A stretch of 64,000 nucleotides of DNA from Rikenellaceae bacterium (GTDB lineage: Bacteria; Bacteroidota; Bacteroidia; Bacteroidales; Rikenellaceae), in the NCBI GenBank assembly GCA_015060075.1, contig SUZE01000001.1:62001-126000 (forward strand). The letters are read 5' to 3'. The stretch's first letter is position 1. Every line of letters begins with the position of its first letter. Below are positions 1 to 64,000 of the stretch, piece after piece. Under the pieces are notes generated by a model. The model was not told where the DNA came from and did not search any database. It worked only from the letters and a program-made list of their open reading frames with translations. A program made the translations under genes and the position numbers.

Positions 1-2152
1 AAGTAGCTTTAGCCTTGGTTGCCTGTTTAAGACAACTACACTCTGCCACAGGGAGTTTGTCGAGTCCACACGCCTTTTTAGGGGCGAATACCAAGAGATG
101 ACCTACGGGCGGAATATTGAATGAGAACTCCACCTTGCCATCTTTCACTACGGTTTTGTTGTTGCGGAAAATCTCGCCCGTGTAGGTGTCGAATACCTTT
201 ACGCCTGCTCCGCAGATAGTTACACTGCCCTTCACACACTCATCAAGTGATGAATTTGCGAGGAAGAGCACCTCGCCGTCTTTATATTCGCGGCGGTGGT
301 GGTGCAGGTCACCTCCCGTGATATTGTTAAATGCGATATGGCTGTTTGTAAGCTCTGCGATATCAAACTCTTGCTTAACATTCGGACTGCGCCAAAGTTG
401 CACAATCTCATCGTTCAAGTATCCATCTACACGGTCAGGTGTGCCGAGAGCGATTATTTTGCCACCCTCGTTTGCAAATTGTTTGAGCAAAGCTGCAGTT
501 GAGCCAAAGAGATTTTCGCTCTTTGCAGTGATTATAACGGTGGAGTAGCTGCGGTTACCCACAACGAACTTGCCATCCTTGACCTTGCCACGGTTACGGA
601 TAATCATCTCGGAGCCGAGGTCGAACTCAACCTGAGACTTGTCGAGCATTGTAATAAACGATTGGAACTCCTGCGCTATCTCCATCACCAAAGGGTGTGT
701 GTAGCGATGAGTATAGTACATCCATAATGTGGCGTTAGGCTCCAATACAAGGATATCGTTCATCTGTTCGCCTTGACTCAATACGAGTGACAGGCGTGCA
801 ACATGGTCGTTGAGGATTTTATAGTTCTTCCACCATGGCGAATAGCGGTTGAAGAAATTAGGATAATCATACTTGCGTGCGCCTGCAATGGATACCGGCG
901 AGAAGTGTTGGTTTGTGTAGTTTACACCGAGGGCGTATTGCCAATCTGCATAACGCTTGAACTCCTCGAAGGTCTGTTCCCAACCTCCTCCACCATAGCT
1001 CTCGCAGAGGGTTCGGGTTTGTCCCACTTGATTGGCAGCACTGCGCAGCTCCTTAACAATACGCACGTTACCCCAATGAGCTGTTGGCGATTTGTCGTCA
1101 AAGATATTGAAGAGAAGGTCTATGCCCGGTTGTTGGTGCCACTCGTACATCGCCATATTGTCGGCATTGCGGCGCATTACCGGCCACTCGTGATCCCAAT
1201 AGTGTCCTGTCCACAGCAAGTCATTCTCTTCACAGTAATTGTACCACAACTTTGACCAACGCTCAATAAAGAGTCGCTGCTTTGTGGCAAGGAAGTGGTA
1301 GCGCACCTGCTTCCAATTACCAACCTCCTCCTTTATCATAGGGAGATGAGTGCGGAGGTTGTAGCCCCAATCCTTCTCGAACTCCTCGAACATATCGGGT
1401 GTCCAAAACTGCCATCTTGCCTCATCTGTAAATATACCTCTGATTGCCTTGCCGAATTCGTTCCCAAAGCGCTCCTCGTATCCCTTCATAGTGATACTGA
1501 TAAAGTGCTCTGTAGTGCCCTTGTAGAGTATGTCCGGCTCTTGGAAACCGCCCAACCAACGCTTCTTAGCGGGCTTAATTCCTTCGTAGAGGAAATAGCG
1601 ACCTCTCTCATCAGTGCGAGGAGCACATGTGATATCTACAAACTCCTCTCCCACTTGCTTCAAGCAGAGGCAATATGGAGACAAATCTTCAGGTAGCTGC
1701 TCGACAATGGTTGGTCTGAGCTCGGTTGGATGTTCGACTGATTCGGGAAACTCTGTTGGAACATGACCTCCTGCAAAGCCGCTTGGGTATGAGTTTTCAT
1801 CGTACATCCAAATCTCCAGTCCCAACTCCTTCCCCTTTTTGAGGCTATAGTCCCAAAGGTCAAACCACTCATCGGTCAGATATGTGGTAATCATGCCCGG
1901 GCGTGGGTGTACATAAACGCCACCAAAACCTTGCTCCTTAAAATCTGATAACATACGGTCGATGTCCTCATAAGTTACCTTCTCGTTCCATACCCAAAAT
2001 GGGGCAGGGCGATAGGCTGCTCCTGGCTCAGCGAATTGTTGCTCCACCTCGGCGAAAGAGTGCGTGCGCTCATGTCCCAAAGGAGTACATGTACAGCTTG
2101 CTGCTATAAGTGGCAGAAGTGCGATTAGCAAAGTGTTGTAGATGTTTCTCAT
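1..2152 (-). CDS. glycoside hydrolase lipoprotein, GH106-like (3' end outside window)
   Basis: This open frame of at least 717 codons is missing from the ORF track because it has no stop before the window edge. I translated it from the ATG at 2152 and checked the frame at both ends. The N terminus is a lipoprotein signal ending in LIAASC (Cys20), so the enzyme is probably anchored in the outer membrane or periplasm. The next segment has FWVWNEKVTYEDID, GFGGVYVHPRPGM and LEIWMYDENSYPSG, followed by ESYGGGGWEQTF and DWQYALGVNYTNQH. This is the TIM-barrel pattern of the GH106/alpha-L-rhamnosidase-like families of gut Bacteroidetes. Substrate cannot be read from sequence, and neither SusC nor SusD is adjacent. 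It lies 36 nt downstream of the SPOR gene on the same strand. Family is fairly sure; rhamnosidase activity is inference. Confidence 0.65.
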   Translation of the reverse strand, partial: MRNIYNTLLIALLPLIAASCTCTPLGHERTHSFAEVEQQFAEPGAAYRPAPFWVWNEKVTYEDIDRMLSDFKEQGFGGVYVHPRPGMITTYLTDEWFDLWDYSLKKGKELGLEIWMYDENSYPSGFAGGHVPTEFPESVEHPTELRPTIVEQLPEDLSPYCLCLKQVGEEFVDITCAPRTDERGRYFLYEGIKPAKKRWLGGFQEPDILYKGTTEHFISITMKGYEERFGNEFGKAIRGIFTDEARWQFWTPDMFEEFEKDWGYNLRTHLPMIKEEVGNWKQVRYHFLATKQRLFIERWSKLWYNYCEENDLLWTGHYWDHEWPVMRRNADNMAMYEWHQQPGIDLLFNIFDDKSPTAHWGNVRIVKELRSAANQVGQTRTLCESYGGGGWEQTFEEFKRYADWQYALGVNYTNQHFSPVSIAGARKYDYPNFFNRYSPWWKNYKILNDHVARLSLVLSQGEQMNDILVLEPNATLWMYYTHRYTHPLVMEIAQEFQSFITMLDKSQVEFDLGSEMIIRNRGKVKDGKFVVGNRSYSTVIITAKSENLFGSTAALLKQFANEGGKIIALGTPDRVDGYLNDEIVQLWRSPNVKQEFDIAELTNSHIAFNNITGGDLHHHRREYKDGEVLFLANSSLDECVKGSVTICGAGVKVFDTYTGEIFRNNKTVVKDGKVEFSFNIPPVGHLLVFAPKKACGLDKLPVAECSCLKQATKAKAT

Positions 2153-2188
2153 GGCTTTTATTTGTTAGTTTGGTTTTTCTCTGTTTTA

Positions 2189-2671
2189 TTATCGAGTAAA
2201 CTCATAAGTCGAGATATTTTCCCGCATGATAAATGCCTTCGGGAAGGTGTTGCGCAGGCGACCGAGCAGAATCATCGCCTCCTCCTGTGAGGTGCAGTTG
2301 CCGACCGCAACCTTGAAGTATGGATTTTCGTATGTCAAGTATGACCGTTCTTGTGGGAAGAGTGTCGCAAAGTTCTCCTGGGCTGCCACTGCATCACGGC
2401 GGGCGGTCTGCGAGTTACTCATAAAGATTACAATGCGGTAGCCATTTGTCGCCTTTGTTGTGGCGTTGAGATGTTGCTCAACGATGGTGGCGGCATCTCC
2501 CTGCTCCGAAATCACAACGGTCTCGTTTACTATGGTCAGGGAGTCGCGCTGTGCGGGTGCAGCAAGTCGCTCTTTTATGTTTTTGCGGGGAGCAATCTCC
2601 TGTGGAACAATCTCTTGTGCCGATGCAGAGAGTGCCAGTCCGAGTGCCAAAAGTGTGAAAATATACTTCAT
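2189..2671 (-). CDS. SPOR-domain periplasmic protein
   Basis: The 160-residue protein has a clear Sec signal peptide (MKYIFTLLALGLALSASAQ). After a variable stretch, a C-terminal module of about 75 residues (GYRIVIFMSNSQTARRDA to the end) reads as a SPOR domain: a first beta strand, a helix with the typical A-x-A pattern, YFKVAVGNC as the third strand and a final helix rich in R/K. SPOR domains bind peptidoglycan stripped of stem peptides, mostly at division sites. It starts 6 nt after the preceding lipoprotein gene and is probably cotranscribed with the permease-menG cluster. Domain assignment is by pattern and the specific role is unknown. Confidence 0.7.
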   Translation of the reverse strand: MKYIFTLLALGLALSASAQEIVPQEIAPRKNIKERLAAPAQRDSLTIVNETVVISEQGDAATIVEQHLNATTKATNGYRIVIFMSNSQTARRDAVAAQENFATLFPQERSYLTYENPYFKVAVGNCTSQEEAMILLGRLRNTFPKAFIMRENISTYEFTR

Positions 2672-2677
2672 ATTGGG

Positions 2678-3181
2678 TTACTTTTTGAGTCCGAAATTAA
2701 ATTGTTGTGCAAGTTGTTCGAGCGAAACATTCTCCTGCTCGAATATTCGATGTGATGCAAACGCAGATATGGTTATGCTGTAATCTATTGCCACATCAGA
2801 GAAATCGCCTTTGCGTAGTTTGTTCAGCAGTGCAAGCGCACCGAGTGGATTTGCAAGTGTAAGTCGTAGTGGTACTTCCACTTGGGAGCATCGGCGGCGT
2901 GGTAGCAGAACCTCGCCATCGAGTGTCATACGACCAATCTTACGACCATTGTGGCGAACAAAGGCAGAGGCTGCGGTGATGCGCATATTCGAGGCGGTAT
3001 TATTTGCTACGGTAAGGGTTATGTTCCACCCCTCACCTATCGAGCCACTAACCCTATCGAGTGATACAACTTGGAACTTCTGTTTGCGTTGGCGTTGTTG
3101 TCCCTGCTTTGTGCAACCCGACAAGCCGAGCGTGGCAACGATGATAAGTGCTAAAAAGGTATATTTTATAAATCGTTTCAT
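2678..3181 (-). CDS. small lipoprotein with LEA14/WHy-like fold
   Basis: The 167-residue protein carries a lipoprotein signal with lipobox LSGC. The mature part alternates hydrophobic strands (WNITLTVANNTASNMRITAA, VEVPLRLTLANPLG) in the manner of a single LEA14/WHy beta-sandwich, a pattern common in small Bacteroidetes lipoproteins. No catalytic residues are visible. It begins 2 nt after the menG stop and ends 6 nt before the SPOR gene, so all are likely one transcript. Function is unknown; a structural or binding role in the envelope is an inference. Confidence 0.55.
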   Translation of the reverse strand: MKRFIKYTFLALIIVATLGLSGCTKQGQQRQRKQKFQVVSLDRVSGSIGEGWNITLTVANNTASNMRITAASAFVRHNGRKIGRMTLDGEVLLPRRRCSQVEVPLRLTLANPLGALALLNKLRKGDFSDVAIDYSITISAFASHRIFEQENVSLEQLAQQFNFGLKK

Positions 3182-3183
3182 CT

Positions 3184-3897
3184 CTATTTGTCTTTATGTG
3201 CAATATAAATATGCGCAATGCCCATTGATTGCGATTTGCGTTCGATATGGTCAAATCCTACCTCTTCCAGCAGAGCCGTAAACTCCTCCGGCGAGGCGAA
3301 CTTATCTATCGAGTCGGGCAGATAGGTGTAAGCCGTGGCGTGTTTTGATACCATGCGACCTATTGCCGGCAGAATATAGTGCGAATATAATCTGTAAACC
3401 CAGCGTACCAATGCACAGCGAGGATTTGAGAACTCCAAAACAATGAGGTGTCCACCTTTACGGATTGTGCGCTTCATCTCGGTTAGAGCCTCCTTTTGAT
3501 GCTCGAAGTTGCGCACTCCAAAGGCTACCGTTGCTGCATCAACCGCCTCATCTTCGAGAGGAATATTCTCGGCGTTACACTCCGTCAGAGAGATGCGCTC
3601 GGCAACTCCGAGAGCCTCGATTTTCTGCTTGGCTACCGCCAACATCTCGCTCGAAAAGTCTGCTCCGTAGATGGTTGAGTCTTCGATATGTTTCGCCATT
3701 GCTATTGCCAAATCGCCCGTACCTGTCGCCATATCCATAATGCGTTTTGCTCCGAGTAGGCGGACAATGCGTACCACACGCTTGCGCCACAAGCGGTCGA
3801 TATCGAGTGATAAAATATGATTTAGTCGGTCGTATGTCGGTGCGATGTCGTTAAACATGCCCCGCACCATTTCGCCTTTGCTCTCGTTTCTTGCCAT
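3184..3897 (-). CDS. menG: demethylmenaquinone methyltransferase
   Basis: MenG/UbiE makes the last step of menaquinone synthesis, methylating demethylmenaquinol with S-adenosylmethionine. The 237-residue protein shows SAM motif I (MDMATGTGDLAIAMA) and the UbiE signatures RMFNDIAPTYDRLNH-like at the N terminus (GMFNDIAPTYDRLNHILS) and FGVRNFEHQ in the middle. The ORF track extends this frame to 4335, but that stretch lies inside the permease gene. The start used here, MARNESKGEM, sits 5 nt after the permease stop and matches the family length. Menaquinone is the only quinone of Bacteroidales, so menG is the better name than ubiE. Confidence 0.93.
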   Translation of the reverse strand: MARNESKGEMVRGMFNDIAPTYDRLNHILSLDIDRLWRKRVVRIVRLLGAKRIMDMATGTGDLAIAMAKHIEDSTIYGADFSSEMLAVAKQKIEALGVAERISLTECNAENIPLEDEAVDAATVAFGVRNFEHQKEALTEMKRTIRKGGHLIVLEFSNPRCALVRWVYRLYSHYILPAIGRMVSKHATAYTYLPDSIDKFASPEEFTALLEEVGFDHIERKSQSMGIAHIYIAHKDK

Positions 3898-3902
3898 ATT
3901 AA

Positions 3903-5126
3903 TTAGTTGTATTTTATCGCCTCGGCGACCTTTATGCGCCCGACAATGGCGGTGGCGAGGTACATAACTGCGATAATTACAGTTGCAAAAAGTATATCTG
4001 TCGCTACTATCCAACCTGCACCGAGCGATACAGGTACTTCCGACAAGAAATATCCGCTTTCGTCTAATTTTATGAGGTGCAGATACTTCTGTGCCAATAA
4101 TAATCCCAACGCCAAAATGTTGCCTATGACTATGCCTACTGCTATAATCTGTGCGGCACGATAGGTGAATATACGGCGTATGGTGCTGTTCTGCATGCCG
4201 AGTGATTTGAGTGTTCCGACCATGCGGGTACGCTCCAAAACAAGGATTAACAGCGCTGTTGCCATATTGAAGATGGCAACAATGAGCATTATGGTCAATA
4301 TCACCGTAGCATTTACATCGTGCGTTTCGAGCCAACCGAAGATGTCGGCATGTCTATCGTGTGAACTCACCGCTGCAAGGCTCTCTTCGCCCTCGTACTC
4401 ACGCATCAATCGCAGATTGATAATATCGGCGCTCTGCTCGGCAATCTCGCTGTCGTACAGACGGCAGGCGTAACCCGAAATCTGTGTCGGCTCCCAATTG
4501 TTTAATTTCTGCACATTGCGGATATCGGTCAGCGCCAACTCTGCCCCCGTTTCGCCCAATGCCGAACGGTATATTCCGCACACCTTGAATACCTCACGGC
4601 GAGGTGTGTCGCCTTCCAAAAGGAGTAATTCGATGCGGTCGTTACATTCGGCACCTATTTTTGTTGAAATACTCTTTGACAGCAGAACTTCTTTGCGCCT
4701 TGAATCCTCGAAGCGAGGAAGTATGCCCTCCTCCAAACGCTCGGCAAAAAGGGATAAGTCGGCCTCTTTGTCAATGCCTTTTAGTGCGATACCCATTGCC
4801 CCATCTTCGCCACGAGCAACACAACTACGCAGTGCATAACGCTCAGCATGAGCGATGTTTCCTGTTGTTGTAATGATTGAGCGCAATGGCTCGTTATCGT
4901 TTATGGGATGGAGTCCGGGCTGTCGCTCTCCGTATGGGTTGGAGATGGTAATATCGGACATACTACCCGATACAAGAGCCGAAATCTGCTCCTTAAAGCC
5001 GAATATCACCGACAGTGTGATTATCACTACGGCAATACTTACCGCCACAGTAGCCGTAGCAATACGCACCATCATATTTTGTGATGATGTACCACGCATG
5101 GCAATATGTCGGGCAAGGCTCTTCAT
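3903..5126 (-). CDS. FtsX/LolC-LolE-type ABC transporter permease
   Basis: The protein of about 407 residues has one N-terminal membrane helix (VAVSIAVVIITLSVIFGFK), a periplasmic domain of roughly 220 residues and three C-terminal helices from about residue 270, the layout of LolC/LolE/MacB permeases. It probably helps release lipoproteins from the inner membrane with an ABC partner encoded elsewhere. The track start at 5147 would add MANSLKQ, but those codons are supplied by the GCCATTA heptad array. The next ATG (MKSLARHIAMRG) at 5126 is preferred. It heads a leftward cluster with menG, the LEA-like lipoprotein and the SPOR gene at spacings of 2-6 nt. The lipoprotein-release role is family inference. 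Confidence 0.82.
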   Translation of the reverse strand: MKSLARHIAMRGTSSQNMMVRIATATVAVSIAVVIITLSVIFGFKEQISALVSGSMSDITISNPYGERQPGLHPINDNEPLRSIITTTGNIAHAERYALRSCVARGEDGAMGIALKGIDKEADLSLFAERLEEGILPRFEDSRRKEVLLSKSISTKIGAECNDRIELLLLEGDTPRREVFKVCGIYRSALGETGAELALTDIRNVQKLNNWEPTQISGYACRLYDSEIAEQSADIINLRLMREYEGEESLAAVSSHDRHADIFGWLETHDVNATVILTIMLIVAIFNMATALLILVLERTRMVGTLKSLGMQNSTIRRIFTYRAAQIIAVGIVIGNILALGLLLAQKYLHLIKLDESGYFLSEVPVSLGAGWIVATDILFATVIIAVMYLATAIVGRIKVAEAIKYN

Positions 5127-5134
5127 TTGTTTTA

Positions 5135-5165
5135 GGCTATTAGCCATTAGCCATTAGCCATTGGC
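5135..5165 (+). repeat. heptad array GCCATTA
   Basis: Three to four 7-bp units of GCCATTA cover the region just upstream of the leftward permease gene and include the ATG chosen by the ORF track. In the sense direction of that gene it reads TAATGGC. The same orientation is seen before queA, tyrS and upp. Confidence 0.8.
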
Positions 5166-5192
5166 TTTTGAGGATTATCAACTTTTTACTGT

Positions 5193-5239
5193 TAATTCTC
5201 AATTCTTAATTCTTAATTCTTAATTCTTAATTCTTAATT
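5193..5239 (+). repeat. heptad array AATTCTT
   Basis: Six 7-bp units of AATTCTT (the first degenerate) fill the space between guaD and the permease gene. The same heptad recurs at 27263 (as GAATTAA/GAATTGA) and 31320. Confidence 0.85.
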
Positions 5240-5259
5240 ATTGAGTACTAATACTCAAT
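5240..5259 (-). terminator. hairpin overlapping guaD stop
   Basis: ATTGAGTA-CTAA-TACTCAAT is a perfect 8-bp inverted repeat that contains the guaD stop codon. It is followed on the minus strand by the A/T-rich heptad array rather than a clean U-tract, so it may be a weak terminator or an mRNA 3'-end structure. Confidence 0.4.
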
Positions 5260-5736
5260 CTTGTCCTCTTTTTCAGTCCACGCCCGGAAGCCTTCGAGAG
5301 CCTCCTTGCGCATAAAGTTCTGACAAGGTATGGCACGCTTGGCATACGGTTTGCCAATCTCGTCATAAATGAACGAATCATCGAAATTTATCGCCTTGGC
5401 GTCATCTTTTGTGTTGCCATAGACGATGCGTGAAACACCTGCCCAATAGAGTGCGCTCAGACACATCGGACATGGCTCACATGAGGTGTAGCATACGCAA
5501 CCCTCCAACTTGAAGTTTCCAACTTTGGCACAGGCCTCACGAATAGCGCTCACCTCGGCATGTGCCGTAGGGTCGTTGTTGGCAGTTACGCGGTTGGTAC
5601 CTGTGGCGATAACCTCTCCGTTGTGGACTATTACAGCACCAAATGGTCCTCCTCCGTTTGCGACATTTGCAATCGAGAGGTCGATGGCCATCTGCATAAA
5701 TCGCCTATCTTCGGCAGTGAATTTGTAATCTTCCAT
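5248..5736 (-). CDS. guaD: guanine deaminase (cytidine-deaminase fold)
   Basis: The enzyme would convert guanine to xanthine in purine salvage. The 162-residue protein has the zinc motifs PTAHAEV (His ligand and catalytic Glu) and TSCEPCPMC (two Cys ligands). The C-terminal segment FDDSFIYDEIGKP and the terminal KEDKIEY resemble the Bacillus subtilis GuaD tail, which helps separate it from TadA and cytosine deaminases. A perfect 8-bp hairpin (ATTGAGTA, loop CTAA) overlaps the stop codon. It is divergent from the zinc protease gene and stands upstream of the permease cluster, separated from it by heptad arrays. Guanine rather than another base is likely but not certain. Confidence 0.85.
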   Translation of the reverse strand: MEDYKFTAEDRRFMQMAIDLSIANVANGGGPFGAVIVHNGEVIATGTNRVTANNDPTAHAEVSAIREACAKVGNFKLEGCVCYTSCEPCPMCLSALYWAGVSRIVYGNTKDDAKAINFDDSFIYDEIGKPYAKRAIPCQNFMRKEALEGFRAWTEKEDKIEY

Positions 5737-5753
5737 ACTCGATAACTCTCATT

Positions 5754-5785
5754 TTTGGCAAATTTAACAATTTTTTCTATTTTTG
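5754..5785 (+). promoter_or_regulatory. Bacteroidetes promoter for the zinc protease gene
   Basis: TTTG at 5754-5757, exactly 20 bp, then TATTTTTG at 5778-5785 fits the Bacteroidetes sigma-AB consensus (TTTG, N19-21, TAnnTTTG). The start codon follows 41 nt downstream. Confidence 0.75.
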
Positions 5786-5826
5786 TGCGTATTAATAACG
5801 ATTAATAAACAAAAATCGTACACAAA

Positions 5827-6579
5827 ATGTTTCTGAATCTATTGCAAGCCTCATACGAGGGACAGAGTCATATCCTCTCGAATCTTACAACAAGTGAGGC
5901 GTTTTTTATGGTTATTATTGTCGGTATTGCGGGCTTTATCGTGCAGGCTCGTTTGCGCTCTGTGGTATCGAAATATTCTCAGGTACCAATGCCTGCCGGA
6001 TTGACTGGTGCCGAGATAGCCGAGAAGATGTTGCGAGAGAATGGCGTGCATGGTGTTACCGTTACCCATACGGGCGGATACCTTACCGACCACTTCAATC
6101 CGCAGACAATGACGGTAAATCTCTCTGACGATGTCTACTATGGTCGCTCAATTACGGCTGCCGCTATTGCGTGTCATGAGTGCGGACATGCTGTGCAACA
6201 TGCGCAGGGATATGCTCCGTTGCAGATGCGTTCAGCACTAGTTCCTCTTGTGAACTTCTCATCGCAAGCGGCATCATGGCTGATTATTATCGGACTTATT
6301 ATGACCGCTTCATCGGGTAGTCAGCTGATGTGCTGGATAGGTGTGGGTTTGATGTGCGTGTCGGCACTATTTTCGATTATAACCCTTCCCGTGGAGTACA
6401 ATGCTTCGGATAGGGCGTTGGAGTGGTTGCAGTCGAGTAGGTTGCTTGTTGGTGAGGATTTGGAGGGAGCGAAAATATCGCTCCGCTGGGCTGCTCGTAC
6501 ATACCTTGTAGCAGCATTGTCGGCTATCGCTTCAATACTCTATTATGTGGCACTTATCAATGGCAGAAGAAGAGATTAA
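5827..6579 (+). CDS. YugP-type membrane zinc metallopeptidase
   Basis: The 250-residue protein has the zinc protease motif HECGH (HExxH) near residue 118, preceded by AIACHECGHAVQHAQGY, which is the signature of the YugP/COG2738 family. Membrane segments are seen near residues 27-45, 155-195 and 220-245, so the active site is membrane-associated. Substrates of this family are unknown. The gene is monocistronic: its own promoter lies 41 nt upstream, and the palindrome LPR1 begins on the second base of its TAA stop. Confidence 0.85.
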   Translation: MFLNLLQASYEGQSHILSNLTTSEAFFMVIIVGIAGFIVQARLRSVVSKYSQVPMPAGLTGAEIAEKMLRENGVHGVTVTHTGGYLTDHFNPQTMTVNLSDDVYYGRSITAAAIACHECGHAVQHAQGYAPLQMRSALVPLVNFSSQAASWLIIIGLIMTASSGSQLMCWIGVGLMCVSALFSIITLPVEYNASDRALEWLQSSRLLVGEDLEGAKISLRWAARTYLVAALSAIASILYYVALINGRRRD

Positions 6580-6702
6580 AAATCGTTCTGATGAGTTCTT
6601 TTGCACGAGCGCGTCAGACGCTGAAATGCTCACATAGGTTTGCTATGCTCCGCTTTCATCGCCTAGCGCCACACAAAAATAATCTCATCATTGACGATTT
6701 TT
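6578..6702 (+). repeat. long palindromic repeat LPR1
   Basis: This 125-bp imperfect palindrome starts with AAAAATCG on the stop codon of the zinc protease gene and ends CGATTTTT. Outer arms pair over ATCGT..TGATGAG / CTCATCA..ACGAT, inner arms over GCTGAAA-like / TTTCATCGC-like stretches. The apex is CATAG-gtttg-CTATG. On RNA it would be a very long hairpin ending in a U-run. Confidence 0.8.
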
Positions 6703-6739
6703 CGAGGTTGGAATAGAAAAACAAAAAAACAAAAATAAT

Positions 6740-8185
6740 ATGAAGAGACAAACAAAATTGATTATTGGCCTTGCGCTTTCGATTATATCGTTGTGTTTTA
6801 GCATATTGCTGATAACCGATGCAATCCCTACATCGCCAAAGAAACCGAAGTATGTATTCTACTTTATCGGTGACGGAATGAGCTTCAATCATATCCTCGG
6901 TACAGAATTGTACAATACTGAAATGGCAGGAGCAAGCGAAACCTTGCGATTGAACTTTACGCAGTTCGATACTCGAAACTTTGTTACGAACTATTCAACT
7001 TCGAATCTCGTAACCGATTCGGCTGCGGCAGGTACGGCACTTGCTTCGGGAGTAAAGACCGCAAATGCCCATATTGGTGTTGATGTTGATGGCAATGAGT
7101 TGCGTACCATTGCCGATGTTGCTTCGGAATTGGGCTACAAGGTCGGTTTGGTTACCAATGTCGGTATCAACCACGCAACACCAAGTTGCTTCTATGGTCA
7201 CACCGCCGACCGTTTCGGTTTTCCAAGCCTTGTTGATGACTATATCGCCAGCGATGTGGCATTTATTGCCGGCTCTACGATTATGGATATGAAGAGTGGT
7301 CCACTCGACCCTAAATATGAGCGCACTACCACAGCGCAGTTGGCGGAGCGTATTCGCAATGCAGGTATAGAGTTGTGCCTTGATGTTGAGAAGGCTGCAA
7401 AGATTAGCGGCAGACGTGTCGCTCTGGTTGCGCACGACAAGGAGAATAAGCATGTGCCTTATGTTATAGACCGTGGCGAGAACGAGGAACATACCCTCGT
7501 AAATCACGCCAAAGCGGCGATTGAGTACCTCTCACACGAAGCAGAAGATGGCTTCTTTCTGATGGTGGAAGAGGGTAAACTTGACTACTCTGCGCACGAA
7601 CAAGACGCCGTGACTACTTTCCACGAGGTTAATGAGTTGGCGGCTACGGTGGAACTTGCGTTGGAGTTTGCCAAGCATCACCCTGACGAAACACTTATTG
7701 TAGTAACCTCAGACCACGAAACGGGTGGTATGTCGCTTGGTTGGGACCACTACGAAATTCGCATGAACGTTCTTGCTGCGCAAAAGACCTCTGCTTTGCA
7801 GGTAACCAAGACATTCCAACGTATGCGTGACGAAGGTGTTCGTGATTGGAATGCCTACAAGAGGGTGTTGAGCGATAATCTTGGTTTGTGGAGTGTTGTT
7901 CCTGTAACCAAAGAGGAGGAGAAGTTGCTCCTTCACGACTTCTACGACATATTCTTGAAGTATGGACCTATGGTTGATGGACTCTACAACAAAAACGAGT
8001 TTGTCACCTACCATGCACTGCGCATTTTGAATAAGCACGCATCGCTCGATTGGACAAGCCTTTACCATACAGGTATGTACACCCCGTTGTTTGTGAAGGG
8101 TGTCGGCGAGAAGGCATTTTTGGAGTGTCGTGACCAGACCGAGATTCCGAAGACTATTGCCTCTTTGATGGGCGGACAACTGTAA
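6740..8185 (+). CDS. alkaline phosphatase (PhoA superfamily)
   Basis: The 481-residue protein hydrolyses phosphomonoesters outside the cytoplasm. It has a signal-anchor-like N terminus (residues 7-26). The metal and catalytic motifs are in the expected order: FIGDGMS (metal Asp45), VTDSAAAGTA with nucleophile Ser94, YSAHEQD, and VTSDHETGG with metal ligands near residue 325. Length matches the family. Phosphate regulation cannot be judged because no Pho box consensus is known for this group. It follows LPR1 and precedes a PAP2-type phosphatase, giving two phosphatases in a row, but a nonamer array and a heptad array separate them. Confidence 0.9.
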   Translation: MKRQTKLIIGLALSIISLCFSILLITDAIPTSPKKPKYVFYFIGDGMSFNHILGTELYNTEMAGASETLRLNFTQFDTRNFVTNYSTSNLVTDSAAAGTALASGVKTANAHIGVDVDGNELRTIADVASELGYKVGLVTNVGINHATPSCFYGHTADRFGFPSLVDDYIASDVAFIAGSTIMDMKSGPLDPKYERTTTAQLAERIRNAGIELCLDVEKAAKISGRRVALVAHDKENKHVPYVIDRGENEEHTLVNHAKAAIEYLSHEAEDGFFLMVEEGKLDYSAHEQDAVTTFHEVNELAATVELALEFAKHHPDETLIVVTSDHETGGMSLGWDHYEIRMNVLAAQKTSALQVTKTFQRMRDEGVRDWNAYKRVLSDNLGLWSVVPVTKEEEKLLLHDFYDIFLKYGPMVDGLYNKNEFVTYHALRILNKHASLDWTSLYHTGMYTPLFVKGVGEKAFLECRDQTEIPKTIASLMGGQL

Positions 8186-8197
8186 AAAATCGTAAAA

Positions 8198-8304
8198 ATG
8201 AGACCAATGAGACTGATAAGACCAATGAGACTAATGGGTAATGTGGCTTTTGAGCGCACCCATTGGTCTCATTTGTCCCATAGGTCCCATTTCTCTTATT
8301 TCTG
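8198..8304 (+). repeat. inverted nonamer arrays
   Basis: Four 9-bp units of GAGACCAAT-type sequence (8198-8240) are followed after about 16 bp by four units of the complementary type (ATTGGTCTC, ATTTGTCCC, ATAGGTCCC; 8255-8304). Together they form an imperfect hairpin with ACCCATTGGTCTC as the best-matched arm. They lie downstream of the alkaline phosphatase gene. Confidence 0.75.
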
Positions 8305-8314
8305 CGCTCCATCT

Positions 8315-8364
8315 ATTTAATTTTTAATTTTGCATTCTGCATTCTGCATTTTGAATTTTGAACT
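8315..8364 (+). repeat. heptad array ATTTTGC/ATTCTGC
   Basis: Six to seven consecutive 7-bp units (ATTTTTA, ATTTTGC, ATTCTGC, ATTCTGC, ATTTTGA, ATTTTGA) run right up to the ATG of the PAP2 gene. No other leader sequence is present. Confidence 0.85.
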
Positions 8365-8952
8365 ATGTACACTTTCGACCACGACCTATTTTTGTTCCTC
8401 AACTTTGATGGAGGAAAAGCGATGGATTTTATTATGGAGACCATATCGGGAACGCTGATGTGGATTCCGTTGTATCTCTTTATCTTCGCCTTTGTGTGGT
8501 ATAAGTTCGGTTGGCAACGCGCCCTTGCTTTTGTTGTCTGCTTGGCGTTGGCAATTGGTTTGTCGGATATCATTTGCGGTATCTTCAAACACTCGGGACC
8601 TTTGAAACATTTGTGGGAGTCTTTCCCTGTGCGTCATCGCCCGATGTTCGACTCGGCGGTGCGTGACTTGGCACATGTTCCATCGTATGGGCATGGTGCA
8701 TACGGCACAGTCTCGGCACACGCTGCAACAACGGTTGCATTGGCGTGGTTCTCGGCACTTACAATTCGCCAAAAGTGGTACAATTGGGTGATTGCCGTAG
8801 CGGTGATTTTGATATGCTATTCACGTATCTACCTCGCCTGTCACTTTCCGATGGATATACTCCTCGGAGCGATAGTCGGTACAGTTTGCGGTCTTTCGAT
8901 GTTTTTCCTTTGGAAAAAATTTGACAGAGTGGTGGAAAAGTTGGTAAAATAG
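8365..8952 (+). CDS. PAP2-superfamily membrane phosphatase
   Basis: The 195-residue protein has five or six hydrophobic helices and the three PAP2 motifs: a degenerate first motif around VRHRPMF, GTVSAHAATT in place of PSGH, and SRIYLACHFPMDILLG (SR-x5-H-x3-D with catalytic His). Such enzymes remove phosphate from lipids such as undecaprenyl pyrophosphate, phosphatidylglycerophosphate or lipid A; which one cannot be told here. The ATG directly follows a heptad array, and the promoter of lysS begins 2 nt after the stop. Confidence 0.85.
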   Translation: MYTFDHDLFLFLNFDGGKAMDFIMETISGTLMWIPLYLFIFAFVWYKFGWQRALAFVVCLALAIGLSDIICGIFKHSGPLKHLWESFPVRHRPMFDSAVRDLAHVPSYGHGAYGTVSAHAATTVALAWFSALTIRQKWYNWVIAVAVILICYSRIYLACHFPMDILLGAIVGTVCGLSMFFLWKKFDRVVEKLVK

Positions 8953-8954
8953 TG

Positions 8955-8962
8955 TATCTTTG
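8955..8962 (+). promoter_or_regulatory. -7 element for lysS
   Basis: TATCTTTG followed by CGCCCG matches the Bacteroidetes -7 consensus TAnnTTTG. It lies before LPR2, so the lysS transcript would carry the whole palindrome in a leader of about 165 nt. A good TTTG at 20 bp was not seen. Confidence 0.6.
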
Positions 8963-8968
8963 CGCCCG

Positions 8969-9091
8969 AAAATCGTTCTGATGAGTTCTTTTTGCACGAA
9001 TCAGCGGACGCTGAAATGCTCACATACGCCAAGTATGCTGCGCTTTCATCGCCTTGCTTCGCACAAAAATAATCTCATCACCTCCGATTTT
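8969..9091 (+). repeat. long palindromic repeat LPR2
   Basis: This close relative of LPR1 starts AAAATCG and ends CGATTTT, with inner ACGCTGAAATG / CTTTCATCG arms and apex CATAC-gccaa-GTATG. It is the only full copy that does not sit on a stop codon. It lies between the lysS -7 element and the lysS start. Confidence 0.8.
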
Positions 9092-9136
9092 GAATGTATG
9101 GAGATTAAGAGTAATAAAACAAAATAACATATATCT

Positions 9137-10864
9137 ATGGAACATTTAAGTGAACAAGAACAGTTGCGCCGCAATTCACTACAAGCGTTGCGCGACCTCG
9201 GTATCAACCCCTATCCGGCAGAGCGTTTCGATGTGTCGGCTACCGCTGCGCAGATAGCGGCCGAGTTCGATGCCGAGCCTGCAAAGTTCGAGTCGGTAAC
9301 CATCGCAGGTCGTATTATGAGCCGCCGTATTATGGGTAGTGCTTCGTTCTTCGAGTTGCAGGACCACACAGGTCGTATTCAGGTATATATCCGTCGTGAC
9401 GACATTTGTCCGGAGGGCGACCCAACACTCTATAACACCGTATTTAAGAAGTTGCTCGATATTGGCGACTTCGTAGGCATTGAGGGTTTTGCATTCCGCA
9501 CCAACACAGGCGAGTTGTCGGTACACTGCCGCAAGTTCACCGTTTTGTCGAAGTCTATCCGCCCACTTCCAATCGTGAAGGAGAAGGACGGACAGCAGTT
9601 CGATGCTTTGACAGACCCAGAGGTGCGCTATCGCCAGCGTTATGTCGATTTGGTGGTTAATCCGAAGGTGCGTGATGTTTTTGCAAAGCGTGCGAAGATT
9701 ATCGCTACCATGCGTGAGTACTTCAACGAGCACGGCTGCTTGGAGGTTGAAACTCCGATTTTGCAGCCAATTCCGGGAGGTGCTTCGGCTCGTCCGTTTA
9801 TCACTCACCACAACGCTCTCGATATCGACTTCTATATGCGAATAGCGACCGAGTTGTACTTGAAGCGTCTTATCGTGGGAGGTTTCGATGGTGTATACGA
9901 GTTTGGCAAGAATTTCAGAAATGAGGGTATGGATAGAACTCACAATCCGGAGTTTACATGTATGGAGATATATATCGCCTACAAGGACTACCGCTGGATG
10001 ATGGAGTTTACCGAGAATATGTTGGAGCGTATCGCTTTGGCTGTTAATGGCACTACCGAGGTGGAGATTGATGGCAAGCAGATTTCATTCAAGGCTCCAT
10101 TCCGCCGTTTGACTATGACCGATGCTATCCGCGAAAAGACGGGCTACGACATTACAGGTCAGAGCGAGGCTGAGTTGCGTGAGGCTTGCAAGCGTTTGAA
10201 TGTCGAGATTGACGACACGATGGGTAAGGGCAAGTTGATTGACGCAATCTTCGGACAGTACTGCGAGGAGGATTTGGTGCAGCCAACCTTTATCTGCGAC
10301 TACCCAATCGAGATGTCGCCACTCTGCAAGCGTCACCGCGACAATCAGGACTTGACAGAGCGTTTCGAATTGTTCGTAGCGGGCAAGGAGTTGTGTAATG
10401 CCTACTCGGAGTTGAACGACCCAATCGACCAGTTGGAGCGTTTCCAGGAGCAGATGCGATTGTCGGAGCGTGGCGACGACGAGGCGATGTTTATCGATAT
10501 GGACTTTGTTCGTGCGTTGGAGTACGGTATGCCTAACTGCTCAGGTATGGGTATGGGTATCGACCGTTTGACAATGTTTATGACAGGTCAGACTTCGATT
10601 CAGGATGTGTTGTTCTTCCCAACAATGCGCCCAGAGAAGAAGGTCGTTGCCGATAGTGAGGAGGTCTATACCGAGGCGGGAGTTCCTGCCGAGTGGGTTG
10701 AGGCTATTCAGAAGATGGGTTACATCACCCTCGAAGCCTTCGCCAACACTGCAAAGAGTGGCGGTATGAAACTCTTTAACGACCTTTGCGGCTTCAACAA
10801 GAAGAACAAGTTGGGCTTGCCTACTGCCGAGATTAAGGCGTGGATTGAGTCGCAGAAGGAGTAG
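9137..10864 (+). CDS. lysS: lysyl-tRNA synthetase, class II
   Basis: LysS charges tRNA-Lys. The 575-residue protein has the N-terminal OB-fold anticodon domain (about residues 55-170) and the class II catalytic core with motif 2 [15 protein letters not shown] and motif 3 [11 protein letters not shown]. The C-terminal extension of about 65 residues after motif 3 is usual in Bacteroidetes LysS. A 9-bp hairpin follows the stop. The leader holds LPR2, which could affect expression. Confidence 0.97.
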
Positions 10865-10889
10865 AACTTGTAAGGGTTATTTACAAGTT
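10865..10889 (+). terminator. hairpin after lysS
   Basis: AACTTGTAA-gggttat-TTACAAGTT is a perfect 9-bp stem directly after the lysS TAG. No clear U-tract follows, so it may only weakly terminate or may stabilise the 3' end. Confidence 0.45.
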
Positions 10890-10937
10890 GAGTAATTTGG
10901 AATTATATTATTAAACTTAAATTAAATACAGAAAATT

Positions 10938-11693
10938 ATGGCAAGAAAGAAGATTGTTGCAGGTAACTGGAAGATGAACACCGTTCCTGCTGAGGGCGTA
11001 GAGTTGGCAAAGAATGTTGTTGCAGGTCGTGGCGAGGTTTGCGAGTGTGTAAACTTTATCGTTTGCCCTCCATTCACTCACCTTTCGCAGGTTGTTGAGG
11101 CTGTTAAGGGCTCGGATATCGCTGTTGGTGCGCAGGATTGCGCTACCGAGGCTAAGGGTGCTTACACCGGCGAGGTTGCAGCACAGATGATTGCAGCTCT
11201 CGGTTGCAAGTATGTTATCCTCGGTCACTCGGAGCGCCGTCAGTACTATGGCGAGACTTCGGAGAGTTTGAACAAGAAGATGGCCCAGGCTTATGCTAAC
11301 GGCTTGACTCCAATCTACTGCGTAGGTGAGAACTTGGAGGAGCGCGAGGCAGGTAACCACTTCGCAGTTTGCAAGGCTCAGATTGAGGAGGTAGTATTCA
11401 ACCTCACCGAGGAGCAGTTCGCTAACCTCGTTATCGCATACGAGCCTGTTTGGGCTATCGGTACAGGTAAGACCGCTACCGCAGAGCAGGCACAGGAGAT
11501 TCACGCTTACATCCGCGAGGTACTTCGCTCGAAGTTCGGTGCTGCTGCCGAGGAGTGCCCAATTCTCTACGGTGGTTCGTGCAAGCCATCTAACGCTGCC
11601 GAGATTTTTGCAAAGGCTGATGTTGATGGTGGTCTTATCGGTGGTGCAGCATTGAAGGCTGAGGATTTCCTCGCTATTGGCAAGGGCTTCTAA
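10938..11693 (+). CDS. tpiA: triosephosphate isomerase
   Basis: TpiA interconverts dihydroxyacetone phosphate and glyceraldehyde 3-phosphate in glycolysis. The 251-residue protein has NWKMN (catalytic Lys), LGHSERRQY (catalytic His), the active-site signature AYEPVWAIGTGKTAT (catalytic Glu) and the phosphate-binding YGGSCKPSNA. It stands alone between lysS and a double palindrome (LPR3 and LPR4). Its codon use is strongly biased, as expected for a highly expressed gene. Confidence 0.97.
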   Translation: MARKKIVAGNWKMNTVPAEGVELAKNVVAGRGEVCECVNFIVCPPFTHLSQVVEAVKGSDIAVGAQDCATEAKGAYTGEVAAQMIAALGCKYVILGHSERRQYYGETSESLNKKMAQAYANGLTPIYCVGENLEEREAGNHFAVCKAQIEEVVFNLTEEQFANLVIAYEPVWAIGTGKTATAEQAQEIHAYIREVLRSKFGAAAEECPILYGGSCKPSNAAEIFAKADVDGGLIGGAALKAEDFLAIGKGF

Positions 11694-11695
11694 TT

Positions 11696-11820
11696 AAAAA
11701 GCGTTTTGAGGGGCTTTTACTGCGTTACGCTTGATTTGTAGATACTCACATACGCCCAAGTATGCTCCGTTCTACAAATCTTCGCAAGCCTTGTAAAATC
11801 CAACTCAAAAGCACTTTTTT
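11696..11820 (+). repeat. long palindromic repeat LPR3 (B subtype)
   Basis: The palindrome starts AAAAAGCGTTTTGAG and ends CTCAAAAGCACTTTTTT. Inside, GATTTGTAGA / TCTACAAATC is a perfect 10-bp pair and the apex is CATAC-gcccaa-GTATG. It shares ACTGCGTTACGCTTG and GCAAGCCTTGTAAAA with LPR7. It begins 2 nt after the tpiA stop. Confidence 0.82.
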
Positions 11821-11943
11821 AAAATTGTTTCTAACGGTTTTTGCCGCCTTCCTCGTAACATTGGAGTCGGTCACATACGCCAAAGTATGCTCCCTCCTTC
11901 TCTGCTACGAGAGCGTTGCAAAACCTCGTTATAAAGCAATTTC
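11821..11943 (+). repeat. long palindromic repeat LPR4
   Basis: This second palindrome lies directly head-to-tail with LPR3. Outer arms are AAATTGTTT.TAACG..GTTTTTGC and GCAAAAC..CGTTATAAAGCAATTT; CTCGTA / TACGAG pair inside and the apex is CATAC-gccaaa-GTATG. With LPR3, a terminator and a heptad array it accounts for the whole 344-bp tpiA-queA gap. Confidence 0.75.
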
Positions 11944-11963
11944 GGGAAACCAATGAAAAGTTT

Positions 11964-11990
11964 TTGGGCTGTCAAGCGACAGCCCAATTT
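11964..11990 (+). terminator. rho-independent terminator, tpiA-queA gap
   Basis: TTGGGCTGTC-aagc-GACAGCCCAA is a perfect 10-bp stem followed by TTTTAT and preceded by AAAAG, so it could act in both directions. It follows two LPR copies, suggesting the LPRs are not the sole terminators of tpiA. Confidence 0.85.
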
Positions 11991-12000
11991 TATAAAAATA

Positions 12001-12032
12001 AGCTAATGGCAAAAAGCCAATGGCTAATAGCT
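12001..12032 (+). repeat. heptad array TAATGGC before queA
   Basis: Degenerate 7-bp units (GCTAATGGC, CCAATGGCTAATAGC) end a few bases before the queA ATG, in the same sense orientation as the arrays before the permease, tyrS and upp. Confidence 0.7.
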
Positions 12033-12037
12033 GACTT

Positions 12038-13243
12038 ATGAATCGTTATATCAACATAAACGACTACGACTATCCGTTGCCTGACGAGCGAATTGCGAAG
12101 TTTCCGCTTGCGGAGCGCGATTCATCGAAGTTGCTTGTCTATCGTGGTGGCGAGATTGCGGAGCGACACTTCTCCGATATTGGCGAGGAGTTGCCCGAAG
12201 GCTCTCTGCTCGTATTCAACAATACAAAGGTGGTGCGAGCGCGACTCGTTATGCACAAACCTTCGGGAGCAAGGGTTGAGGTATTCTGCTTGGAGCCTCA
12301 CAACCCTGCCGACTACGAACACGCCTTTGCAGTGAAGGGCGAGTGCGAGTGGTCGTGCATTGTGGGCAACCTCAAAAAGTGGAAAGAGGGGGCAGTGCAG
12401 ATACCTTTCGACTACGAGGGCACAGACTATACCTTGCAGGCCTACATCGCCGAGCGAGGCAGTCGTGAGCATATTGTACGCTTCGAGTGGTCGGCACCGA
12501 TGACCTTTGGCGAGTTGTTGGAGTATCTCGGTCGTATCCCTATTCCGCCATATCTCAATCGCGAGAGCGAGGAGATTGACAATACCCGTTATCAGACGGT
12601 CTATTCCCGTTTTGAAGGCTCTGTGGCAGCACCAACGGCAGGTCTGCACTTTACCGAGCCGCTTATCGAGCGAATGAAGGCGAAGGGTTTTGACTTTGCC
12701 GAGGTTACGCTCCATGTGGGCGCAGGAACATTCTTGCCGGTTAAAGATGAAGATGCGACCAAACACGCAATGCATACCGAGCATTTCGATATTACCCTTG
12801 CAACGCTACGCAAACTGCGTGCGAACTATGGTAAGATTGTCGCCGTAGGTACAACTTCGGTGCGCACTTTGGAGTCGCTGACGGCTTTGGCATGGCGCAT
12901 CAAGAGTGGCAAGGCTTACGACTGCGCAACGGTAGGGCAGTGGGAGTTGTACGATATCCCTGCGGAGTTCTCTGGCGAGGAGGTCCTCGATATACTTATA
13001 TTATATATGGAGCAAAACGGTTTGGAGCGTCTGCGTGCTGCTACCGAGATAATGATTACCCCACTTGGCTACAACTACCGCATTGTGCGCAATATCGTAA
13101 CCAACTTCCATCAACCGAAATCGACCTTGCTGCTGCTTGTGTCGGCGTATGTGGGTGATGATTGGCACAAGATTTACGACTACGCCCTCTCGCACGATTT
13201 TCGGTTTTTGTCGTATGGCGACTCTTCGTTGTTGATGCGTTAA
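12038..13243 (+). CDS. queA: S-adenosylmethionine:tRNA ribosyltransferase-isomerase
   Basis: QueA transfers and isomerises the ribosyl group of SAM onto preQ1 in tRNA to form epoxyqueuosine. The 401-residue protein contains the family signatures LLVFNNTKVVRARL, GRIPIPPYLNR, SVAAPTAGLHFT, LHVGAGTFLPV and TNFHQPKSTLL. It is some 50 residues longer than the E. coli enzyme, mainly in the loop around residues 85-150 and the C-terminal third, a length also seen in one Bacteroidetes QueA type. It converges on the NSS transporter, with which it shares a bidirectional terminator. Confidence 0.9.
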   Translation: MNRYININDYDYPLPDERIAKFPLAERDSSKLLVYRGGEIAERHFSDIGEELPEGSLLVFNNTKVVRARLVMHKPSGARVEVFCLEPHNPADYEHAFAVKGECEWSCIVGNLKKWKEGAVQIPFDYEGTDYTLQAYIAERGSREHIVRFEWSAPMTFGELLEYLGRIPIPPYLNRESEEIDNTRYQTVYSRFEGSVAAPTAGLHFTEPLIERMKAKGFDFAEVTLHVGAGTFLPVKDEDATKHAMHTEHFDITLATLRKLRANYGKIVAVGTTSVRTLESLTALAWRIKSGKAYDCATVGQWELYDIPAEFSGEEVLDILILYMEQNGLERLRAATEIMITPLGYNYRIVRNIVTNFHQPKSTLLLLVSAYVGDDWHKIYDYALSHDFRFLSYGDSSLLMR

Positions 13244-13262
13244 GATAACCTGTATAATAAAC

Positions 13263-13301
13263 GAGCCTGTCAAAGTTGTTTTGACAGGCTCATCTGTTTT
13301 T
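13263..13301 (+). terminator. bidirectional terminator between queA and the NSS transporter
   Basis: GAGCCTGTCAAA-gttgt-TTTGACAGGCTC is a perfect 12-bp stem followed by ATCTGTTTTT. It lies between two convergent genes and can serve both. Confidence 0.9.
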
Positions 13302-14604
13302 AGAATGCCAAGTTGTATATAAAGGTTGTGCCGATAAGCAGTGGTGCAACCCACTTCAACAAGAATACCAATACTCCAAAAAGAGGGGCTCGAAGTGTAC
13401 CATCATTGGAAATCTCCTTGCGGAAAACCTCTCTATCGAGATGCCAACCTGCAAATACGCAAGTCAGCAAACCTCCGAGTGGCATCAATACATCGGCAGT
13501 AATCATATCGAAAAAGTCGAAAATCTTACCCGATAATAGGCATAAAATAGACGATACAACGGCAATAGCAGTCGATACAGTAGCACCGGTCTTGCGAGAT
13601 AGGTTGTGATGCTCCTGAAAATACTCGGTTATAACCTCGTGGAATGTAATTGTAGAGGTTAAAGCTGCCAATGCAATAAGCAGGAAGAAGGTTGCCGACC
13701 AAAACTCAGGCATAGACATATCCTTAAACACAAATGGTAGTGTTTCAAATATAAGTGTCGGACCTTGTGTCGGTTCCAATCCCTCCACGCTAAATACAGC
13801 AGGGAATATCACCATACCCGACAAAACTGCTACGAGGAATGTGAGCATCGAAGATGACCACGCCGTAGTTGAAAGGTTTGTACCCTTCTTGAAGTATGAC
13901 GAGAAGGTTATCAAACAGCCCAAGCCTATCGAGAGTGAGAAGAAAGCCTGACCTATGGCGCTGACAATGGTTTTAACCGTGAATGCTTTTGAGAAGTCGG
14001 GCTTGAAGAAAAATTCGTAACCCTCTCTTGCGCCCGGCATTGTGGCTGCACGCAGAGCCATTGCCAACATCATCACAAAGAGTATAGGCATAACCCACTC
14101 TGCCGTGCGCTCCAAACCCTTGCGCACACCTCGTGCCACAATGATATGGGTTACGAGGATAAAGAGCATTGTATAGAATGGCTCTTGCCACGAAGCGCAG
14201 AAATTCTCAAATATCGAATGGAACTCCTCACCCGAGTAGAGCGTGCCATTTATTGATGCAACAAAGTAGTAGAGCGACCAGCCTGCTACGATATAGTAGA
14301 AACCCGAAATGAGTGTAGAAACGATAATACTATTATAGCCGAGAGGTTTCCACCACTTCGAGAACTGCTCATACGCCTTTACAGGACCTTTGCGAGTATG
14401 TGTTCCGATTGCGAACTCTGACAACATTACGGGAATACCGAGTAGCAACACACAAATAAGATAGAGCAACACGAATGCTCCTCCGCCATTTTCGCCTGCA
14501 ATATATGGGAAACGCCAAATACTTCCCAAACCTATCGCACTGCCTGCGGCAACCAACACCGCACCTATCTTACTACCGAATGAATTGTTATTTCCTTCTC
14601 TCAT
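13300..14604 (-). CDS. sodium-dependent transporter, NSS/SNF family
   Basis: The 434-residue protein has about eleven membrane helices and the NSS hallmark in TM1, AAGSAIGLGSIWRFPYIAGENGGGAF, whose unwound region binds sodium and substrate. Bacterial members import amino acids with sodium; the substrate here is not known, though a tryptophanase elsewhere in the window makes an aromatic amino acid possible. It lies downstream of tyrS-folB on the same strand, with 28 nt between genes. It could be part of that transcript. Confidence 0.88.
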   Translation of the reverse strand: MREGNNNSFGSKIGAVLVAAGSAIGLGSIWRFPYIAGENGGGAFVLLYLICVLLLGIPVMLSEFAIGTHTRKGPVKAYEQFSKWWKPLGYNSIIVSTLISGFYYIVAGWSLYYFVASINGTLYSGEEFHSIFENFCASWQEPFYTMLFILVTHIIVARGVRKGLERTAEWVMPILFVMMLAMALRAATMPGAREGYEFFFKPDFSKAFTVKTIVSAIGQAFFSLSIGLGCLITFSSYFKKGTNLSTTAWSSSMLTFLVAVLSGMVIFPAVFSVEGLEPTQGPTLIFETLPFVFKDMSMPEFWSATFFLLIALAALTSTITFHEVITEYFQEHHNLSRKTGATVSTAIAVVSSILCLLSGKIFDFFDMITADVLMPLGGLLTCVFAGWHLDREVFRKEISNDGTLRAPLFGVLVFLLKWVAPLLIGTTFIYNLAF

Positions 14605-14632
14605 TATAACCCTAACCTAATCTTAGCTACAA

Positions 14633-15025
14633 CTAATTCTGCATTTTACATTCTGCATTCTGCATTTTCAAAATCACACTCACCCTTGCCACCTTTCCTC
14701 CCAGCGGTGGGGCGATTTTTGTTACCCGACACTCGGTTTCGTGGATTTGCGGAAAGCGCTTGTGTAGGGCATCTATAATGTTTTGTGCTACTCGCTCGAT
14801 GGTGTGTTGGGTACGCTGCATCTGTTCTCGCACCACCTCGTACACCGTCAGATAGTTTACCGCCTTCGTCACATCGTCCTCCTCGGCAACCGTTCCCAGT
14901 TCAGTTGTCAGGCGTAACGACACCTCGAAGTGGCTTCCTGTCTGCTGCTCTAACTCATAGCAACCGTGAAAGGCATGGAAATCCATGCCCTCCAACTCGA
15001 TTGTATATAATCTCTTTTCGTTCAC
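14633..15025 (-). CDS. folB: dihydroneopterin aldolase
   Basis: FolB cleaves dihydroneopterin to 6-hydroxymethyl-dihydropterin in folate synthesis. The 130-residue protein has the family start (IELEGMDFHAFHGCYELEQQ), the conserved Glu (VNYLTVYEVV) and the catalytic Lys region (TKIAPPLGG). The start is a GTG that overlaps the tyrS stop by one base (TAGTG). The last 11 residues (KMQNAECKMQN) and the stop codon are encoded by an ATTCTGC heptad array, so the natural C terminus has been replaced or extended by repeat sequence. Confidence 0.9.
   Translation of the reverse strand: MNEKRLYTIELEGMDFHAFHGCYELEQQTGSHFEVSLRLTTELGTVAEEDDVTKAVNYLTVYEVVREQMQRTQHTIERVAQNIIDALHKRFPQIHETECRVTKIAPPLGGKVARVSVILKMQNAECKMQN
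14636..14669 (+). repeat. heptad array ATTCTGC inside the folB 3' end
   Basis: Units ATTCTGC, ATTTTAC, ATTCTGC, ATTCTGC and ATTTTCA follow each other without gaps. The array lies within the last codons of folB and ends at its stop. Confidence 0.88.
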
Positions 15026-16323
15026 TACTCTACAATTACAAGATAGTAGTTTTTCTTACCGCGCTGTACGAGGAGATATTTCTCGGCAATCAAATCCTCG
15101 GCAGTAACCACACGTTGAATATCCGATACCTTCTCCTTGTTGAGCGATACACCGCCACCCTGAATCATCTTGCGGCACTCGCCCTTCGATGGGAATATAG
15201 AGGACTTCTCGGCGCAAAGGTCGATAAACGAGCAACCCAAATCCTCCTTTGACACCTTGAACTGCGGAACACCATCGAATACCTGCAACAAGGTCTGCTC
15301 ATCGAGGCGATGCAACGCCTCCGAAGTCGATTGTCCGAAGAGAATCTGCGAAGCCTCGACAGCCTTCTCATACTCCTCGCGCGAGTGAATCATCGTTGTA
15401 ATCTCCTCTGCCAAACGCTTTTGCAAGAGTCGCAAATGTGGTGCCTCATCGTGCTCGGCAATCAGACTCTCGATAGTTTCACGGTCGAGCAGAGTGAAAA
15501 TCTTGATATAACGCTTTGCATCGTCATCGCTTACATTGAGCCAGAACTGATAGAACTTGTAAGGCGAAGTGTAGCGAGCATCGAGCCATACATTACCACT
15601 CTCGGTCTTGCCGAACTTCGTTCCGTCAGCCTTTGTGATAAGTGGACAAGTGATAGCAAATGCCTCAGCCTCCGAGCCGAGTTTGCGGCGAATTAACTCG
15701 GTACCCGTGGTGATGTTACCCCATTGGTCTGCACCACCCAACTGCAACTTACAGTTCATAGTCTGGTAGAGGTGCAAGAAGTCGTAACCCTGCAACAACT
15801 GATAAGTAAACTCTGTAAAGGACATACCATCGCCCTCACCATTAAAACGCTTCTTCACCGAATCCTTCGCCATCATGTAGTTTACGGTGATACACTTACC
15901 GATATCACGTGCGAAGTCGAGGAACGAGAACTCCTTCATCCAATCGTAGTTATTTACCATCACGGCTGCATTTTCGGCGTCCGAGTCGAAGTCTATAAGA
16001 CGAGCCAACTGCGCCTTGATAGCCTCCTGATTATGACGCAAAGCCTCCTCGTTCAAGAGGTTACGCTCCTGTGACTTACCCGAAGGGTCGCCAATCATAC
16101 CCGTAGCACCTCCGACCAAAGCGATTGGTCGGTGTCCGCACATCTGCAAGTGTTTCAATATCATTACGCCCACCAAGTGACCGATATGCAACGAATCTGC
16201 CGTAGGGTCAATACCGAGGTAAGCGGTTGTCATCTCCTTTGCGAGTTGCTCCTCTGCACCCGGCATGATGGTATGTATCATACCGCGCCACTGCAACTCC
16301 TCAACAAAATTCTTTCTTCCCAT
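15025..16323 (-). CDS. tyrS: tyrosyl-tRNA synthetase
   Basis: TyrS charges tRNA-Tyr. The 432-residue protein has the class I HIGH motif as [10 protein letters not shown], the KMSKS-loop equivalent KFGKTES and the tRNA/Tyr-binding [12 protein letters not shown]-terminal S4-like RNA-binding domain (about residues 355-430) ends in [10 protein letters not shown]. It overlaps folB by one base. Two heptad arrays (GCCATTA and TTTTCCG) occupy the 105 bp between it and the upstream dnaX gene. Confidence 0.96.
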
Positions 16324-16339
16324 TTCTTACTATTTTTTT

Positions 16340-16422
16340 GCCATTAGCCATTAGCCATTGGCTTTTTAGTTATCTTTTTCCGTTCTCAGTTTCCAGTTTT
16401 CCAGTTTTCCGTTTTCCGTTTC
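16340..16422 (+). repeat. two heptad arrays, GCCATTA then TTTTCCG
   Basis: GCCATTA units (16340-16362) and CAGTTTTC/CGTTTTC units of 7-8 bp (16387-16422) fill the dnaX-tyrS gap. On the tyrS sense strand the first reads TAATGGC, as before queA. Confidence 0.8.
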
Positions 16423-16428
16423 TCTCGT

Positions 16429-18228
16429 CTATTCTACATCAATATCAAACGCCTTCTGCATGTAGTCAAACTCCGGCGTAACCTTGCGGATATGCTCCAC
16501 TCTGTCTTCGAGTTTTATCGGCTTCAACTTAAAGTCCATCTCCTTGACATCAATCTTCATATCCAACGAGCCTTTAACCCCTGCTATTGCAGCAATCGAG
16601 GTCAATATCTCGTAGCGCATCTCTATCAACTCATCTCGCAATGCCTCCGATGGTACAGCCAACTTCACCACATTGCCCTCGAATTCAATCTGCTCGAATG
16701 CCGAAACAAAGCGAGGTCGCTCCTTGCACATTTGCGCCACTATGCGCTCCTTTACCTGCGACATCTTTGCCTCGCTCGCAGGGTCTATTGTGATTTTTAC
16801 ACTCTTGCCATCAACCTCCGACTCATTTGAAACCTTTTCAAGCAACGATGTTATCGAGCCACCAAGTATTACCGAAGATTTAGGTTTAACCTCTACCACA
16901 GGCGTAGGTGTAATCTCCACCTTTTGTGGCTCTATTTTTTCAACGGTTGGCACCTGCTCCGATATTGGTTGAGGAGTTGGCGCAGGTGCTACCGTAGGCT
17001 GTTTTATCTCTTGCTCCACAACAGGCTGTGGCGTAGCCGCAACCTGTGGCTGTGTTGGTACAACAACTTGCTGTCTTGGCTCATTCAAATCGGGCAAATT
17101 ATATTTTGCCTCAATTGGGGCCGTCAGTTCATTGTTTTTTTTTTCGCCGAGTGTCGAAATCTTCATCAGCGTAAGTTCAACAAGCAGACGCTGCGATGAC
17201 GAGGTGCGCAACTTCGAATCCGCCTCGGTCAATAGCGATATCGCTCCAAAGAGGAATGCCGGCTCACACACTGCCGCCTGCTGGCGATACTTTTCGAGCA
17301 ACGAACCCGTATATTCAATCAACGATATTGCAGGACCTTTTGCAACGAGCAAATCTCGAAAATGCTGATTCAGACCACTCATAAAAATCTGTCCCGAAAA
17401 ACCTTTCGACAACACCGCATCGTACTCCAATAGTGCATTTACATAGTCGCCACGCAGGAGCAACTCAGTAAAACGGAAATAGGTTTCGTAGTCGAGGACA
17501 TTCAGCGTTGCCGCTACGGCGTGATACTCCAACTTAGTACCGCAGAACGACACCGCCTTATCGAACATCGACAACGCATCGCGCATACCTCCATCGGCCT
17601 TTTGGGCGATAAGGTTTAGCGACTCATCGTCAGCCTCTACACCCTCGCTTTGAGCGATGTAGCGCAAATATCCCACCGCATCCTCTACACGGATACGGTT
17701 GAAATCGTATATCTGACAACGAGATAAGATGGTTGGGATAATCTTATGCTTCTCGGTTGTGGCGAGGATAAAAATCGCATGCTTTGGCGGCTCCTCCAAG
17801 GTTTTCAAGAAGGCGTTGAACGCTGCCGAAGAGAGCATGTGAACCTCGTCAATGATAAATACTGAATATTGACCAATCTGCGGAAGAACACGCACCTGCT
17901 CGATAAGTTGGCGGATATCTTCGACCGAGTTGTTCGATGCGGCATCGAGCTCGTGAATATTGAGCGAACGATTTTCGTTGAACAACAAACACGAATCGCA
18001 CTTGTCGCACGCCTCGGCACCTACGGGGTGCTGGCAGTTTATAGCCTTTGCGAAGATTCTTGCACAAGTGGTTTTACCCACGCCACGAGGACCGCAAAAG
18101 AGGTAGGCATGCGCCAATTGACCACGCTCGATAGCATTTTTCAATGTCGAGGTGATATGATTTTGTCCTACCACACTTGCGAAGGTGGCAGGGCGATACT
18201 TTCGAGCCGATACGATAAACTTCTCCAT
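16429..18228 (-). CDS. dnaX: DNA polymerase III subunit gamma/tau
   Basis: DnaX is the clamp-loader ATPase of the replicative polymerase. The 599-residue protein has Walker A GPRGVGKTTCAR, the zinc site C-x8-C-x2-C-x2-C (CQHPVGAEACDKCDSC), the DExx box IIDEVHML, sensor 1 ILATTEKHK and the arginine-finger motif LSRC. Residues about 385-450 form a Pro/Val/Glu/Gln-rich linker before a conserved C-terminal domain. The track start (18237) is a GTG; the ATG nine bases further in, MEKFIVSARKYRP, matches the family. A TAACTTTG -7 element lies 8 nt upstream of the ATG. The 25-bp element shared with the acyltransferase gene lies beyond it. Confidence 0.96.
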   Translation of the reverse strand: MEKFIVSARKYRPATFASVVGQNHITSTLKNAIERGQLAHAYLFCGPRGVGKTTCARIFAKAINCQHPVGAEACDKCDSCLLFNENRSLNIHELDAASNNSVEDIRQLIEQVRVLPQIGQYSVFIIDEVHMLSSAAFNAFLKTLEEPPKHAIFILATTEKHKIIPTILSRCQIYDFNRIRVEDAVGYLRYIAQSEGVEADDESLNLIAQKADGGMRDALSMFDKAVSFCGTKLEYHAVAATLNVLDYETYFRFTELLLRGDYVNALLEYDAVLSKGFSGQIFMSGLNQHFRDLLVAKGPAISLIEYTGSLLEKYRQQAAVCEPAFLFGAISLLTEADSKLRTSSSQRLLVELTLMKISTLGEKKNNELTAPIEAKYNLPDLNEPRQQVVVPTQPQVAATPQPVVEQEIKQPTVAPAPTPQPISEQVPTVEKIEPQKVEITPTPVVEVKPKSSVILGGSITSLLEKVSNESEVDGKSVKITIDPASEAKMSQVKERIVAQMCKERPRFVSAFEQIEFEGNVVKLAVPSEALRDELIEMRYEILTSIAAIAGVKGSLDMKIDVKEMDFKLKPIKLEDRVEHIRKVTPEFDYMQKAFDIDVE

Positions 18229-18236
18229 AATCGCCA

Positions 18237-18244
18237 CAAAGTTA
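18237..18244 (-). promoter_or_regulatory. -7 element for dnaX
   Basis: On the minus strand TAACTTTG matches TAnnTTTG, 8 nt before the ATG. It is half of a perfect hairpin, ACAAAGTT-aata-AACTTTGT (18236-18255), which might be an operator. Confidence 0.55.
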
Positions 18245-18265
18245 ATAAACTTTGTCTATTTCTTG

Positions 18266-18290
18266 ACAATTTTACGCCAAAATGTCGCTC
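18266..18290. repeat. 25-bp direct repeat, copy 1 (upstream of dnaX)
   Basis: This copy is identical over 25 bp to 19418-19442. It contains ATTTTACGCCAAAAT, a near palindrome. Both copies lie just upstream of -7 elements reading leftward. Confidence 0.85.
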
Positions 18291-18311
18291 TTAACTAACT
18301 TTTTTAACTCG

Positions 18312-19406
18312 TTAGGCTCGGCTACCGAGTATAAATGCGGTAAATTTTGGCAGAAGTCGTTTCAATAAGTGGAAAAGTCCAACTCCCAAAAGCAGTATCA
18401 CTGCAAAGGTCGAAAAGTAGATAACGAAATATGCTACATCGGTTGTAGGTTTGAAAAATCTCAATGCCAATCTCTGTAACAGTGCCAACGGAACATAGTG
18501 ATATACAAAGATGAAAAAGTAGCTCGAACTAAGCCATACAGGCATTCGCCAACCTTGACTATTTACCAAATAGTGAGCGAGATACATTACAAGTATTGAA
18601 CCTACAAGTATCGCCACTTCGTATGCGATATTATCCATCACACCCTTACCAATAAACACCCCTGCGATTGCGAGGGCATAGAGCAATAGCCCCACGACAA
18701 GTACCCCAACTCGGAACTTCGGAACAGCGACCTTGTGTATCGCAAACCACGCACCCAACGAGAAGAAAAATACAAATTTGGGGAATAGCCAAATTAGCGC
18801 CCTATTCAATGGCAGGCACGATAGCCACAAGCACAACATTGTAGCTATAAAGAGTGCGCCTACCAACCTATTTTTAAGCAGTAGATAGACCAATGGCGAA
18901 AGCACAACCATAACCAGAAGGTTGCGAACATACCACAATGGTACATTTATAGGGCTTATCGTGCCATCAACGCACCAAAACGCCTTAATCCATTCAAGCG
19001 GAGTGTAGTCGCAAACTCTTGTATGCTCGCCCGAAAAGAGTTGCGGAACGATGCTTTGACCTATAAAGTAGAGCAGTATAACCACCGCATTCCAGAAGAG
19101 ATAGGGCACAACTACCGAGCGTAATCTGCGCTTTAATTTATCGCAATAGAGGCGAGGTGTAAAACTCTCTATATTGCGAAAAAAGAGATAACCCGATATA
19201 AGTAAAAAGTTTGGAACTGCCACCCTCGCAACGATTTTTGACAGTACAAACGAACATTTTGCAAAACACTCAACTTCCGCATTTGCCATTGCACTCGATA
19301 TAAACGAGTGGCACAACACTACACATACTATCAGCGGAAAGCGCAAGAAGGAGAGTGTTTCGAGCAGTGATTGCTCCTCGGTTGATGATATTTTGCAACT
19401 TTTCAT
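18312..19406 (-). CDS. acyltransferase 3 family membrane protein
   Basis: The 364-residue protein has about ten hydrophobic helices. It begins with the family pattern LSFLRFPLIVCVVLCH, where the first conserved His lies, followed by NFLLISGYLFF and later conserved Arg/Trp-rich loops. These integral membrane enzymes O-acylate surface polysaccharides or other exported compounds; the acceptor is unknown. The gene is flanked by a 25-bp perfect direct repeat. Its ATG is only 4 nt from a TAACTTTG promoter element, so its mRNA may be leaderless. Confidence 0.82.
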   Translation of the reverse strand: MKSCKISSTEEQSLLETLSFLRFPLIVCVVLCHSFISSAMANAEVECFAKCSFVLSKIVARVAVPNFLLISGYLFFRNIESFTPRLYCDKLKRRLRSVVVPYLFWNAVVILLYFIGQSIVPQLFSGEHTRVCDYTPLEWIKAFWCVDGTISPINVPLWYVRNLLVMVVLSPLVYLLLKNRLVGALFIATMLCLWLSCLPLNRALIWLFPKFVFFFSLGAWFAIHKVAVPKFRVGVLVVGLLLYALAIAGVFIGKGVMDNIAYEVAILVGSILVMYLAHYLVNSQGWRMPVWLSSSYFFIFVYHYVPLALLQRLALRFFKPTTDVAYFVIYFSTFAVILLLGVGLFHLLKRLLPKFTAFILGSRA

Positions 19407-19410
19407 ACGG

Positions 19411-19442
19411 CAAAGTTACAATTTTACGCCAAAATGTCGCTC
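19411..19442 (-). promoter_or_regulatory. acyltransferase -7 element plus 25-bp repeat copy 2
   Basis: Minus-strand TAACTTTG (19418-19411) is followed by CCGT and the ATG at 19406. The 25-bp repeat shared with the dnaX upstream region occupies 19418-19442 and overlaps the first base of the -7 element. Confidence 0.6.
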
Positions 19443-19585
19443 GTATGTCACAATTTTTGCCATCATTACGGTCAAAAAGCGTCAAAACGACACCCAAAAC
19501 CACTTGGCAGAAGATTTGTGGTCGTTGAGAGTCGAGAGCGAAAAACTAAAACTTTAAGCGCTACCTATTAAGCGAACGGAGTGAG

Positions 19586-19640
19586 CGCCCCCAGTAAGGG
19601 CGGAACGCCCGCCCCCAGTAACCCCCAGAAACTCTGCGCC
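19586..19640 (+). repeat. C-rich nonamer-type repeats before clpB
   Basis: CCCCCAGTA recurs, spaced by GGGCGG / CGCCC hairpin-like sequence (AAGGGCGGAACGCCC), then CCCCCAGAA. These words resemble the 9-bp words near 40600 and 41294. The region takes the place where the ClpB N domain would be encoded. Confidence 0.6.
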
Positions 19641-19694
19641 TTGACAAGGGTAGGAGTTCGGAAAACTGAAAACAAAAAACTAAAATATAAAGCT

Positions 19695-21845
19695 ATGAAT
19701 AACAATCAAAAGCACGAGGCTCTATCACGCTATGCGATAGACCTCAACGAACAGGCACAAAAGGGTAAGTTGGACCCTGTAATCGGTCGTGACGAGGAGA
19801 TTCGCCGAGTATTGCAGATTCTCTCGCGCCGTACCAAAAACAACCCCGTACTCGTAGGTGAGGCGGGTGTCGGAAAGACCGCTATTGTGGAGGGCATTGC
19901 TCATCGAATTATCGATGGCGATGTACCCGAAAATCTCCGCTCGAAGCGAATCTTCTCGCTCGATATGGGCGCACTGATTGCAGGTGCAAAGTATCAGGGC
20001 GAATTTGAGGAGCGACTCAAAGCAGTAATTAACGAAGTCGTTGAGAGTGAGGGAGAAGTACTGCTCTTTATCGATGAGATTCACACCCTTGTCGGGGCAG
20101 GAAAAACAAGCGGTGCAATGGACGCAGCAAACATTTTGAAACCTGCGCTTGCGCGTGGCGAGTTGCGCACCATCGGAGCGACCACGCTTGATGAATTTCA
20201 GAAGTATTTTGAGCAGGATAAGGCGCTCGAACGCCGTTTCCAAAAGGTGATGGTCGATGAGCCTTCACCCGAGGATTCAATCTCCATTTTGCGAGGTTTG
20301 AAGGAGCGTTACGAAAACCACCACAAGGTACGTATCAAGGATGAGGCGATAGTCTCGGCTGTGGAGTTGTCGCACCGCTACATAACCACCCGATTCTTGC
20401 CCGACAAGGCGATTGATTTGGTCGATGAGGCGGCATCACGACTCCGTTTGGAGATGAACTCCGTACCCGAGGAGTTGGATTCGCTTGACCGCCGTATCCG
20501 CCAGCTCGAAATTGAGCGTGAGGCTATTCGCCGCGAGGGGGATAAGGAGCGTATTGCAGCTCTCGACAAGGATATCAAGGAGTTGAAGACAAAATCCTCT
20601 TCGATGCGAGCAAAGTGGGAGGGTGAGCGCGACCTTATCCGCAAAATTCAGCAGAACAAGGAGCGCATCGAGCAGCTCAAAATCGAGGCCCAGCAGGCGG
20701 AGCGCACAGGCGATTACGGCAAGGTAGCCGAGATTCGCTACGGCTCTATTGTTGAGGCGGAGAACAAGATTGCTGAACTCAAAGCGCAACTTAAAGAGCA
20801 GACTTCGGGCGGCTCTATGATTAAGGAGGAGGTCGATGCCGAAGATATCGCCGAGGTTGTATCTCGTTGGACGGGAATACCCGTAAAAAGAATGTTGGCG
20901 TCCGAGCGCGAAAAGTTGCTCAATATGGAGTCGGCACTCCACGCCCGTGTGGTTGGTCAGGAGCAGGCGATAAGTGTTGTTTCCGATGCTGTACGCCGTG
21001 CGAGGGCAGGACTATCCGATGCCCGCAAACCTATCGGCTCGTTTATCTTCCTCGGCTCTACGGGTGTCGGCAAGACCGAGTTGGCGCGTGCTTTGGCGGA
21101 GTTTCTGTTCAACGATGAGAATATGATGACTCGAATAGATATGAGCGAATATCAGGAGCGACACGCCGTATCGCGTTTGGTCGGAGCGCCTCCGGGATAT
21201 GTCGGCTACGATGAGGGCGGACAACTCACCGAGGCGGTGCGCCGTAAACCATACTCGGTTGTGCTGCTCGATGAGATTGAGAAGGCTCACCCCGATGTAT
21301 TCAATATCTTGTTACAGGTGCTTGACGATGGTCGTTTGACCGACAACAAAGGTCGTACGGTCGATTTCCGCAATACGATAATTATTATGACCTCGAATAT
21401 GGGGGCATTCACCATTCAAGAAAGATTTTCGCGTGCTATGAGTGAGGGTGGAGAGGTGCCGGCAGAGATTGTCGAAGATACTCGCCGAGAGGTTGTCGAG
21501 CAGTTGAAGCAGCACTTAAAACCCGAATTTTTGAACCGTATTGACGAGATTGTGATGTTCGAGCCGTTGAGCGAGAAGGATATTTACAAAATTGTCGATA
21601 TACAACTTGCTATCGTGCATAAGATGCTCAAACAGAGTGGTGTTGAGTTGCGAGTTACCGAGAAGGCTCGCAAATGGATAGCCCATATCGGCTACGATGC
21701 GGCATACGGCGCACGACCTGTAAAGCGAGTTATTCAGCGAGAGGTGATAAACGAACTGTCGAAGCGTATCTTGGCGGGCAAGGTTGATAAGTCGCAACCG
21801 ATTGTTATCGACTGCACGAATGACCAGCTAACTTTCAAAAACTAA
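19695..21845 (+). CDS. clpB: ClpB-type disaggregase lacking the N-terminal domain
   Basis: This Hsp100 ATPase threads aggregated protein with DnaK. The 716-residue protein has AAA-1 (Walker [14 protein letters not shown], Walker [11 protein letters not shown]), a full ClpB-length coiled-coil middle domain (about residues 250-365, including [18 protein letters not shown]) and AAA-2 ([25 protein letters not shown]). The middle domain marks it as ClpB rather than ClpA/ClpC. Full ClpB is about 860 residues; here the protein begins at the linker ([23 protein letters not shown]), so the substrate-binding N domain is absent. The in-frame extension to 19581 is repeat sequence without domain similarity. 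E. coli makes a comparable short form by internal initiation. Confidence 0.9.
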
Positions 21846-21889
21846 AAGTTTTCCGCTTTAACCCTGCTACGCAGGCTTTTCCTCCTTCG

Positions 21890-21933
21890 CGCCAAGGCAT
21901 AGTCTGCAAGCAGCCTCTGCACTCGGCTTGGCG
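21890..21933 (+). other. imperfect hairpin downstream of clpB
   Basis: CGCCAAG at 21890 pairs with CTTGGCG at 21927 around a GC-rich loop that contains smaller pairing stretches. There is no U-tract. It may be a degenerate repeat or a 3' structure. Confidence 0.35.
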
Positions 21934-21942
21934 TCGGTTCCG

Positions 21943-22027
21943 TTTTCCCACTCCAAGCGAAAATCGAAAAAACTAAAAGTTTTCCGCTTTCCGCTTTCAG
22001 TTTTCAGTTTTTTACGCTATCTTTACC
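21943..22027 (+). repeat. promoter-bearing repeat, copy 1, with TTTTCCG heptads
   Basis: The segment TTTTCCCACT..AAGCGAAAA..CGAAAAA..AAAAGTTTTCCG plus heptads and CTATCTTT is shared with 44008-44089 upstream of dprA. The -7-like TATCTTTA lies at its end, before the C_GCAxxG gene. Confidence 0.75.
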
Positions 22028-22042
22028 GAAAATATTTCGAGT

Positions 22043-22540
22043 ATGGATAGCGTAAAATTTTGTGCTGAGGAGCGTGCGCAGCATGCAAAAAAGTACTTCC
22101 AGGAGGGGTATAATTGTGCGCAGTCGGTAGCACTTGCGTATGCTGATATAACCTCACTTGACGAGGAGATGGTGGCTAAGATAACAGCATCATTCGGAGG
22201 CGGCATGGGACGTCTGCGTGAGGTGTGCGGTGCAGTTAGCGGAATGGCTTTCTTGGCAGGTTTTATATCACCTTGTCCTACCGCAGACAATGCTGTCGCA
22301 AAAAAAGCGAACTACGCTTTGGTACAAGATTTTGCGGAGAAGTTCCGAGAGCAGAATGGTGCGATAGTTTGTCGAACACTGCTCGGACTTGACCGCCCGA
22401 AAGATGAACCGACACCATCGGCTCGTACGGCAGAGTACTACAAGAAACGCCCTTGTGCCGATTTGGTCTACGATGCGGCGTTGATTGTTGGCAAGTACCT
22501 CGCAAACGGAAAACGGAAAACGGAAAGCGGAAAACTATAA
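22043..22540 (+). CDS. C_GCAxxG_C_C family redox-type protein
   Basis: The 165-residue protein carries the family pattern of conserved Cys: GYNCAQSV, FGGGMGRLREVCGAVSG, ISPCP, GAIVCRTLLG and KKRPCADLV. Members are thought to bind metal or act in redox chemistry, often near oxidoreductases; the exact role is unknown. The last 11 residues (NGKRKTESGKL) and the stop come from a CGGAAA heptad array, so the native C terminus probably ends near KYLA. A TTTTCCG array lies upstream in the inverse orientation, so the gene is bracketed by inverted heptad arrays. Confidence 0.8.
   Translation: MDSVKFCAEERAQHAKKYFQEGYNCAQSVALAYADITSLDEEMVAKITASFGGGMGRLREVCGAVSGMAFLAGFISPCPTADNAVAKKANYALVQDFAEKFREQNGAIVCRTLLGLDRPKDEPTPSARTAEYYKKRPCADLVYDAALIVGKYLANGKRKTESGKL
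22506..22535 (+). repeat. heptad array ACGGAAA in the 3' end of the C_GCAxxG gene
   Basis: Units ACGGAAA, ACGGAAA, ACGGAAA and GCGGAAA run into the stop codon. They are the reverse complement type of the TTTTCCG array at 21978. Confidence 0.85.
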
Positions 22541-22560
22541 AATTACAATACTAAACAGTT

Positions 22561-22950
22561 ATGACAAAGATTATTACTATTGCGGCACAGAACGCACCAA
22601 AGGCGGTTGGTCCTTATTCGCAAGCCCGCAAGGCTGTCGAGGCGGAGGCTACACTCTATGTTTCGGGACAACTCCCAATCAACCCTGCAACAGGTACCAT
22701 GCCTGAAACTATCGAGGAGCAGACTCGCCAGTCGCTCGATAACCTCGGTGCAATTCTTCACGAGGCGGGAATGGGCTATTCGGATATCGTAAAGACAACC
22801 GTTTTGCTCGATGATATTAAGGATTTTGCAGCGATGAATGCAGTGTATGCCGAGTACTTCGAGGGTGAGAAACCTGCTCGTATGTGTTACGAGGTTGCGG
22901 CTCTTCCGATGGGCGCAAAGGTTGAGATTGATGCGGTCGCAGTGAGATAA
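22561..22950 (+). CDS. ridA: RidA family enamine/imine deaminase
   Basis: RidA hydrolyses reactive 2-aminoacrylate and related imines released by PLP enzymes, protecting metabolism. The 129-residue protein has AVGPYSQA, LYVSGQLPI and the C-terminal signature with the catalytic Arg, KPARMCYEVAALPMGAKVEIDAVA. It follows the C_GCAxxG gene after 20 nt and ends at a strong terminator. The PLP enzyme tryptophanase elsewhere in the window is one possible source of its substrate type. Confidence 0.95.
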   Translation: MTKIITIAAQNAPKAVGPYSQARKAVEAEATLYVSGQLPINPATGTMPETIEEQTRQSLDNLGAILHEAGMGYSDIVKTTVLLDDIKDFAAMNAVYAEYFEGEKPARMCYEVAALPMGAKVEIDAVAVR

Positions 22951-22968
22951 CCGAAAGTCGGCAAATAG

Positions 22969-23012
22969 AGTAGTGGGTGTCCAGATAGTTTGGGCACCCA
23001 CTACTTATTATA
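22969..23012 (+). terminator. terminator after ridA
   Basis: AGTAGTGGGTGTCC-agatagttt-GGGCACCCACTACT forms a 14-bp stem with one G-U pair, followed by TATTATAT. It lies between the convergent ridA and tsaE and may serve both. Confidence 0.85.
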
Positions 23013-23019
23013 TAATATA

Positions 23020-23445
23020 TTACACTATTGCATCTATCGTGAAACGGCGTTCTGTTGGCGATAGTATCTCTATTTTAACCTTCATTGCCTCTTCGGGCAA
23101 TAAATCCTCGATTAATTCGGGCCACTCAATAAGGCATAAGTCCCCGGAGTAGAAGTACTCCTCATATCCCATATCGAAAACCTCTTCGATGCGGTTGATT
23201 CGATAGAAGTCGAAGTGATATACAGCCTCTCCCTCAGATGTTGCATATTGATTGACGAGTGCAAAAGTCGGACTTGTAACGCTATCTTTCGAGCCGAGAT
23301 GCTCCATAATAGCACTTATAAGGGTAGTTTTGCCGGCTCCCATCGGTCCGCAAAATGCAACTATATTGCGACCATCAAGCGATGTAATAACCTCGTCAGC
23401 GACTTCTTTCAGCCCTTCGAGTGAATCAATTATAATCTCTTTCAT
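23020..23445 (-). CDS. tsaE: tRNA t6A biosynthesis ATPase TsaE
   Basis: TsaE powers the TsaBD complex that makes N6-threonylcarbamoyladenosine on tRNAs reading ANN codons. From MKEIIIDSLEGLKEVADEV (ATG at 23445) the protein is 141 residues, the usual size. It has the P-loop GPMGAGKTTLI, SPTFALVNQY, HFDFYRI and CLIEWPELIEDLLP. The track start 75 codons upstream has no family match and crosses the promoter region of the divergent AraC gene. Confidence 0.93.
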   Translation of the reverse strand: MKEIIIDSLEGLKEVADEVITSLDGRNIVAFCGPMGAGKTTLISAIMEHLGSKDSVTSPTFALVNQYATSEGEAVYHFDFYRINRIEEVFDMGYEEYFYSGDLCLIEWPELIEDLLPEEAMKVKIEILSPTERRFTIDAIV

Positions 23446-23598
23446 AAACGAACATTTCCCAATACAAAGATAATAAAAGAATTTTACAACTCCCTCTTTT
23501 TTCATTGAAATTAGGGGGACTTTGTAGTTTTTTAGAGCGTTTAGGCGCTTTTTTACCTCATTAGGGTTACATTTTAATAGTGAATACTCCTTTTGGGA

Positions 23599-23606
23599 TA
23601 TATTTG
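23599..23606 (+). promoter_or_regulatory. -7 element for the AraC-type gene
   Basis: TATATTTG matches TAnnTTTG about 82 nt before the chosen ATG. The leader therefore spans the region the ORF track reads as an N-terminal extension. Confidence 0.5.
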
Positions 23607-23688
23607 TGTCGTGATGGTCACTGAGTGGCAAAGTCGCAATAGTCATGCACTTATTTACATTGTTAAACACATAAAAAGTAAAACTATT

Positions 23689-24588
23689 ATGAATTACAGA
23701 ACAGATGAACCCTCTACCATGACACTGTCGTCAGATGTCGTAAAGATTACCGAGCGTGAAAATTCGGGCGTACGCTCATTGTCGCTTACCCGTATGGCTA
23801 TCGGATATGTGTTGTCCGGTACGAAGTATATCTATCACAACGACCTCTCCTTCTCAATAGAGGAGGGCAGTGCCTTTGTGCTTGATGCAGGATTTCACTA
23901 CGAGGAGAATGTTGTTGGTGACAATGGTCGGTTTGAGCAGATAACATTCTTTATCACTCCGCAAACATTGCAACAAGTTATCTTCGGCTTAAATATCAAC
24001 TATGGGTTGTCATTCTCTTCACGACACTCTTGCGCCAACTGCATATCCCGCAACTTTGCTTCATGCAGGGCATCTATGCCGTTGCGAAACTTTTTCGTAG
24101 GGATAGATTTGTCGCTGCGCAATTCGGGCTTGTTGCACAATGATGTCGGGCAACGTATCAAACTTAATGAGTTGATATATCTGATTCTCTCCGATGATGA
24201 TGGGTGTATAAGGCGAAAGGTACTGCGTTCGGCAGATGCCGATTCGGGACACTTCATAAATATTATCTACGAGAACATATTTAACGACATCTCTATCGAA
24301 CACCTCGCCGAATTGACAAATCGCTCCTTGACCTCGTTTAAGAAGGAGTTTAAGCGACTCTTTAATGCTCCACCTCATCGATGGATTATCGAACAACGAC
24401 TCGACCGTGCCAAAATTATGCTTGCATCGACAAATCGTACCGTATCGGAGATTGGGACGGAGTGTGCCTTTTCAAATATTTCACACTTTATAAAGCTGTT
24501 TAAGCAGAGATACAATGACACTCCTGCATCATTTCGCCGCCGACATTCGGGAGTCGATAATAACGAAGATGTGGCAGCGGTGAGTTAA
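23689..24588 (+). CDS. AraC family transcriptional regulator
   Basis: The 299-residue protein has a variable sensor half and a C-terminal AraC DNA-binding domain with two helix-turn-helix motifs: DISIEHLAELTNRSLTSFKKEF and the more conserved RTVSEIGTECAFSNISHFIKLFKQRYNDTPASFRRR. The N-terminal half holds several Cys (SCANCISRNFASC), possibly a metal or redox site. MNYRTDEP at 23689 is preferred over the track start because a TATATTTG promoter lies between. The target is unknown; tsaE (divergent) and a glycosyltransferase (downstream) are neighbours. Confidence 0.88.
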   Translation: MNYRTDEPSTMTLSSDVVKITERENSGVRSLSLTRMAIGYVLSGTKYIYHNDLSFSIEEGSAFVLDAGFHYEENVVGDNGRFEQITFFITPQTLQQVIFGLNINYGLSFSSRHSCANCISRNFASCRASMPLRNFFVGIDLSLRNSGLLHNDVGQRIKLNELIYLILSDDDGCIRRKVLRSADADSGHFINIIYENIFNDISIEHLAELTNRSLTSFKKEFKRLFNAPPHRWIIEQRLDRAKIMLASTNRTVSEIGTECAFSNISHFIKLFKQRYNDTPASFRRRHSGVDNNEDVAAVS

Positions 24589-24657
24589 TATGCGAATTTT
24601 TTTGCCTATAAATTAAAATAATTGTCTTGCAGAGGGGATAATCCTGCAAAAAAATAT

Positions 24658-24665
24658 TACCTTTG
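24658..24665 (+). promoter_or_regulatory. -7 element directly before the glycosyltransferase ATG
   Basis: TATTACCTTTG contains TACCTTTG ending 4 nt before the ATG (CGGC spacer). Transcription would start at or next to the A of the start codon, giving a leaderless mRNA. Confidence 0.55.
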
Positions 24666-24669
24666 CGGC

Positions 24670-25566
24670 ATGGAATTATCAATAGTTATATCAACATATA
24701 ATAATGCGGCATCTCTTGAACGAGCACTCAAATCGGTGGCGATGCAAGATGCCGACAAATCTGTTTGGGAGTGTGTGGTGGTAAATAATAACTCCACCGA
24801 TGACACAGCAGAGCGAGTAGCTGCTTTCGCAAAGGCACACAGTGATATAAATATAAAGTTGGTAGATGAGCCACAACAGGGTTTGTCCTATGCTCGTAAT
24901 CGCGGTATTGCAGAGTCGAAAGGTCAATTTGTCGCCTTCATAGATGATGACGAAACTATTAATGAGGGCTTCGTGTCGGCATATATAGACCTTTTCCGTA
25001 ATCATGGCGCATTTGTGGGTTCGGGAGCGTTGAAGGTGTGCTACGAAACAGCTCGTCCGAAATGGATGTCTTATTACACCGAAAAGATGATTGCCAATCC
25101 GTTGGATTTGGGTTCGGAGATTATAACCATCACCCGTACTATTACTCCAACGGGTGGAAACATGGCGTTCAACAGAGAGGTTTTTAATCTCTACGGCAAT
25201 TTTGATACAAACCTCGGTCGCAAAGGTGGTGAGTTGTTCGGTGGTGAGGAGAATGATTTGTTTGAGAGAATCCGCGACCTCGGCGAGAGAATATTCTACA
25301 CACCGCACGCAATCGCCTATCACCATATCTCAGACAAGAAACTCACACCTGAGTATTTCGACAAGTTGAGCTATGGTGTCGGCGTAAGTAAACGCATGCG
25401 TGCCGAGAAGAGAGATTCATTGGAGGAATTATATAGCGATGAAAAGGCTAAACGCCGCTATACACTGTTGCTGTCAATCTTCTACATTCTTACTTTTCGA
25501 CCGCAAAAGGCAATCTGGTTGCGCCGCATGCGCAATGGCATCTCGAAGGGCATTTTCGAGAAGTAG
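24670..25566 (+). CDS. family 2 glycosyltransferase
   Basis: The 298-residue GT-A enzyme starts MELSIVISTYNNAASLERAL. It has VVNNNSTDDT, LSYARNRGIAESKGQFVAFIDDDETI with the metal-binding DDD, and GGEENDLFERIRDLG for the catalytic base region. GT2 enzymes transfer sugars from nucleotide donors, often to surface polysaccharide; donor and acceptor are unknown. It is solitary, ending in a terminator shared with the convergent ctp gene. Confidence 0.9.
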   Translation: MELSIVISTYNNAASLERALKSVAMQDADKSVWECVVVNNNSTDDTAERVAAFAKAHSDINIKLVDEPQQGLSYARNRGIAESKGQFVAFIDDDETINEGFVSAYIDLFRNHGAFVGSGALKVCYETARPKWMSYYTEKMIANPLDLGSEIITITRTITPTGGNMAFNREVFNLYGNFDTNLGRKGGELFGGEENDLFERIRDLGERIFYTPHAIAYHHISDKKLTPEYFDKLSYGVGVSKRMRAEKRDSLEELYSDEKAKRRYTLLLSIFYILTFRPQKAIWLRRMRNGISKGIFEK

Positions 25567-25587
25567 AGTTTAAGGCTTATTCATATC

Positions 25588-25624
25588 AGAGGGGCAATCG
25601 TATGACTGCCCCTCTATATTTTTT
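25588..25624 (+). terminator. terminator after the glycosyltransferase gene
   Basis: AGAGGGGCA-atcgtatgac-TGCCCCTCT with ATATTTTTTT after it is a 9-bp GC-rich stem with a U-tract. Confidence 0.88.
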
Positions 25625-25637
25625 TCGGTGGTGATTG

Positions 25638-27260
25638 TTAGTTCTTCTGCAACTCTTCGATAGCCCGCAGTACCGTACGGTCTACGGGATAGATAAAGTA
25701 GTAGAAGGCGTTATCTTCGAGGTCGGAGTTGCGAGAGATGTAGGCTCGCAGTTGCGCCTCCATGATGCTGCGTGAGCGATTTATATCTCGCCAATTTGGT
25801 TTTATGCCTTGTCGCTCGGCATAGCGAACAAAGTCCGAGAATAACGCCTTGTCGCTATCGAGCAGAGCCTTCAACTCGGCGATGTTTTTGGCACTCTCCA
25901 ACGCCTTGCGATGTTTGTCTGCGTACTCGATTGTGTAGCGGTAGAGGATATTGCGGCCACTAACCTCCGAGAAGTATTTTGTAACATTCAACGTATCGAG
26001 CGGAACAAATATATCCGGCATAATTCCTCCGCCACCATATACGACTTTGCCCTTCGGCGTGGTGTAACGCAGTGAGTCGGCAAAGTGAATACTATCTGCC
26101 GAGAAGAACTCGTTGCGGTTGAAACGGTCGATAAGGTCGTGTTCGTACGACTCTCCCTCGCCTGCGGTGTATGGTTTTTGAATTGAGCGACCTGTCGGGG
26201 TGTAGTATCGTGCTACGGTAAGGCGTAGTGCCGAGCCATCTTCAAATGGTGTTTGCGACTGCACCAAGCCTTTGCCGAATGAACGGCGACCAATAATGGT
26301 GCTACGGTCATTATCCTGCAACGCACCCGCCAAAATTTCACTCGAAGAGGCGCTTGCCTCGTCAATCAAGACCACCATTTTAAGGTCTGTTGAGCCACCA
26401 CGACCATCGCTGTATTGACGTAGTTGCTTGCCATTGCGGTCCTCGGTATAGACTATCAGCGAGCCCGCAGGCAGGAACTCGTTAGCGATGAGAATCGCTT
26501 GGTCGAGGAAACCACCCGAGTTACTGCGAAGGTCAAAAATAAGCGATTTCATGCCCTGCGCACGCAACGAAGCAATAGCCTTTTTTATCTCCGAGTATGA
26601 AGTGCGGGCAAATTGCGACAACTTTATAAAGCCAATATCATCGGTGAGCATCAACGATGCCTCTACGCTATGCAACGGAATGGCATCGCGTGTGACGACA
26701 ATATCGACCAAACCCTTGATGTCTTTGCGTTCGATTGATAGCTTTACCTGTGTGCCACGAGGACCTCGCAGGCGCTTCATAACCGATATTTGCGACATCT
26801 TCTGTCCGGCGATGAGTGTATCATTAACCTTGATGATGCGGTCACCACCCTGCACTCCTGCCTTGCGGCTTGGTCCCGATGGGATAACATTCAGGACAAT
26901 AACCGTATCTGTCGCCATATTGAATACCACACCTATACCGTCAAACTCACCTTTGAGAGGCTCCTCCGCCTCCTCAAACTGCTTGGGTGGCAGATATACG
27001 GAGTGGGGGTCCAACTTGTGAAGTATGGCAGGAATAGCCAACTCTGCCAACGAGTCGCGCGAGATGGAATCAACATAGTCATTCTCAATCATCGACAATA
27101 CTCGTGAGAGTTTGTCGTTGTGAGAGTCGTAATTGTTGAGATAGACACGCACCTGATTATTTGCAAGTTGCTTGCCGGAAAACACTCCGGCAAACCAACC
27201 CACAAAAAGTATCAAAAGTAGAACAATCGTTCTAACAAGATGCTTACCTACTCCCTTCAA
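25638..27260 (-). CDS. C-terminal processing peptidase, S41 family
   Basis: The 540-residue periplasmic protease has one N-terminal membrane segment (IVLLLILFVGWFAGVF), a PDZ domain (about residues 100-185, with GPSRKAGVQGGDRIIKVND) and the S41 core. The Ser/Lys dyad is visible in DEASASSSEILAGAL and GRRSFGKGLVQ. Such CtpA/Prc proteases trim or degrade envelope proteins from the C terminus. A C-terminal extension of about 130 residues with aromatic-rich helices is normal for Bacteroidetes members. It follows the DUF3078 gene after two heptad arrays. Confidence 0.93.
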   Translation of the reverse strand: MKGVGKHLVRTIVLLLILFVGWFAGVFSGKQLANNQVRVYLNNYDSHNDKLSRVLSMIENDYVDSISRDSLAELAIPAILHKLDPHSVYLPPKQFEEAEEPLKGEFDGIGVVFNMATDTVIVLNVIPSGPSRKAGVQGGDRIIKVNDTLIAGQKMSQISVMKRLRGPRGTQVKLSIERKDIKGLVDIVVTRDAIPLHSVEASLMLTDDIGFIKLSQFARTSYSEIKKAIASLRAQGMKSLIFDLRSNSGGFLDQAILIANEFLPAGSLIVYTEDRNGKQLRQYSDGRGGSTDLKMVVLIDEASASSSEILAGALQDNDRSTIIGRRSFGKGLVQSQTPFEDGSALRLTVARYYTPTGRSIQKPYTAGEGESYEHDLIDRFNRNEFFSADSIHFADSLRYTTPKGKVVYGGGGIMPDIFVPLDTLNVTKYFSEVSGRNILYRYTIEYADKHRKALESAKNIAELKALLDSDKALFSDFVRYAERQGIKPNWRDINRSRSIMEAQLRAYISRNSDLEDNAFYYFIYPVDRTVLRAIEELQKN

Positions 27261-27262
27261 TT

Positions 27263-27348
27263 TAATTAAGAATTAAGAATTAAGAATTGAGAATTGAGAA
27301 TTGAGAATTGTTTTTAACTCCTCACTCCTCACTCCTATCTCCTCACTA
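27263..27348 (+). repeat. two adjacent heptad arrays (GAATTAA/GAATTGA and CTCCTCA)
   Basis: Six 7-bp GAATTAA/GAATTGA units (27263-27310) are followed by CTCCTCA, CTCCTCA, CTCCTAT and CTCCTCA (27317-27345). Together they fill the gap between the DUF3078 stop and the protease start. Confidence 0.88.
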
Positions 27349-28500
27349 TTTATTCTTAAAGGTATACGCAAGACCTACGCCAAGGACAGTTTGCGTCTGA
27401 ACACTCTTGTTTTGTGCCTTGTTGTAGTAGAGTTGGAAGTATAACTGTGTAGAGAAGTACTTTGTAGCCTTGATGTCGATAGTATTCTCCCAACGAACGG
27501 TAGGTGCGATGCTCTCATATTGGAGAGGATTGCCGGCATTTGCAGGGTCTGCATTCCACTTCTTGCTATCGCTCTGTTGTGCTACCTGATTAATCCAACC
27601 ATAGAACGAGTAGAGAGTAGTGCGATAGCGGAAAATACCCTTCTTTCCAAATGTCTTGTCGAAATCTACCTGAATAGACGAACCGCCCTCATAGCGCTGA
27701 TTCTTGTTTCTCAAAGTCAAACCATAGACATACGGAGTGTTTTGTTGCTCCAGCGTAAGTGTGCTACTATCTGTACCTGCACCAAACTTATCGGCATAGT
27801 AGAAATCTCGTACGGTTTGATTTGTTACGAATGTTGCATTCATTGAGAGAGGTGCGATATTAATCTTGATAGGGAACTTCGCATTAGGACAAACATAGGT
27901 TACACCAATCGAAGCGATGAGGTAAGCAGGAGCAAATCCTGTGCTGGTAAGTTTTCGTGCCGCCTTGTCGGTGCTGTTCCAGCCATTTGCAAACTGCGAA
28001 CGCATAGAGAGGGTTCCTCCAACATTCCAACTCTTCGAGATAACATAAGCAGGAGAGGTCTGGATAAACCACTCGTCCTGACTCTTAGATACTGTGCTGC
28101 TATCTTCGTTACTTGTAAAGTTATAGGCATATCCCAACTTTCCAGTAACCTTTGTGCCGATGGTGAATTTACCCTTAGTGTAGGTATGGGTAAAGAGGAT
28201 ATTGCCAATTCCTGTGAGGGAATTGGTGTTTCCGTTTACCGATAGCCATTTGTCGTTAAAGTGTGCGAGTGAGCCATTGAGTGTTGCGTTAAATTCGATG
28301 GTGTTGCGCTCCTTACGAGCCGCAGCTTTCTCGGCTTTGATTTGAGCTTCGCTCTTAAACGCAGGGGCATCTTTTTCGGTCTTTACCTCATTGGCAAAAG
28401 TAACCTGCTCCTGCGGGGTTGCCGACTCCACGGTTGCCTGTGCATTAGCGATACCGGCACAAGCGATAAGTGTTGCAAAAAGTGTAAAAATTCTCTTCAT
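27346..28500 (-). CDS. DUF3078 outer-membrane-type protein
   Basis: The 384-residue protein has a signal peptide (MKRIFTLFATLIACAGIANA), a charged Ala/Lys linker and then alternating amphipathic strands (WNVGGTLSMRSQFANGW, YFSTQLYFQLYYNK, LGVGLAYTFKNK at the C terminus) typical of a beta-barrel. The overall pattern fits the DUF3078 family of Bacteroidetes, whose function is not known. It shares a bidirectional promoter region with fhs. Confidence 0.75.
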   Translation of the reverse strand: MKRIFTLFATLIACAGIANAQATVESATPQEQVTFANEVKTEKDAPAFKSEAQIKAEKAAARKERNTIEFNATLNGSLAHFNDKWLSVNGNTNSLTGIGNILFTHTYTKGKFTIGTKVTGKLGYAYNFTSNEDSSTVSKSQDEWFIQTSPAYVISKSWNVGGTLSMRSQFANGWNSTDKAARKLTSTGFAPAYLIASIGVTYVCPNAKFPIKINIAPLSMNATFVTNQTVRDFYYADKFGAGTDSSTLTLEQQNTPYVYGLTLRNKNQRYEGGSSIQVDFDKTFGKKGIFRYRTTLYSFYGWINQVAQQSDSKKWNADPANAGNPLQYESIAPTVRWENTIDIKATKYFSTQLYFQLYYNKAQNKSVQTQTVLGVGLAYTFKNK

Positions 28501-28537
28501 ACTGATATTTTTTATTGTTTGTTGTCATTTGAACATA

Positions 28538-28565
28538 CAAATATAGAATAAATTTTGTATATTTG
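28538..28565. promoter_or_regulatory. divergent promoters of the DUF3078 gene and fhs
   Basis: Minus-strand TATATTTG at 28545-28538 faces the DUF3078 gene, and plus-strand TATATTTG at 28558-28565 faces fhs. Only 12 bp separate them, so transcription from the two may be mutually exclusive. Confidence 0.6.
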
Positions 28566-28615
28566 TAGAGTGTTATGCAAAAATAAGGAAAATAAATTAA
28601 GAAATATATAATACA

Positions 28616-30286
28616 ATGAAATCAGACATTGAAATTGCACGCTCGGTAAAATTGAAGAATATCCGCGAGATTGCTGCTCAGGTGGGATTCCCGGAGGATG
28701 AAGTCTTTAACTATGGTAAATACATAGCAAAAATTCCGTATAAACTCATTGATAGTAAGAAGGTTAAAAAGAGCCATCTTATTCTTGTAACAGCAATTAC
28801 TGCGACCAAAGCGGGTGTAGGAAAGACTACTGTAAGTATTGGTCTGGGTATGGGACTTAATCACATTGGCAAGCGTGCTGTTATTGCACTGCGTGAGCCT
28901 TCGTTAGGTCCGTGCTTCGGTATGAAGGGAGGCGCAACCGGTGGTGGTTATACTCAGGTGCTGCCTTCGGAGGATATAAATCTTCACTTTACGGGCGATT
29001 TTCACGCAGTAACTTCGGCAAACAACCTTATTGCTGCTCTGCTCGACAACTATCTCTACCACAATCGCTCAAAGCAGGTTGGTTTGAAGAAGGTTATGTG
29101 GCGACGAGTTCTCGATATGAATGACCGTTCCTTGCGCCATATCGTTTCGGGACTTGGAGGCTCGACAAACGGAATACCAACCGAAACGGGATTCGATATC
29201 ACCCCGGCATCGGAGATTATGGCCATCTTGTGCTTGGCTCGCAATATTGACGACTTGTACGCACGCATTGGTCGTATAGTACTCGGTGTACGCTACGATG
29301 ATACCCCATTTACGGTGGAGGATTTGGGCGTTACGGGTGCGGTTGTGGCTCTGTTGAAAGATGCCATAAATCCAAATCTCGTGCAGACAACCGAGCATCA
29401 CCCCGTAATTGTTCACGGAGGACCTTTTGCGAATATTGCTCATGGTTGCAACTCGGTTATTGCAACCCGTATGGCAATGTCGTGGTCGGATTATACCGTT
29501 ACGGAGGCGGGCTTCGGTGCCGACCTTGGTGCAGAGAAGTTTTTTGATATAAAGTGCCGTCAAGCGGGGTTGAAGCCTGACCTAACGGTTTTAGTTGCTT
29601 CGACTTTGGCGTTGAAGATGCACGGTGGAGTGCCTGAAACGGAGATTAAACTGCCAAATGCCGAGGGCTTGAAGCGCGGTTTTGCAAACCTCGACCGCCA
29701 TATCGCCAACTTGCAGAAGTTTGGTCAGACCGTATTGGTGTGCTTCAATCGCTTCGCCAGTGATACAGACGAGGAGATTGCAATGGTTATGGAGCATTGT
29801 GCCGAGCAGGGTGTTCGTTGTGTAATCAACAACGCCTATATGGAGGGTAGCGCAGGTGCTGCCGAGTTGGCAACAGCAGCAGTCGAACTTATCGAAAACC
29901 AGCCATCTGCACCTCTCAATTATGCATACGACCTCGAAGATAGCATTATGACAAAGATTGAGAAGGTTGCCAAGAATATATATGGTGCCGGCTCGGTAGA
30001 GTTTAGTTTGAAAGCGCAGAAGGAAATTGCTCTAATTGAGAAGTGGGGTATGGGTAAGTTGCCTATCTGTATTGCAAAGACGCAGTATTCGTTTAGCGGT
30101 GATGCCAAGCAGTATGGTAGCGCTGAGGGCTTTACCCTTAAAATCAAGGACATAGAACTCAATGCCGGTAGTGGTTTTGTGGTGGTTTTGGCTGGCGATA
30201 TTATGCGTATGCCGGGATTGAGCAAGACGCCACAAGCGGTAAATATCCGCCTTGCCGAGGACGGAAATGTTGAGGGCCTAGTCTAA
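28616..30286 (+). CDS. fhs: formate-tetrahydrofolate ligase
   Basis: Fhs joins formate to tetrahydrofolate with ATP, feeding one-carbon metabolism and purine synthesis. The 556-residue protein has the ATP loop [19 protein letters not shown], the conserved [21 protein letters not shown] and the C-terminal PGLSKTPQA region. Length is as expected. LPR5 begins on the second base of its stop codon. Confidence 0.97.
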
Positions 30287-30408
30287 AATCGTTCTGATTG
30301 GTAAATTTTGCACGAGTGCGTCGGACTCCAAATTCCTCACATAGGCTTACTATGCTGCGGATTTGTCGCCTTGCATCGCACAAAATTTCCTCAATCATTG
30401 ACGATTTT
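30285..30408 (+). repeat. long palindromic repeat LPR5
   Basis: The palindrome starts AAAATCG inside the fhs TAA and ends CGATTTT. TTTTGCACGAGTGCG pairs with CGCACAAAA-type sequence, TCCAAATTC pairs with GGATTTG, and the apex is CATAG-gctta-CTATG. The apex pair is changed on both sides relative to CATAC/GTATG. Confidence 0.82.
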
Positions 30409-30426
30409 GTAATGGTGGGAGAAAAC

Positions 30427-30459
30427 TAATTTTGCATTTTTAATTTTGCATTTTGAATT
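30427..30459 (+). repeat. heptad array ATTTTGC before nfo
   Basis: Units ATTTTGC, ATTTTTA, ATTTTGC, ATTTTGA and ATT end at the nfo ATG, as in front of the PAP2 gene. Confidence 0.85.
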
Positions 30460-31305
30460 ATGAAATATTTTGGCGCACATGTTAGCGCATCGGGAGGAGT
30501 GGAGAATGCTCCACATAATGCCAAGGCGATAGGAGCTACCGCCTTTGCCCTGTTTACCAAAAATCAACGCCAATGGCTTGCCCCTGCGCTGACCGAGGAG
30601 CAGTGCGAGCGATTTAAGGCGGCATGCGCAGAGTGCGGATATACGGCAAAGCAGATTTTGCCACACGACAGTTACCTTATCAACCTCGGACACCCCGAGC
30701 GTGAGGGGTTGGAGAAGTCGCGCGAATCTTTCTTCGAGGAGATGGTGCGATGCGAAAGACTCGGTTTGGATAGACTGAACTTCCACCCTGGCAGCCATCT
30801 CGGAAAAATCACCTCGTTGATGTCGCTCGACCGCATTGCCGAGTCGATAAATATGGCTCTCGACCGCACGCATGGCGTTACAGCGGTTATCGAGAATACC
30901 GCAGGTCAAGGCTCGAATCTCGGCTTTGCGTGGGAGCATATTGCGCACATTATAGACAAAGTGGAGGATAAGTCGCGTGTTGGTTTTTGCATCGATACCT
31001 GCCATACATTTGCCGCAGGATATGACCTTTCGAGTGTGGAGGCTTGTGAAAAGACATTCCAAATGGTTGATGAGATTGTGGGTATGAAATATCTGCGTGG
31101 TATGCACCTGAACGATGCCTTGAAACCTCTCGGCTCGCATGTCGATAGACACGCTTCGTTGGGCGAGGGTTTTATCGGTTGGGATTGTTTCCGATTTATT
31201 GCGCAGTCGCCACTCTTCGAGGAGATTCCGCTGACACTCGAAACTCCGAACGAGGAGATTTGGCCGCAAGAAATCGCCCAACTTAAACGCTTTGCAAACG
31301 AATAG
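30460..31305 (+). CDS. nfo: endonuclease IV
   Basis: Endonuclease IV cuts DNA at abasic sites in base excision repair. The 281-residue protein shows the three-zinc site motifs: [38 protein letters not shown] and [22 protein letters not shown]. The ATG lies at the end of a heptad array that also follows LPR5, so the whole 173-bp spacer is repeat material. Confidence 0.97.
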
Positions 31306-31319
31306 ACCTAAAACTAAAT

Positions 31320-31345
31320 AATTCTTAACTCTTAATTCTTAATCT
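31320..31345 (+). repeat. heptad array AATTCTT before tnaA
   Basis: AATTCTT, AACTCTT, AATTCTT and AATCT sit 4 nt from the annotated tnaA start. Confidence 0.8.
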
Positions 31346-31349
31346 AAGT

Positions 31350-32723
31350 ATGGAACTTCCTTTTGCAGAATCTTGGCGAATCAAGATGGTTGAGCCAATT
31401 AAAAAGAGCACTCGCGAGGAGCGCGAGAAGTGGATGAAAGAGGCGGACTACAACCTCTTCCAACTCCGTTCGGAGCAGGTTTACATCGACTGTTTGACCG
31501 ACTCGGGAACGGGTGCAATGAGCGACCGTCAGTGGGCAGCTGTTATGATGGGCGATGAGAGCTATGCAGGCTCATCTTCATTCTTCCACCTCAAAGAGAC
31601 TATCAACAAAATCACAGGTTTTGAGTATGTTATCCCTACACACCAGGGTCGTGCTGCCGAGAATGTATTGTTCTCGCACCTTGTAAAGGCCGGCTCGGTT
31701 GTTCCGGGTAACTCGCATTTCGATACAACCAAGGGACATATCGAGAGCCGTAAGGCGACCGCCCTTGACTGCACTATTGATGAGGCGAAAGATACTCAAC
31801 TCGAAATCCCATTCAAGGGAAATGTAGACCCTAAGAAGTTGGAGAAGGCGTTGGCAGAGCACCACGAGAATGTGCCGTTCATTATCGTTACCATCACCAA
31901 CAACACTGCGGGTGGTCAGCCTGTTTCGATGCAGAACTTGCGCGAGGTGCGTGCTATTGCCGACAAGTATGGCAAGCGCGTAGTTCTCGACTCGGCTCGT
32001 TTTGCCGAAAATGCATACTTTATCAAAACCCGCGAGGAGGGCTATGCCGACAAGACAATCAAGGAGATTGCACTCGAAATGTTCTCGTTGGCTGACGGTA
32101 TGACAATGTCGGCAAAGAAAGACGGTATCGTAAATATGGGAGGCTTTATCGCTACTCGCCACGAAGATTGGTACGAGGGTGCAAAGCGTTTCTGTATTCC
32201 ATTCGAGGGCTATCTCACATACGGTGGTATGAATGGTCGCGATATGGAGGCGTTGGCGGTAGGTCTTGACGAGAATACCGAGTTCGACAACCTCGAAACC
32301 CGTATCCATCAGGTTGAGTTCCTTGCAGGTTTGCTCGATGAGTACGGAATCCCTTATCAGCGCCCTGTGGGTGGTCACGCAATCTTCGTAGATGCCGACA
32401 AGGTGCTTACCAAAGTTCCAAAGGAGGAGTTTCCTGCACAGACTCTCGCTATCGAGTTGTATTTAGAGGCAGGTGTGCGTGGTTGCGAGATTGGCTATAT
32501 CCTTGCCGACCGTGACCCTGTAACCCGTGAAAATCGTTTTGGTGGGCTCGATTTGCTTCGTCTTTGCGTTGCTCGCCGTGTCTATACCGACAATCACATG
32601 CGAGTTATCGCTGCTGCATTGAAGAATGTGTTTGACCGCCGCAACGAGATTACTCGTGGTGTGGAGATTGTTTGGGAGGCGGAGCTTATGCGCCACTTCA
32701 CCGTAAAACTGCGTAAATTGTAA
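31350..32723 (+). CDS. tnaA: tryptophanase
   Basis: TnaA is a PLP enzyme cleaving tryptophan to indole, pyruvate and ammonia. The 457-residue protein has the Schiff-base Lys in TMSAKKDGIVNMGG and the PLP/substrate site DSARFAENAYF. Two positions separate tryptophanase from the related tyrosine phenol-lyase: HFDTTKGH has Asp where the lyase has Thr, and MRHFTVKL has His where the lyase has Phe. Both favour tryptophan. No tnaC leader peptide or TnaB permease is adjacent. LPR6 begins on its stop codon. Confidence 0.93.
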   Translation: MELPFAESWRIKMVEPIKKSTREEREKWMKEADYNLFQLRSEQVYIDCLTDSGTGAMSDRQWAAVMMGDESYAGSSSFFHLKETINKITGFEYVIPTHQGRAAENVLFSHLVKAGSVVPGNSHFDTTKGHIESRKATALDCTIDEAKDTQLEIPFKGNVDPKKLEKALAEHHENVPFIIVTITNNTAGGQPVSMQNLREVRAIADKYGKRVVLDSARFAENAYFIKTREEGYADKTIKEIALEMFSLADGMTMSAKKDGIVNMGGFIATRHEDWYEGAKRFCIPFEGYLTYGGMNGRDMEALAVGLDENTEFDNLETRIHQVEFLAGLLDEYGIPYQRPVGGHAIFVDADKVLTKVPKEEFPAQTLAIELYLEAGVRGCEIGYILADRDPVTRENRFGGLDLLRLCVARRVYTDNHMRVIAAALKNVFDRRNEITRGVEIVWEAELMRHFTVKLRKL

Positions 32724-32846
32724 AAATCATTCTGAGCGGTGAATTTTGCACTGCTCTTTGGTAAGCGAGTTCCTCACATACGTACAAGTATGCTGCGGAC
32801 TCGCTTCCTTGTTTAGCACAAAATTCCCTCGCTCACCTCTGATTTT
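32722..32846 (+). repeat. long palindromic repeat LPR6
   Basis: It starts AAAAATCA in the tnaA TAA and ends TGATTTT. GTGAATTTTGC pairs with AGCACAAAATTC, GCGAGT with ACTCGC, and the apex is CATAC-gtacaa-GTATG. The outer ATCA/TGAT pair replaces ATCG/CGAT, another compensated change. Confidence 0.82.
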
Positions 32847-32884
32847 CTGTTGGGAGCGGGGGACTCTGTTTACATAGGGCGATT

Positions 32885-32965
32885 TTCTTGTGTGCCTTGT
32901 ATTTACCTCCTTAAAACCAATTTTTTTGTAAGTTTTATTTCAGCCTAATCACTTACGATTTTGAA
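32885..32965 (+). repeat. degenerate LPR-like remnants
   Basis: TTTACCTCCTTAAAACC resembles the 3' arm of LPR8 (CTTTCCTCCTTAAAATG), and TCACTTACGATTTTG resembles an LPR 3' end. The pairing partners are missing. It is part of the 318-bp tnaA-rlmN spacer, which otherwise holds LPR6, a terminator and LPR9. Confidence 0.45.
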
Positions 32966-32968
32966 TAA

Positions 32969-32998
32969 ATGGGAGGTTGCTGTAAAGTAACCTCCCAT
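32969..32998 (+). terminator. terminator between tnaA and rlmN
   Basis: ATGGGAGGTT-gctgtaaagt-AACCTCCCAT, a 10-bp stem, is followed by TCTTT. It lies between convergent genes. Confidence 0.75.
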
Positions 32999-33003
32999 TC
33001 TTT

Positions 33004-33036
33004 GCTCACATACGATTTAGTATGCTGCGCACTCGG
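33004..33036 (+). repeat. partial long palindromic repeat LPR9 (apex only)
   Basis: GCTCACATACGATTTAGTATGCTGCG carries the apex CATAC-gattta-GTATG without the outer arms. It lies just beyond the rlmN stop but keeps the same plus-strand orientation as the other copies. Confidence 0.65.
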
Positions 33037-33041
33037 CTTGT

Positions 33042-34061
33042 CTATTTTTGGTTTTCCGCAGACAAAAGTCCGCAGGCGGCTTTGATATCCTCGCCACGGG
33101 AGGCTCGAATAGTTGTCATAATGCCACGCTGTGTCAAGGCGTCACGGAAAGCAATCATCTTCTCGTCAGATGGGGAGAAATATGGCGAATCGGGAATTTT
33201 ATGGAATCGTATAAGATTTATGCGGCACTTGATGCCATCAAGCAGTCGGCACAACTCCTTAATGTGGCGAGGCGAATCATTCAAACCACTCATCACTATA
33301 TACTCGAACGATACTCGGCGTTGATGTGTGAAGTCGTACTCACGCAAAATGTCGGCAATTTGGCGAATAGGGTAGGCTCGCTCTATCGGCATAATAGCCT
33401 CACGCTCCTCGTGGAAGGGATTGTGGAGCGAAATGGCGAGATGCACTTGTGTCGAATCGAGAAAACGGCGCAACTCCTTTCCTACGCCCGCCGTGGAGAG
33501 CGTGATGCGTGTTGGTGACCAACCAAAACCCCAATCCGAAGTCATTATTTCGAGCGCACGGAGTACATTATCGAGGTTGTCAAGCGGCTCGCCCATACCC
33601 ATAAATACCACATTTGTCAGGCGGTCACGCTCGGGCAATGACGCTATTTGGTTGAGTATGTCGCAGGTCGAAAGCGAATGTTTCAAACCGAGTCGTGCCG
33701 TGGCGCAAAATTTGCAACCCATACGGCAACCTGCTTGTGACGAAACGCAGAGCGTAGCGCGCTCACGGTCAGGAATATAAGCCGACTCAATAAACTCGTT
33801 TTCGGTGGTGCGGTAGAGATATTTTTTTGTTCCGTCAGCCGATTCGTCAGCACGCTCGGGCAAGTGCAACCCCATCTCAAAACGCTCGGAGAGAGCAGTG
33901 CGTGCCGCTTTCGATAGGTTTGTCATCTCATCAATGGCGCGAATATTTTTGCGATAGAGCCAATCGACAATCTGCTTCGCAACAAAACGAGGTAGTTGCA
34001 ATTCGGCGCAAACCTCCTGCAATTCGGTTAAAGTTCTGCCATACAAAAAAGTTCTCTCCAT
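33042..34061 (-). CDS. rlmN: dual-specificity 23S rRNA/tRNA adenine C2 methyltransferase
   Basis: RlmN is a radical-SAM enzyme methylating C2 of A2503 in 23S rRNA and of A37 in some tRNAs. The 339-residue protein has the cluster motif CRMGCKFCATARLG (CxxxCxxC), GMGEPLDNLDNV and the resolving Cys near the C terminus in DIKAACGLL. It is convergent with tnaA and divergent from tonB. Confidence 0.95.
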   Translation of the reverse strand: MERTFLYGRTLTELQEVCAELQLPRFVAKQIVDWLYRKNIRAIDEMTNLSKAARTALSERFEMGLHLPERADESADGTKKYLYRTTENEFIESAYIPDRERATLCVSSQAGCRMGCKFCATARLGLKHSLSTCDILNQIASLPERDRLTNVVFMGMGEPLDNLDNVLRALEIMTSDWGFGWSPTRITLSTAGVGKELRRFLDSTQVHLAISLHNPFHEEREAIMPIERAYPIRQIADILREYDFTHQRRVSFEYIVMSGLNDSPRHIKELCRLLDGIKCRINLIRFHKIPDSPYFSPSDEKMIAFRDALTQRGIMTTIRASRGEDIKAACGLLSAENQK

Positions 34062-34139
34062 TGCGCTTAAATTTCTGCAAAAGTAGAGAAAATTTTGTCA
34101 TTTTTTGGTCGTTAGTATGTTTTTTTGAAAAATAATGCC

Positions 34140-34147
34140 TATATTTG
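34140..34147 (+). promoter_or_regulatory. -7 element for tonB
   Basis: TATATTTG fits TAnnTTTG, 72 nt before the chosen ATG. No TTTG at exactly 20 bp was seen. Confidence 0.5.
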
Positions 34148-34219
34148 TGGTTGATTAGGTGGCAAGTGAGATTTTGCCATAGTCAAAGAGTGAACGATAA
34201 ATTAAAAAACACACAATAT

Positions 34220-34903
34220 ATGGAGATTAAAAAGAACCCCAAAGTAGATGTTCAGAACAAGCGTGTCTTGTTGCTTGAAATTGGTTTGGCAGTATCGTTG
34301 CTGATTGTTATTGCAGCATTCCTCTACACCCCTCGTGAGTACAAGATTGAGCAGGTGGAGATGGTTGCCGCAGTTGTTGAGGAGGAGATTACCGAGATTA
34401 CTCGTCAGGACCAAAAACCACCGGAGCCTCCAAAGCGTACAGAGATTACCGTTATCACCGATATCCTCAATATCGTAACCAACGATGAGAAAATCGAGAC
34501 AAGTGTCGATTTCGCAGAGTTTGCCGAGGATGTTGAGATTATCCAGCAGGTGGCTGTTGAGGAGGAGAATATCGAGGACGACCAGCCATTCGTAAAGGTA
34601 GAGCAGATGCCTTCGTTTATGGGTGGTGACCTTATGACCTTCCGTAACTGGGTGCAGAGCAAGGTGCGTTTCCCTCAGATTGCACAGGAGAACAATATCT
34701 CGGGTCGTGTGCTTTTGATGTTTGTCATCGAGCGTGATGGTTCGCTTACCAATATTCAGGTTTTGCAGACACCTGATAGCTCACTTTCTGACGAGGCTAT
34801 CCGAGTTCTTAAAACCTCTCCAAAGTGGACTCCTGGTAAGCAGCGTAACCAGTCGGTGCGTGTGAAGTATACTTTGCCAATCGATTTCCGTATCCAGAAC
34901 TAA
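34220..34903 (+). CDS. tonB: TonB family energy transducer
   Basis: TonB links inner-membrane energy to outer-membrane receptors. The 227-residue protein has one N-terminal membrane anchor (VLLLEIGLAVSLLIVIAAFLY), a periplasmic spacer rich in Glu/Val with PPEPPKR, and a C-terminal TonB domain (about residues 135-227: FRNWVQSKVRFPQIAQENNISGRVLLMFVIERDGS to the end). MEIKKNPKVDV is chosen because the track extension overlaps the promoter. No exbB, exbD or receptor gene is adjacent. LPR7 begins on the stop codon. Confidence 0.9.
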   Translation: MEIKKNPKVDVQNKRVLLLEIGLAVSLLIVIAAFLYTPREYKIEQVEMVAAVVEEEITEITRQDQKPPEPPKRTEITVITDILNIVTNDEKIETSVDFAEFAEDVEIIQQVAVEEENIEDDQPFVKVEQMPSFMGGDLMTFRNWVQSKVRFPQIAQENNISGRVLLMFVIERDGSLTNIQVLQTPDSSLSDEAIRVLKTSPKWTPGKQRNQSVRVKYTLPIDFRIQN

Positions 34904-35023
34904 AAGCACATTCTAAATCGTTTTACTGCGTTACGCTTGTTCTCGAAATGCTCATTTACACCAAGTAAACTCCGCTTTCTCGAACTGCGCAAGCCTTGTA
35001 AAACAATTTATAATGCACTTTTT
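34902..35023 (+). repeat. long palindromic repeat LPR7 (B subtype)
   Basis: Arms AAAAGCACATTCTAAATCG and the matching ATTTATAATGCACTTTT pair almost fully, then GTTTTAC with GTAAAAC. The apex reads TTTAC-accaa-GTAAA instead of CATAC/GTATG, a double compensated change. It shares ACTGCGTTACGCTTG and GCAAGCCTTGTAAAA with LPR3. Confidence 0.85.
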
Positions 35024-35039
35024 GTAGTGCTAAAATTGT

Positions 35040-35069
35040 AAAAGCCGGGCAGCAACGCTCGGCTTTTGT
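35040..35069 (+). terminator. terminator after tonB
   Basis: AAAAGCCGGGC-agcaac-GCTCGGCTTTT with one G-U pair is followed by GTT. It stands 16 nt beyond LPR7, a second case where a conventional terminator follows an LPR. Confidence 0.85.
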
Positions 35070-35075
35070 TAAATA

Positions 35076-36308
35076 ATGAAGATAATGATAGACGAAAAAC
35101 GAGATAAAAAAGAGAAGGGTGTTGTTGTTGATACGCAACAAGAGGAGCGTGCTGTCTTGGTGGCGGTTATTCGTGACGGTCAGGAGCCTCGTCAGGCGGA
35201 GGAGTTCTTAGATGAGTTGGAGTTCCTTGCCGAAACAGCGGCGATAAAGACCGAACGCCGCTTCACGCAGCGACTCTCACAACCTTCGTCACGTATTTAT
35301 GTAGGTCCGGGCAAACTTGAAGAGATAGCCGCCTACTGCGAGGAGAATGAGATAAACGTAGTGATTTTCGATGACGAACTCTCCCCCTCGCAGACTCGCA
35401 ATATCGAGCAGGCTATGCCGTGTCGCGTAATCGACCGTACCCGACTTATCCTCGACATCTTCCGTCAGCGTGCGCAGACCGCCTACGCCAAGACGCAGGT
35501 CGAGTTGGCACAGTGCGAGTATATGTTGCCTCGTTTGGCAGGTTTGTGGACCCACCTCGAACGTCAGCGAGGAGGTACGGGAACTCGTGGCGGTGCCGGT
35601 GAGCGTGAGATTGAGACCGACCGCCGTATTGTTCGTAACCGCATCTCGAAACTCAAAGAGGACCTCAAAAAGATTGACAAGCAGATGGCGGTGCAACGCT
35701 CCAACCGTGGCGGTATGGTGCGTGTGTCGCTGGTCGGATATACTAATGTCGGAAAATCGACCTTGATGAATTTGATTTCAAAGAGCGAGGTTTTTGCCGA
35801 GAATAAACTCTTTGCAACGCTCGATACTACGGTGCGTAAGGTTGTTTTCGATAATCTGCCGTTCCTCTTGTCGGATACCGTAGGGTTTATTCGCAAGTTG
35901 CCTACCGAGTTGATAGAGTCGTTCAAATCGACACTTGACGAGGTGCGCGAGGCGGATTTGTTGATACATGTTGTCGATATTTCGCACCCGCAGTTCGAGG
36001 AGCAGATAGATGTTGTGAAGCAGACTTTGCAGGATATTGGCGCAGGCGATAAACCCGTATATCTCGTGTTTAACAAGATTGATGCCTACACCTACACTCC
36101 GAAAGAGGAAGATGACCTCACCCCTGCGACCAAGGAGAATCGTTCGCTTGATGACTTGAAGCAGAGCTGGTTTGCGAAGCAGAATACACCGTGCATATTT
36201 ATTTCGGCAGCGGAGCGTATCAATATAGAGAAGTTCCGCACCGACCTTTACGGTATGGTGCGCGAAATTCACTGCGGACGCTATCCGTTCAACAATTTCT
36301 TGTATTAA
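35076..36308 (+). CDS. hflX: ribosome-associated GTPase HflX
   Basis: HflX splits stalled ribosomes. The 410-residue protein has the HflX N-terminal nucleotide-binding domain, a glycine-rich stretch before a coiled coil (about residues 165-210, GGTGTRGGAGEREIETDRR), and the G domain with GYTNVGKSTLMN, LSDTVGFIRKLP and NKID. MKIMIDEK and MIDEK are both possible starts. It begins 7 nt after the tonB terminator and is followed by upp. Confidence 0.93.
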   Translation: MKIMIDEKRDKKEKGVVVDTQQEERAVLVAVIRDGQEPRQAEEFLDELEFLAETAAIKTERRFTQRLSQPSSRIYVGPGKLEEIAAYCEENEINVVIFDDELSPSQTRNIEQAMPCRVIDRTRLILDIFRQRAQTAYAKTQVELAQCEYMLPRLAGLWTHLERQRGGTGTRGGAGEREIETDRRIVRNRISKLKEDLKKIDKQMAVQRSNRGGMVRVSLVGYTNVGKSTLMNLISKSEVFAENKLFATLDTTVRKVVFDNLPFLLSDTVGFIRKLPTELIESFKSTLDEVREADLLIHVVDISHPQFEEQIDVVKQTLQDIGAGDKPVYLVFNKIDAYTYTPKEEDDLTPATKENRSLDDLKQSWFAKQNTPCIFISAAERINIEKFRTDLYGMVREIHCGRYPFNNFLY

Positions 36309-36315
36309 AAAACAA

Positions 36316-36330
36316 TGGCTAATAGCAAAT
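36316..36330 (+). repeat. short heptad remnant ATGGCTAATAGC before upp
   Basis: This is a single-and-a-half unit of the TAATGGC type in the usual sense orientation, 20 nt before the upp start. Confidence 0.55.
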
Positions 36331-36349
36331 AATATAATAATATATAGGT

Positions 36350-37003
36350 ATGTTGCATATTTTAGACAAACAGAACACCATCATCAATAAATTTCTTGCA
36401 GAGTTGCGAAATATTGATGTGCAGAAGGATTCGATGCGTTTTCGCCGTAACTTGGAGCGTATTGGTGAATGTACCTCCTACGAACTCTCCAAAACGCTGA
36501 ACTACGCTACAACATCGGTGCAGACACCTCTTGCCGAGGCAAAGGTGGAGTCTATCTCCGATAAGGTGGTGCTTGCAACAATTTTGCGTGCAGGCTTGCC
36601 ACTGCATCAGGGACTGCTCAACTACTTCGATGATGCCGAGAATGCCTTCGTGTCGGCATATCGCAGTTACCTTAACGAGAGCGATTTCGAGATAAAGGTT
36701 GAGTATATTGCTTGTCCGTCATTGGAGGGTAAGACGCTGATTCTCTGCGACCCAATGCTCGCTTCGGGTGCTTCAATGATTGCGGCATACGAAACTCTCT
36801 GCGCTCACGGCGGAAAGCCGGCTCACACTCATATTGTGTCGGTTCTCGGCTGCACCGAGGGTGTCGATTATGTATTGGAGCACACCAATTCCGAAGAGGT
36901 TGATTTGTGGGTAGCGACTGTGGACCCCGTTCTCAATCCGCACAAATATATAGTTCCGGGATTGGGAGATGCGGGGGATTTGTGTTTCGGTGAGAAACTG
37001 TAA
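36350..37003 (+). CDS. upp: uracil phosphoribosyltransferase
   Basis: Upp salvages uracil to UMP with PRPP. The 217-residue protein shows the PRPP motif LCDPMLASGASMIAAYETL, TILRAGLPLHQGLL and the C-terminal uracil-binding region PGLGDAGDLCFG. It follows hflX after 41 nt. The mini-hairpin array of the four-helix-bundle cassette starts 6 nt after its stop. Confidence 0.95.
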   Translation: MLHILDKQNTIINKFLAELRNIDVQKDSMRFRRNLERIGECTSYELSKTLNYATTSVQTPLAEAKVESISDKVVLATILRAGLPLHQGLLNYFDDAENAFVSAYRSYLNESDFEIKVEYIACPSLEGKTLILCDPMLASGASMIAAYETLCAHGGKPAHTHIVSVLGCTEGVDYVLEHTNSEEVDLWVATVDPVLNPHKYIVPGLGDAGDLCFGEKL

Positions 37004-37009
37004 AAATAT

Positions 37010-37153
37010 GGCGCCGCAGTCTTGCGACTACTTTATGGCGGCGGGCTTTCAGCCCTTTATGACGGCGCACCTGTGGTGCTTTACGGGGATTATAAAAAAC
37101 GCCATAGAACCGACTATGTCGGTGACGCCATGGAACGCCGCAGGCGTGACGAT
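37010..37153 (+). repeat. mini-hairpin array, left side of four-helix-bundle cassette
   Basis: Units of about 22-30 bp each contain a different small palindrome (CGCAgtctTGCG, GGGCTttcAGCCC, GCACCtgtGGTGC, CCGACtatGTCGG, CGCCgcaGGCG) between conserved flanks (TTTATGGCGGC forward, then TGACGCCAT reversed). The first 33 bp match the complement of 37775-37807 at 28 of 33 positions. A 29-bp stretch (37103-37131) is repeated exactly at 37729-37757. Confidence 0.85.
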
Positions 37154-37168
37154 ATAAAAATAGCAATT

Positions 37169-37717
37169 ATGGATATCTCAAATCTTCATACAGGTAGTTA
37201 TCGTACATTTTTGGCTTATAGGAAGGCTGAAATTATCTACGATATGACATACTATTTTTGCGAAAAATATCTTCGCAAAGGAGATAGAACTATCGACCAA
37301 ATGGTACAAGCGGCTCGCTCTGGTAAGCAGAATATCATCGAAGGCAAGGAGGCAGCAAGAACATCTTACGAAACTCTCCTCAAATTGATGAATGTTGCAC
37401 GAGCGAGTTTGCAGGAGTTGCTCGCTGATTATGAAGACTATTTGAGGACACGACATCTGCGACAATGGGCATTGAACTCTGTTGAAGTCAAAGCAATGCG
37501 CAAACTCGGTCGCGAGCGTAAAGATTCGGACTACTTTCTCTCTTTGGCGCAGACTCGTAGCGATGAGGTTATAGCAAATATGGTTATTGTGCTTATTTGC
37601 CAAGAGGATGTATTACTCGACCGATACACGAAAAAGCAAGAAGAGAAATTTGTAAAAGAGGGCGGTTTTCGCGAAAAACTCACACGGGAACGACTTGCCT
37701 ATCGCAAGAGTAGATGA
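37169..37717 (+). CDS. four-helix-bundle-suffix protein, copy 1
   Basis: The 182-residue protein is alpha-helical and belongs by pattern to the four helix bundle proteins (23S rRNA intervening-sequence type, related to the Avd accessory protein of diversity-generating retroelements) with the C-terminal suffix segment GGFREKLTRERLAYR. Core features are YRKAEIIYDMTYYFCEKY, ARSGKQNIIEG and LQELLADYEDYL. The start MDISNLHTG avoids an in-frame extension that reads through the hairpin array. It shares a long identical block with copy 2 at 40748. Its function is unknown; relatives bind nucleic acid or a reverse transcriptase, but no retroelement is visible here. Confidence 0.78.
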   Translation: MDISNLHTGSYRTFLAYRKAEIIYDMTYYFCEKYLRKGDRTIDQMVQAARSGKQNIIEGKEAARTSYETLLKLMNVARASLQELLADYEDYLRTRHLRQWALNSVEVKAMRKLGRERKDSDYFLSLAQTRSDEVIANMVIVLICQEDVLLDRYTKKQEEKFVKEGGFREKLTRERLAYRKSR

Positions 37718-37728
37718 TTAATGTCTTT

Positions 37729-37807
37729 CATAGAACCGACTATGTCGGTGACGCCATAGAAGGTGCTTGCACCTGACGCCATAAAGCAGCTGCAAGACTG
37801 CGCCGCC
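37729..37807 (+). repeat. mini-hairpin array, right side of four-helix-bundle cassette
   Basis: Three units hold CCGACtatGTCGG, GGTGCttGCACC-type and GCAGctgcaagaCTGC palindromes between ATAGAA and TGACGCC flanks. The first 29 bp equal the left copy at 37103, and the last 33 bp are an inverted copy of the left end. The rest of the 312-bp spacer is A/T-rich leader of the BACON gene. Confidence 0.85.
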
Positions 37808-37893
37808 AAAATACTTATTCTTTGCATATTTATCGCATAAAAATTTAGAAAATCACAAATTGTTAAAAACTTATTAAAAAATCTCAAAAAATA

Positions 37894-37925
37894 TTTGGAG
37901 AAATAAATTTCACAATATATATTTG
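37894..37925 (+). promoter_or_regulatory. promoter of the BACON lipoprotein gene
   Basis: TTTG at 37894-37897, exactly 20 bp, then TATATTTG at 37918-37925 is a textbook Bacteroidetes promoter. It predicts a leader of about 98 nt. Confidence 0.78.
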
Positions 37926-37930
37926 CAATA

Positions 37931-37958
37931 CACAAGCGGGGTGAATCCCCTTTTTGTG
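37931..37958 (+). promoter_or_regulatory. leader hairpin of the BACON gene
   Basis: CACAA-gc-GGGG-tgaat-CCCC-ttt-TTGTG forms right at the predicted 5' end of the transcript. The GGGG/CCCC stem is followed directly by five U, so it could work as an attenuator or as a 5' protective structure. Confidence 0.45.
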
Positions 37959-38029
37959 TTTGAGTATAATTGAAGAAAACTTACATTTTTTACTAAACAC
38001 TTATTTTTTAATTTCAAATTCTTACAATT

Positions 38030-40372
38030 ATGAAGAAGATTTTTACACTTATGCTGATGCTTGCGTTCGCATTGTTCGCAGGCGTGTCGTGTACAAACGA
38101 CCAGACTGGTGATGAGAAACCGGACCCAACTGCTCCGGTTGTAACCGTTACCGGTGTTCCTGAATTGAACTTGGCTCCTGAGGCTGGTTCGTTCACATTG
38201 AACTATGCTATCGAGAATGCAACTTTGACAGGCGTTCTCAACATCTCGACCGAGGCTGCTTGGTTGACAAAGGGTGAGGATACAGGTGCTGCTGTAACCT
38301 TCAACTATGCAGCTAACTCTGACGCTCCGGGCTCTGCTGCTCGTGAGGCTGTTATCGTATTTGCATACGAGGGTGCTGAGTCTGTATCTGTAACCGTTAA
38401 GCAGGATTCGCAGGCTCCTTCGTTCGAGATTGAGTGGGCAAATGTAACTTGTGGTTATGCACAGTACACTTGTACTCCTGCTGACGGCGAGATGCTCTAC
38501 CTCTTGGCAAGCACTCAGGAGTTGGGCCAGTTTGGTATTCAGGGAGAGACTCCACAGGAGTTGATGCAGAACTATGCACAGTTGTTGGCTTCTTATGGTA
38601 TGCTTACAGGTGAGGCTGATGGTTGGTATGTATTCAAGGGTGCTACGACCGAGATGCCAAAGGAAGCTTCTCGTTTCAGCGCAGAGGATACCGTTACTGT
38701 TTTCGCATTGGGTCTCTCTGTAACTGTTGGTGAGGTGGATCCAGAGACCGGTATGCCGGCTATCACTGTTAATCATCTCACTCCGGTACACGCTTGGGAT
38801 GTTCCATTCTTGCCTTACCCAACTCTTACCGTTCCTGAGGAGCAGTTGGTAAACAATGTTTCGGCTGCTGCTGGTGAGCTCGTTCTCGATTGCGTTTTGG
38901 AGAACGCTTTGAACGATGGTTCGGAGGTTACTCTCAATACTGAGGCTACTTGGGTTCACCCAACTTGGGCTGACAACAAGCTTACTATCGCTTACGATGC
39001 TAACGACATAGCTGTTGCTCGTCGTGCAAAGATTGCTGTTCAGTATGGTTGGTGGACTAACCCATTCGAGGTAACTGTTACGCAGGAGAAGAATGCTGAG
39101 GCTACCGCAATTACATTGAAACTCACTGTTAAGGGTACACAGTTTAATGGTATCTTGGTAGATGTTGAGCCATCTGACCCTGAGGTATACTACGCATTGA
39201 ACCACACTACTCCTGAGAAGGATTGGGAGACAGAGGCTGAGCTTCCAATCGATTGGATGCAAAAGGCAGAGGACCTCGTATCTTACACTGGCAATGCATC
39301 GTTCCACAAGGGCAATTTGACTGACTACCTGGTGAAGACCAATGTACAAAACTACGAGTATAATGGTTTGGAGTACTATGTATATGCAGTAGCAGTTGAT
39401 GCAACATCGGAGGAGAAGACTGACTACTTTGGTAAATTATATACAGAGTGGACAGTTAATAAGATTCTCAGTGAGGTGGTAGTTTCAGAGAAGACAACTG
39501 TAGATGTCAGCAAGATGCCTGCTGTAACTTGGGACCTTGAGAAGAGTGGTCTTGCTTTGAATTCGAAAAACTATTATGCTCGTGAAGTTGTAGAGGGCTC
39601 GACTGTGGTTCTTTACTTCAATGTTGAGAATCCTGTTGAGGGAGCATCGCTTAAGTTGAACGGTACTACTCTCATTGATAGCTACAATGTTGTTGATGGC
39701 GAGCCTGTGATTGACAATGTTGCTGGTACTATCACATTCAAGATTGACGCATTTGACCCAGCAAAGACATCTCACTATATCCGTCCAAACTTTAAGTATA
39801 CTAACGAGACTGACGATTTGTGGGGTATTATGACTCCAAGTTTGCAGTTGACACAAGTTGAAAACCCAGGTATGGCTCTTCCTTACCAGGAGTCGTTCGA
39901 GAATGGCATTGGTAACTTCACTATCAACGATGTTCTTCTCGGTGAAGGTTTGTCGTATGTTTGGAAGCACGAGAATGGTCAGTATGGCTACTATATGAAG
40001 GCTTCGGCTTTTGCAGGTAGCGCAAAGGAGAGTGAGAGTTGGTTGGTATCTCCAAAGATTGACCTCTCTGCTGCAACTATGCCGGGTCTTCAGTTCTCGC
40101 ACACTCACAAGTTCGCAGGTACTCCTGCTGAGGATCTCACTTTGTGGGTAAAGGAGTATGGTGCTGCTGAGTGGACACAGGTAACAATCCCTACTTACGG
40201 AACTGACTCAGATTACGACTTTGTTATTGCTGCTGTTGATTTGTCGGCTTGGGCAGGTAAGAAGGTTCAGATTGGTTTCAAGTACATTTCGTCGACTTCG
40301 GCTGCTGGTACTTGGGAAGTTAAGGATGTTGTAGTTTACGATGCTGGTGGTGCAGCTGCTCCGTTTATGTAA
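38030..40372 (+). CDS. BACON-domain lipoprotein with C-terminal choice-of-anchor-J-like domain
   Basis: The 780-residue protein has a lipoprotein signal (LFAGVSC, Cys21). Two BACON-type beta domains follow (about residues 45-125 and 270-355: LNISTEAAWLT..VTVKQDS and VTLNTEATWVHP..VTVTQEK, with the typical Trp), each followed by a unique domain. From about residue 640 a jelly-roll segment begins with LPYQESFENGIGNFTIND and ends WEVKDVVVYDAGG, like the choice-of-anchor J/cleaved-adhesin family. It is probably surface-exposed and binds carbohydrate or host glycoprotein; this is inference. It has its own promoter and terminator and lies between two paralogous four-helix-bundle genes. Confidence 0.82.
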   Translation: MKKIFTLMLMLAFALFAGVSCTNDQTGDEKPDPTAPVVTVTGVPELNLAPEAGSFTLNYAIENATLTGVLNISTEAAWLTKGEDTGAAVTFNYAANSDAPGSAAREAVIVFAYEGAESVSVTVKQDSQAPSFEIEWANVTCGYAQYTCTPADGEMLYLLASTQELGQFGIQGETPQELMQNYAQLLASYGMLTGEADGWYVFKGATTEMPKEASRFSAEDTVTVFALGLSVTVGEVDPETGMPAITVNHLTPVHAWDVPFLPYPTLTVPEEQLVNNVSAAAGELVLDCVLENALNDGSEVTLNTEATWVHPTWADNKLTIAYDANDIAVARRAKIAVQYGWWTNPFEVTVTQEKNAEATAITLKLTVKGTQFNGILVDVEPSDPEVYYALNHTTPEKDWETEAELPIDWMQKAEDLVSYTGNASFHKGNLTDYLVKTNVQNYEYNGLEYYVYAVAVDATSEEKTDYFGKLYTEWTVNKILSEVVVSEKTTVDVSKMPAVTWDLEKSGLALNSKNYYAREVVEGSTVVLYFNVENPVEGASLKLNGTTLIDSYNVVDGEPVIDNVAGTITFKIDAFDPAKTSHYIRPNFKYTNETDDLWGIMTPSLQLTQVENPGMALPYQESFENGIGNFTINDVLLGEGLSYVWKHENGQYGYYMKASAFAGSAKESESWLVSPKIDLSAATMPGLQFSHTHKFAGTPAEDLTLWVKEYGAAEWTQVTIPTYGTDSDYDFVIAAVDLSAWAGKKVQIGFKYISSTSAAGTWEVKDVVVYDAGGAAAPFM

Positions 40373-40397
40373 TCAACATTTGATTAACTGATATTTC

Positions 40398-40432
40398 GCC
40401 CGACTGCTCTTTTAGAGTGGTCGGGCTTTTTT
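40398..40432 (+). terminator. terminator after the BACON gene
   Basis: GCCCGACTGCTCT-ttt-AGAGTGGTCGGGC with two wobble pairs and TTTTTT is a strong rho-independent terminator. Confidence 0.92.
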
Positions 40433-40436
40433 GTGA

Positions 40437-40559
40437 TGGGGGTAGGGGAGATAGGGTTGCTGGGGGTTGCTGGGGTTTACTGGGGGGTACTGAGGGTACT
40501 GGGGGTACTGGGGTTTACTGGGGGTACTAGGGGTACTAGGGGTACTAGGGGTACTAGGG
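40437..40559 (+). repeat. G-rich nonamer array (GGGGTACTA)
   Basis: About twelve G-runs of 3-6 G, mostly 9 bp apart, end with four near-perfect GGGGTACTA units. Earlier units vary (TTGCTGGGG, TTTACTGGGG). The plus strand could fold into G-quadruplexes. Confidence 0.85.
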
Positions 40560-40588
40560 AATAAATGCTATATACTATATCGTATGTA

Positions 40589-40674
40589 TAACCCTATAAC
40601 CCTCAGAATCCCCAGAATCCCCAGTTTCCCCAAAAAAACCATAACCCTCAGAGCCCTTAGTCCCCATAACCCCT
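40589..40674 (+). repeat. C-rich nonamer array (AGAATCCCC type)
   Basis: ACCCTATAACCCTCAGAATCC, AGAATCCCC, AGTTTCCCC and related units lie opposite in base composition to the G-rich array just upstream, so the two can partly pair. The word CCTCAGAATCCCCAGAA at 40601 recurs exactly at 41294. Confidence 0.78.
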
Positions 40675-40711
40675 AAAAAATATAAAAAACCACAAAAAAC
40701 CTCCCGAAAAG

Positions 40712-40742
40712 TTGCAGAGTCTCCGTATAATTTTTACATTTG
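40712..40742 (+). promoter_or_regulatory. promoter of four-helix-bundle copy 2
   Basis: TTG at 40712-40714, 20 bp, then TACATTTG at 40735-40742 fits the Bacteroidetes consensus. The ATG follows after 5 nt, so the mRNA may be leaderless. Confidence 0.6.
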
Positions 40743-40747
40743 TATTA

Positions 40748-41284
40748 ATGAATAATATTGGTCCACATAGCACGCTCAAGGGATATCGCAAGGCAGAGAT
40801 TATCTACGATATGACCTACTATTTTTGTGAAAAATATCTTCGCAAAGGTGACCGTACCATAGACCAAATGGTGCAAGCGGCTCGTTCGGGCAAGCAGAAT
40901 ATCATCGAGGGTATGGCGGTTGGTGAAACCTCGAAGGAGATGTTGTTGAAATTACTATATGTGGCGAAAGGCAGTTTGCAAGAGTTGCTTGCTGACTATC
41001 AAGACTATTTGCGTGTGCGAAATCTGCGACAGTGGGAGTCGAACTCGCTCGAAGTTGAGGCTATGCGTAGGTTGGGAAAAGAACACGATGATAGTGGCTA
41101 CTTTCTATCACTGGCGGAGAGCCGTAACGATGAGGTTATTGCTAATATGGTAATAGTGCTGATACACCAAGCAGATGTGCTGATTGAACGCTATTATAAT
41201 TGGCATTACAATAAATTTTTGGAGCAGGGCGGTTTTCGTGAAAAACTGACACGAGAGCGATTGGCTCATCGTCAAAACGAGTAA
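40748..41284 (+). CDS. four-helix-bundle-suffix protein, copy 2
   Basis: The 178-residue protein is a close paralogue of copy 1 (37169), with a shared identical block from YRKAEIIYDMTYYF through RSGKQNIIEG, the LQELLADY.DYLR core and the suffix GGFREKLTRERLAHR. Differences concentrate in the middle helix and the tail. The ORF track start 12 codons upstream includes the promoter; MNNIGPHS at 40748 is used. It is flanked by 17-bp direct repeats inside C-rich nonamer words, whereas copy 1 is flanked by hairpin arrays. Function is unknown. Confidence 0.78.
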   Translation: MNNIGPHSTLKGYRKAEIIYDMTYYFCEKYLRKGDRTIDQMVQAARSGKQNIIEGMAVGETSKEMLLKLLYVAKGSLQELLADYQDYLRVRNLRQWESNSLEVEAMRRLGKEHDDSGYFLSLAESRNDEVIANMVIVLIHQADVLIERYYNWHYNKFLEQGGFREKLTRERLAHRQNE

Positions 41285-41293
41285 ATTATATCG

Positions 41294-41322
41294 CCTCAGA
41301 ATCCCCAGAACCCATAGAAACC
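41294..41322 (+). repeat. C-rich nonamer words downstream of copy 2
   Basis: CCTCAGAATCCCCAGAA is an exact 17-bp copy of 40601-40617, followed by CCCATAGAAACCCC. With the upstream array it brackets the four-helix-bundle gene. Confidence 0.8.
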
Positions 41323-41462
41323 CCATTTTGTTTAGGTAGAAAAATTCACTTTTTCCGCCAAATAGTTTGCAGTTACGAAAAAACTTTGTAACTTTATAAA
41401 ACGATTTGGCGCAGTACGCCAATTTGGAGGCAAAACAAAGAACACTTAAAACTATAAATGCT

Positions 41463-43616
41463 ATGAAAAATTACTCACCAAAAGAGATTAAGAACATCGT
41501 TCTGATTGGTGCCCCTGGCTCGGGTAAAACTACCTTGGCAGAGGCTATGGCTTACGAAGGTAAGGTTATCGACCGCCGAGGTAGTATCGAAAATAACAAT
41601 ACTTTGTCGGACAACACCGACATCGAGCACGAATACAAACGCTCGATTTATGCGACCACTCTCTTCACAGAGTTTATGGGTCGCAAACTCAATATCATAG
41701 ACTGCCCGGGTTCGGACGACTTCTGCGGAAATCTCTTCTCGGCATTTAAGGTAGGTGACGTGGGCGTGATGCTCGTGAATGCGCAGACCGGCTGGGAGGT
41801 TGGTAACGTTATTCAGGGCCGTTATGCCCGTATCTTGAACAAGCCGCTTATCGCCGTAGTGAACCAACTCGATGCAGAGAAGGCTTCGTTTGAGAGCACA
41901 TTTGAGACTATCAAGGATAAGGCTTCGGTTAAGCCGGTTATCGTTCAGTATCCTGTAAATCAGGGTGTGGGCTTCGATTCGTTCATCGATGTTTTGATGA
42001 TGAAGATGTACCGCTTCACAGACGAGAACGGAACTCGTGAGGAGTTGGATATTCCGGAGAGCGAGATGGAGAAGGCAAAGGCGTTGAATCTCGAACTTAT
42101 CGAGACTGCTGCCGAGCACGATGATGCTTTGATGGAGTTGTACTTCGAGAAGGGTACTCTTACACAAGATGATATCCGTTCGGGTTTGAAGATTGGTGTT
42201 GCGAAACGTAAGGCTATGCCTGTATTCTGCGCAAGCGGTAAGAAAGATATCGGTACAAAGCGTTTGATGGAGTTCATTATCAATGTTGCACCTGGTCCAA
42301 CCGTAGCACCTGCATTCCCTGCAACTGACGGCTCGGAGGTTATGGCTGACGAGAACGCTCCTGTGGCATTGTTCGTATTCAAGTCGCAGATGGAGGGACA
42401 TATCGGCGAAATCAACTACTTCCGTGTAGTTCGTGGTAAACTCACTGAGGGTATGGAGTTGGTGAACTCGCGTACGGGCAATAAGGAGAAGTTGTCGCAA
42501 CTCTTCGCCGTAGCAGGTAAGAACCGTATCAAGGTTACCGAGTTGTCGGCAGGCGATATCGGTTGCACCGTGAAGTTGAAGGGTACTCGCACAAACGATA
42601 CTTTGTCGGCACCTTCTGCTCCTGTAACTTTGGAGCCTATCGTATTCCCTGAGCCACGCTACCGTGCAGCTGTTAAGGCGAAGGTACAGGGTGACGAGGA
42701 GAAACTCGGTAAGTTGTTGCTCGATGCACGCTTCGAGGACCCTACAATCCTCGTTGAGTACTCGAAGGAGTTGAAGCAGACCATTATTCAGGGACAGGGT
42801 GAACACCATCTCAATATCTTGCGTAACCGCATCTTGGCAGATAACAAGGTCGATATGGAGTTCTTCGCACCGAAAATCCCTTATCGTGAAACTATTACCA
42901 AGGTTGCTCAGGCAGACTACCGTCACAAGAAGCAGTCGGGTGGTGCAGGTCAGTTTGGCGAGGTACACATGGTTATCGAGCCATACTATGAGGGCATCGA
43001 AGAGCCTACAAAGTATAAGGTAAACGGCAAGGATATCACCGTAAATATCAAGGGCAAGGAGGAGTACGACCTTGAATGGGGCGGCAAACTCCAATATTAC
43101 AGCTCGATTGTAGGTGGTGCTATCGATGCACGCTTTATGCCTGCAATTTTGAAGGGTGTAATGGAGAAGATGGACGAGGGACCGCTCACAGGCTCGTATG
43201 CTCGTGACATTCGTGTAGTTATCTACGATGGTAAGATGCACCCGGTAGATTCGAACGAAATTTCGTTTAAGCTTGCTGCTCGTAATGCGTTTAAGGAGGC
43301 GTTCCGCAATGCAGGTCCGAAGATTATGGAGCCTATCTACAATGTTGAGGTTCTCACCCCAACTGATTATATGGGTTCCGTTATGAGCGACTTGCAGAAT
43401 CGCCGTGCGATGATTATGGGTATGGAGTCTGACAAGGGCTTCGATAAGCTCAACGCACGAGTACCTCTTGCAGAACTTTATCGTTACTCTACAACATTGT
43501 CATCTTTGACCTCCGGAGCAGCGACTTACACCATGAAGTTCGACTCATACGAGCAGGTGCCAAGTGATGTACAGGATAAGTTGTTGAAGGCATACACCGA
43601 CACTGACGAAGAGTAA
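41463..43616 (+). CDS. EF-G paralogue (EF-G2 type) with altered GTPase motifs
   Basis: The 717-residue protein has all EF-G domains but a divergent G domain. The P-loop reads GAPGSGKTTL rather than AHIDAGKTT. Switch II reads DCPGSDDF where canonical EF-G has DTPGHVDF, so the catalytic His is Ser. The base motif is NQLD instead of NKMD. Domain IV is intact (SGGAGQFGEVHMVIEP, SYARDIRVVIYDGKMHPVDS). A similar EF-G2 in Bacteroides thetaiotaomicron has been reported to translocate without GTP hydrolysis and to matter under nutrient limitation; applying that here is inference. The start MKNYSPKEIK is preferred to the upstream track Met. LPR8 begins on its stop codon. Confidence 0.88.
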   Translation: MKNYSPKEIKNIVLIGAPGSGKTTLAEAMAYEGKVIDRRGSIENNNTLSDNTDIEHEYKRSIYATTLFTEFMGRKLNIIDCPGSDDFCGNLFSAFKVGDVGVMLVNAQTGWEVGNVIQGRYARILNKPLIAVVNQLDAEKASFESTFETIKDKASVKPVIVQYPVNQGVGFDSFIDVLMMKMYRFTDENGTREELDIPESEMEKAKALNLELIETAAEHDDALMELYFEKGTLTQDDIRSGLKIGVAKRKAMPVFCASGKKDIGTKRLMEFIINVAPGPTVAPAFPATDGSEVMADENAPVALFVFKSQMEGHIGEINYFRVVRGKLTEGMELVNSRTGNKEKLSQLFAVAGKNRIKVTELSAGDIGCTVKLKGTRTNDTLSAPSAPVTLEPIVFPEPRYRAAVKAKVQGDEEKLGKLLLDARFEDPTILVEYSKELKQTIIQGQGEHHLNILRNRILADNKVDMEFFAPKIPYRETITKVAQADYRHKKQSGGAGQFGEVHMVIEPYYEGIEEPTKYKVNGKDITVNIKGKEEYDLEWGGKLQYYSSIVGGAIDARFMPAILKGVMEKMDEGPLTGSYARDIRVVIYDGKMHPVDSNEISFKLAARNAFKEAFRNAGPKIMEPIYNVEVLTPTDYMGSVMSDLQNRRAMIMGMESDKGFDKLNARVPLAELYRYSTTLSSLTSGAATYTMKFDSYEQVPSDVQDKLLKAYTDTDEE

Positions 43617-43742
43617 AAACACATTTTAAGGGGAAATTGCTTCCTTGTCTTCAAAAAATGAGATGGTTACATACGCCTTAGTATGCGCCCATCTCATTTT
43701 TCTTTGACGGCGTTGCACTTTCCTCCTTAAAATGAGTTTTTT
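43615..43742 (+). repeat. long palindromic repeat LPR8
   Basis: ACATTTTAAGGGGAAATTGC pairs with GCACTTTCCTCCTTAAAATG. AAAAATGAGATGG / CCATCTCATTTTT is a perfect 13-bp inner stem and the apex is CATAC-gcctta-GTATG. It starts on the second base of the EF-G2 TAA. Confidence 0.85.
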
Positions 43743-43963
43743 GGGGTAGTGGTATGCTACGGAACTCGCTTTCTTGTTTGGCACAAAATTTCCTCGCTCA
43801 TAAACGATTTTTTTGCTTTTGGGTTGCACTTTCCTCCTTAAAATGAGTTTTTTGGGGTAGTGGTATGCTACGGAACTCGCTTTCTTGTTTGGCACAAAAT
43901 TTCCTCGCTCATAAACGATTTTTTTGCTTTTGGGTTGCACTTTCCTCCTTAAAATGAGTTTTT
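43713..43963 (+). repeat. 111-bp tandem repeat (2.3 copies)
   Basis: The unit from TTGCACTTTCCTCC recurs at 43713, 43824 and 43935, exactly 111 bp apart, the third copy stopping after about 29 bp. Each unit joins an LPR8-type 3' arm to the 3' half of an LPR6-like palindrome (GGTATGCTACGG..GCACAAAATTTCCTCGCTC..CGATTTTTTT). Because 111 is divisible by 3, it creates a 37-residue repeat in a spurious minus-strand ORF. With LPR8 and the promoter repeat it accounts for the 477-bp gap before dprA. Confidence 0.9.
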
Positions 43964-44007
43964 GTAGGGTAATTCTTCGTTTCTCTCATATCGTCTGTTT
44001 TTGAAAA

Positions 44008-44089
44008 GTTTTCCCACTACAAGCGAAAACCGAAAAACAAAAGTTTTCCGTTTTCCGCTTTCCGCTTTCCGTTTATTTTTCTATCTTTG
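44008..44089 (+). repeat. promoter-bearing repeat, copy 2, with TTTTCCG heptads
   Basis: It shares GTTTTCCCACT, CAAGCGAAAA, CGAAAAA, AAAAGTTTTCCG and the heptads with 21943-22027. It ends in TATCTTTG (44082-44089), a consensus -7 element placed 4 nt before the dprA ATG. Confidence 0.75.
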
Positions 44090-44093
44090 TATT

Positions 44094-45197
44094 ATGATAC
44101 TTGACGAACTCGCTTTGACCTTTATACCCGAACTCGGTGTTCGAGGTGTGGCACACCTTATAGATTTGTATGGTAGTGCCGAGGTGGCGTTTGCCCAACC
44201 GGAGTACAAACTGATTTTGTGTGCCGAGTTACGCAAAGATATTGCAGAGCGTGTTGTGCGTAAAACGGGATATGCCGAGGCAGAACGAGAGTTGCGCTAT
44301 TGTGAGGAGAACGGAATTAACATCACCTCTTGTGTAGATGACAACTATCCCCACCTTTTGCGAGAGATTCCCGACAGACCACATATTGTCTATTCCGTAG
44401 GAGATATCGGTGCGCTTTCGTCACGACATATCCTCTCGGTAGTCGGTACTCGCCGTATAAGTTCGTATGGAGAGAGTGTATGTGCACATCTTATACCGGA
44501 GTTGGCGGAGATGTTTCCCGATTTGGTGGTCGTTAGCGGTTTGGCATTTGGCGTTGATGCTGCGGCACATCGTGCAGCATTGGCTGCCGGGGTTAGAACG
44601 GTTGCCGTGGTGGCAAATAAGTTGCCCGATGTAACACCTGTACAACATTGCAACCTCGCCAAAGATATTGTCGAACATGGTGGGGCGATTATTACCGAGT
44701 TGAGCTCACATACTAAGCAGAATGGAGCCTACTATATCCCTCGCAACCGCATTATAGCGGGTGTGGCAGATGGTCTGTTGGTTGTGGAGTCGCCGATAAA
44801 CGGAGGCTCGCTTTCGACTGCCAAGGCAGCAGATGCCTACTCACGCTCGATTATGGCACTGCCGGGACGTATTACCGATAGCCGTTCGGAGGGTACAAAT
44901 CATCTTATAAAGACAAATGTTGCGCAACTTGTAACTTCGGCACGAGATATTGCCGATGTCCTTGGTTGGGAGGTGGAGCCTGCCATGCCCGAGAAGATGT
45001 ACTATGCACCTCGCGAGGTAAACGATAAGGAGCAGTTGGTGCTTGCGGTGTTGGCGGATAATTCTGATGGTCTTACGATGGATAATATAGCCGACAAAAC
45101 GCAACTCCACATCTCGGAACTTAGCGCAATGTTGCTCAATATGGAGCTGTCGGGTTTGGTGCGACAACTACCCGGAAGAAGATATGTAATATGCTGA
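44094..45197 (+). CDS. dprA: DNA-processing protein DprA
   Basis: DprA loads RecA on incoming single-stranded DNA during transformation. The 367-residue protein has an N-terminal SAM-like region, the Rossmann-type core (SVVGTRRISSYGE, VVSGLAFGVDAAAHRAAL, IPRNRIIAGVADGLLVVE, ALPGRITDSRSEGTNHLI) and a C-terminal winged-helix (DGLTMDNIADKTQLHISELSAML). The ATG at 44094 is only 4 nt from TATCTTTG, so the transcript may be leaderless. The track extension reads through repeat sequence. It overlaps tatD by 7 nt (ATGCTGA). Confidence 0.94.
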   Translation: MILDELALTFIPELGVRGVAHLIDLYGSAEVAFAQPEYKLILCAELRKDIAERVVRKTGYAEAERELRYCEENGINITSCVDDNYPHLLREIPDRPHIVYSVGDIGALSSRHILSVVGTRRISSYGESVCAHLIPELAEMFPDLVVVSGLAFGVDAAAHRAALAAGVRTVAVVANKLPDVTPVQHCNLAKDIVEHGGAIITELSSHTKQNGAYYIPRNRIIAGVADGLLVVESPINGGSLSTAKAADAYSRSIMALPGRITDSRSEGTNHLIKTNVAQLVTSARDIADVLGWEVEPAMPEKMYYAPREVNDKEQLVLAVLADNSDGLTMDNIADKTQLHISELSAMLLNMELSGLVRQLPGRRYVIC

Positions 45198-45979
45198 TAG
45201 ACACCCATTCACATATCTACGATGAGGCTTTTGATGACGACCGCCGAGAGGTGGTCGAGAGGGCTCGTGCCGAGGGCATAGAGCGAATTATTTTGCCTGC
45301 AATAGATGGCGAGAGCAATGAGCGACTCTTCGATATGTGCAGGGCGTATGGCGATTATGTTGTACCTCTTATGGGCTTGCACCCTACATCAGTGAACGAT
45401 AATCCTCGTTGGCGTGAGGAGTTGGCTGAGGTAGAGCGACTGCTCGCTGCGCCACCGCAAGGCGTTGAACGATTTTATGGCGTTGGCGAGATAGGCATGG
45501 ACCTCTATTGGAGTCGTGATTGGCAGACGGAGCAGACCGAGGCTTTTAGGGCGCAGGTGGAGTTGGCTTTGAAGTATGATTTACCAATCGTGGTCCATAC
45601 ACGCAATGCGTGGGAAGAGATGGCAGAGATTGTTGAGGAGTATCGGGGCAGAGGTTTGAGAGGTGTTTTCCACGCCTTCTCGGCAGATGCAGAGATGTAT
45701 GAAAGATTGCGCCAATGTGGCGAATTTGTCTTCGGTATAGGGGGTGTTGTGACCTTCAAGAAGAGCGCCTTGGCGGAGGTTGTCAAGGCGATGCGATTGG
45801 AGGATTTGGTGGTCGAAACAGATGCGCCATATCTTACCCCTACACCGCACCGAGGTACTCGAAACGAGTCTTCGTATGTGCGCTTTGTGGCGGCAAAAAT
45901 CGCTGAATTACAAGGTGTTGATTACGAGGTTGTGGCGGAGCAGACAACGCAAAATGCAAAACGAATTTTCAGATTATAG
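45191..45979 (+). CDS. TatD family metal-dependent hydrolase
   Basis: The 262-residue TIM-barrel hydrolase shows metal-ligand motifs LIDTHSHIYDEAF, GEIGMDLYW, VVHTRNAWEEM, VFHAFSADAEM and ETDAPYLTPTPHRG. TatD enzymes are 3'-5' DNases linked to repair and DNA turnover. Translational overlap with dprA suggests coupled expression, and ansA follows 6 nt after its stop. Confidence 0.9.
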   Translation: MLIDTHSHIYDEAFDDDRREVVERARAEGIERIILPAIDGESNERLFDMCRAYGDYVVPLMGLHPTSVNDNPRWREELAEVERLLAAPPQGVERFYGVGEIGMDLYWSRDWQTEQTEAFRAQVELALKYDLPIVVHTRNAWEEMAEIVEEYRGRGLRGVFHAFSADAEMYERLRQCGEFVFGIGGVVTFKKSALAEVVKAMRLEDLVVETDAPYLTPTPHRGTRNESSYVRFVAAKIAELQGVDYEVVAEQTTQNAKRIFRL

Positions 45980-45985
45980 AGCGAT

Positions 45986-47014
45986 ATGAATAAGGCTTCG
46001 ATTTTAATTATCTACACGGGCGGTACAATCGGTATGCGCCGAAATGAGAATGGTACGCTTGTTCCGTTCGATTTTAACACCATTGAGCAGGAGTTTCCTG
46101 CGGTGCGCAATCTGAATGTCGATATCTCGGTGCATAAGATGGAGGCGATAGACTCCTCGAATGTTACCCCTGCAAGATGGAGCGAGTTAGCACATATTAT
46201 TGCCGACAACTACGGCAAATACAACGGTTTTGTGGTGTTGCACGGCACGGACACCATGTCCTATACCGCTTCGGCATTGAGTTTTATGCTCGAAAATTTG
46301 TCGAAGCCTGTAATCTTCACGGGTAGCCAGATTCCGATGGGTATTCTTCGCACCGATGGCCGTGAAAACCTTATCACAGCGATAGAGATTGCTGCTGCTA
46401 CCGATGAGAAGGGTAGGGCTATTGTGCCGGAGGTTGCGCTCTACTTCCAGAATCGTCTTTTCCGTGCAAATCGAACCTCAAAACTCTCGGCGGAGGCATT
46501 GAATGCCTTTGAGTCACGCAACCTTGCGCCACTTGCTGAGGTAGGTGTGAATATCAAGTACAATAACGCTGTAATCTACAAGTCTGCTCCATATTTCGAG
46601 CCATTGCATATCTCGGATAGGTTAGACGATAGAGTGATTATCATAAAACTGTTCCCCGGATTGTCGCAAGAGTCGTTCAAGGCGATGCTCTCGATAGAGG
46701 GAGTGCGAGGAGTGGTACTCGAAACCTATGGCACGGGTAATGCTCCTACGGCGGAGTGGTTTATTGATGCCCTTCGAGAGGCGATATCGAATGGTATTGC
46801 CGTTGTGAATATTACTCAATGTCAGGGTGGGGCAGTCGCTATGCACCTATACGAAACGGGCAGGCAGTTGCAGGATATTGGAGTTATTTCGGGCTACGAT
46901 ATGACCACCGAAGCGGCTGCGACTAAACTTATGTGGCTGTTGGGCAAGGGATTGTCAAACGAGGCCCTTGCCGATGCCATGTGCCACACTTTGCGTGGAG
47001 AGTTGTCGAACTAA
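45986..47014 (+). CDS. ansA: type I L-asparaginase
   Basis: The enzyme hydrolyses asparagine to aspartate and ammonia in the cytoplasm. The 342-residue protein lacks a signal peptide. It has both catalytic threonine motifs, IYTGGTIGM near the N terminus and [15 protein letters not shown], plus the substrate-binding FTGSQIPMG. It is the third gene of dprA-tatD-ansA. Its stop overlaps the stop of the convergent hydrolase (CTAA), leaving no room for a dedicated terminator. Confidence 0.94.
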
Positions 47015-47811
47015 ATACGACCGACAAAATCGAGCAGTGCCGAGGCGCACTTTTGAGCCTCCTCGATAAAGCCCATGTGTCCCGAATTTTCGAGCCATAC
47101 CACCTCGGCTTCGGGGTGTTCGGCAACCATCTTTTCGGCAACTTCGGGTACTATATAGCCATCTTTTTTGCCGAGAATAAAGAGAATAGGTCTATTCAAG
47201 GCGTGGAGCATTTCGCTCTGCGCCTTGCGCTCTATCATACCGTTCAAAAGAGCGATTATTCCCGCATCTTCGGTGAGGTAGATGGTCTGCTGTAAATCCT
47301 CTATCTCGGTGCGGAAACGGTTGCGATTTTCAACTGCAAATCCCGCTTCGGGTGCTGTGTGTGCCAGCAACTCCTTCTTGCCGGAACGTATAAGCGATAT
47401 CTCTCGTTGTCGATTTTTTCGCTTCTCCTCGCTATCGGCATAAGGGGTGGAGTGGAGCAGAACAAGCCCCTCGGTGCGGTCGGTGTGTCGCTCGGCAAAT
47501 GCGAGCGCTACATATCCGCCCATTGAGTGTCCTACAATGGTTGCACGGTCAATACCGAGTTTATCGAGTGCAGCAGCGATGGTGTCGGCGAGGTAGTCCA
47601 TTGTGTGAATTTCGCCCTTAACCTCCGAGATGCCATGTCCAGGAATATCGAGTGTGATGATGCGCACATCTTTGTAGAGTAGGGATACGAAGTTGTCCCA
47701 TACGAGCATATTTTCGAGGTAACCATGCAGTAAAACAACAGTTTTCTCTCCTACCTCCGAGTCGCAAATATGCAGAGCCGTATCGCCTGCCATGATAAAC
47801 TTTTCAACCAT
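47011..47811 (-). CDS. alpha/beta hydrolase
   Basis: The 266-residue protein has the fold signatures [10 protein letters not shown] (oxyanion), the nucleophile elbow GHSMGGYVA, a lid region around residues 130-190 and the catalytic His in NSGHMGFIE. The Asp is probably in GKKDGYIVP. Substrate is unknown; similar proteins are called esterases or MhpC-like hydrolases. The gene is divergent from dapF and convergent with ansA, overlapping its stop codon by 3 bases. Confidence 0.88.
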
Positions 47812-47869
47812 TTTATCTCTTTTTCGATTTTTTACTGCGTAAAATTATGGAAAATTCTTCAAATTTTAC

Positions 47870-47877
47870 TATTTTTG
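47870..47877 (+). promoter_or_regulatory. -7 element for dapF
   Basis: TATTTTTG fits TAnnTTTG, 21 nt before the dapF ATG chosen here. It lies inside the ORF-track N-terminal extension and supports the shorter start. Confidence 0.6.
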
Positions 47878-47898
47878 GACGATTATACACTGAATAGA

Positions 47899-48834
47899 AT
47901 GAAATTTGACTATATCAAATGCCACGGCTCGGGCAATGAGTTCGTAATGGTAGATGCCGTAAAGTACAATCTTGACGGTATTGACTTTGCGGATTTTGCA
48001 CGTTTTATCTGCGACAGAGGTGGCTCTGTCGGAGCAGATGGAGTGTTGCTTTTGGTTGAGCGAGATGGCATGTTTGGTATGCGAATGTTCAACCCCGATG
48101 GCTCGGAGGCAGAGATGTGTGGCAATGGTATTCGTTGTGTTGCACGCTTGGCAGAGGAGTATACGGGAGTTGATAAGTTCGATATGTTTTCGGGTGGAAA
48201 TACCTATGCTATTACGCATGCGGAGGATATATACCTCGGCATACCGACTTATGGCGTGGATTTGAAGGTCAGACTTACAAGTAATGATTTCGGCTTTGCC
48301 AAGGGTGCCGAGAGATTTGTGTCGCAGCGTATAGAAAGACTTGATGATAATCTTCTCTGGACTGCAATAAATGTTGGTAATCCCCATATTGTGGCGGAGG
48401 TATCAGAAATAGATTATACCCACCTCACACGCCTCGGTGAGCGTGTTTTGGAGTTGCGAGAGGAGTTCCCGAAGGGGATAAATGTATCGCTCGTGAAGGT
48501 GCTGGACGAAAACCGAATATTTGTGGCGACATACGAGCGTGGTGCAGGTATTACGGCTTCGTGCGGTACTGCAATGACTTCGAGTGCTACGGCTATGGCG
48601 TTGAATGGTCGTTGCGACTATGAAGCGGTTATTGATGTGGAGAATAGGGGCGGTGCTGTGCGTTGTGTCTGCCACAAAGAGGGCGGTCTGCACACGCAAC
48701 TTATCGGAAATGCCTCCTATATTTCGTATGGTGAAGTTGTCGCTGCAGATGGTAAATTTACCTATACGGAGAGGGGTGAATTTGACGATGAGATAGCACT
48801 GTATAACGACTTTTTAGAGTTGAAAGCGGAGTAA
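47899..48834 (+). CDS. dapF: diaminopimelate epimerase
   Basis: DapF converts LL- to meso-diaminopimelate for lysine and peptidoglycan. From MKFDYIKCHGSGNEFVMVD the protein is 311 residues. The two catalytic cysteines are in EMCGNGIRCVAR and YERGAGITASCGTAM. The segment between them has the usual two-fold pseudo-symmetric layout. It is followed by tamL after 5 nt and dxs 17 nt further, likely one transcript for envelope and isoprenoid precursors. Confidence 0.95.
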   Translation: MKFDYIKCHGSGNEFVMVDAVKYNLDGIDFADFARFICDRGGSVGADGVLLLVERDGMFGMRMFNPDGSEAEMCGNGIRCVARLAEEYTGVDKFDMFSGGNTYAITHAEDIYLGIPTYGVDLKVRLTSNDFGFAKGAERFVSQRIERLDDNLLWTAINVGNPHIVAEVSEIDYTHLTRLGERVLELREEFPKGINVSLVKVLDENRIFVATYERGAGITASCGTAMTSSATAMALNGRCDYEAVIDVENRGGAVRCVCHKEGGLHTQLIGNASYISYGEVVAADGKFTYTERGEFDDEIALYNDFLELKAE

Positions 48835-48839
48835 CGGAT

Positions 48840-51221
48840 ATGAAGAGATTGGTCTATGTTGTATGTTGCTTGCTGGTGGGGTTGTTGTTCTCTGCCTGCA
48901 ATGTTACACGCCATATACCGTCAGATACCTATCTGTTGCAACGAATAAAGATAGAGGAGGATAAGGAGGCACCTCGTTCGGAGCGTGTCAAGAGCGATGA
49001 GGTTACAAAATATCTGCGTCAGAAACCGAATAAACACTTTCTTGGCACCGACTTCTACGCATGGATATACTTGATGGCAAATCCCGAAAAGGATAATTGG
49101 TGGAACAACCTCAAACGAAGAATGGGCGAGGAACCGGTCTTGTTCAATATGCGTGATACGGAGCGCTCGGCATCAAATCTGAAACTCTATCTCGAATCGA
49201 GAGGTTACTACTCCTCGAAGGTCGATTTCAAGGTCGATACCACCTATCGCCGTAAGCGAGCCAAGGTGTCATACTCTCTGCATCAGGGTAAACCGTATCA
49301 TATAAGCACCATATCGTACGATTTCCGTGACCGCTTTTTGGAACCAATATTGTTGCCAGATACTGTCAATACACTGCTCCATAAGGGCGATATATTCGAT
49401 ATCTCGGTTTTGGAGGCGGAGCGTGAGCGTATAGCCATCTATTTGAAGGATAGAGGATACTACAACTTCTCGGTAAATAATGTGGAGTATATCGCCGACA
49501 CGCTTGGCGGAGATAATAAGGTCGGGGTTAAGGTTATTATCAAGCAAAATCTTACAGGTTATAATGCCAGAGGTGAGGCGATGTACGACAACAATGTGGT
49601 CTATCGCCTGCGCAATATCAACATTATTCCACGATACAACGCTGTGATGGCAAAGAGTCAGGATAACTATTTCGACCGCTTTGACTCGGTAGAGTATCGA
49701 GGTTTGAATGTGATGTTCAGAGGTAAACACCCGAATGTCCGCCCGAAGGTGTTGCGAGGGGCTGTACCTCTTTATCCGAACTATCTCTACAACTATTCGC
49801 AGGTTAGTCGTACCTACTCTAATCTGATGGCAATGGGATATTTCAAGAGTGCGAGAATCAACTTTACGGAGGTTAAGGATACTGTTAAGCAAAATCTTAT
49901 AACCTTGGTGGGTGTCGATGGAGGTACGAATACTTCGCCGATAAACTATACCCGTGAGGGCTATCTCGATTGTGATATCTATTGCACTCCGGCATTGCAA
50001 CAGAGCATAAAGGCGGAGTTGGAGGCTTCGACAACATCGAGTTTCTACGGCTTGAAGGCAGTACTTGGTTATCAAAACCGCAATATATTCAGGGGTGTCG
50101 AGATGTTGGAGATAACAGGTACGGCAGGTTACGAGTATATGAAGGCTCCGAAGTCAAAGAAGCGTCACGCCATGGAGTTTGGTGTGGCTGCAAGCCTATC
50201 GTTCCCTCGATTCCTACTCGCAAAATATGCCGTGAAGAACAATGTTATTGCACCTAAAACCAAGTTTGAAATATCTTACAACTATCAAGATAGACCATAC
50301 TATCAGCGAGGTTTGTCGAGCGTGTCGTGGATATATTCATGGCGTAACAGAACAAACTCTTCGTTTGTAATTCGTCCGATAGGTATCAACTTGGTAGACG
50401 TGTCGTATATCAACCAAAACTACTTCAATTCGCTGCAAAACCAATACCTGAAACACAGTTTCGAGTCGCAATTGATAGTGGCAATCTCGGGTTCGTATGT
50501 ACTGAATAAGCAGTATAAGAGCGCACCAAATAATCATACTACCGTGCGTGCGAACTGTGAATTATCAGGAAACTTACTCAATGGAATAGAACATCTGTTA
50601 TCGAAACCTGCGGCAGGTAAGGATTATTACGAAGTTCTCGGTATTCGCTATTCGCAATATGCTCGTGCCGATGTTAATGCCAGCCATAAGGTTATGTTTG
50701 GTAAGGTTACGGCGTTGGCTGCTCGTCTATATGCGGGTGTTGCTTATGCCTACGGTAACTCCGAGGCGGTGCCGTTTGACCGTCTGTTCTATGCCGGAGG
50801 TAGTAACAGTATGCGAGGTTGGGCTCCGAGGACTCTTGGTCCGGGTGCCTCGCCTGCACCTACAAATGTGGTCTATCCTACGCAGTTGGGTGATATGAAA
50901 TTGGAGGCAAATGTCGAGTTCCGTTTCCCTATTTGGGGTATGTTCCATGGCGCAACATTCCTCGATTTGGGTAATATATGGTATATCGGTCGTGATGGTG
51001 TAAGTTATCCGGAGGGCTCGGTATTCCATTTCAACAGCTTTTACAAGCAGTTGGCGTTCAATACAGGTATTGGTCTGCGCCTCGATATCAAGTTTGCAAT
51101 TCTGCGTCTTGATTGGGGTATTCAGTTGCATAATCCGAATAATCCTGTGGGACAACGATGGATACATAACTTTAAGTGGCGTAATACTTCGTTGAACTTT
51201 GGAGTTGGTTACCCATTCTAA
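48840..51221 (+). CDS. tamL: Omp85 family assembly lipoprotein TamL
   Basis: The 793-residue protein starts with a lipoprotein signal (LLFSAC), unusual for Omp85 proteins but typical of Bacteroidetes TamL. POTRA-like segments occupy about residues 25-400 (ESRGYYSSKVDFKVD, LKDRGYYNFSVNNVEYI), followed by a 16-strand-type barrel. The Omp85 barrel motif region is seen in FDRLFYAGGSNSMRGWAPRTLGPG and the C-terminal strand ends NFGVGYPF. It should insert or assemble outer-membrane components with TamB. No tamB gene is adjacent. Confidence 0.9.
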   Translation: MKRLVYVVCCLLVGLLFSACNVTRHIPSDTYLLQRIKIEEDKEAPRSERVKSDEVTKYLRQKPNKHFLGTDFYAWIYLMANPEKDNWWNNLKRRMGEEPVLFNMRDTERSASNLKLYLESRGYYSSKVDFKVDTTYRRKRAKVSYSLHQGKPYHISTISYDFRDRFLEPILLPDTVNTLLHKGDIFDISVLEAERERIAIYLKDRGYYNFSVNNVEYIADTLGGDNKVGVKVIIKQNLTGYNARGEAMYDNNVVYRLRNINIIPRYNAVMAKSQDNYFDRFDSVEYRGLNVMFRGKHPNVRPKVLRGAVPLYPNYLYNYSQVSRTYSNLMAMGYFKSARINFTEVKDTVKQNLITLVGVDGGTNTSPINYTREGYLDCDIYCTPALQQSIKAELEASTTSSFYGLKAVLGYQNRNIFRGVEMLEITGTAGYEYMKAPKSKKRHAMEFGVAASLSFPRFLLAKYAVKNNVIAPKTKFEISYNYQDRPYYQRGLSSVSWIYSWRNRTNSSFVIRPIGINLVDVSYINQNYFNSLQNQYLKHSFESQLIVAISGSYVLNKQYKSAPNNHTTVRANCELSGNLLNGIEHLLSKPAAGKDYYEVLGIRYSQYARADVNASHKVMFGKVTALAARLYAGVAYAYGNSEAVPFDRLFYAGGSNSMRGWAPRTLGPGASPAPTNVVYPTQLGDMKLEANVEFRFPIWGMFHGATFLDLGNIWYIGRDGVSYPEGSVFHFNSFYKQLAFNTGIGLRLDIKFAILRLDWGIQLHNPNNPVGQRWIHNFKWRNTSLNFGVGYPF

Positions 51222-51238
51222 AAATGTGAAGAGAGAAG

Positions 51239-53110
51239 ATGGCAAAATTTGAGTACAAATATCTCTATAATATAGACTCGCCTGCCGATTTGCGAAAGTT
51301 GTCGATAGACGAGTTGCCACGCTATTGCGAGGAGGTACGACAATATATTATCGAACAGTGTGCCGTAAATCCGGGACACCTTGCATCTTCGCTCGGTGCG
51401 GTTGAGATTGCCGTAGCGGTTCACTATGTCTACGACACTCCGAACGATAAACTCATCTGGGACGTTGGACATCAGGCGTATGCTCACAAGATAATTACAG
51501 GACGCCGTAATGCCTTCTCTACAAATCGCCGTTTGGGTGGTATAAGCGGTTTCCCTCGTATGGCAGAGAGCGAGTACGATGCTTTCGGAGCAGGACACTC
51601 CTCGGTGTCGGTATCGGCGGCACTCGGTATGGCGCAGGCGGCAAAACTTCAAGGTAAAGTGCAAAAGACGGTTGCTGTCATTGGCGATGGCTCAATTGCC
51701 GGAGGTTTGGCATTTGAGGGTTTGAACAATGCCGGCTCTGATAAGACAACAGATATCTTGGTTATCCTGAATGATAACAACATGTCTATTGATAAGTCGC
51801 AGGGTGCATTGAACCACTATCTGTTGCGTCTTTCGACCTCATCGAAGTATAATCGTTTCAAGCAGGGATTGTGGTCGTTGTTATCTTGTACGCCAAGTGT
51901 GCTCAATTTCTGCCGTAAGGTCGGTAATGCTTTGAAACATGGCTTGTTACAGAATAGTAATCTCTTTGAGAGTCTCGGCTTCCGTTACTTTGGTCGTGTA
52001 GATGGACACGATGTAAAGCGATTGGTGCGTACTTTGAGGGCTTTGAAGGGGATTTGTTCTCCGAAGTTATTGCATGTAATAACCGAAAAGGGGCATGGTT
52101 ATGCTCCGGCAAAGAGTAACTTGTCGGTTTGGCACGCCCCGGGTTGTTTTAATCCTGAAACGGGTGAGCGCATCAAGAAGGAGTCGAAAGCCTCTCGTAT
52201 GCAAGATGTCTTCGGATATACACTCCTTGACCTTGCACGAATGGATGAGCGTGTCGTTGGAATTACGCCGGCAATGCCTTCCGGTTGTTCTATGACAATC
52301 ATGATGGAAGCGATGCCGGAGCGTTGTTTTGATGTTGGAATTGCCGAAGGTCATGCCGTAACATTCTCGGCAGGACTTGCAGCGGTAGGCGCACGACCTT
52401 TCTGTAATATCTACTCGACATTTATGCAACGAGCATACGACAATATTATCCACGATGTTGCATTGCAGAGCCTGCCGGTTATCTTCTGCCTTGACCGAGG
52501 TGGACTTGTCGGTGAAGATGGAGCAACCCATCATGGAGCATTCGATATCGCATATCTTGGTTGCGTGCCAAATATGACTATCGCAACCCCATCAGACGAG
52601 TGGGAGTTACGAAATATGATGTTTACAGCGTTACAAAGTGATACTCCGTTTGCTATCCGCTATCCTCGTGGTACGGGTAGAGGTGTAGAGTGGCAAGGTA
52701 TGCCTTTCGAGTCTATCGAAGTGGGTAAAGCTCGTCAGGTGCGAGAGGGTAGCGATGTCGCTGTGTTTGCTTTCGGAACATTGTGTGCTGATGCCGAGCA
52801 GGCTGCCGAGCAGGCTGCGGTAATAGGTGTGAGTGCAGCGGTGTATGATATGCGCTTTGCAAAGCCGTTAGACGAATCTCTTATTTTGGAGGTTGCCCGT
52901 AAGTTTAAGCGTATCGTAACTGTCGAGGACGGAGTTATTCGAGGTGGCGCAGGTGAGGCTGTTGTTAAGTTACTTAATGACAACAACATCACAACCTCTG
53001 TTGTTACACTCGGTATTGACGATAAGTTTGTTGAGCATGGCACAGTGGCAGAGTTGCGACACATGTGCGGGTATGATGTAGAGGGAATACTTAATGCAAT
53101 TATAAAGTAA
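51239..53110 (+). CDS. dxs: 1-deoxy-D-xylulose-5-phosphate synthase
   Basis: Dxs makes the first intermediate of the MEP isoprenoid pathway from pyruvate and glyceraldehyde 3-phosphate. The 623-residue thiamine-diphosphate enzyme has HLASSLGAVE, DVGHQAYAHKI, the TPP motif GDGSIAGGLAFEGLNNAG, EGHAVTFSAGLA and DRGGLVGEDGATHHG. The third gene after dapF and tamL, it is convergent with the Bat locus. LPR10 begins on its stop. Confidence 0.97.
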   Translation: MAKFEYKYLYNIDSPADLRKLSIDELPRYCEEVRQYIIEQCAVNPGHLASSLGAVEIAVAVHYVYDTPNDKLIWDVGHQAYAHKIITGRRNAFSTNRRLGGISGFPRMAESEYDAFGAGHSSVSVSAALGMAQAAKLQGKVQKTVAVIGDGSIAGGLAFEGLNNAGSDKTTDILVILNDNNMSIDKSQGALNHYLLRLSTSSKYNRFKQGLWSLLSCTPSVLNFCRKVGNALKHGLLQNSNLFESLGFRYFGRVDGHDVKRLVRTLRALKGICSPKLLHVITEKGHGYAPAKSNLSVWHAPGCFNPETGERIKKESKASRMQDVFGYTLLDLARMDERVVGITPAMPSGCSMTIMMEAMPERCFDVGIAEGHAVTFSAGLAAVGARPFCNIYSTFMQRAYDNIIHDVALQSLPVIFCLDRGGLVGEDGATHHGAFDIAYLGCVPNMTIATPSDEWELRNMMFTALQSDTPFAIRYPRGTGRGVEWQGMPFESIEVGKARQVREGSDVAVFAFGTLCADAEQAAEQAAVIGVSAAVYDMRFAKPLDESLILEVARKFKRIVTVEDGVIRGGAGEAVVKLLNDNNITTSVVTLGIDDKFVEHGTVAELRHMCGYDVEGILNAIIK

Positions 53111-53164
53111 AAGTCGTTCTGGCGGGCTGTTTGACACTCTGCCTACGCCATTTCCGATACGACT
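53109..53164 (+). repeat. truncated long palindromic repeat LPR10
   Basis: AAAAGTCGTTCTGGCG starts on the second base of the dxs TAA like the A-type LPRs and ends CGATACGACT, so AGTCGT can pair with ACGACT. The centre is short and lacks the CATAC apex. It fills the dxs-batB convergent gap. Confidence 0.6.
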
Positions 53165-54181
53165 CTACTTATCAAAGATACTGAACTTACGAAGTCGTGG
53201 GTTGCGGCGGTCGAGCAATATACCTTCGAGTAAGAGCAAACCGAGAACAATCCATAAAATCCAATAGAACTGCTCGTTATACTCATCGAAGCGGAGCGTT
53301 GAGAGTTCCGATTTCTCCATCTTCTCAATCTCGCTGACAATCTCCGACAAGCCAAATTCGGCATTCGAGGCACGAATATAACCGCCATTGCCCTTCTCGG
53401 CAATCTGTTGTAGCAACTCCTCGTTCAGGCGCGAAACGACCATTTCGCCCCTCTCGTCTTTGATAAATTCGCCACCTATCTGAATTGGCGCACCCTCCGG
53501 CGAGCCGATACCAATCGTGAATATGCGTATTCCGCGCTCGGCAGCACGCTCGGCAGCAGCCAAAGCGTCAGAGTCGTGTGCCTCGCCATCGGTGATAAGA
53601 ATCATCACTCGGCTTGCCCCCTCACGCTGCGAGTAGGAGAGTGAAGCGAGGTCTATCGCATCGGAAACATCTGTTCCCTGCACCTCGACAAGCGAAGGCG
53701 AGAGTCGTTTTGCGAAACTGCGAGCCATACGATAGTCGGTCGTGATAGGCAACTGCACCTTCGCCTCTCCTGCAAATACAACAACGCCTACTCGGTCCTG
53801 ATTCATCTGCGAGAATAGTTTGTCGATAGCGTAGCGAGTTCTATCCAAGCGGTTAGGCGAGAGGTCTTCCGCCAACATAGAGTTCGATACATCTATCACA
53901 AACATCATCTCCACGCCCTCTGCCTTCTCCTCGCGCAATTTTGCGCCGAATTGAGGTCGTGCCGCAGCAAAGACAAGGGCTGTAAAGGCGGTAGCGAAGA
54001 GTATAAATTTGGTATGCACACGCCACGAAGAGACATCGCGCAAAAGCGATTTGACGGTTGCTATATTACCGAAACGGCTCAAATTGCGCCTACGCAGTTG
54101 CAAGACCACCGCAAAAGCGACAATCATCACAGGCACCAAGGCGAGGAGCCACAATAGATGCGGGTTGGCAAATCTGAACAT
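53165..54181 (-). CDS. batB: BatB-type VWA membrane protein
   Basis: The 338-residue protein has two N-terminal membrane helices (LLWLLALVPVMIVAFAVVL, FILFATAFTALVFAAA), a periplasmic von Willebrand A domain with MIDAS motif FVIDVSNSML and a C-terminal helix (FYWILWIVLGLLLLEGIL). Bat proteins are linked to oxygen tolerance and envelope stress in Bacteroides. It overlaps batA by one base (TAATG) and is the last gene of the locus; no BatD or BatE gene follows. Confidence 0.9.
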   Translation of the reverse strand: MFRFANPHLLWLLALVPVMIVAFAVVLQLRRRNLSRFGNIATVKSLLRDVSSWRVHTKFILFATAFTALVFAAARPQFGAKLREEKAEGVEMMFVIDVSNSMLAEDLSPNRLDRTRYAIDKLFSQMNQDRVGVVVFAGEAKVQLPITTDYRMARSFAKRLSPSLVEVQGTDVSDAIDLASLSYSQREGASRVMILITDGEAHDSDALAAAERAAERGIRIFTIGIGSPEGAPIQIGGEFIKDERGEMVVSRLNEELLQQIAEKGNGGYIRASNAEFGLSEIVSEIEKMEKSELSTLRFDEYNEQFYWILWIVLGLLLLEGILLDRRNPRLRKFSIFDK

Positions 54182-55170
54182 TACGGTATGCGTTTTAATA
54201 CTATATACTTAACCAAAAATTCCAAGACGAGCAGAGCAATAGCCGCCAAAACATAGAGCAAATATTCCTCGTGGACATGGGTGATATCGAACTTTTCGAC
54301 TTTCGACTTCTCCATCTTGTCAATCTGCTCGTAGATACGCTCCAACGAGAGTTTATCCGTAGCACGGAAGTACTCGCCGCCCGTCTTTTCGGCTATCTCG
54401 CTGAGCATTTTTTCGTCTATTTCGACCTTCATATCCACAGTATAGACCTCGCGACCTCGCTCGTCAAATACGGGATAAGGGGCTGTGCCGTTGCGACCGA
54501 CACCGATGGTATAGACCTTTATATTCTGCTCCTTGGCAATATCGGCAACTGTCAGCGGAGCAATCTGTCCTCGGTTATTCACACCATCAGTCAAGAGGAT
54601 TATCACCTTCGACTTCGAGTCGCTCTCGCGTAAGCGATTGACAGCCGTTGCCAAGCCGTTACCTATCGCTGTACCATCTTCCACCACACCACTATGCAGG
54701 CGACCGAGCAGCGTTTGCAACGATGATTGGTCGGTCGTGAGAGGGGTTTGGGTAAATGCCTCGCCCGCAAAAACGACCAAGCCGATGCGGTCGCCCTGAC
54801 GATTGGCTACAAATTGTGATGCCACCTCTTTTGCCGCAGTTAGGCGGTCGGGCTGGAAATCGCGAGCCAACATCGAGCCCGAAATATCGACCGCCAAGAC
54901 GATGTCGATACCATCGGTTTCGGTCTTGGTTTCGTGCTCTACGGATTGAGGTCGTGCCGAGGCGATAATAATCAGCGTAAGTGCAGCCGTACGCAATATG
55001 GCAGGCAGATGACGCAGGTAGTAGCGAATGGTGCGTGGAGCCTGTCGCAACGAGTCGGCAGACGATATAACTATCGATGCCCCACCCTGTAATGAACGCC
55101 ACACATAGTAGGCAATCCACAACGGAACGACTACCAATAGCCACAATATTTTAGGATTTGCAAACTCCAT
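54181..55170 (-). CDS. batA: BatA-type VWA membrane protein
   Basis: The 329-residue protein has the same layout as BatB: N-terminal helices, a VWA domain with full MIDAS AVDISGSML and TDGVNN, and a C-terminal helix (LLYVLAAIALLVLEFLV). MEFANPKILWLL at 55170 is used because the track start at 55185 is TTG. The gene begins 8 nt after the TPR gene. The two VWA proteins probably form a complex regulated by the MoxR ATPase. Confidence 0.9.
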   Translation of the reverse strand: MEFANPKILWLLVVVPLWIAYYVWRSLQGGASIVISSADSLRQAPRTIRYYLRHLPAILRTAALTLIIIASARPQSVEHETKTETDGIDIVLAVDISGSMLARDFQPDRLTAAKEVASQFVANRQGDRIGLVVFAGEAFTQTPLTTDQSSLQTLLGRLHSGVVEDGTAIGNGLATAVNRLRESDSKSKVIILLTDGVNNRGQIAPLTVADIAKEQNIKVYTIGVGRNGTAPYPVFDERGREVYTVDMKVEIDEKMLSEIAEKTGGEYFRATDKLSLERIYEQIDKMEKSKVEKFDITHVHEEYLLYVLAAIALLVLEFLVKYIVLKRIP

Positions 55171-55178
55171 ACTCTGCT

Positions 55179-55889
55179 CTACCAATTTTTACTACCTCGA
55201 ATAAGCACTCCCGCCTTCTCTTTCAGTTTGTCCTGCGTCTTATCCTCCTCAGCCTGGATAGCCTGCAACAACGCCTCCTGCTGTTCAGGGGTCATAGCAC
55301 CCTCCGGGCGTTGTTCACCCTGCTGTTGCTCCTCCTTGCCATCTTGGTTTTGAGGTTGTTGTTGCTGGTCTTGTTTATCTTGATTTTGCTCCTTATTATC
55401 TTGATTTTGGTCTTGATTCTGCTGTTGTTGCTGTTGCTCCTGCTGCTGAATCAATCGCTTAGTGAAGGCGTAGTTGAACTTTGCATCTTCATCGTTAGGG
55501 TTACAACGCATAGCCTGACGATACGAAGACAATGCCTCCTTATATTTCTGCTGTGCGAACTGCGTATTTCCCAAGTTGTACGCCACCTCGCCACGCTCCA
55601 ACTCGGTACGGGTTGTGTCGTTCACTATGCCCAACAAGGTCTTCTCCGCCTTTTCGTATCGCTCGGTGCGATAGAGTGCCGAAGCAAGGTCATACTTCGC
55701 CTCGAACGATGTAGAATCGTGTTGCAATGCTCTTTGGTAACTATCCACACTCTTCTCGAACTGCTCTCGCTTGAATTGGCGGTTACCCTTACGCACCAAT
55801 CCTCGCTCCTTCATCTGCTGTGCCGAAACCTCATCACAAACGAGCAGAAGCAAAAGAGCAACAACGAAATATTTTATAGTTCCTCTCAT
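55179..55889 (-). CDS. batC: BatC-like TPR protein with Gln/Asn-rich tail
   Basis: The 236-residue protein has a signal peptide (cleavage after VSAQ) and about three TPR repeats (residues 30-145, with FEKSVDSYQRALQHD, VAYNLGNTQFAQQ, YKEALSSYRQAMRCN). A long Gln/Asn/Asp/Lys low-complexity region (about residues 150-200) and the terminal KNW follow. It overlaps the upstream gene by ATGA. In the better-known Bacteroides locus the TPR gene follows batB; here it precedes batA. Confidence 0.8.
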   Translation of the reverse strand: MRGTIKYFVVALLLLLVCDEVSAQQMKERGLVRKGNRQFKREQFEKSVDSYQRALQHDSTSFEAKYDLASALYRTERYEKAEKTLLGIVNDTTRTELERGEVAYNLGNTQFAQQKYKEALSSYRQAMRCNPNDEDAKFNYAFTKRLIQQQEQQQQQQNQDQNQDNKEQNQDKQDQQQQPQNQDGKEEQQQGEQRPEGAMTPEQQEALLQAIQAEEDKTQDKLKEKAGVLIRGSKNW

Positions 55890-56911
55890 TTTTGCTCCTC
55901 CTTTTCGTTTTTGGTTGTCTTATCTTCCTCCTCCTCAACAACCTCCACAGGCTTGGTATTCTCCACAAAGTAGAAGGCTTTGTCGTAGGCGAGTTCGTTA
56001 TCATTTGCTTCGGGAGTTGCCTTGGCAAACTTCACAAGGTCGGCATCGCGCAATACCGAGAGCAAGTCCATCTTCGACTTATGCTCGATATCGACCTCTC
56101 GCAATGCATCGGCAATCTCATCGGTAGTCATCTCCATCGCTCCCACCTCAAAACGACCTGCAAGGTATGTTCGCAAAATATCGCTCAAACCCGAATAGTA
56201 CTGCTTGTGCTTGTTGTTCTGCCACAACTTCTCGTTGCGCAACTTTTCGAGAGCCTCGATAGCCACAATATGCGCAGGTACGGGAGGTGCCGGTTTGAAC
56301 AAATCCGAGAGGTGTTTTCCTCGTTTATGCAGATAGCGCACCAGCAGGTAAATAACACCCGCCAACAACAGAACCACCGCCAATGCAATACCGAGATAAC
56401 CTCCAAACTCCGCAAAGCGCAATTTCAAAGTCATCTGAGGTTTCAAGTCGCGCACGGTAGTCATCGTGGAGTCAATCTGGAAGGTCTTGACAAATAACTC
56501 CTCCTCTCGCTCGGCAAAGAGCGTATCGACAATGTTTTTATCAAGATAGAGAGCCTGCGCCCTGCCAAGTTTGTAGATACCCTCATCGTAGACTGCCATC
56601 TCGTAGCGTTTGCGAAGGCGAACTCTGCGCCCCTCTTTTGAGATGGTATCGGGTACAAAGTCGTTGATAACCTCAATGCTCGGCTCTTGTTGCTCTGCCC
56701 CTTCGGGGATATTTTGGGTGAAATCGAAGGTCGGGAATACAATGTGCTGCATCACATCGGCATCGACCTCAATAGTGAGGGTTACCCTATCGCCAATCAT
56801 AACCGTATCGGCAGAGATATGCGAGGTGATGGTCGGTGTCGATTGTGCCACCGCCATACCGCCCACCAAAAGTGCCGATACATATATTATTATATAGCGT
56901 AAAAGTTTCAT
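55886..56911 (-). CDS. Bat-locus membrane protein with BatD/DUF4381-like features
   Basis: From MKLLRYIIIYVSALL at 56911 the protein is 341 residues: a signal peptide, a periplasmic beta-rich part (about residues 25-165), one membrane helix (YLGIALAVVLLLAGVIYLLV) and a cytoplasmic helical part. The N-terminal part (ISADTVMIGDRVTLTIEVDAD) is like a BatD-type domain and the tail resembles DUF4381. It may combine the roles of BatD and the small membrane protein. It overlaps its neighbours on both sides by ATGA, so translation is coupled. The track start 55 codons upstream lies in the DUF58 gene. Confidence 0.7.
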   Translation of the reverse strand: MKLLRYIIIYVSALLVGGMAVAQSTPTITSHISADTVMIGDRVTLTIEVDADVMQHIVFPTFDFTQNIPEGAEQQEPSIEVINDFVPDTISKEGRRVRLRKRYEMAVYDEGIYKLGRAQALYLDKNIVDTLFAEREEELFVKTFQIDSTMTTVRDLKPQMTLKLRFAEFGGYLGIALAVVLLLAGVIYLLVRYLHKRGKHLSDLFKPAPPVPAHIVAIEALEKLRNEKLWQNNKHKQYYSGLSDILRTYLAGRFEVGAMEMTTDEIADALREVDIEHKSKMDLLSVLRDADLVKFAKATPEANDNELAYDKAFYFVENTKPVEVVEEEEDKTTKNEKEEQK

Positions 56912-57792
56912 CGCTGTTTGAACAATTTTATCAGTTCGGCAACATAGTCCGAATCGGTTGAGATATCGGCTATATCTATACGGTTGTGCAGAAGCAACTC
57001 CCGTGTTCTCTCCTCTCGCTCCGCCCACGCCTTGGCGTAGTGGTTGCGCACCGCCTGCGAAGCAGTATCTACCCACACTTTGCGAGCGGTTTCCGCATCT
57101 TGCAACTCTACAATACCCACATCGGGCATCTCCCTCTCGCGAGGGTCCGACACCTTCAAAGCGATAATATCGTGTCGTGCAGAGGCGATTTTCAAGGCAT
57201 CATTCAACGCCTCGTCATCGCGCTTCGAATTCAAAAAGTCGGACAACAAAAATGCCGTGCAACGCTTTTTATTTACACCCGTAAGGTAGCGCACCGCCTC
57301 CGAGATGGCTGTGCCATTCGACTCCGGCACAAAGCCCACCAACTCGCGGATAATCATCAGGATATGGCTGCGTCCCTTCTTCGGTGGGATAAACTTCTCG
57401 ACCTTATCCGAGAAAAAGATGCAACCCACCTTATCGCCCGTCTGTGATGCCGAAAATGCAAGCACTGCTGCCAACTCGGTGATAATATTCTTTTTGAGGT
57501 AGTCCGTTGTTCCGAACATTCGCGAGCCGCTGACATCAACCATCAACATCATTGTCAGCTCGCGCTCCTCCTCATAGACTTTAATATGTGGTTTGCGTGA
57601 ACGAGCCGTAACATTCCAATCGATATCTCGCACATCATCGCCAATGCGATATTCGCGCACCTCGGCAAAGGACATACCGCGCCCTTTGAATGCCGTATGG
57701 TACTTTCCTGCGAAAATCTCATTCGACAAACCTCGTGTCTTAATCTCGATTTTTCGGACACGCTTCAAGATATCGTTCTCGGTCTGCTCCAC
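56908..57792 (-). CDS. DUF58 protein of the MoxR/Bat locus
   Basis: The 294-residue cytoplasmic protein has the DUF58 core signature GRGMSFAEVREYRIGDDVRDIDWNVTAR and a VWA-like fold with MMLMVDVSGSRMFG. These proteins accompany MoxR ATPases and are thought to be their substrates or adaptors. It starts 17 nt after moxR and overlaps the next gene by four bases. Confidence 0.9.
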   Translation of the reverse strand: MEQTENDILKRVRKIEIKTRGLSNEIFAGKYHTAFKGRGMSFAEVREYRIGDDVRDIDWNVTARSRKPHIKVYEEERELTMMLMVDVSGSRMFGTTDYLKKNIITELAAVLAFSASQTGDKVGCIFFSDKVEKFIPPKKGRSHILMIIRELVGFVPESNGTAISEAVRYLTGVNKKRCTAFLLSDFLNSKRDDEALNDALKIASARHDIIALKVSDPREREMPDVGIVELQDAETARKVWVDTASQAVRNHYAKAWAEREERTRELLLHNRIDIADISTDSDYVAELIKLFKQR

Positions 57793-57809
57793 GCTACGAC
57801 AGGTGCGTT

Positions 57810-58811
57810 TTAAGGCACGATTACATTATTCAAAATCTCGGTGATGATATCCTCCGAAGTAATATTCTCCGCCTCTGCCTCGTAGGTCAAGCCGATACGG
57901 TGACGCAAAACATCGTGGCACACCGCACGAACATCCTCCGGAATAACATATCCACGGCGGCGGATAAAGGCGTAAGCGCGCGCTGCCTTTGCCAACGAGA
58001 TACTTGCACGCGGTGAGCCTCCATAGGCAATCAGCGACTGTAACTTTTCGAGGTTGTAGGCTGCCGGCTCACGAGTTGCGAAGATGATATCTACGATATA
58101 CTTCTCAATCTTCTCGTCCATATATACATCCTCAACCACCTTGCGAGCCTTCACAATATCCTCAGGGGTGATAACCCTATTTGGTTGTGGCATTCCCGCA
58201 CCCGAGAGATTCATACGAACAATATCGCGCTCCTCCTCACGCTTCGGATAGGAGATTTTCGCCTTCAACATAAAACGGTCTACCTGCGCCTCAGGCAACG
58301 GGTATGTACCCTCCTGCTCCAATGGGTTTTGGGTAGCCAACACGAGGAATGGCTCTGGTAACTTGTAGGTATTGTCACCAATAGTCACCTGTCGCTCCTG
58401 CATAGCCTCCAAGAGTGCCGACTGCACCTTTGCAGGGGAACGGTTAATCTCATCTGCCAACACAAAGTTCGCAAATACAGGTCCCTTCTTCACGGTGAAA
58501 TCTTCCGCCTTCTGCGAGTAAATCAGAGTACCCACAATATCGGCAGGGAGCAAATCAGGCGTAAACTGAATACGCGAGAAGTCGGCATCGACAGCCTTTG
58601 CCAAGGTTGTGATTGCCAAAGTCTTTGCCAAACCCGGCACACCCTCCAACAAGATGTGTCCGTTGGACAAAAGACCAATCAAAAGTGTATCGACAAGGTG
58701 CTGCTGACCGACAATCACCTTACCCATCTCTGTACGCAGAGTATCCACAAAGAGACTTTCGCGCTCGATGCGCTCATTCAACTCTTTGATGTTGATAATG
58801 TTATCACTCAT
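57810..58811 (-). CDS. moxR: MoxR family AAA+ ATPase
   Basis: The 333-residue ATPase has Walker A GVPGLAKTLAITTLA, Walker B FVLADEINRSPAKVQSALLEAMQE, the sensor ATQNPLEQEGTYPLPEAQVDRF and the C-terminal lid. MoxR proteins act as chaperones that mature VWA complexes. It leads the six-gene Bat locus and follows tdk by 59 nt on the same strand. Confidence 0.93.
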   Translation of the reverse strand: MSDNIINIKELNERIERESLFVDTLRTEMGKVIVGQQHLVDTLLIGLLSNGHILLEGVPGLAKTLAITTLAKAVDADFSRIQFTPDLLPADIVGTLIYSQKAEDFTVKKGPVFANFVLADEINRSPAKVQSALLEAMQERQVTIGDNTYKLPEPFLVLATQNPLEQEGTYPLPEAQVDRFMLKAKISYPKREEERDIVRMNLSGAGMPQPNRVITPEDIVKARKVVEDVYMDEKIEKYIVDIIFATREPAAYNLEKLQSLIAYGGSPRASISLAKAARAYAFIRRRGYVIPEDVRAVCHDVLRHRIGLTYEAEAENITSEDIITEILNNVIVP

Positions 58812-58870
58812 ATATCTTTTCGGTTAATTTTTGTCGTAATAACTTAACGCAATGTTTTCTCTTTTATTGC

Positions 58871-59449
58871 CTACTCCTCGCCTTGCTCCTTGCGCAGACG
58901 AAGGAAGCAGTGGCGGCATACAGGCTCGTAGGTATCCTTCTCGCCGAGCATAACGAGCTTCTCGCTCTTTGCCAAGCGGTGCGAATGTTGTGCAGGGTTG
59001 CCACAATGTACGCAGATGGCGTGTACCTTATCGACATACTCCGCAATAGCCATCAATGCAGGCATAGGACCGAATGGTTTGCCAAGGAAGTCCATATCCA
59101 GACCGGCAACGATAACACGCACACCTCGATTAGCCAACTCACGACAGACATCTATAATGCTGTCATCGAAGAACTGCGCCTCATCGACACCCACAACATC
59201 AACCTCCGAAGACATCAACAAAATCTGCTGTGGCGACTCTACGGGTGTAGAGCGAATCGAAGAGTGGTTGTGCGAAACCACCTCGTCCTCCGAATAGCGC
59301 ACATCAATCTGTGGCTTAAAAATCTCAACGCGCTGATGCGCAAACTCCGCACGGCGCAAGCGGCGAATCAACTCCTCGGTCTTGCCCGAAAACATCGAGC
59401 CACAAACAACCTCAATCCAACCTTTCTGTGTACAATTCTCTAAAAACAT
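58871..59449 (-). CDS. tdk: thymidine kinase
   Basis: Tdk phosphorylates thymidine to dTMP in salvage. The 192-residue type II enzyme has the P-loop [28 protein letters not shown], the lasso-loop region and two zinc Cys pairs (CVHCGNP and CRHCF). A TATTTTTG -7 element lies about 26 nt upstream of the ATG on the minus strand. It is the first gene left of the integrated element. Confidence 0.95.
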
Positions 59450-59596
59450 TGCTATACCTTTATTTATATTTTCTGCAAAAATAGCAAAAAGAACGGAACT
59501 GACGATGCGGAGCGAGCGAAAAAAGTAAATTTATTTACATTTTTCCGAGCCGCAAGGAGGAAAAACCCACGAAGTGGGATTAAAACGAAAAACGAA

Positions 59597-59718
59597 AAAC
59601 TTTCAGTTTAGTTGAACAAACAACCTATCTAACCGTTTCATTGTAAATTGGACTCGAACGGTCGCAGCAGTTGAGAGCAGACCGAAGAGATATGCGATAG
59701 GAGTTAAACTGAAAGTTT
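59597..59718. repeat. inverted repeat AAACTTTCAGTTTA
   Basis: AAACTTTCAGTTTA (59597-59610) and TAAACTGAAAGTTT (59705-59718) are perfect complements 94 bp apart. The enclosed sequence contains no ORF. They may be excisionase/integrase arm sites or a remnant of a small element. Confidence 0.6.
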
Positions 59719-59866
59719 CGAGAATAGATTGAAAAGCAGTAGTCAAATTTATTTGAACTATTGATTTTTAATCTGTTATCGTAGTTGCGTAGCAACAACT
59801 ACTATCGCACAACTCGCAGACAAGTTTGCCGAGACGCCCCCGACTGACCGAGCCTCCGAGCGCAAC

Positions 59867-59897
59867 AAAAAAAGAGAATAGGCGACTATTCTCTTTT
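59867..59897 (-). terminator. terminator following the tRNA remnant
   Basis: On the minus strand GAGAATAG-tcgc-CTATTCTC is followed by seven T and preceded by AAAA. It comes directly after the tRNA-like 3' end and would have terminated that tRNA. Confidence 0.85.
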
Positions 59898-59918
59898 AGT
59901 TGCGGGAGGAGGATTTGA
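59897..59918 (-). pseudogene. tRNA 3'-end fragment, probable attachment site
   Basis: Minus-strand TCAAATCCTCCTCCCGCA plus A and CTA reads as the T-loop, T-stem 3' strand, acceptor 3' strand and discriminator of a tRNA without encoded CCA. Upstream on the minus strand the sequence (CAATAATGAGCAATAC) has no tRNA pairing, so only this fragment is left. This is the usual scar when an integrase inserts at a tRNA 3' end. The intact tRNA is then expected at the other end of the element, beyond 64000. Confidence 0.65.
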
Positions 59919-60075
59919 GTATTGCTCATTATTGGAGAATTGTCAAATCTCATTTTTCTGATATTCAGTATAATACAATTTTGCGATTTTCTCATATTAA
60001 ATATCTTTTGTCCCGAATCTGTCCCGGTAAGGCGTCAGTATTTAGGTAATACATAACGCCTTCCGGCAAAATGTA

Positions 60076-60450
60076 TTACATGGCATCGGCACTGACGGCA
60101 TCTTCTTCCACTCGGACAGTGCCCCCTTTACTATTCTCTATAACTCTTTGCTGGGACTCTATTGTTCGTTGTTGAGAACTAATAGTATCGACTAACTGCT
60201 GGATAGAATTAAAGACCTCTCTACTCATAGTAATAGTATCTGATGGGAGTTCGTCTGCACTCGCCTCTATAATCATAGAGGTATCATATTCTCCGGCATT
60301 TAATAGAAACTCTATTTTCTCGGAAGATAAATGCGATTTACCTTTAATTATTTGTGAAATGAAAGGTTGTCCTACGCCAAGAATCTTTGCTAACCCTTTT
60401 TGAGTTAATTTATTTTGCTTGATAAAAGCCTGTAAATCAATCTTATACAT
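60076..60450 (-). CDS. XRE-type helix-turn-helix regulator of the element
   Basis: From MYKIDLQAFIKQNKLTQ at 60450 the protein is 124 residues. The N-terminal helix-turn-helix (KGLAKILGVGQPFISQIIKGKSHLS) is of the XRE/Cro type. A helical, Gln-rich C-terminal part (IQQLVDTISSQQRTIESQQ) could form a coiled-coil dimer. It is divergent from the replication genes, as expected for a phage- or ICE-type repressor. The first eight codons of the track ORF are not needed. Role is inferred. Confidence 0.8.
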   Translation of the reverse strand: MYKIDLQAFIKQNKLTQKGLAKILGVGQPFISQIIKGKSHLSSEKIEFLLNAGEYDTSMIIEASADELPSDTITMSREVFNSIQQLVDTISSQQRTIESQQRVIENSKGGTVRVEEDAVSADAM

Positions 60451-60514
60451 AATACAATAAAAATTTAGACACAAAATATCACTAAATTATGTGCATATAT
60501 TAGCAATAATTTAC

Positions 60515-60522
60515 TATATTTG
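60515..60522 (+). promoter_or_regulatory. -7 element of the element's rightward genes
   Basis: TATATTTG fits TAnnTTTG, 70 nt before the first small ORF and between the divergent repressor and replication genes. An operator for the repressor is likely here, but no clear inverted repeat was found. Confidence 0.5.
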
Positions 60523-60592
60523 CATCGGCACTCACAAAGTAACAACAAGTTCGGAACAAATATACATAAAATTTACTATAAAATACAATACC

Positions 60593-60799
60593 ATGGGAGA
60601 GATTAAATTTACGGAATTTTGGAAAAGCCTCGATTTGATACAAAAAAATCAACTTCGAGTTCTTTTGTGTCAAAAAGTAGAATGCTCGCCAGCAACAGTT
60701 GATAAGTACGGCGTTGGATATAGAACTCCAAGTCCATACAAGAAGGTTAAAATATGCAATCTTGTACGAAAGCATTTCAATAAAAACATAACCTTCTAA
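60593..60799 (+). CDS. small protein of unknown function
   Basis: The 68-residue protein starts MGEIKFTEFWKSLDLIQ. It is basic at the C terminus (PYKKVKICNLVRKHFNKN) and may be DNA binding: CSPATVDKYGVGYRTP looks like a short recognition helix and turn. I do not recognise a family. The start was placed at 60593 rather than the track start 34 codons upstream, which crosses the promoter. Confidence 0.55.
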   Translation: MGEIKFTEFWKSLDLIQKNQLRVLLCQKVECSPATVDKYGVGYRTPSPYKKVKICNLVRKHFNKNITF

Positions 60800-60810
60800 T
60801 ACCTATATAT

Positions 60811-61005
60811 ATGTATGCTGATGTAGATAGTCGAGGTCGCTACTCGATAATGGATTTAACGCCTGACGAATTTGAGACTATTCGTAGGGCGATAAAGGCT
60901 TTTCGCAATGGAATGATGATGACACATACATTCACAGGCAAGGAGTCAGACAAACAGTATATCCGAGCGACTAATATACAACGCACACTCTCTGAACTTC
61001 CATAA
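60811..61005 (+). CDS. small protein of unknown function
   Basis: The 64-residue protein begins 11 nt after the previous gene. It has one likely helix (LTPDEFETIRRAIKAFR) and a polar tail; there is no recognised family. Its position between a small regulator-like gene and the primase suggests it belongs to the element's replication operon. Confidence 0.5.
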   Translation: MYADVDSRGRYSIMDLTPDEFETIRRAIKAFRNGMMMTHTFTGKESDKQYIRATNIQRTLSELP

Positions 61006-61010
61006 ATTTC

Positions 61011-61019
61011 GGGGGGGGG
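61011..61019 (+). other. run of nine G before the primase gene
   Basis: A homopolymer of nine G lies between the stop of the small gene and the primase ATG, 17 nt before it. It is in an otherwise A/T-rich leader. Such tracts are prone to slippage in replication and in sequencing. Confidence 0.8.
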
Positions 61020-61035
61020 ATTTTCCCTTATAGAT

Positions 61036-64000
61036 ATGATTTCACAAAATGTTATAGACAGAATCCAAGACCTAGATATTATCACGGTCATAGAGAATGA
61101 AGGTGTCCACCTCACAAAGAAAGGCGTGGACTACGAGTGTTGCTGTCCATTCCACGGCGAGAAAACACCTTCATTTAAGGTGTCAATCAAACGAAACAGA
61201 TATCACTGCTTTGGTTGCAATGCTGATGGCGACTCGATAAACTTCATTATGGAGACCAAGCATATGAAGTTCTACGAGGCGGTTGAGTACCTTGCAGACA
61301 AGTACGATATTCCATACGAGAAGGAAGAACCTTCTGCGGAAGAACGAGAACGAAGGTATCTCCATTCTCAACTTATGGAGATAAACCGTGTGGCGATAGA
61401 ATACTTCCGCTTATGCTATGAGCAAGCACCGGGAGCGAAAACATATGCAGAGGATAGATGGAAGGAGAATACCATCAACCTATTCCAAATTGGTTACGCT
61501 CCAGCAAGACCGGGACTGATTGAGTATTGTCAGAAAAAGGGATATAAGACCGATATCCTTCTAAAAGCAGGGTTAGTAAAGAAAAGCCAAAACGATGGAT
61601 CTCTTTACGAAACTTTTAGAGAGAGGTTGGTTTTCCCAATCCTCAATCGCACAGGAAACATTGTCGGTTTTACAGGTCGATACTTCGGTAAGAAGAAAGA
61701 CCTACCGAAATATCTCAACACGGAGGAAACAGAATTATTTTCAAAGAAGAGCATCTTGTTCGGACTCCACTTGGCACTTCGAGAGGCAAAGACAAAATCA
61801 ACGATAGTGTTAGTGGAGGGCAACCCAGATGTTGTTAGACTCCACGAAATAGGAGTTGGCAATGCAGTGGCACCGATGGGCACAGCATTGACAATTGAGC
61901 AAATAGGCATAATCAGCCAATATGCCAAGAATGTAATTATTGTTGGCGATACAGATAAAGCCGGAGTAACAGCAATTATCAAGAATGGTCAGGCTCTGCT
62001 CGAAGCTGGGCTCAATGTGCGACTGATGATTATTCCGGACAAGAGCAAAGACCCTGACGAGTATTTCAAAACACACCCAAGAGACTTTGATGATTGTCTT
62101 GCTCGACACACCCACGACTATATTCCGTGGATGTGCCAACGGCTGATGGCTGACAAGAATTCACAGACAGAGATTGCATCGACCATCACGGAGATAGCGG
62201 AGTTGCTGGCTCTTTGCCAAGACCAACGCACAGTTGATATGTATATTGAGCAGTTCTCAAAGTTATACAAGAATGCTCGTATATGGCAAGAAGAGTACTA
62301 CAAGGCAAAGAATAGTCGTGAGCGCAAACGAAATAAAGCAACAAATGAGGACTCGGAAGAAATGGCAAAAGAGTATGGCTTCTATGTCCGAGATAATTGT
62401 TACTATGGCTCTATTAGACGAGCAGACGACAAGCGTTGGTCTAATTTTATTTTGATACCAATCATTCATATCCGAGACGAGCGCAATGCCCGCCGTATCT
62501 TTTTGATGCGAAATATCAAAAAGCAAGAGGCAGTCATCAAATTCGCCCAAAGCGAGTTGGTTTCATTTGCCGACTTCAAGACTCGCATCGAGACAAAGGG
62601 TAATTATGTTTGGGAGGCATCGCAAGCAGAACTGACGCTATTGAAGAAATATCTCTATGATGATACGCCATCAGCAGACGAAATCAAGCAGCTCGGCTGG
62701 CAGAAACGATACGGCTTCTATGCTTGGGGCAACGGAGGTCTCGATGATGGACACTTCGAGAAAGCCGATGACTACGGCATTATAACAATGAAGGGGCAAA
62801 AGTTCTATTTGCCCGGCTGTTCCCGTGATACCCGTGACGACACACAGGGATATCAGCATCAACGCAAATTCGTGTATGCCGTAACAAACGACATATCTTT
62901 GATGGACTACTCGCAAATGCTGATACGCTCATTTGGCGATAACGCAAAGGTTGCATTATGCTTCCTCTTTGCGACACTCTTCAAAGATATTGTGGTGAGT
63001 GTTACGACCTCATTCCCAATTCTCAACTTATTTGGTCCGAAAGGAACAGGTAAGTCAGAACTTGGTCACTCGCTGACATCGTTCTTTATTCCAAATAATA
63101 TAGCACCGAACATCAACAACACCACAAAGGCTGCTCTGGCTGAGGCTGTCGCCGAGGTGTCTAATGCTGTCGTACATTTAGACGAGTACAAAAACTCTTT
63201 GGAAATCGAGAAGCGAGAGTTCTTGAAAGGATTATGGGACGGAGCTGGTCGCTCACGAATGAATATGGATAACGACAAGAAGAGAGAGACTACTGCTGTC
63301 GATTGCGGAGTGGTTATGTCCGGGCAAGAAATGCCAACAGCCGATATCGCTTTGTTCAATCGACTCGTATTCTTAACCTTCTCCAAGTCGGAATTTTCAG
63401 ACGAGGAGAAAAAGAACTACGAAGCTCTGAAAATTGTGGAGAAGCGAGGGCTGACACACCTAACCGGAGAGGTATTGAAACTTCGAGAAAAGTTCCGAGG
63501 CAATTTCAGATCTGCGTGGGATAATGTTATCACGGACTTATCAAACAATGTCCGTCAGCACGCAGTCGAAGACCGAACTCTTAAAAATTGGGCTACCATA
63601 CTCGCTGCGTTCCGATCTATTGAACCGTATATCTCAATGCCGTTCAATTATGGAGATATGCTCGCCATCTCAACAAAACTCTGCGTTGAGCAGAATAGCA
63701 AGACCAAGCAGAACAACGAATTGTCGGGCTTCTGGGAGATTGTCGATATTCTTGTTGCATCTAGTAAGATATGGATTGAAGCGGACTTCCGTATTAAAAT
63801 GGGTACGGGAACAGGAAAGAAGATATCGATACAGGAGTCAAGAACAGGATTGGAACTCGACTCTTCAAAGAGATACCTATATATCAACTTTGCGAGAATA
63901 TCCCAACTATACGCCAAAGAGGGTAAAGATTCTAATGGTAAGACTATACCAAGAGAAACACTAAAATACTACTTGGAGCACTCACCTGAATTTTGCGGTA
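61036..64000 (+). CDS. element primase-helicase fusion (3' end outside window)
   Basis: An open frame of 988 codons reaches the window edge, so the ORF track omits it; I checked the frame line by line. The N terminus has a CHC2 zinc finger (ECCCPFHGEKTPSF, YHCFGCNADGDS; ligands near residues 36-61) like DnaG. A TOPRIM domain follows (VLVEGNPDVV near 261, VGDTDKAG near 305). After a linker, the C-terminal part has a P-loop ATPase: NLFGPKGTGKSELGH (Lys673) and Walker B VVHLDEYKN (near 716), like superfamily 3 or DUF927-type helicases. It would prime and unwind element DNA. TOPRIM EGNPD replaces the usual EGYMD. The end is not seen. Confidence 0.85.
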   Translation, partial: MISQNVIDRIQDLDIITVIENEGVHLTKKGVDYECCCPFHGEKTPSFKVSIKRNRYHCFGCNADGDSINFIMETKHMKFYEAVEYLADKYDIPYEKEEPSAEERERRYLHSQLMEINRVAIEYFRLCYEQAPGAKTYAEDRWKENTINLFQIGYAPARPGLIEYCQKKGYKTDILLKAGLVKKSQNDGSLYETFRERLVFPILNRTGNIVGFTGRYFGKKKDLPKYLNTEETELFSKKSILFGLHLALREAKTKSTIVLVEGNPDVVRLHEIGVGNAVAPMGTALTIEQIGIISQYAKNVIIVGDTDKAGVTAIIKNGQALLEAGLNVRLMIIPDKSKDPDEYFKTHPRDFDDCLARHTHDYIPWMCQRLMADKNSQTEIASTITEIAELLALCQDQRTVDMYIEQFSKLYKNARIWQEEYYKAKNSRERKRNKATNEDSEEMAKEYGFYVRDNCYYGSIRRADDKRWSNFILIPIIHIRDERNARRIFLMRNIKKQEAVIKFAQSELVSFADFKTRIETKGNYVWEASQAELTLLKKYLYDDTPSADEIKQLGWQKRYGFYAWGNGGLDDGHFEKADDYGIITMKGQKFYLPGCSRDTRDDTQGYQHQRKFVYAVTNDISLMDYSQMLIRSFGDNAKVALCFLFATLFKDIVVSVTTSFPILNLFGPKGTGKSELGHSLTSFFIPNNIAPNINNTTKAALAEAVAEVSNAVVHLDEYKNSLEIEKREFLKGLWDGAGRSRMNMDNDKKRETTAVDCGVVMSGQEMPTADIALFNRLVFLTFSKSEFSDEEKKNYEALKIVEKRGLTHLTGEVLKLREKFRGNFRSAWDNVITDLSNNVRQHAVEDRTLKNWATILAAFRSIEPYISMPFNYGDMLAISTKLCVEQNSKTKQNNELSGFWEIVDILVASSKIWIEADFRIKMGTGTGKKISIQESRTGLELDSSKRYLYINFARISQLYAKEGKDSNGKTIPRETLKYYLEHSPEFCG

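Follow-up and report, generated by a model that had tools for sequence, protein, structure and literature searches.

What are the long palindromes that recur behind the genes of this locus, and how did they come to lie there? The window, that is, the whole stretch of 64,000 nucleotides that was analysed (G000:C5:62001-126000), belongs to a Rikenellaceae genome of 1.93 Mb in 43 contigs and holds eight full copies of an element termed LPR. In this host LPRs measure about 125 bases (120-130 bp), and all eight full copies form long hairpins when folded. They are a genuine structured repeat family, larger than first noted. What the analysis adds to the initial annotation is the start at stop codons, a uniform strand, sense orientation, mobility and a count of roughly 96 matches in the genome. 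According to our analysis, LPRs are probably a new Rikenellaceae branch of a superfamily of ERIC-like, non-autonomous mobile hairpins, and one that is becoming a 3'-UTR element.

Window copies and their folded structure

A scored palindrome scan of the window recovered all eight full copies with scores of 20.7-32.1, against a top score of 17.5 in 128 kb of locally shuffled sequence; it replaced an earlier RNA-fold scan with loose cut-offs, which had flagged hundreds of windows, many of them coding. A covariance model, R1, was built from the window palindromes and their relatives; it comprises 14 inner pairs, and ERIC sequence was not among its inputs. Searched with R1, the window yielded the same eight full copies (E-values of 1e-10 to 1e-22) and one apex fragment, and the eight palindromes first annotated are confirmed in both position and fold. 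The two partial copies proposed alongside them fared differently: the one at 33004 is this apex fragment, and the one at 53109 is a left-arm-like remnant. The features, all on the + strand, are as follows:

6578-6702, +, LPR1, full palindrome on the TAA stop of gene 5827-6579; apex CATAG/CTATG
8969-9091, +, LPR2, full palindrome, 16 nt past a TAG stop
11696-11819, +, LPR3, full palindrome, 2 nt past the triosephosphate isomerase stop codon (TAA)
11815-11949, +, LPR4, tandem second copy immediately behind LPR3
30282-30415, +, LPR5, full palindrome with apex CATAG/CTATG; begins on the formate-THF ligase stop codon (TAA)
32722-32846, +, LPR6, full palindrome; begins on the beta-eliminating lyase stop codon (TAA; gene 31350-32723)
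33002-33031, +, apex fragment, degraded copy (R1, 31.1 bits)
34901-35025, +, LPR7, on the TAA stop of TonB-domain gene 34145-34903; apex TTTAC/GTAAA
35040-35069, +, intrinsic-terminator-like hairpin and T-run downstream of LPR7, present in near strain G005 too
43615-43741, +, LPR8, full palindrome on the TAA stop of the elongation-factor-G-type gene
43712-43933, +, pair of exact 111-bp direct repeats that include the right halves of older LPRs; R1 matches weakly at 43808
53108-53140, +, remnant resembling a left arm, at the DXP synthase stop codon (TAA); incomplete and without R1 match

The window also contains repeats of other kinds. A long inverted repeat at 40445-40665, scoring up to 37.9 and with GGGGTACT-like units at its left, lies behind gene 38030-40372; a palindrome scoring 26.2 at 59687-59815 is without the LPR apex; and the segments 37217-37516 and 40784-41083 are direct copies of 300 nt with 74% identity.

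The LPR apex is asymmetric and almost invariant, with the motif TCA-CATAC-N5-GTATG-CTSCG. When 61 diverse copies, chosen in part for their paired arms, were aligned, RNAalifold paired 14 columns, 12 of which changed on both sides. Paired cells amounted to 91.3% (69.8% in shuffles), cells changed on both sides numbered 194 (65 in shuffles) and the covariation score was 0.516 (0.136 in controls), while structures slid along the alignment reached at most 45% pairing. Because this set had been pre-selected for paired arms, the host genome offers the cleaner test: among 92 model-found host copies, 55-nt arm complementarity was 17.5 ± 5.6 within elements versus 3.7 ± 3.5 between elements. The view that the copies form one family with a maintained fold is borne out by both comparisons. 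The apex itself had been described as covarying, which does not hold; its stem is identical in 59 of the 61 rows, so CATAG/CTATG and TTTAC/GTAAA are rare variants and the covariation is located mostly in the inner arm adjoining the apex.

Covariation alone falls short of proving an RNA function, because recombination can swap arm pairs together. LPR5 and its counterpart in G005 differ in the inner stem-loop as a unit and share the same outer arms. Such a block difference is what would be expected of neutral palindromes in which template switching or gene conversion preserves the match between the arms, with covariation devoid of functional meaning. We regard this explanation as improbable, since the asymmetric internal loop of the apex is conserved across phyla and palindrome correction would erase it. 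We instead posit a mobile hairpin whose arms vary yet stay self-complementary.

Position behind stop codons and strand uniformity

In the window, six of the eight copies follow a sense gene and begin no more than about nine bases from its stop codon, mostly on the TAA itself. The exceptions are LPR4, the tandem second copy, and LPR2; as the latter is downstream of a TATCTTTG promoter-like motif and ahead of a class II tRNA synthetase gene (9137-10864), it lies in the 5' leader of that gene. The same placement is found genome-wide in stretches covering 92 of the 96 R1 matches of the host, where a sense stop (of an ORF of at least 150 codons) precedes the apex by 30-79 nt in 58 of 92 copies. A second bump in the distances at 140-190 nt fits tandem second copies, and antisense stops are distributed flatly, without a peak. 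TAA accounts for 53 of 64 sense stops, followed by TAG (8) and TGA (3). Most orthologs of triosephosphate isomerase keep the same C-terminus whether the element is present or absent. We conclude from this that the elements adjoin existing stops and do not supply new ones; one G005 site does show a change in the final codons of its gene. Nor is LPR7 simply the terminator of its gene, because an ordinary terminator is retained downstream.

Another class of palindromes, with an apex like CTGTAC-N4-6-GTACTATCC, was seen in relatives directly behind the same stop codons, namely those of the triosephosphate isomerase gene (loci L130, L131, L132 and L133) and of the 31350-type gene (L158, L160 and L161). 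It is as if a second family fills the LPR niche.

A search of the host genome and its genus with the covariance model, as proposed in the initial annotation, returned 96 R1 matches in the host, corresponding to about 95 copies, and positive results in 23 of 31 genus genomes (0-96 copies each, with eight genomes lacking any). All 96 host matches agree in strand within their contig (27 contigs, 20 of them with more than one copy, zero exceptions). The chance of such agreement is about 1e-13 when tandems are merged and a gene-strand bias of 62% is allowed for, this being the share of genes on the LPR strand in the host stretches examined. The LPR strand is G-rich in 12 of the 13 contigs with at least three copies and near zero in the thirteenth, a GC skew that suggests leading-strand sense. 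Relatives in the genus show a similar strand tendency with exceptions (e.g., contigs C33 of G001 and C18 of G046), and in Proteobacteria the orientation of LPR-type elements is mixed.

The strand pattern may have arisen because the elements insert into one of the two strands relative to the replication fork, or because selection favours copies on it. Selection of orientation, rather than its setting by insertion, would also be involved if the core were a polar DNA signal along the replichore, comparable to KOPS or Chi. One strand per host contig, mostly the G-rich one, agrees with such a role, which is nevertheless very improbable given the range from 0 to 96 copies within one genus, a total of about 95 copies that is few for such a signal, and the mixed orientation in Proteobacteria. 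Whatever the mechanism, stop-codon placement and strand uniformity set concrete constraints on it.

As 3'-UTR elements, LPRs would become part of the mRNA as transcribed hairpins; with about 95 copies, many mRNA 3' ends of this small genome would carry a long hairpin. By analogy with ERIC in Yersinia, this hairpin may alter 3'-end processing or stability. In that genus, ERIC at the 3' ends of genes alters transcript levels via an RNase E site (PMC2229807, PMC10969869).

Mobility and candidate movers

LPR copies have spread recently and vary between near strains. None of the compared window sites is unchanged between the host (G000) and its near strains G005 and G005b. LPR1 and LPR2 are missing from the orthologous sites of G005, and LPR3/4 are represented there by outer-arm remnants only. 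The LPR5 site has the same outer arms with another inner stem-loop in G005 and no element in G005b, and the LPR6 site has a different element in G005 and none in G005b. In G005, the LPR6 and LPR7 sites both carry different elements followed by older right halves; a further copy, behind gene 6740-8185, is without counterpart in G000. Contamination of 5% is listed for G005, and its loci L148 and L149 are two versions of one region (98-99% at the protein level) with different LPR content; G005 is probably a strain mixture, and for these two reasons G005b may be a second strain.

Near-identical units are also found at unrelated loci. Those of G001 and G044, two members of the genus, consist of an LPR, a short hairpin and a T-rich stretch, and have sharp ends without evident duplication. 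In the gammaproteobacterial genome G622, 13 examined near-identical copies have sharp ends, with GAACCTGTTCA in common, and 11 of the 13 are flanked by identical triplets of the type TNA (TAA, TTA or TGA), the other two being without. Three copies in this genome (G622:C3:20103, C17:25751 and C39:15015) are of a version of about 166 bp with extra arm sequence (CACCCCTCAAGGGGGTAC), which occurs beside the 143-bp version. Many LPR termini read TA...TA and several do not; no clean empty site was found in the genus. More than one insertion mode is suggested by the combination of triplets in G622, a TA-like duplication at an E. coli ERIC site and no visible duplication around the G001/G044 units. 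Were TNA or TA the favoured target, the TAA stops would be easier to explain, and the preference for stops over other intergenic TAA would still be unaccounted for.

Many LPR copies of G001 lie at contig ends (L257-L259, L261-L263, L266, L268, L270 and L271). LPRs seem to break assemblies, which for this reason probably undercount them, and true copy numbers may be higher.

These observations bear on the possibility that LPRs are resident 3'-UTR elements, i.e., terminators or mRNA-stability hairpins under selection with little current mobility. The sense orientation and start at the stop codon, the A-run and T-run at the two ends and the carriage of LPR and terminator as a unit in some relatives would all suit residents. 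We consider this unlikely, because presence and absence differ between near strains, near-identical units occur at unrelated loci and an ordinary terminator was kept downstream of LPR7.

Mobile elements of this kind would be recognised by an enzyme acting in trans, and none was found by searches for Y1 transposases (PF01797), reverse transcriptases (PF00078) or insertion-sequence ends of the G622 type. PF01797 had no match in any of the 31 genus genomes, with a positive E. coli control, and PF00078 was absent from the three most copy-rich genomes (G000, G001 and G005). Judged by these Pfam models, both enzyme classes are unlikely movers, being absent where copies are most abundant. An exact-match scan for G622 end pairs at IS-like spacing gave no IS-sized pair, and of the single G622 ends examined, one belonged to another LPR copy and the rest had no second end within 1.7 kb. 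No phage with a Nitrosomonas-type copy was found, and among plasmids there was one weak record.

ERIC has been known since 1990-91, and to our knowledge no transposase has been assigned to it. We tentatively raise the possibility, doubtful as it is, that an enzyme moves the hairpins in single-stranded form, at the replication fork, into the stops of genes codirectional with the fork, and that the same enzyme class underlies ERIC. A mover of this type would explain both the strand uniformity and the missing transposase of ERIC.

Being palindromic, intergenic, close to stop codons and strand-biased, LPRs could be taken for REP or REPIN elements moved by a REP-associated Y1 transposase (RAYT). 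REPs too are intergenic palindromes, a fraction of them near stop codons (PMC12306157); in E. coli, those no more than 15 nt from the stop affect translation (PMC12306157). They are, however, 20-40 bp long with a GTAG or CGTC tag (PMC3733652), whereas LPRs measure 120-130 bp and the tag is not seen in our alignments. The Y1 transposase of the RAYT type is, moreover, missing from the LPR genus. Such an identity is largely refuted within the genus by the lack of PF01797 matches, the wrong length and the absent tag, and we hold it to be extremely improbable.

Distribution across phyla and comparison with known repeats

The LPR family is not confined to Bacteroidales. Among the matches listed for the exact apex pattern, most contigs belong to MAGs titled Alistipes or Rikenellaceae, assembled from ruminant or other gut material, and Proteobacteria, Desulfobacterota, Myxococcota and Clostridia contigs are also present; the matches that were folded are palindromes, some of them imperfect. 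Multicopy palindromes of 120-160 bp with the same core occur in Gammaproteobacteria, Nitrosomonas, Desulfobacterota and others, with up to 56 R1 matches per proteobacterial genome. R1 matches were found in 98 of 274 sampled genomes of the gammaproteobacterial class to which G053 (the genome of L040, titled Rudaea cellulosilytica) belongs. Among 393 Bacteroidota they were found in 43, most of these from two further families. The superfamily core may be described as an asymmetric apex hairpin, TCA-NNTAC-loop-GTANN-CTC, with the mid-arm motifs TGCGTT on the left and GCCTTGC on the right.

The initial annotation knew of no named family like this in Bacteroidales. In support of this, no Rfam family was matched by the elements at gathering thresholds, and none of the papers listed by a literature search with the apex sequence described a repeat family; what has to be qualified is that the family spans phyla and that its core resembles ERIC, a named enterobacterial MITE.

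Other small repeats are more distant. QMITE2 of Coxiella burnetii, compared by description only, resembles LPR in its length of 150-190 bp and its location mainly in 3' UTRs, a preference that is unexplained (PMC5896051), and differs by description in its variable direct repeats of 7-11 nt and an embedded GTAG REP (PMC5896051). Correia/NEMIS and RUP are, like LPR, small intergenic elements, with TA termini such as many LPR copies have and transcribed stem-loops such as LPRs would form (PMC2229807). They are listed by their terminal inverted repeats (PMC2229807), whereas in LPRs it is the apex that is conserved, and RUP has a link to an IS630 element.

ERIC (also IRU or RU-1; 127 bp, enterobacterial) agrees with LPR in length, imperfect palindromy, intergenic location and multicopy occurrence. 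The likeness extends to the 5-bp apex stem ending in TAC/GTA, the TCA and CTC flanks, a CTGCGT mid-arm motif and, in many LPR copies, the TA termini. On the LPR-sense strand ERIC reads CAG-TCA-CTTAC-TTAT-GTAAG-CTC-CTG, so that CTTAC/GTAAG stands against CATAC/GTATG in LPR, and the outer arms are entirely different by inspection. E. coli ERIC aligned with R1 over all 105 positions, a weak match of 21.1 bits in which the apex stem letters differ. It was the top R1 hit in 67 kb of MG1655 (runner-up, 10.7 bits), with E-values of 3.5e-3 there and 7e-4 over 13 kb that are rough because the calibration was short.

Placement is in part comparable. Within the handful of ERIC copies examined, four lie behind a sense stop with the apex 53-60 nt downstream (cusC, ybhI, ubiV and a Kosakonia transaminase), and the others are without this placement, the copy at alaS being antisense. 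The TA-like duplication mentioned above is at ubiV-yhbW, a site without ERIC in MG1655. Where it is occupied, the element follows the stop by 3 nt, with TA preceding it and CA following it. LPR strands are strictly uniform in their Bacteroidota host, whereas ERIC occurs antisense too, and its range was given in a 2024 review as Enterobacteriaceae and Vibrionaceae (PMC10969869). Because the match is weak, convergence of ERIC and LPR on a similar apex is possible; from the sequence likeness, common descent of the core appears likely. If the core is indeed common to several phyla, the origin, mover and function of ERIC would be open to comparative genomics.
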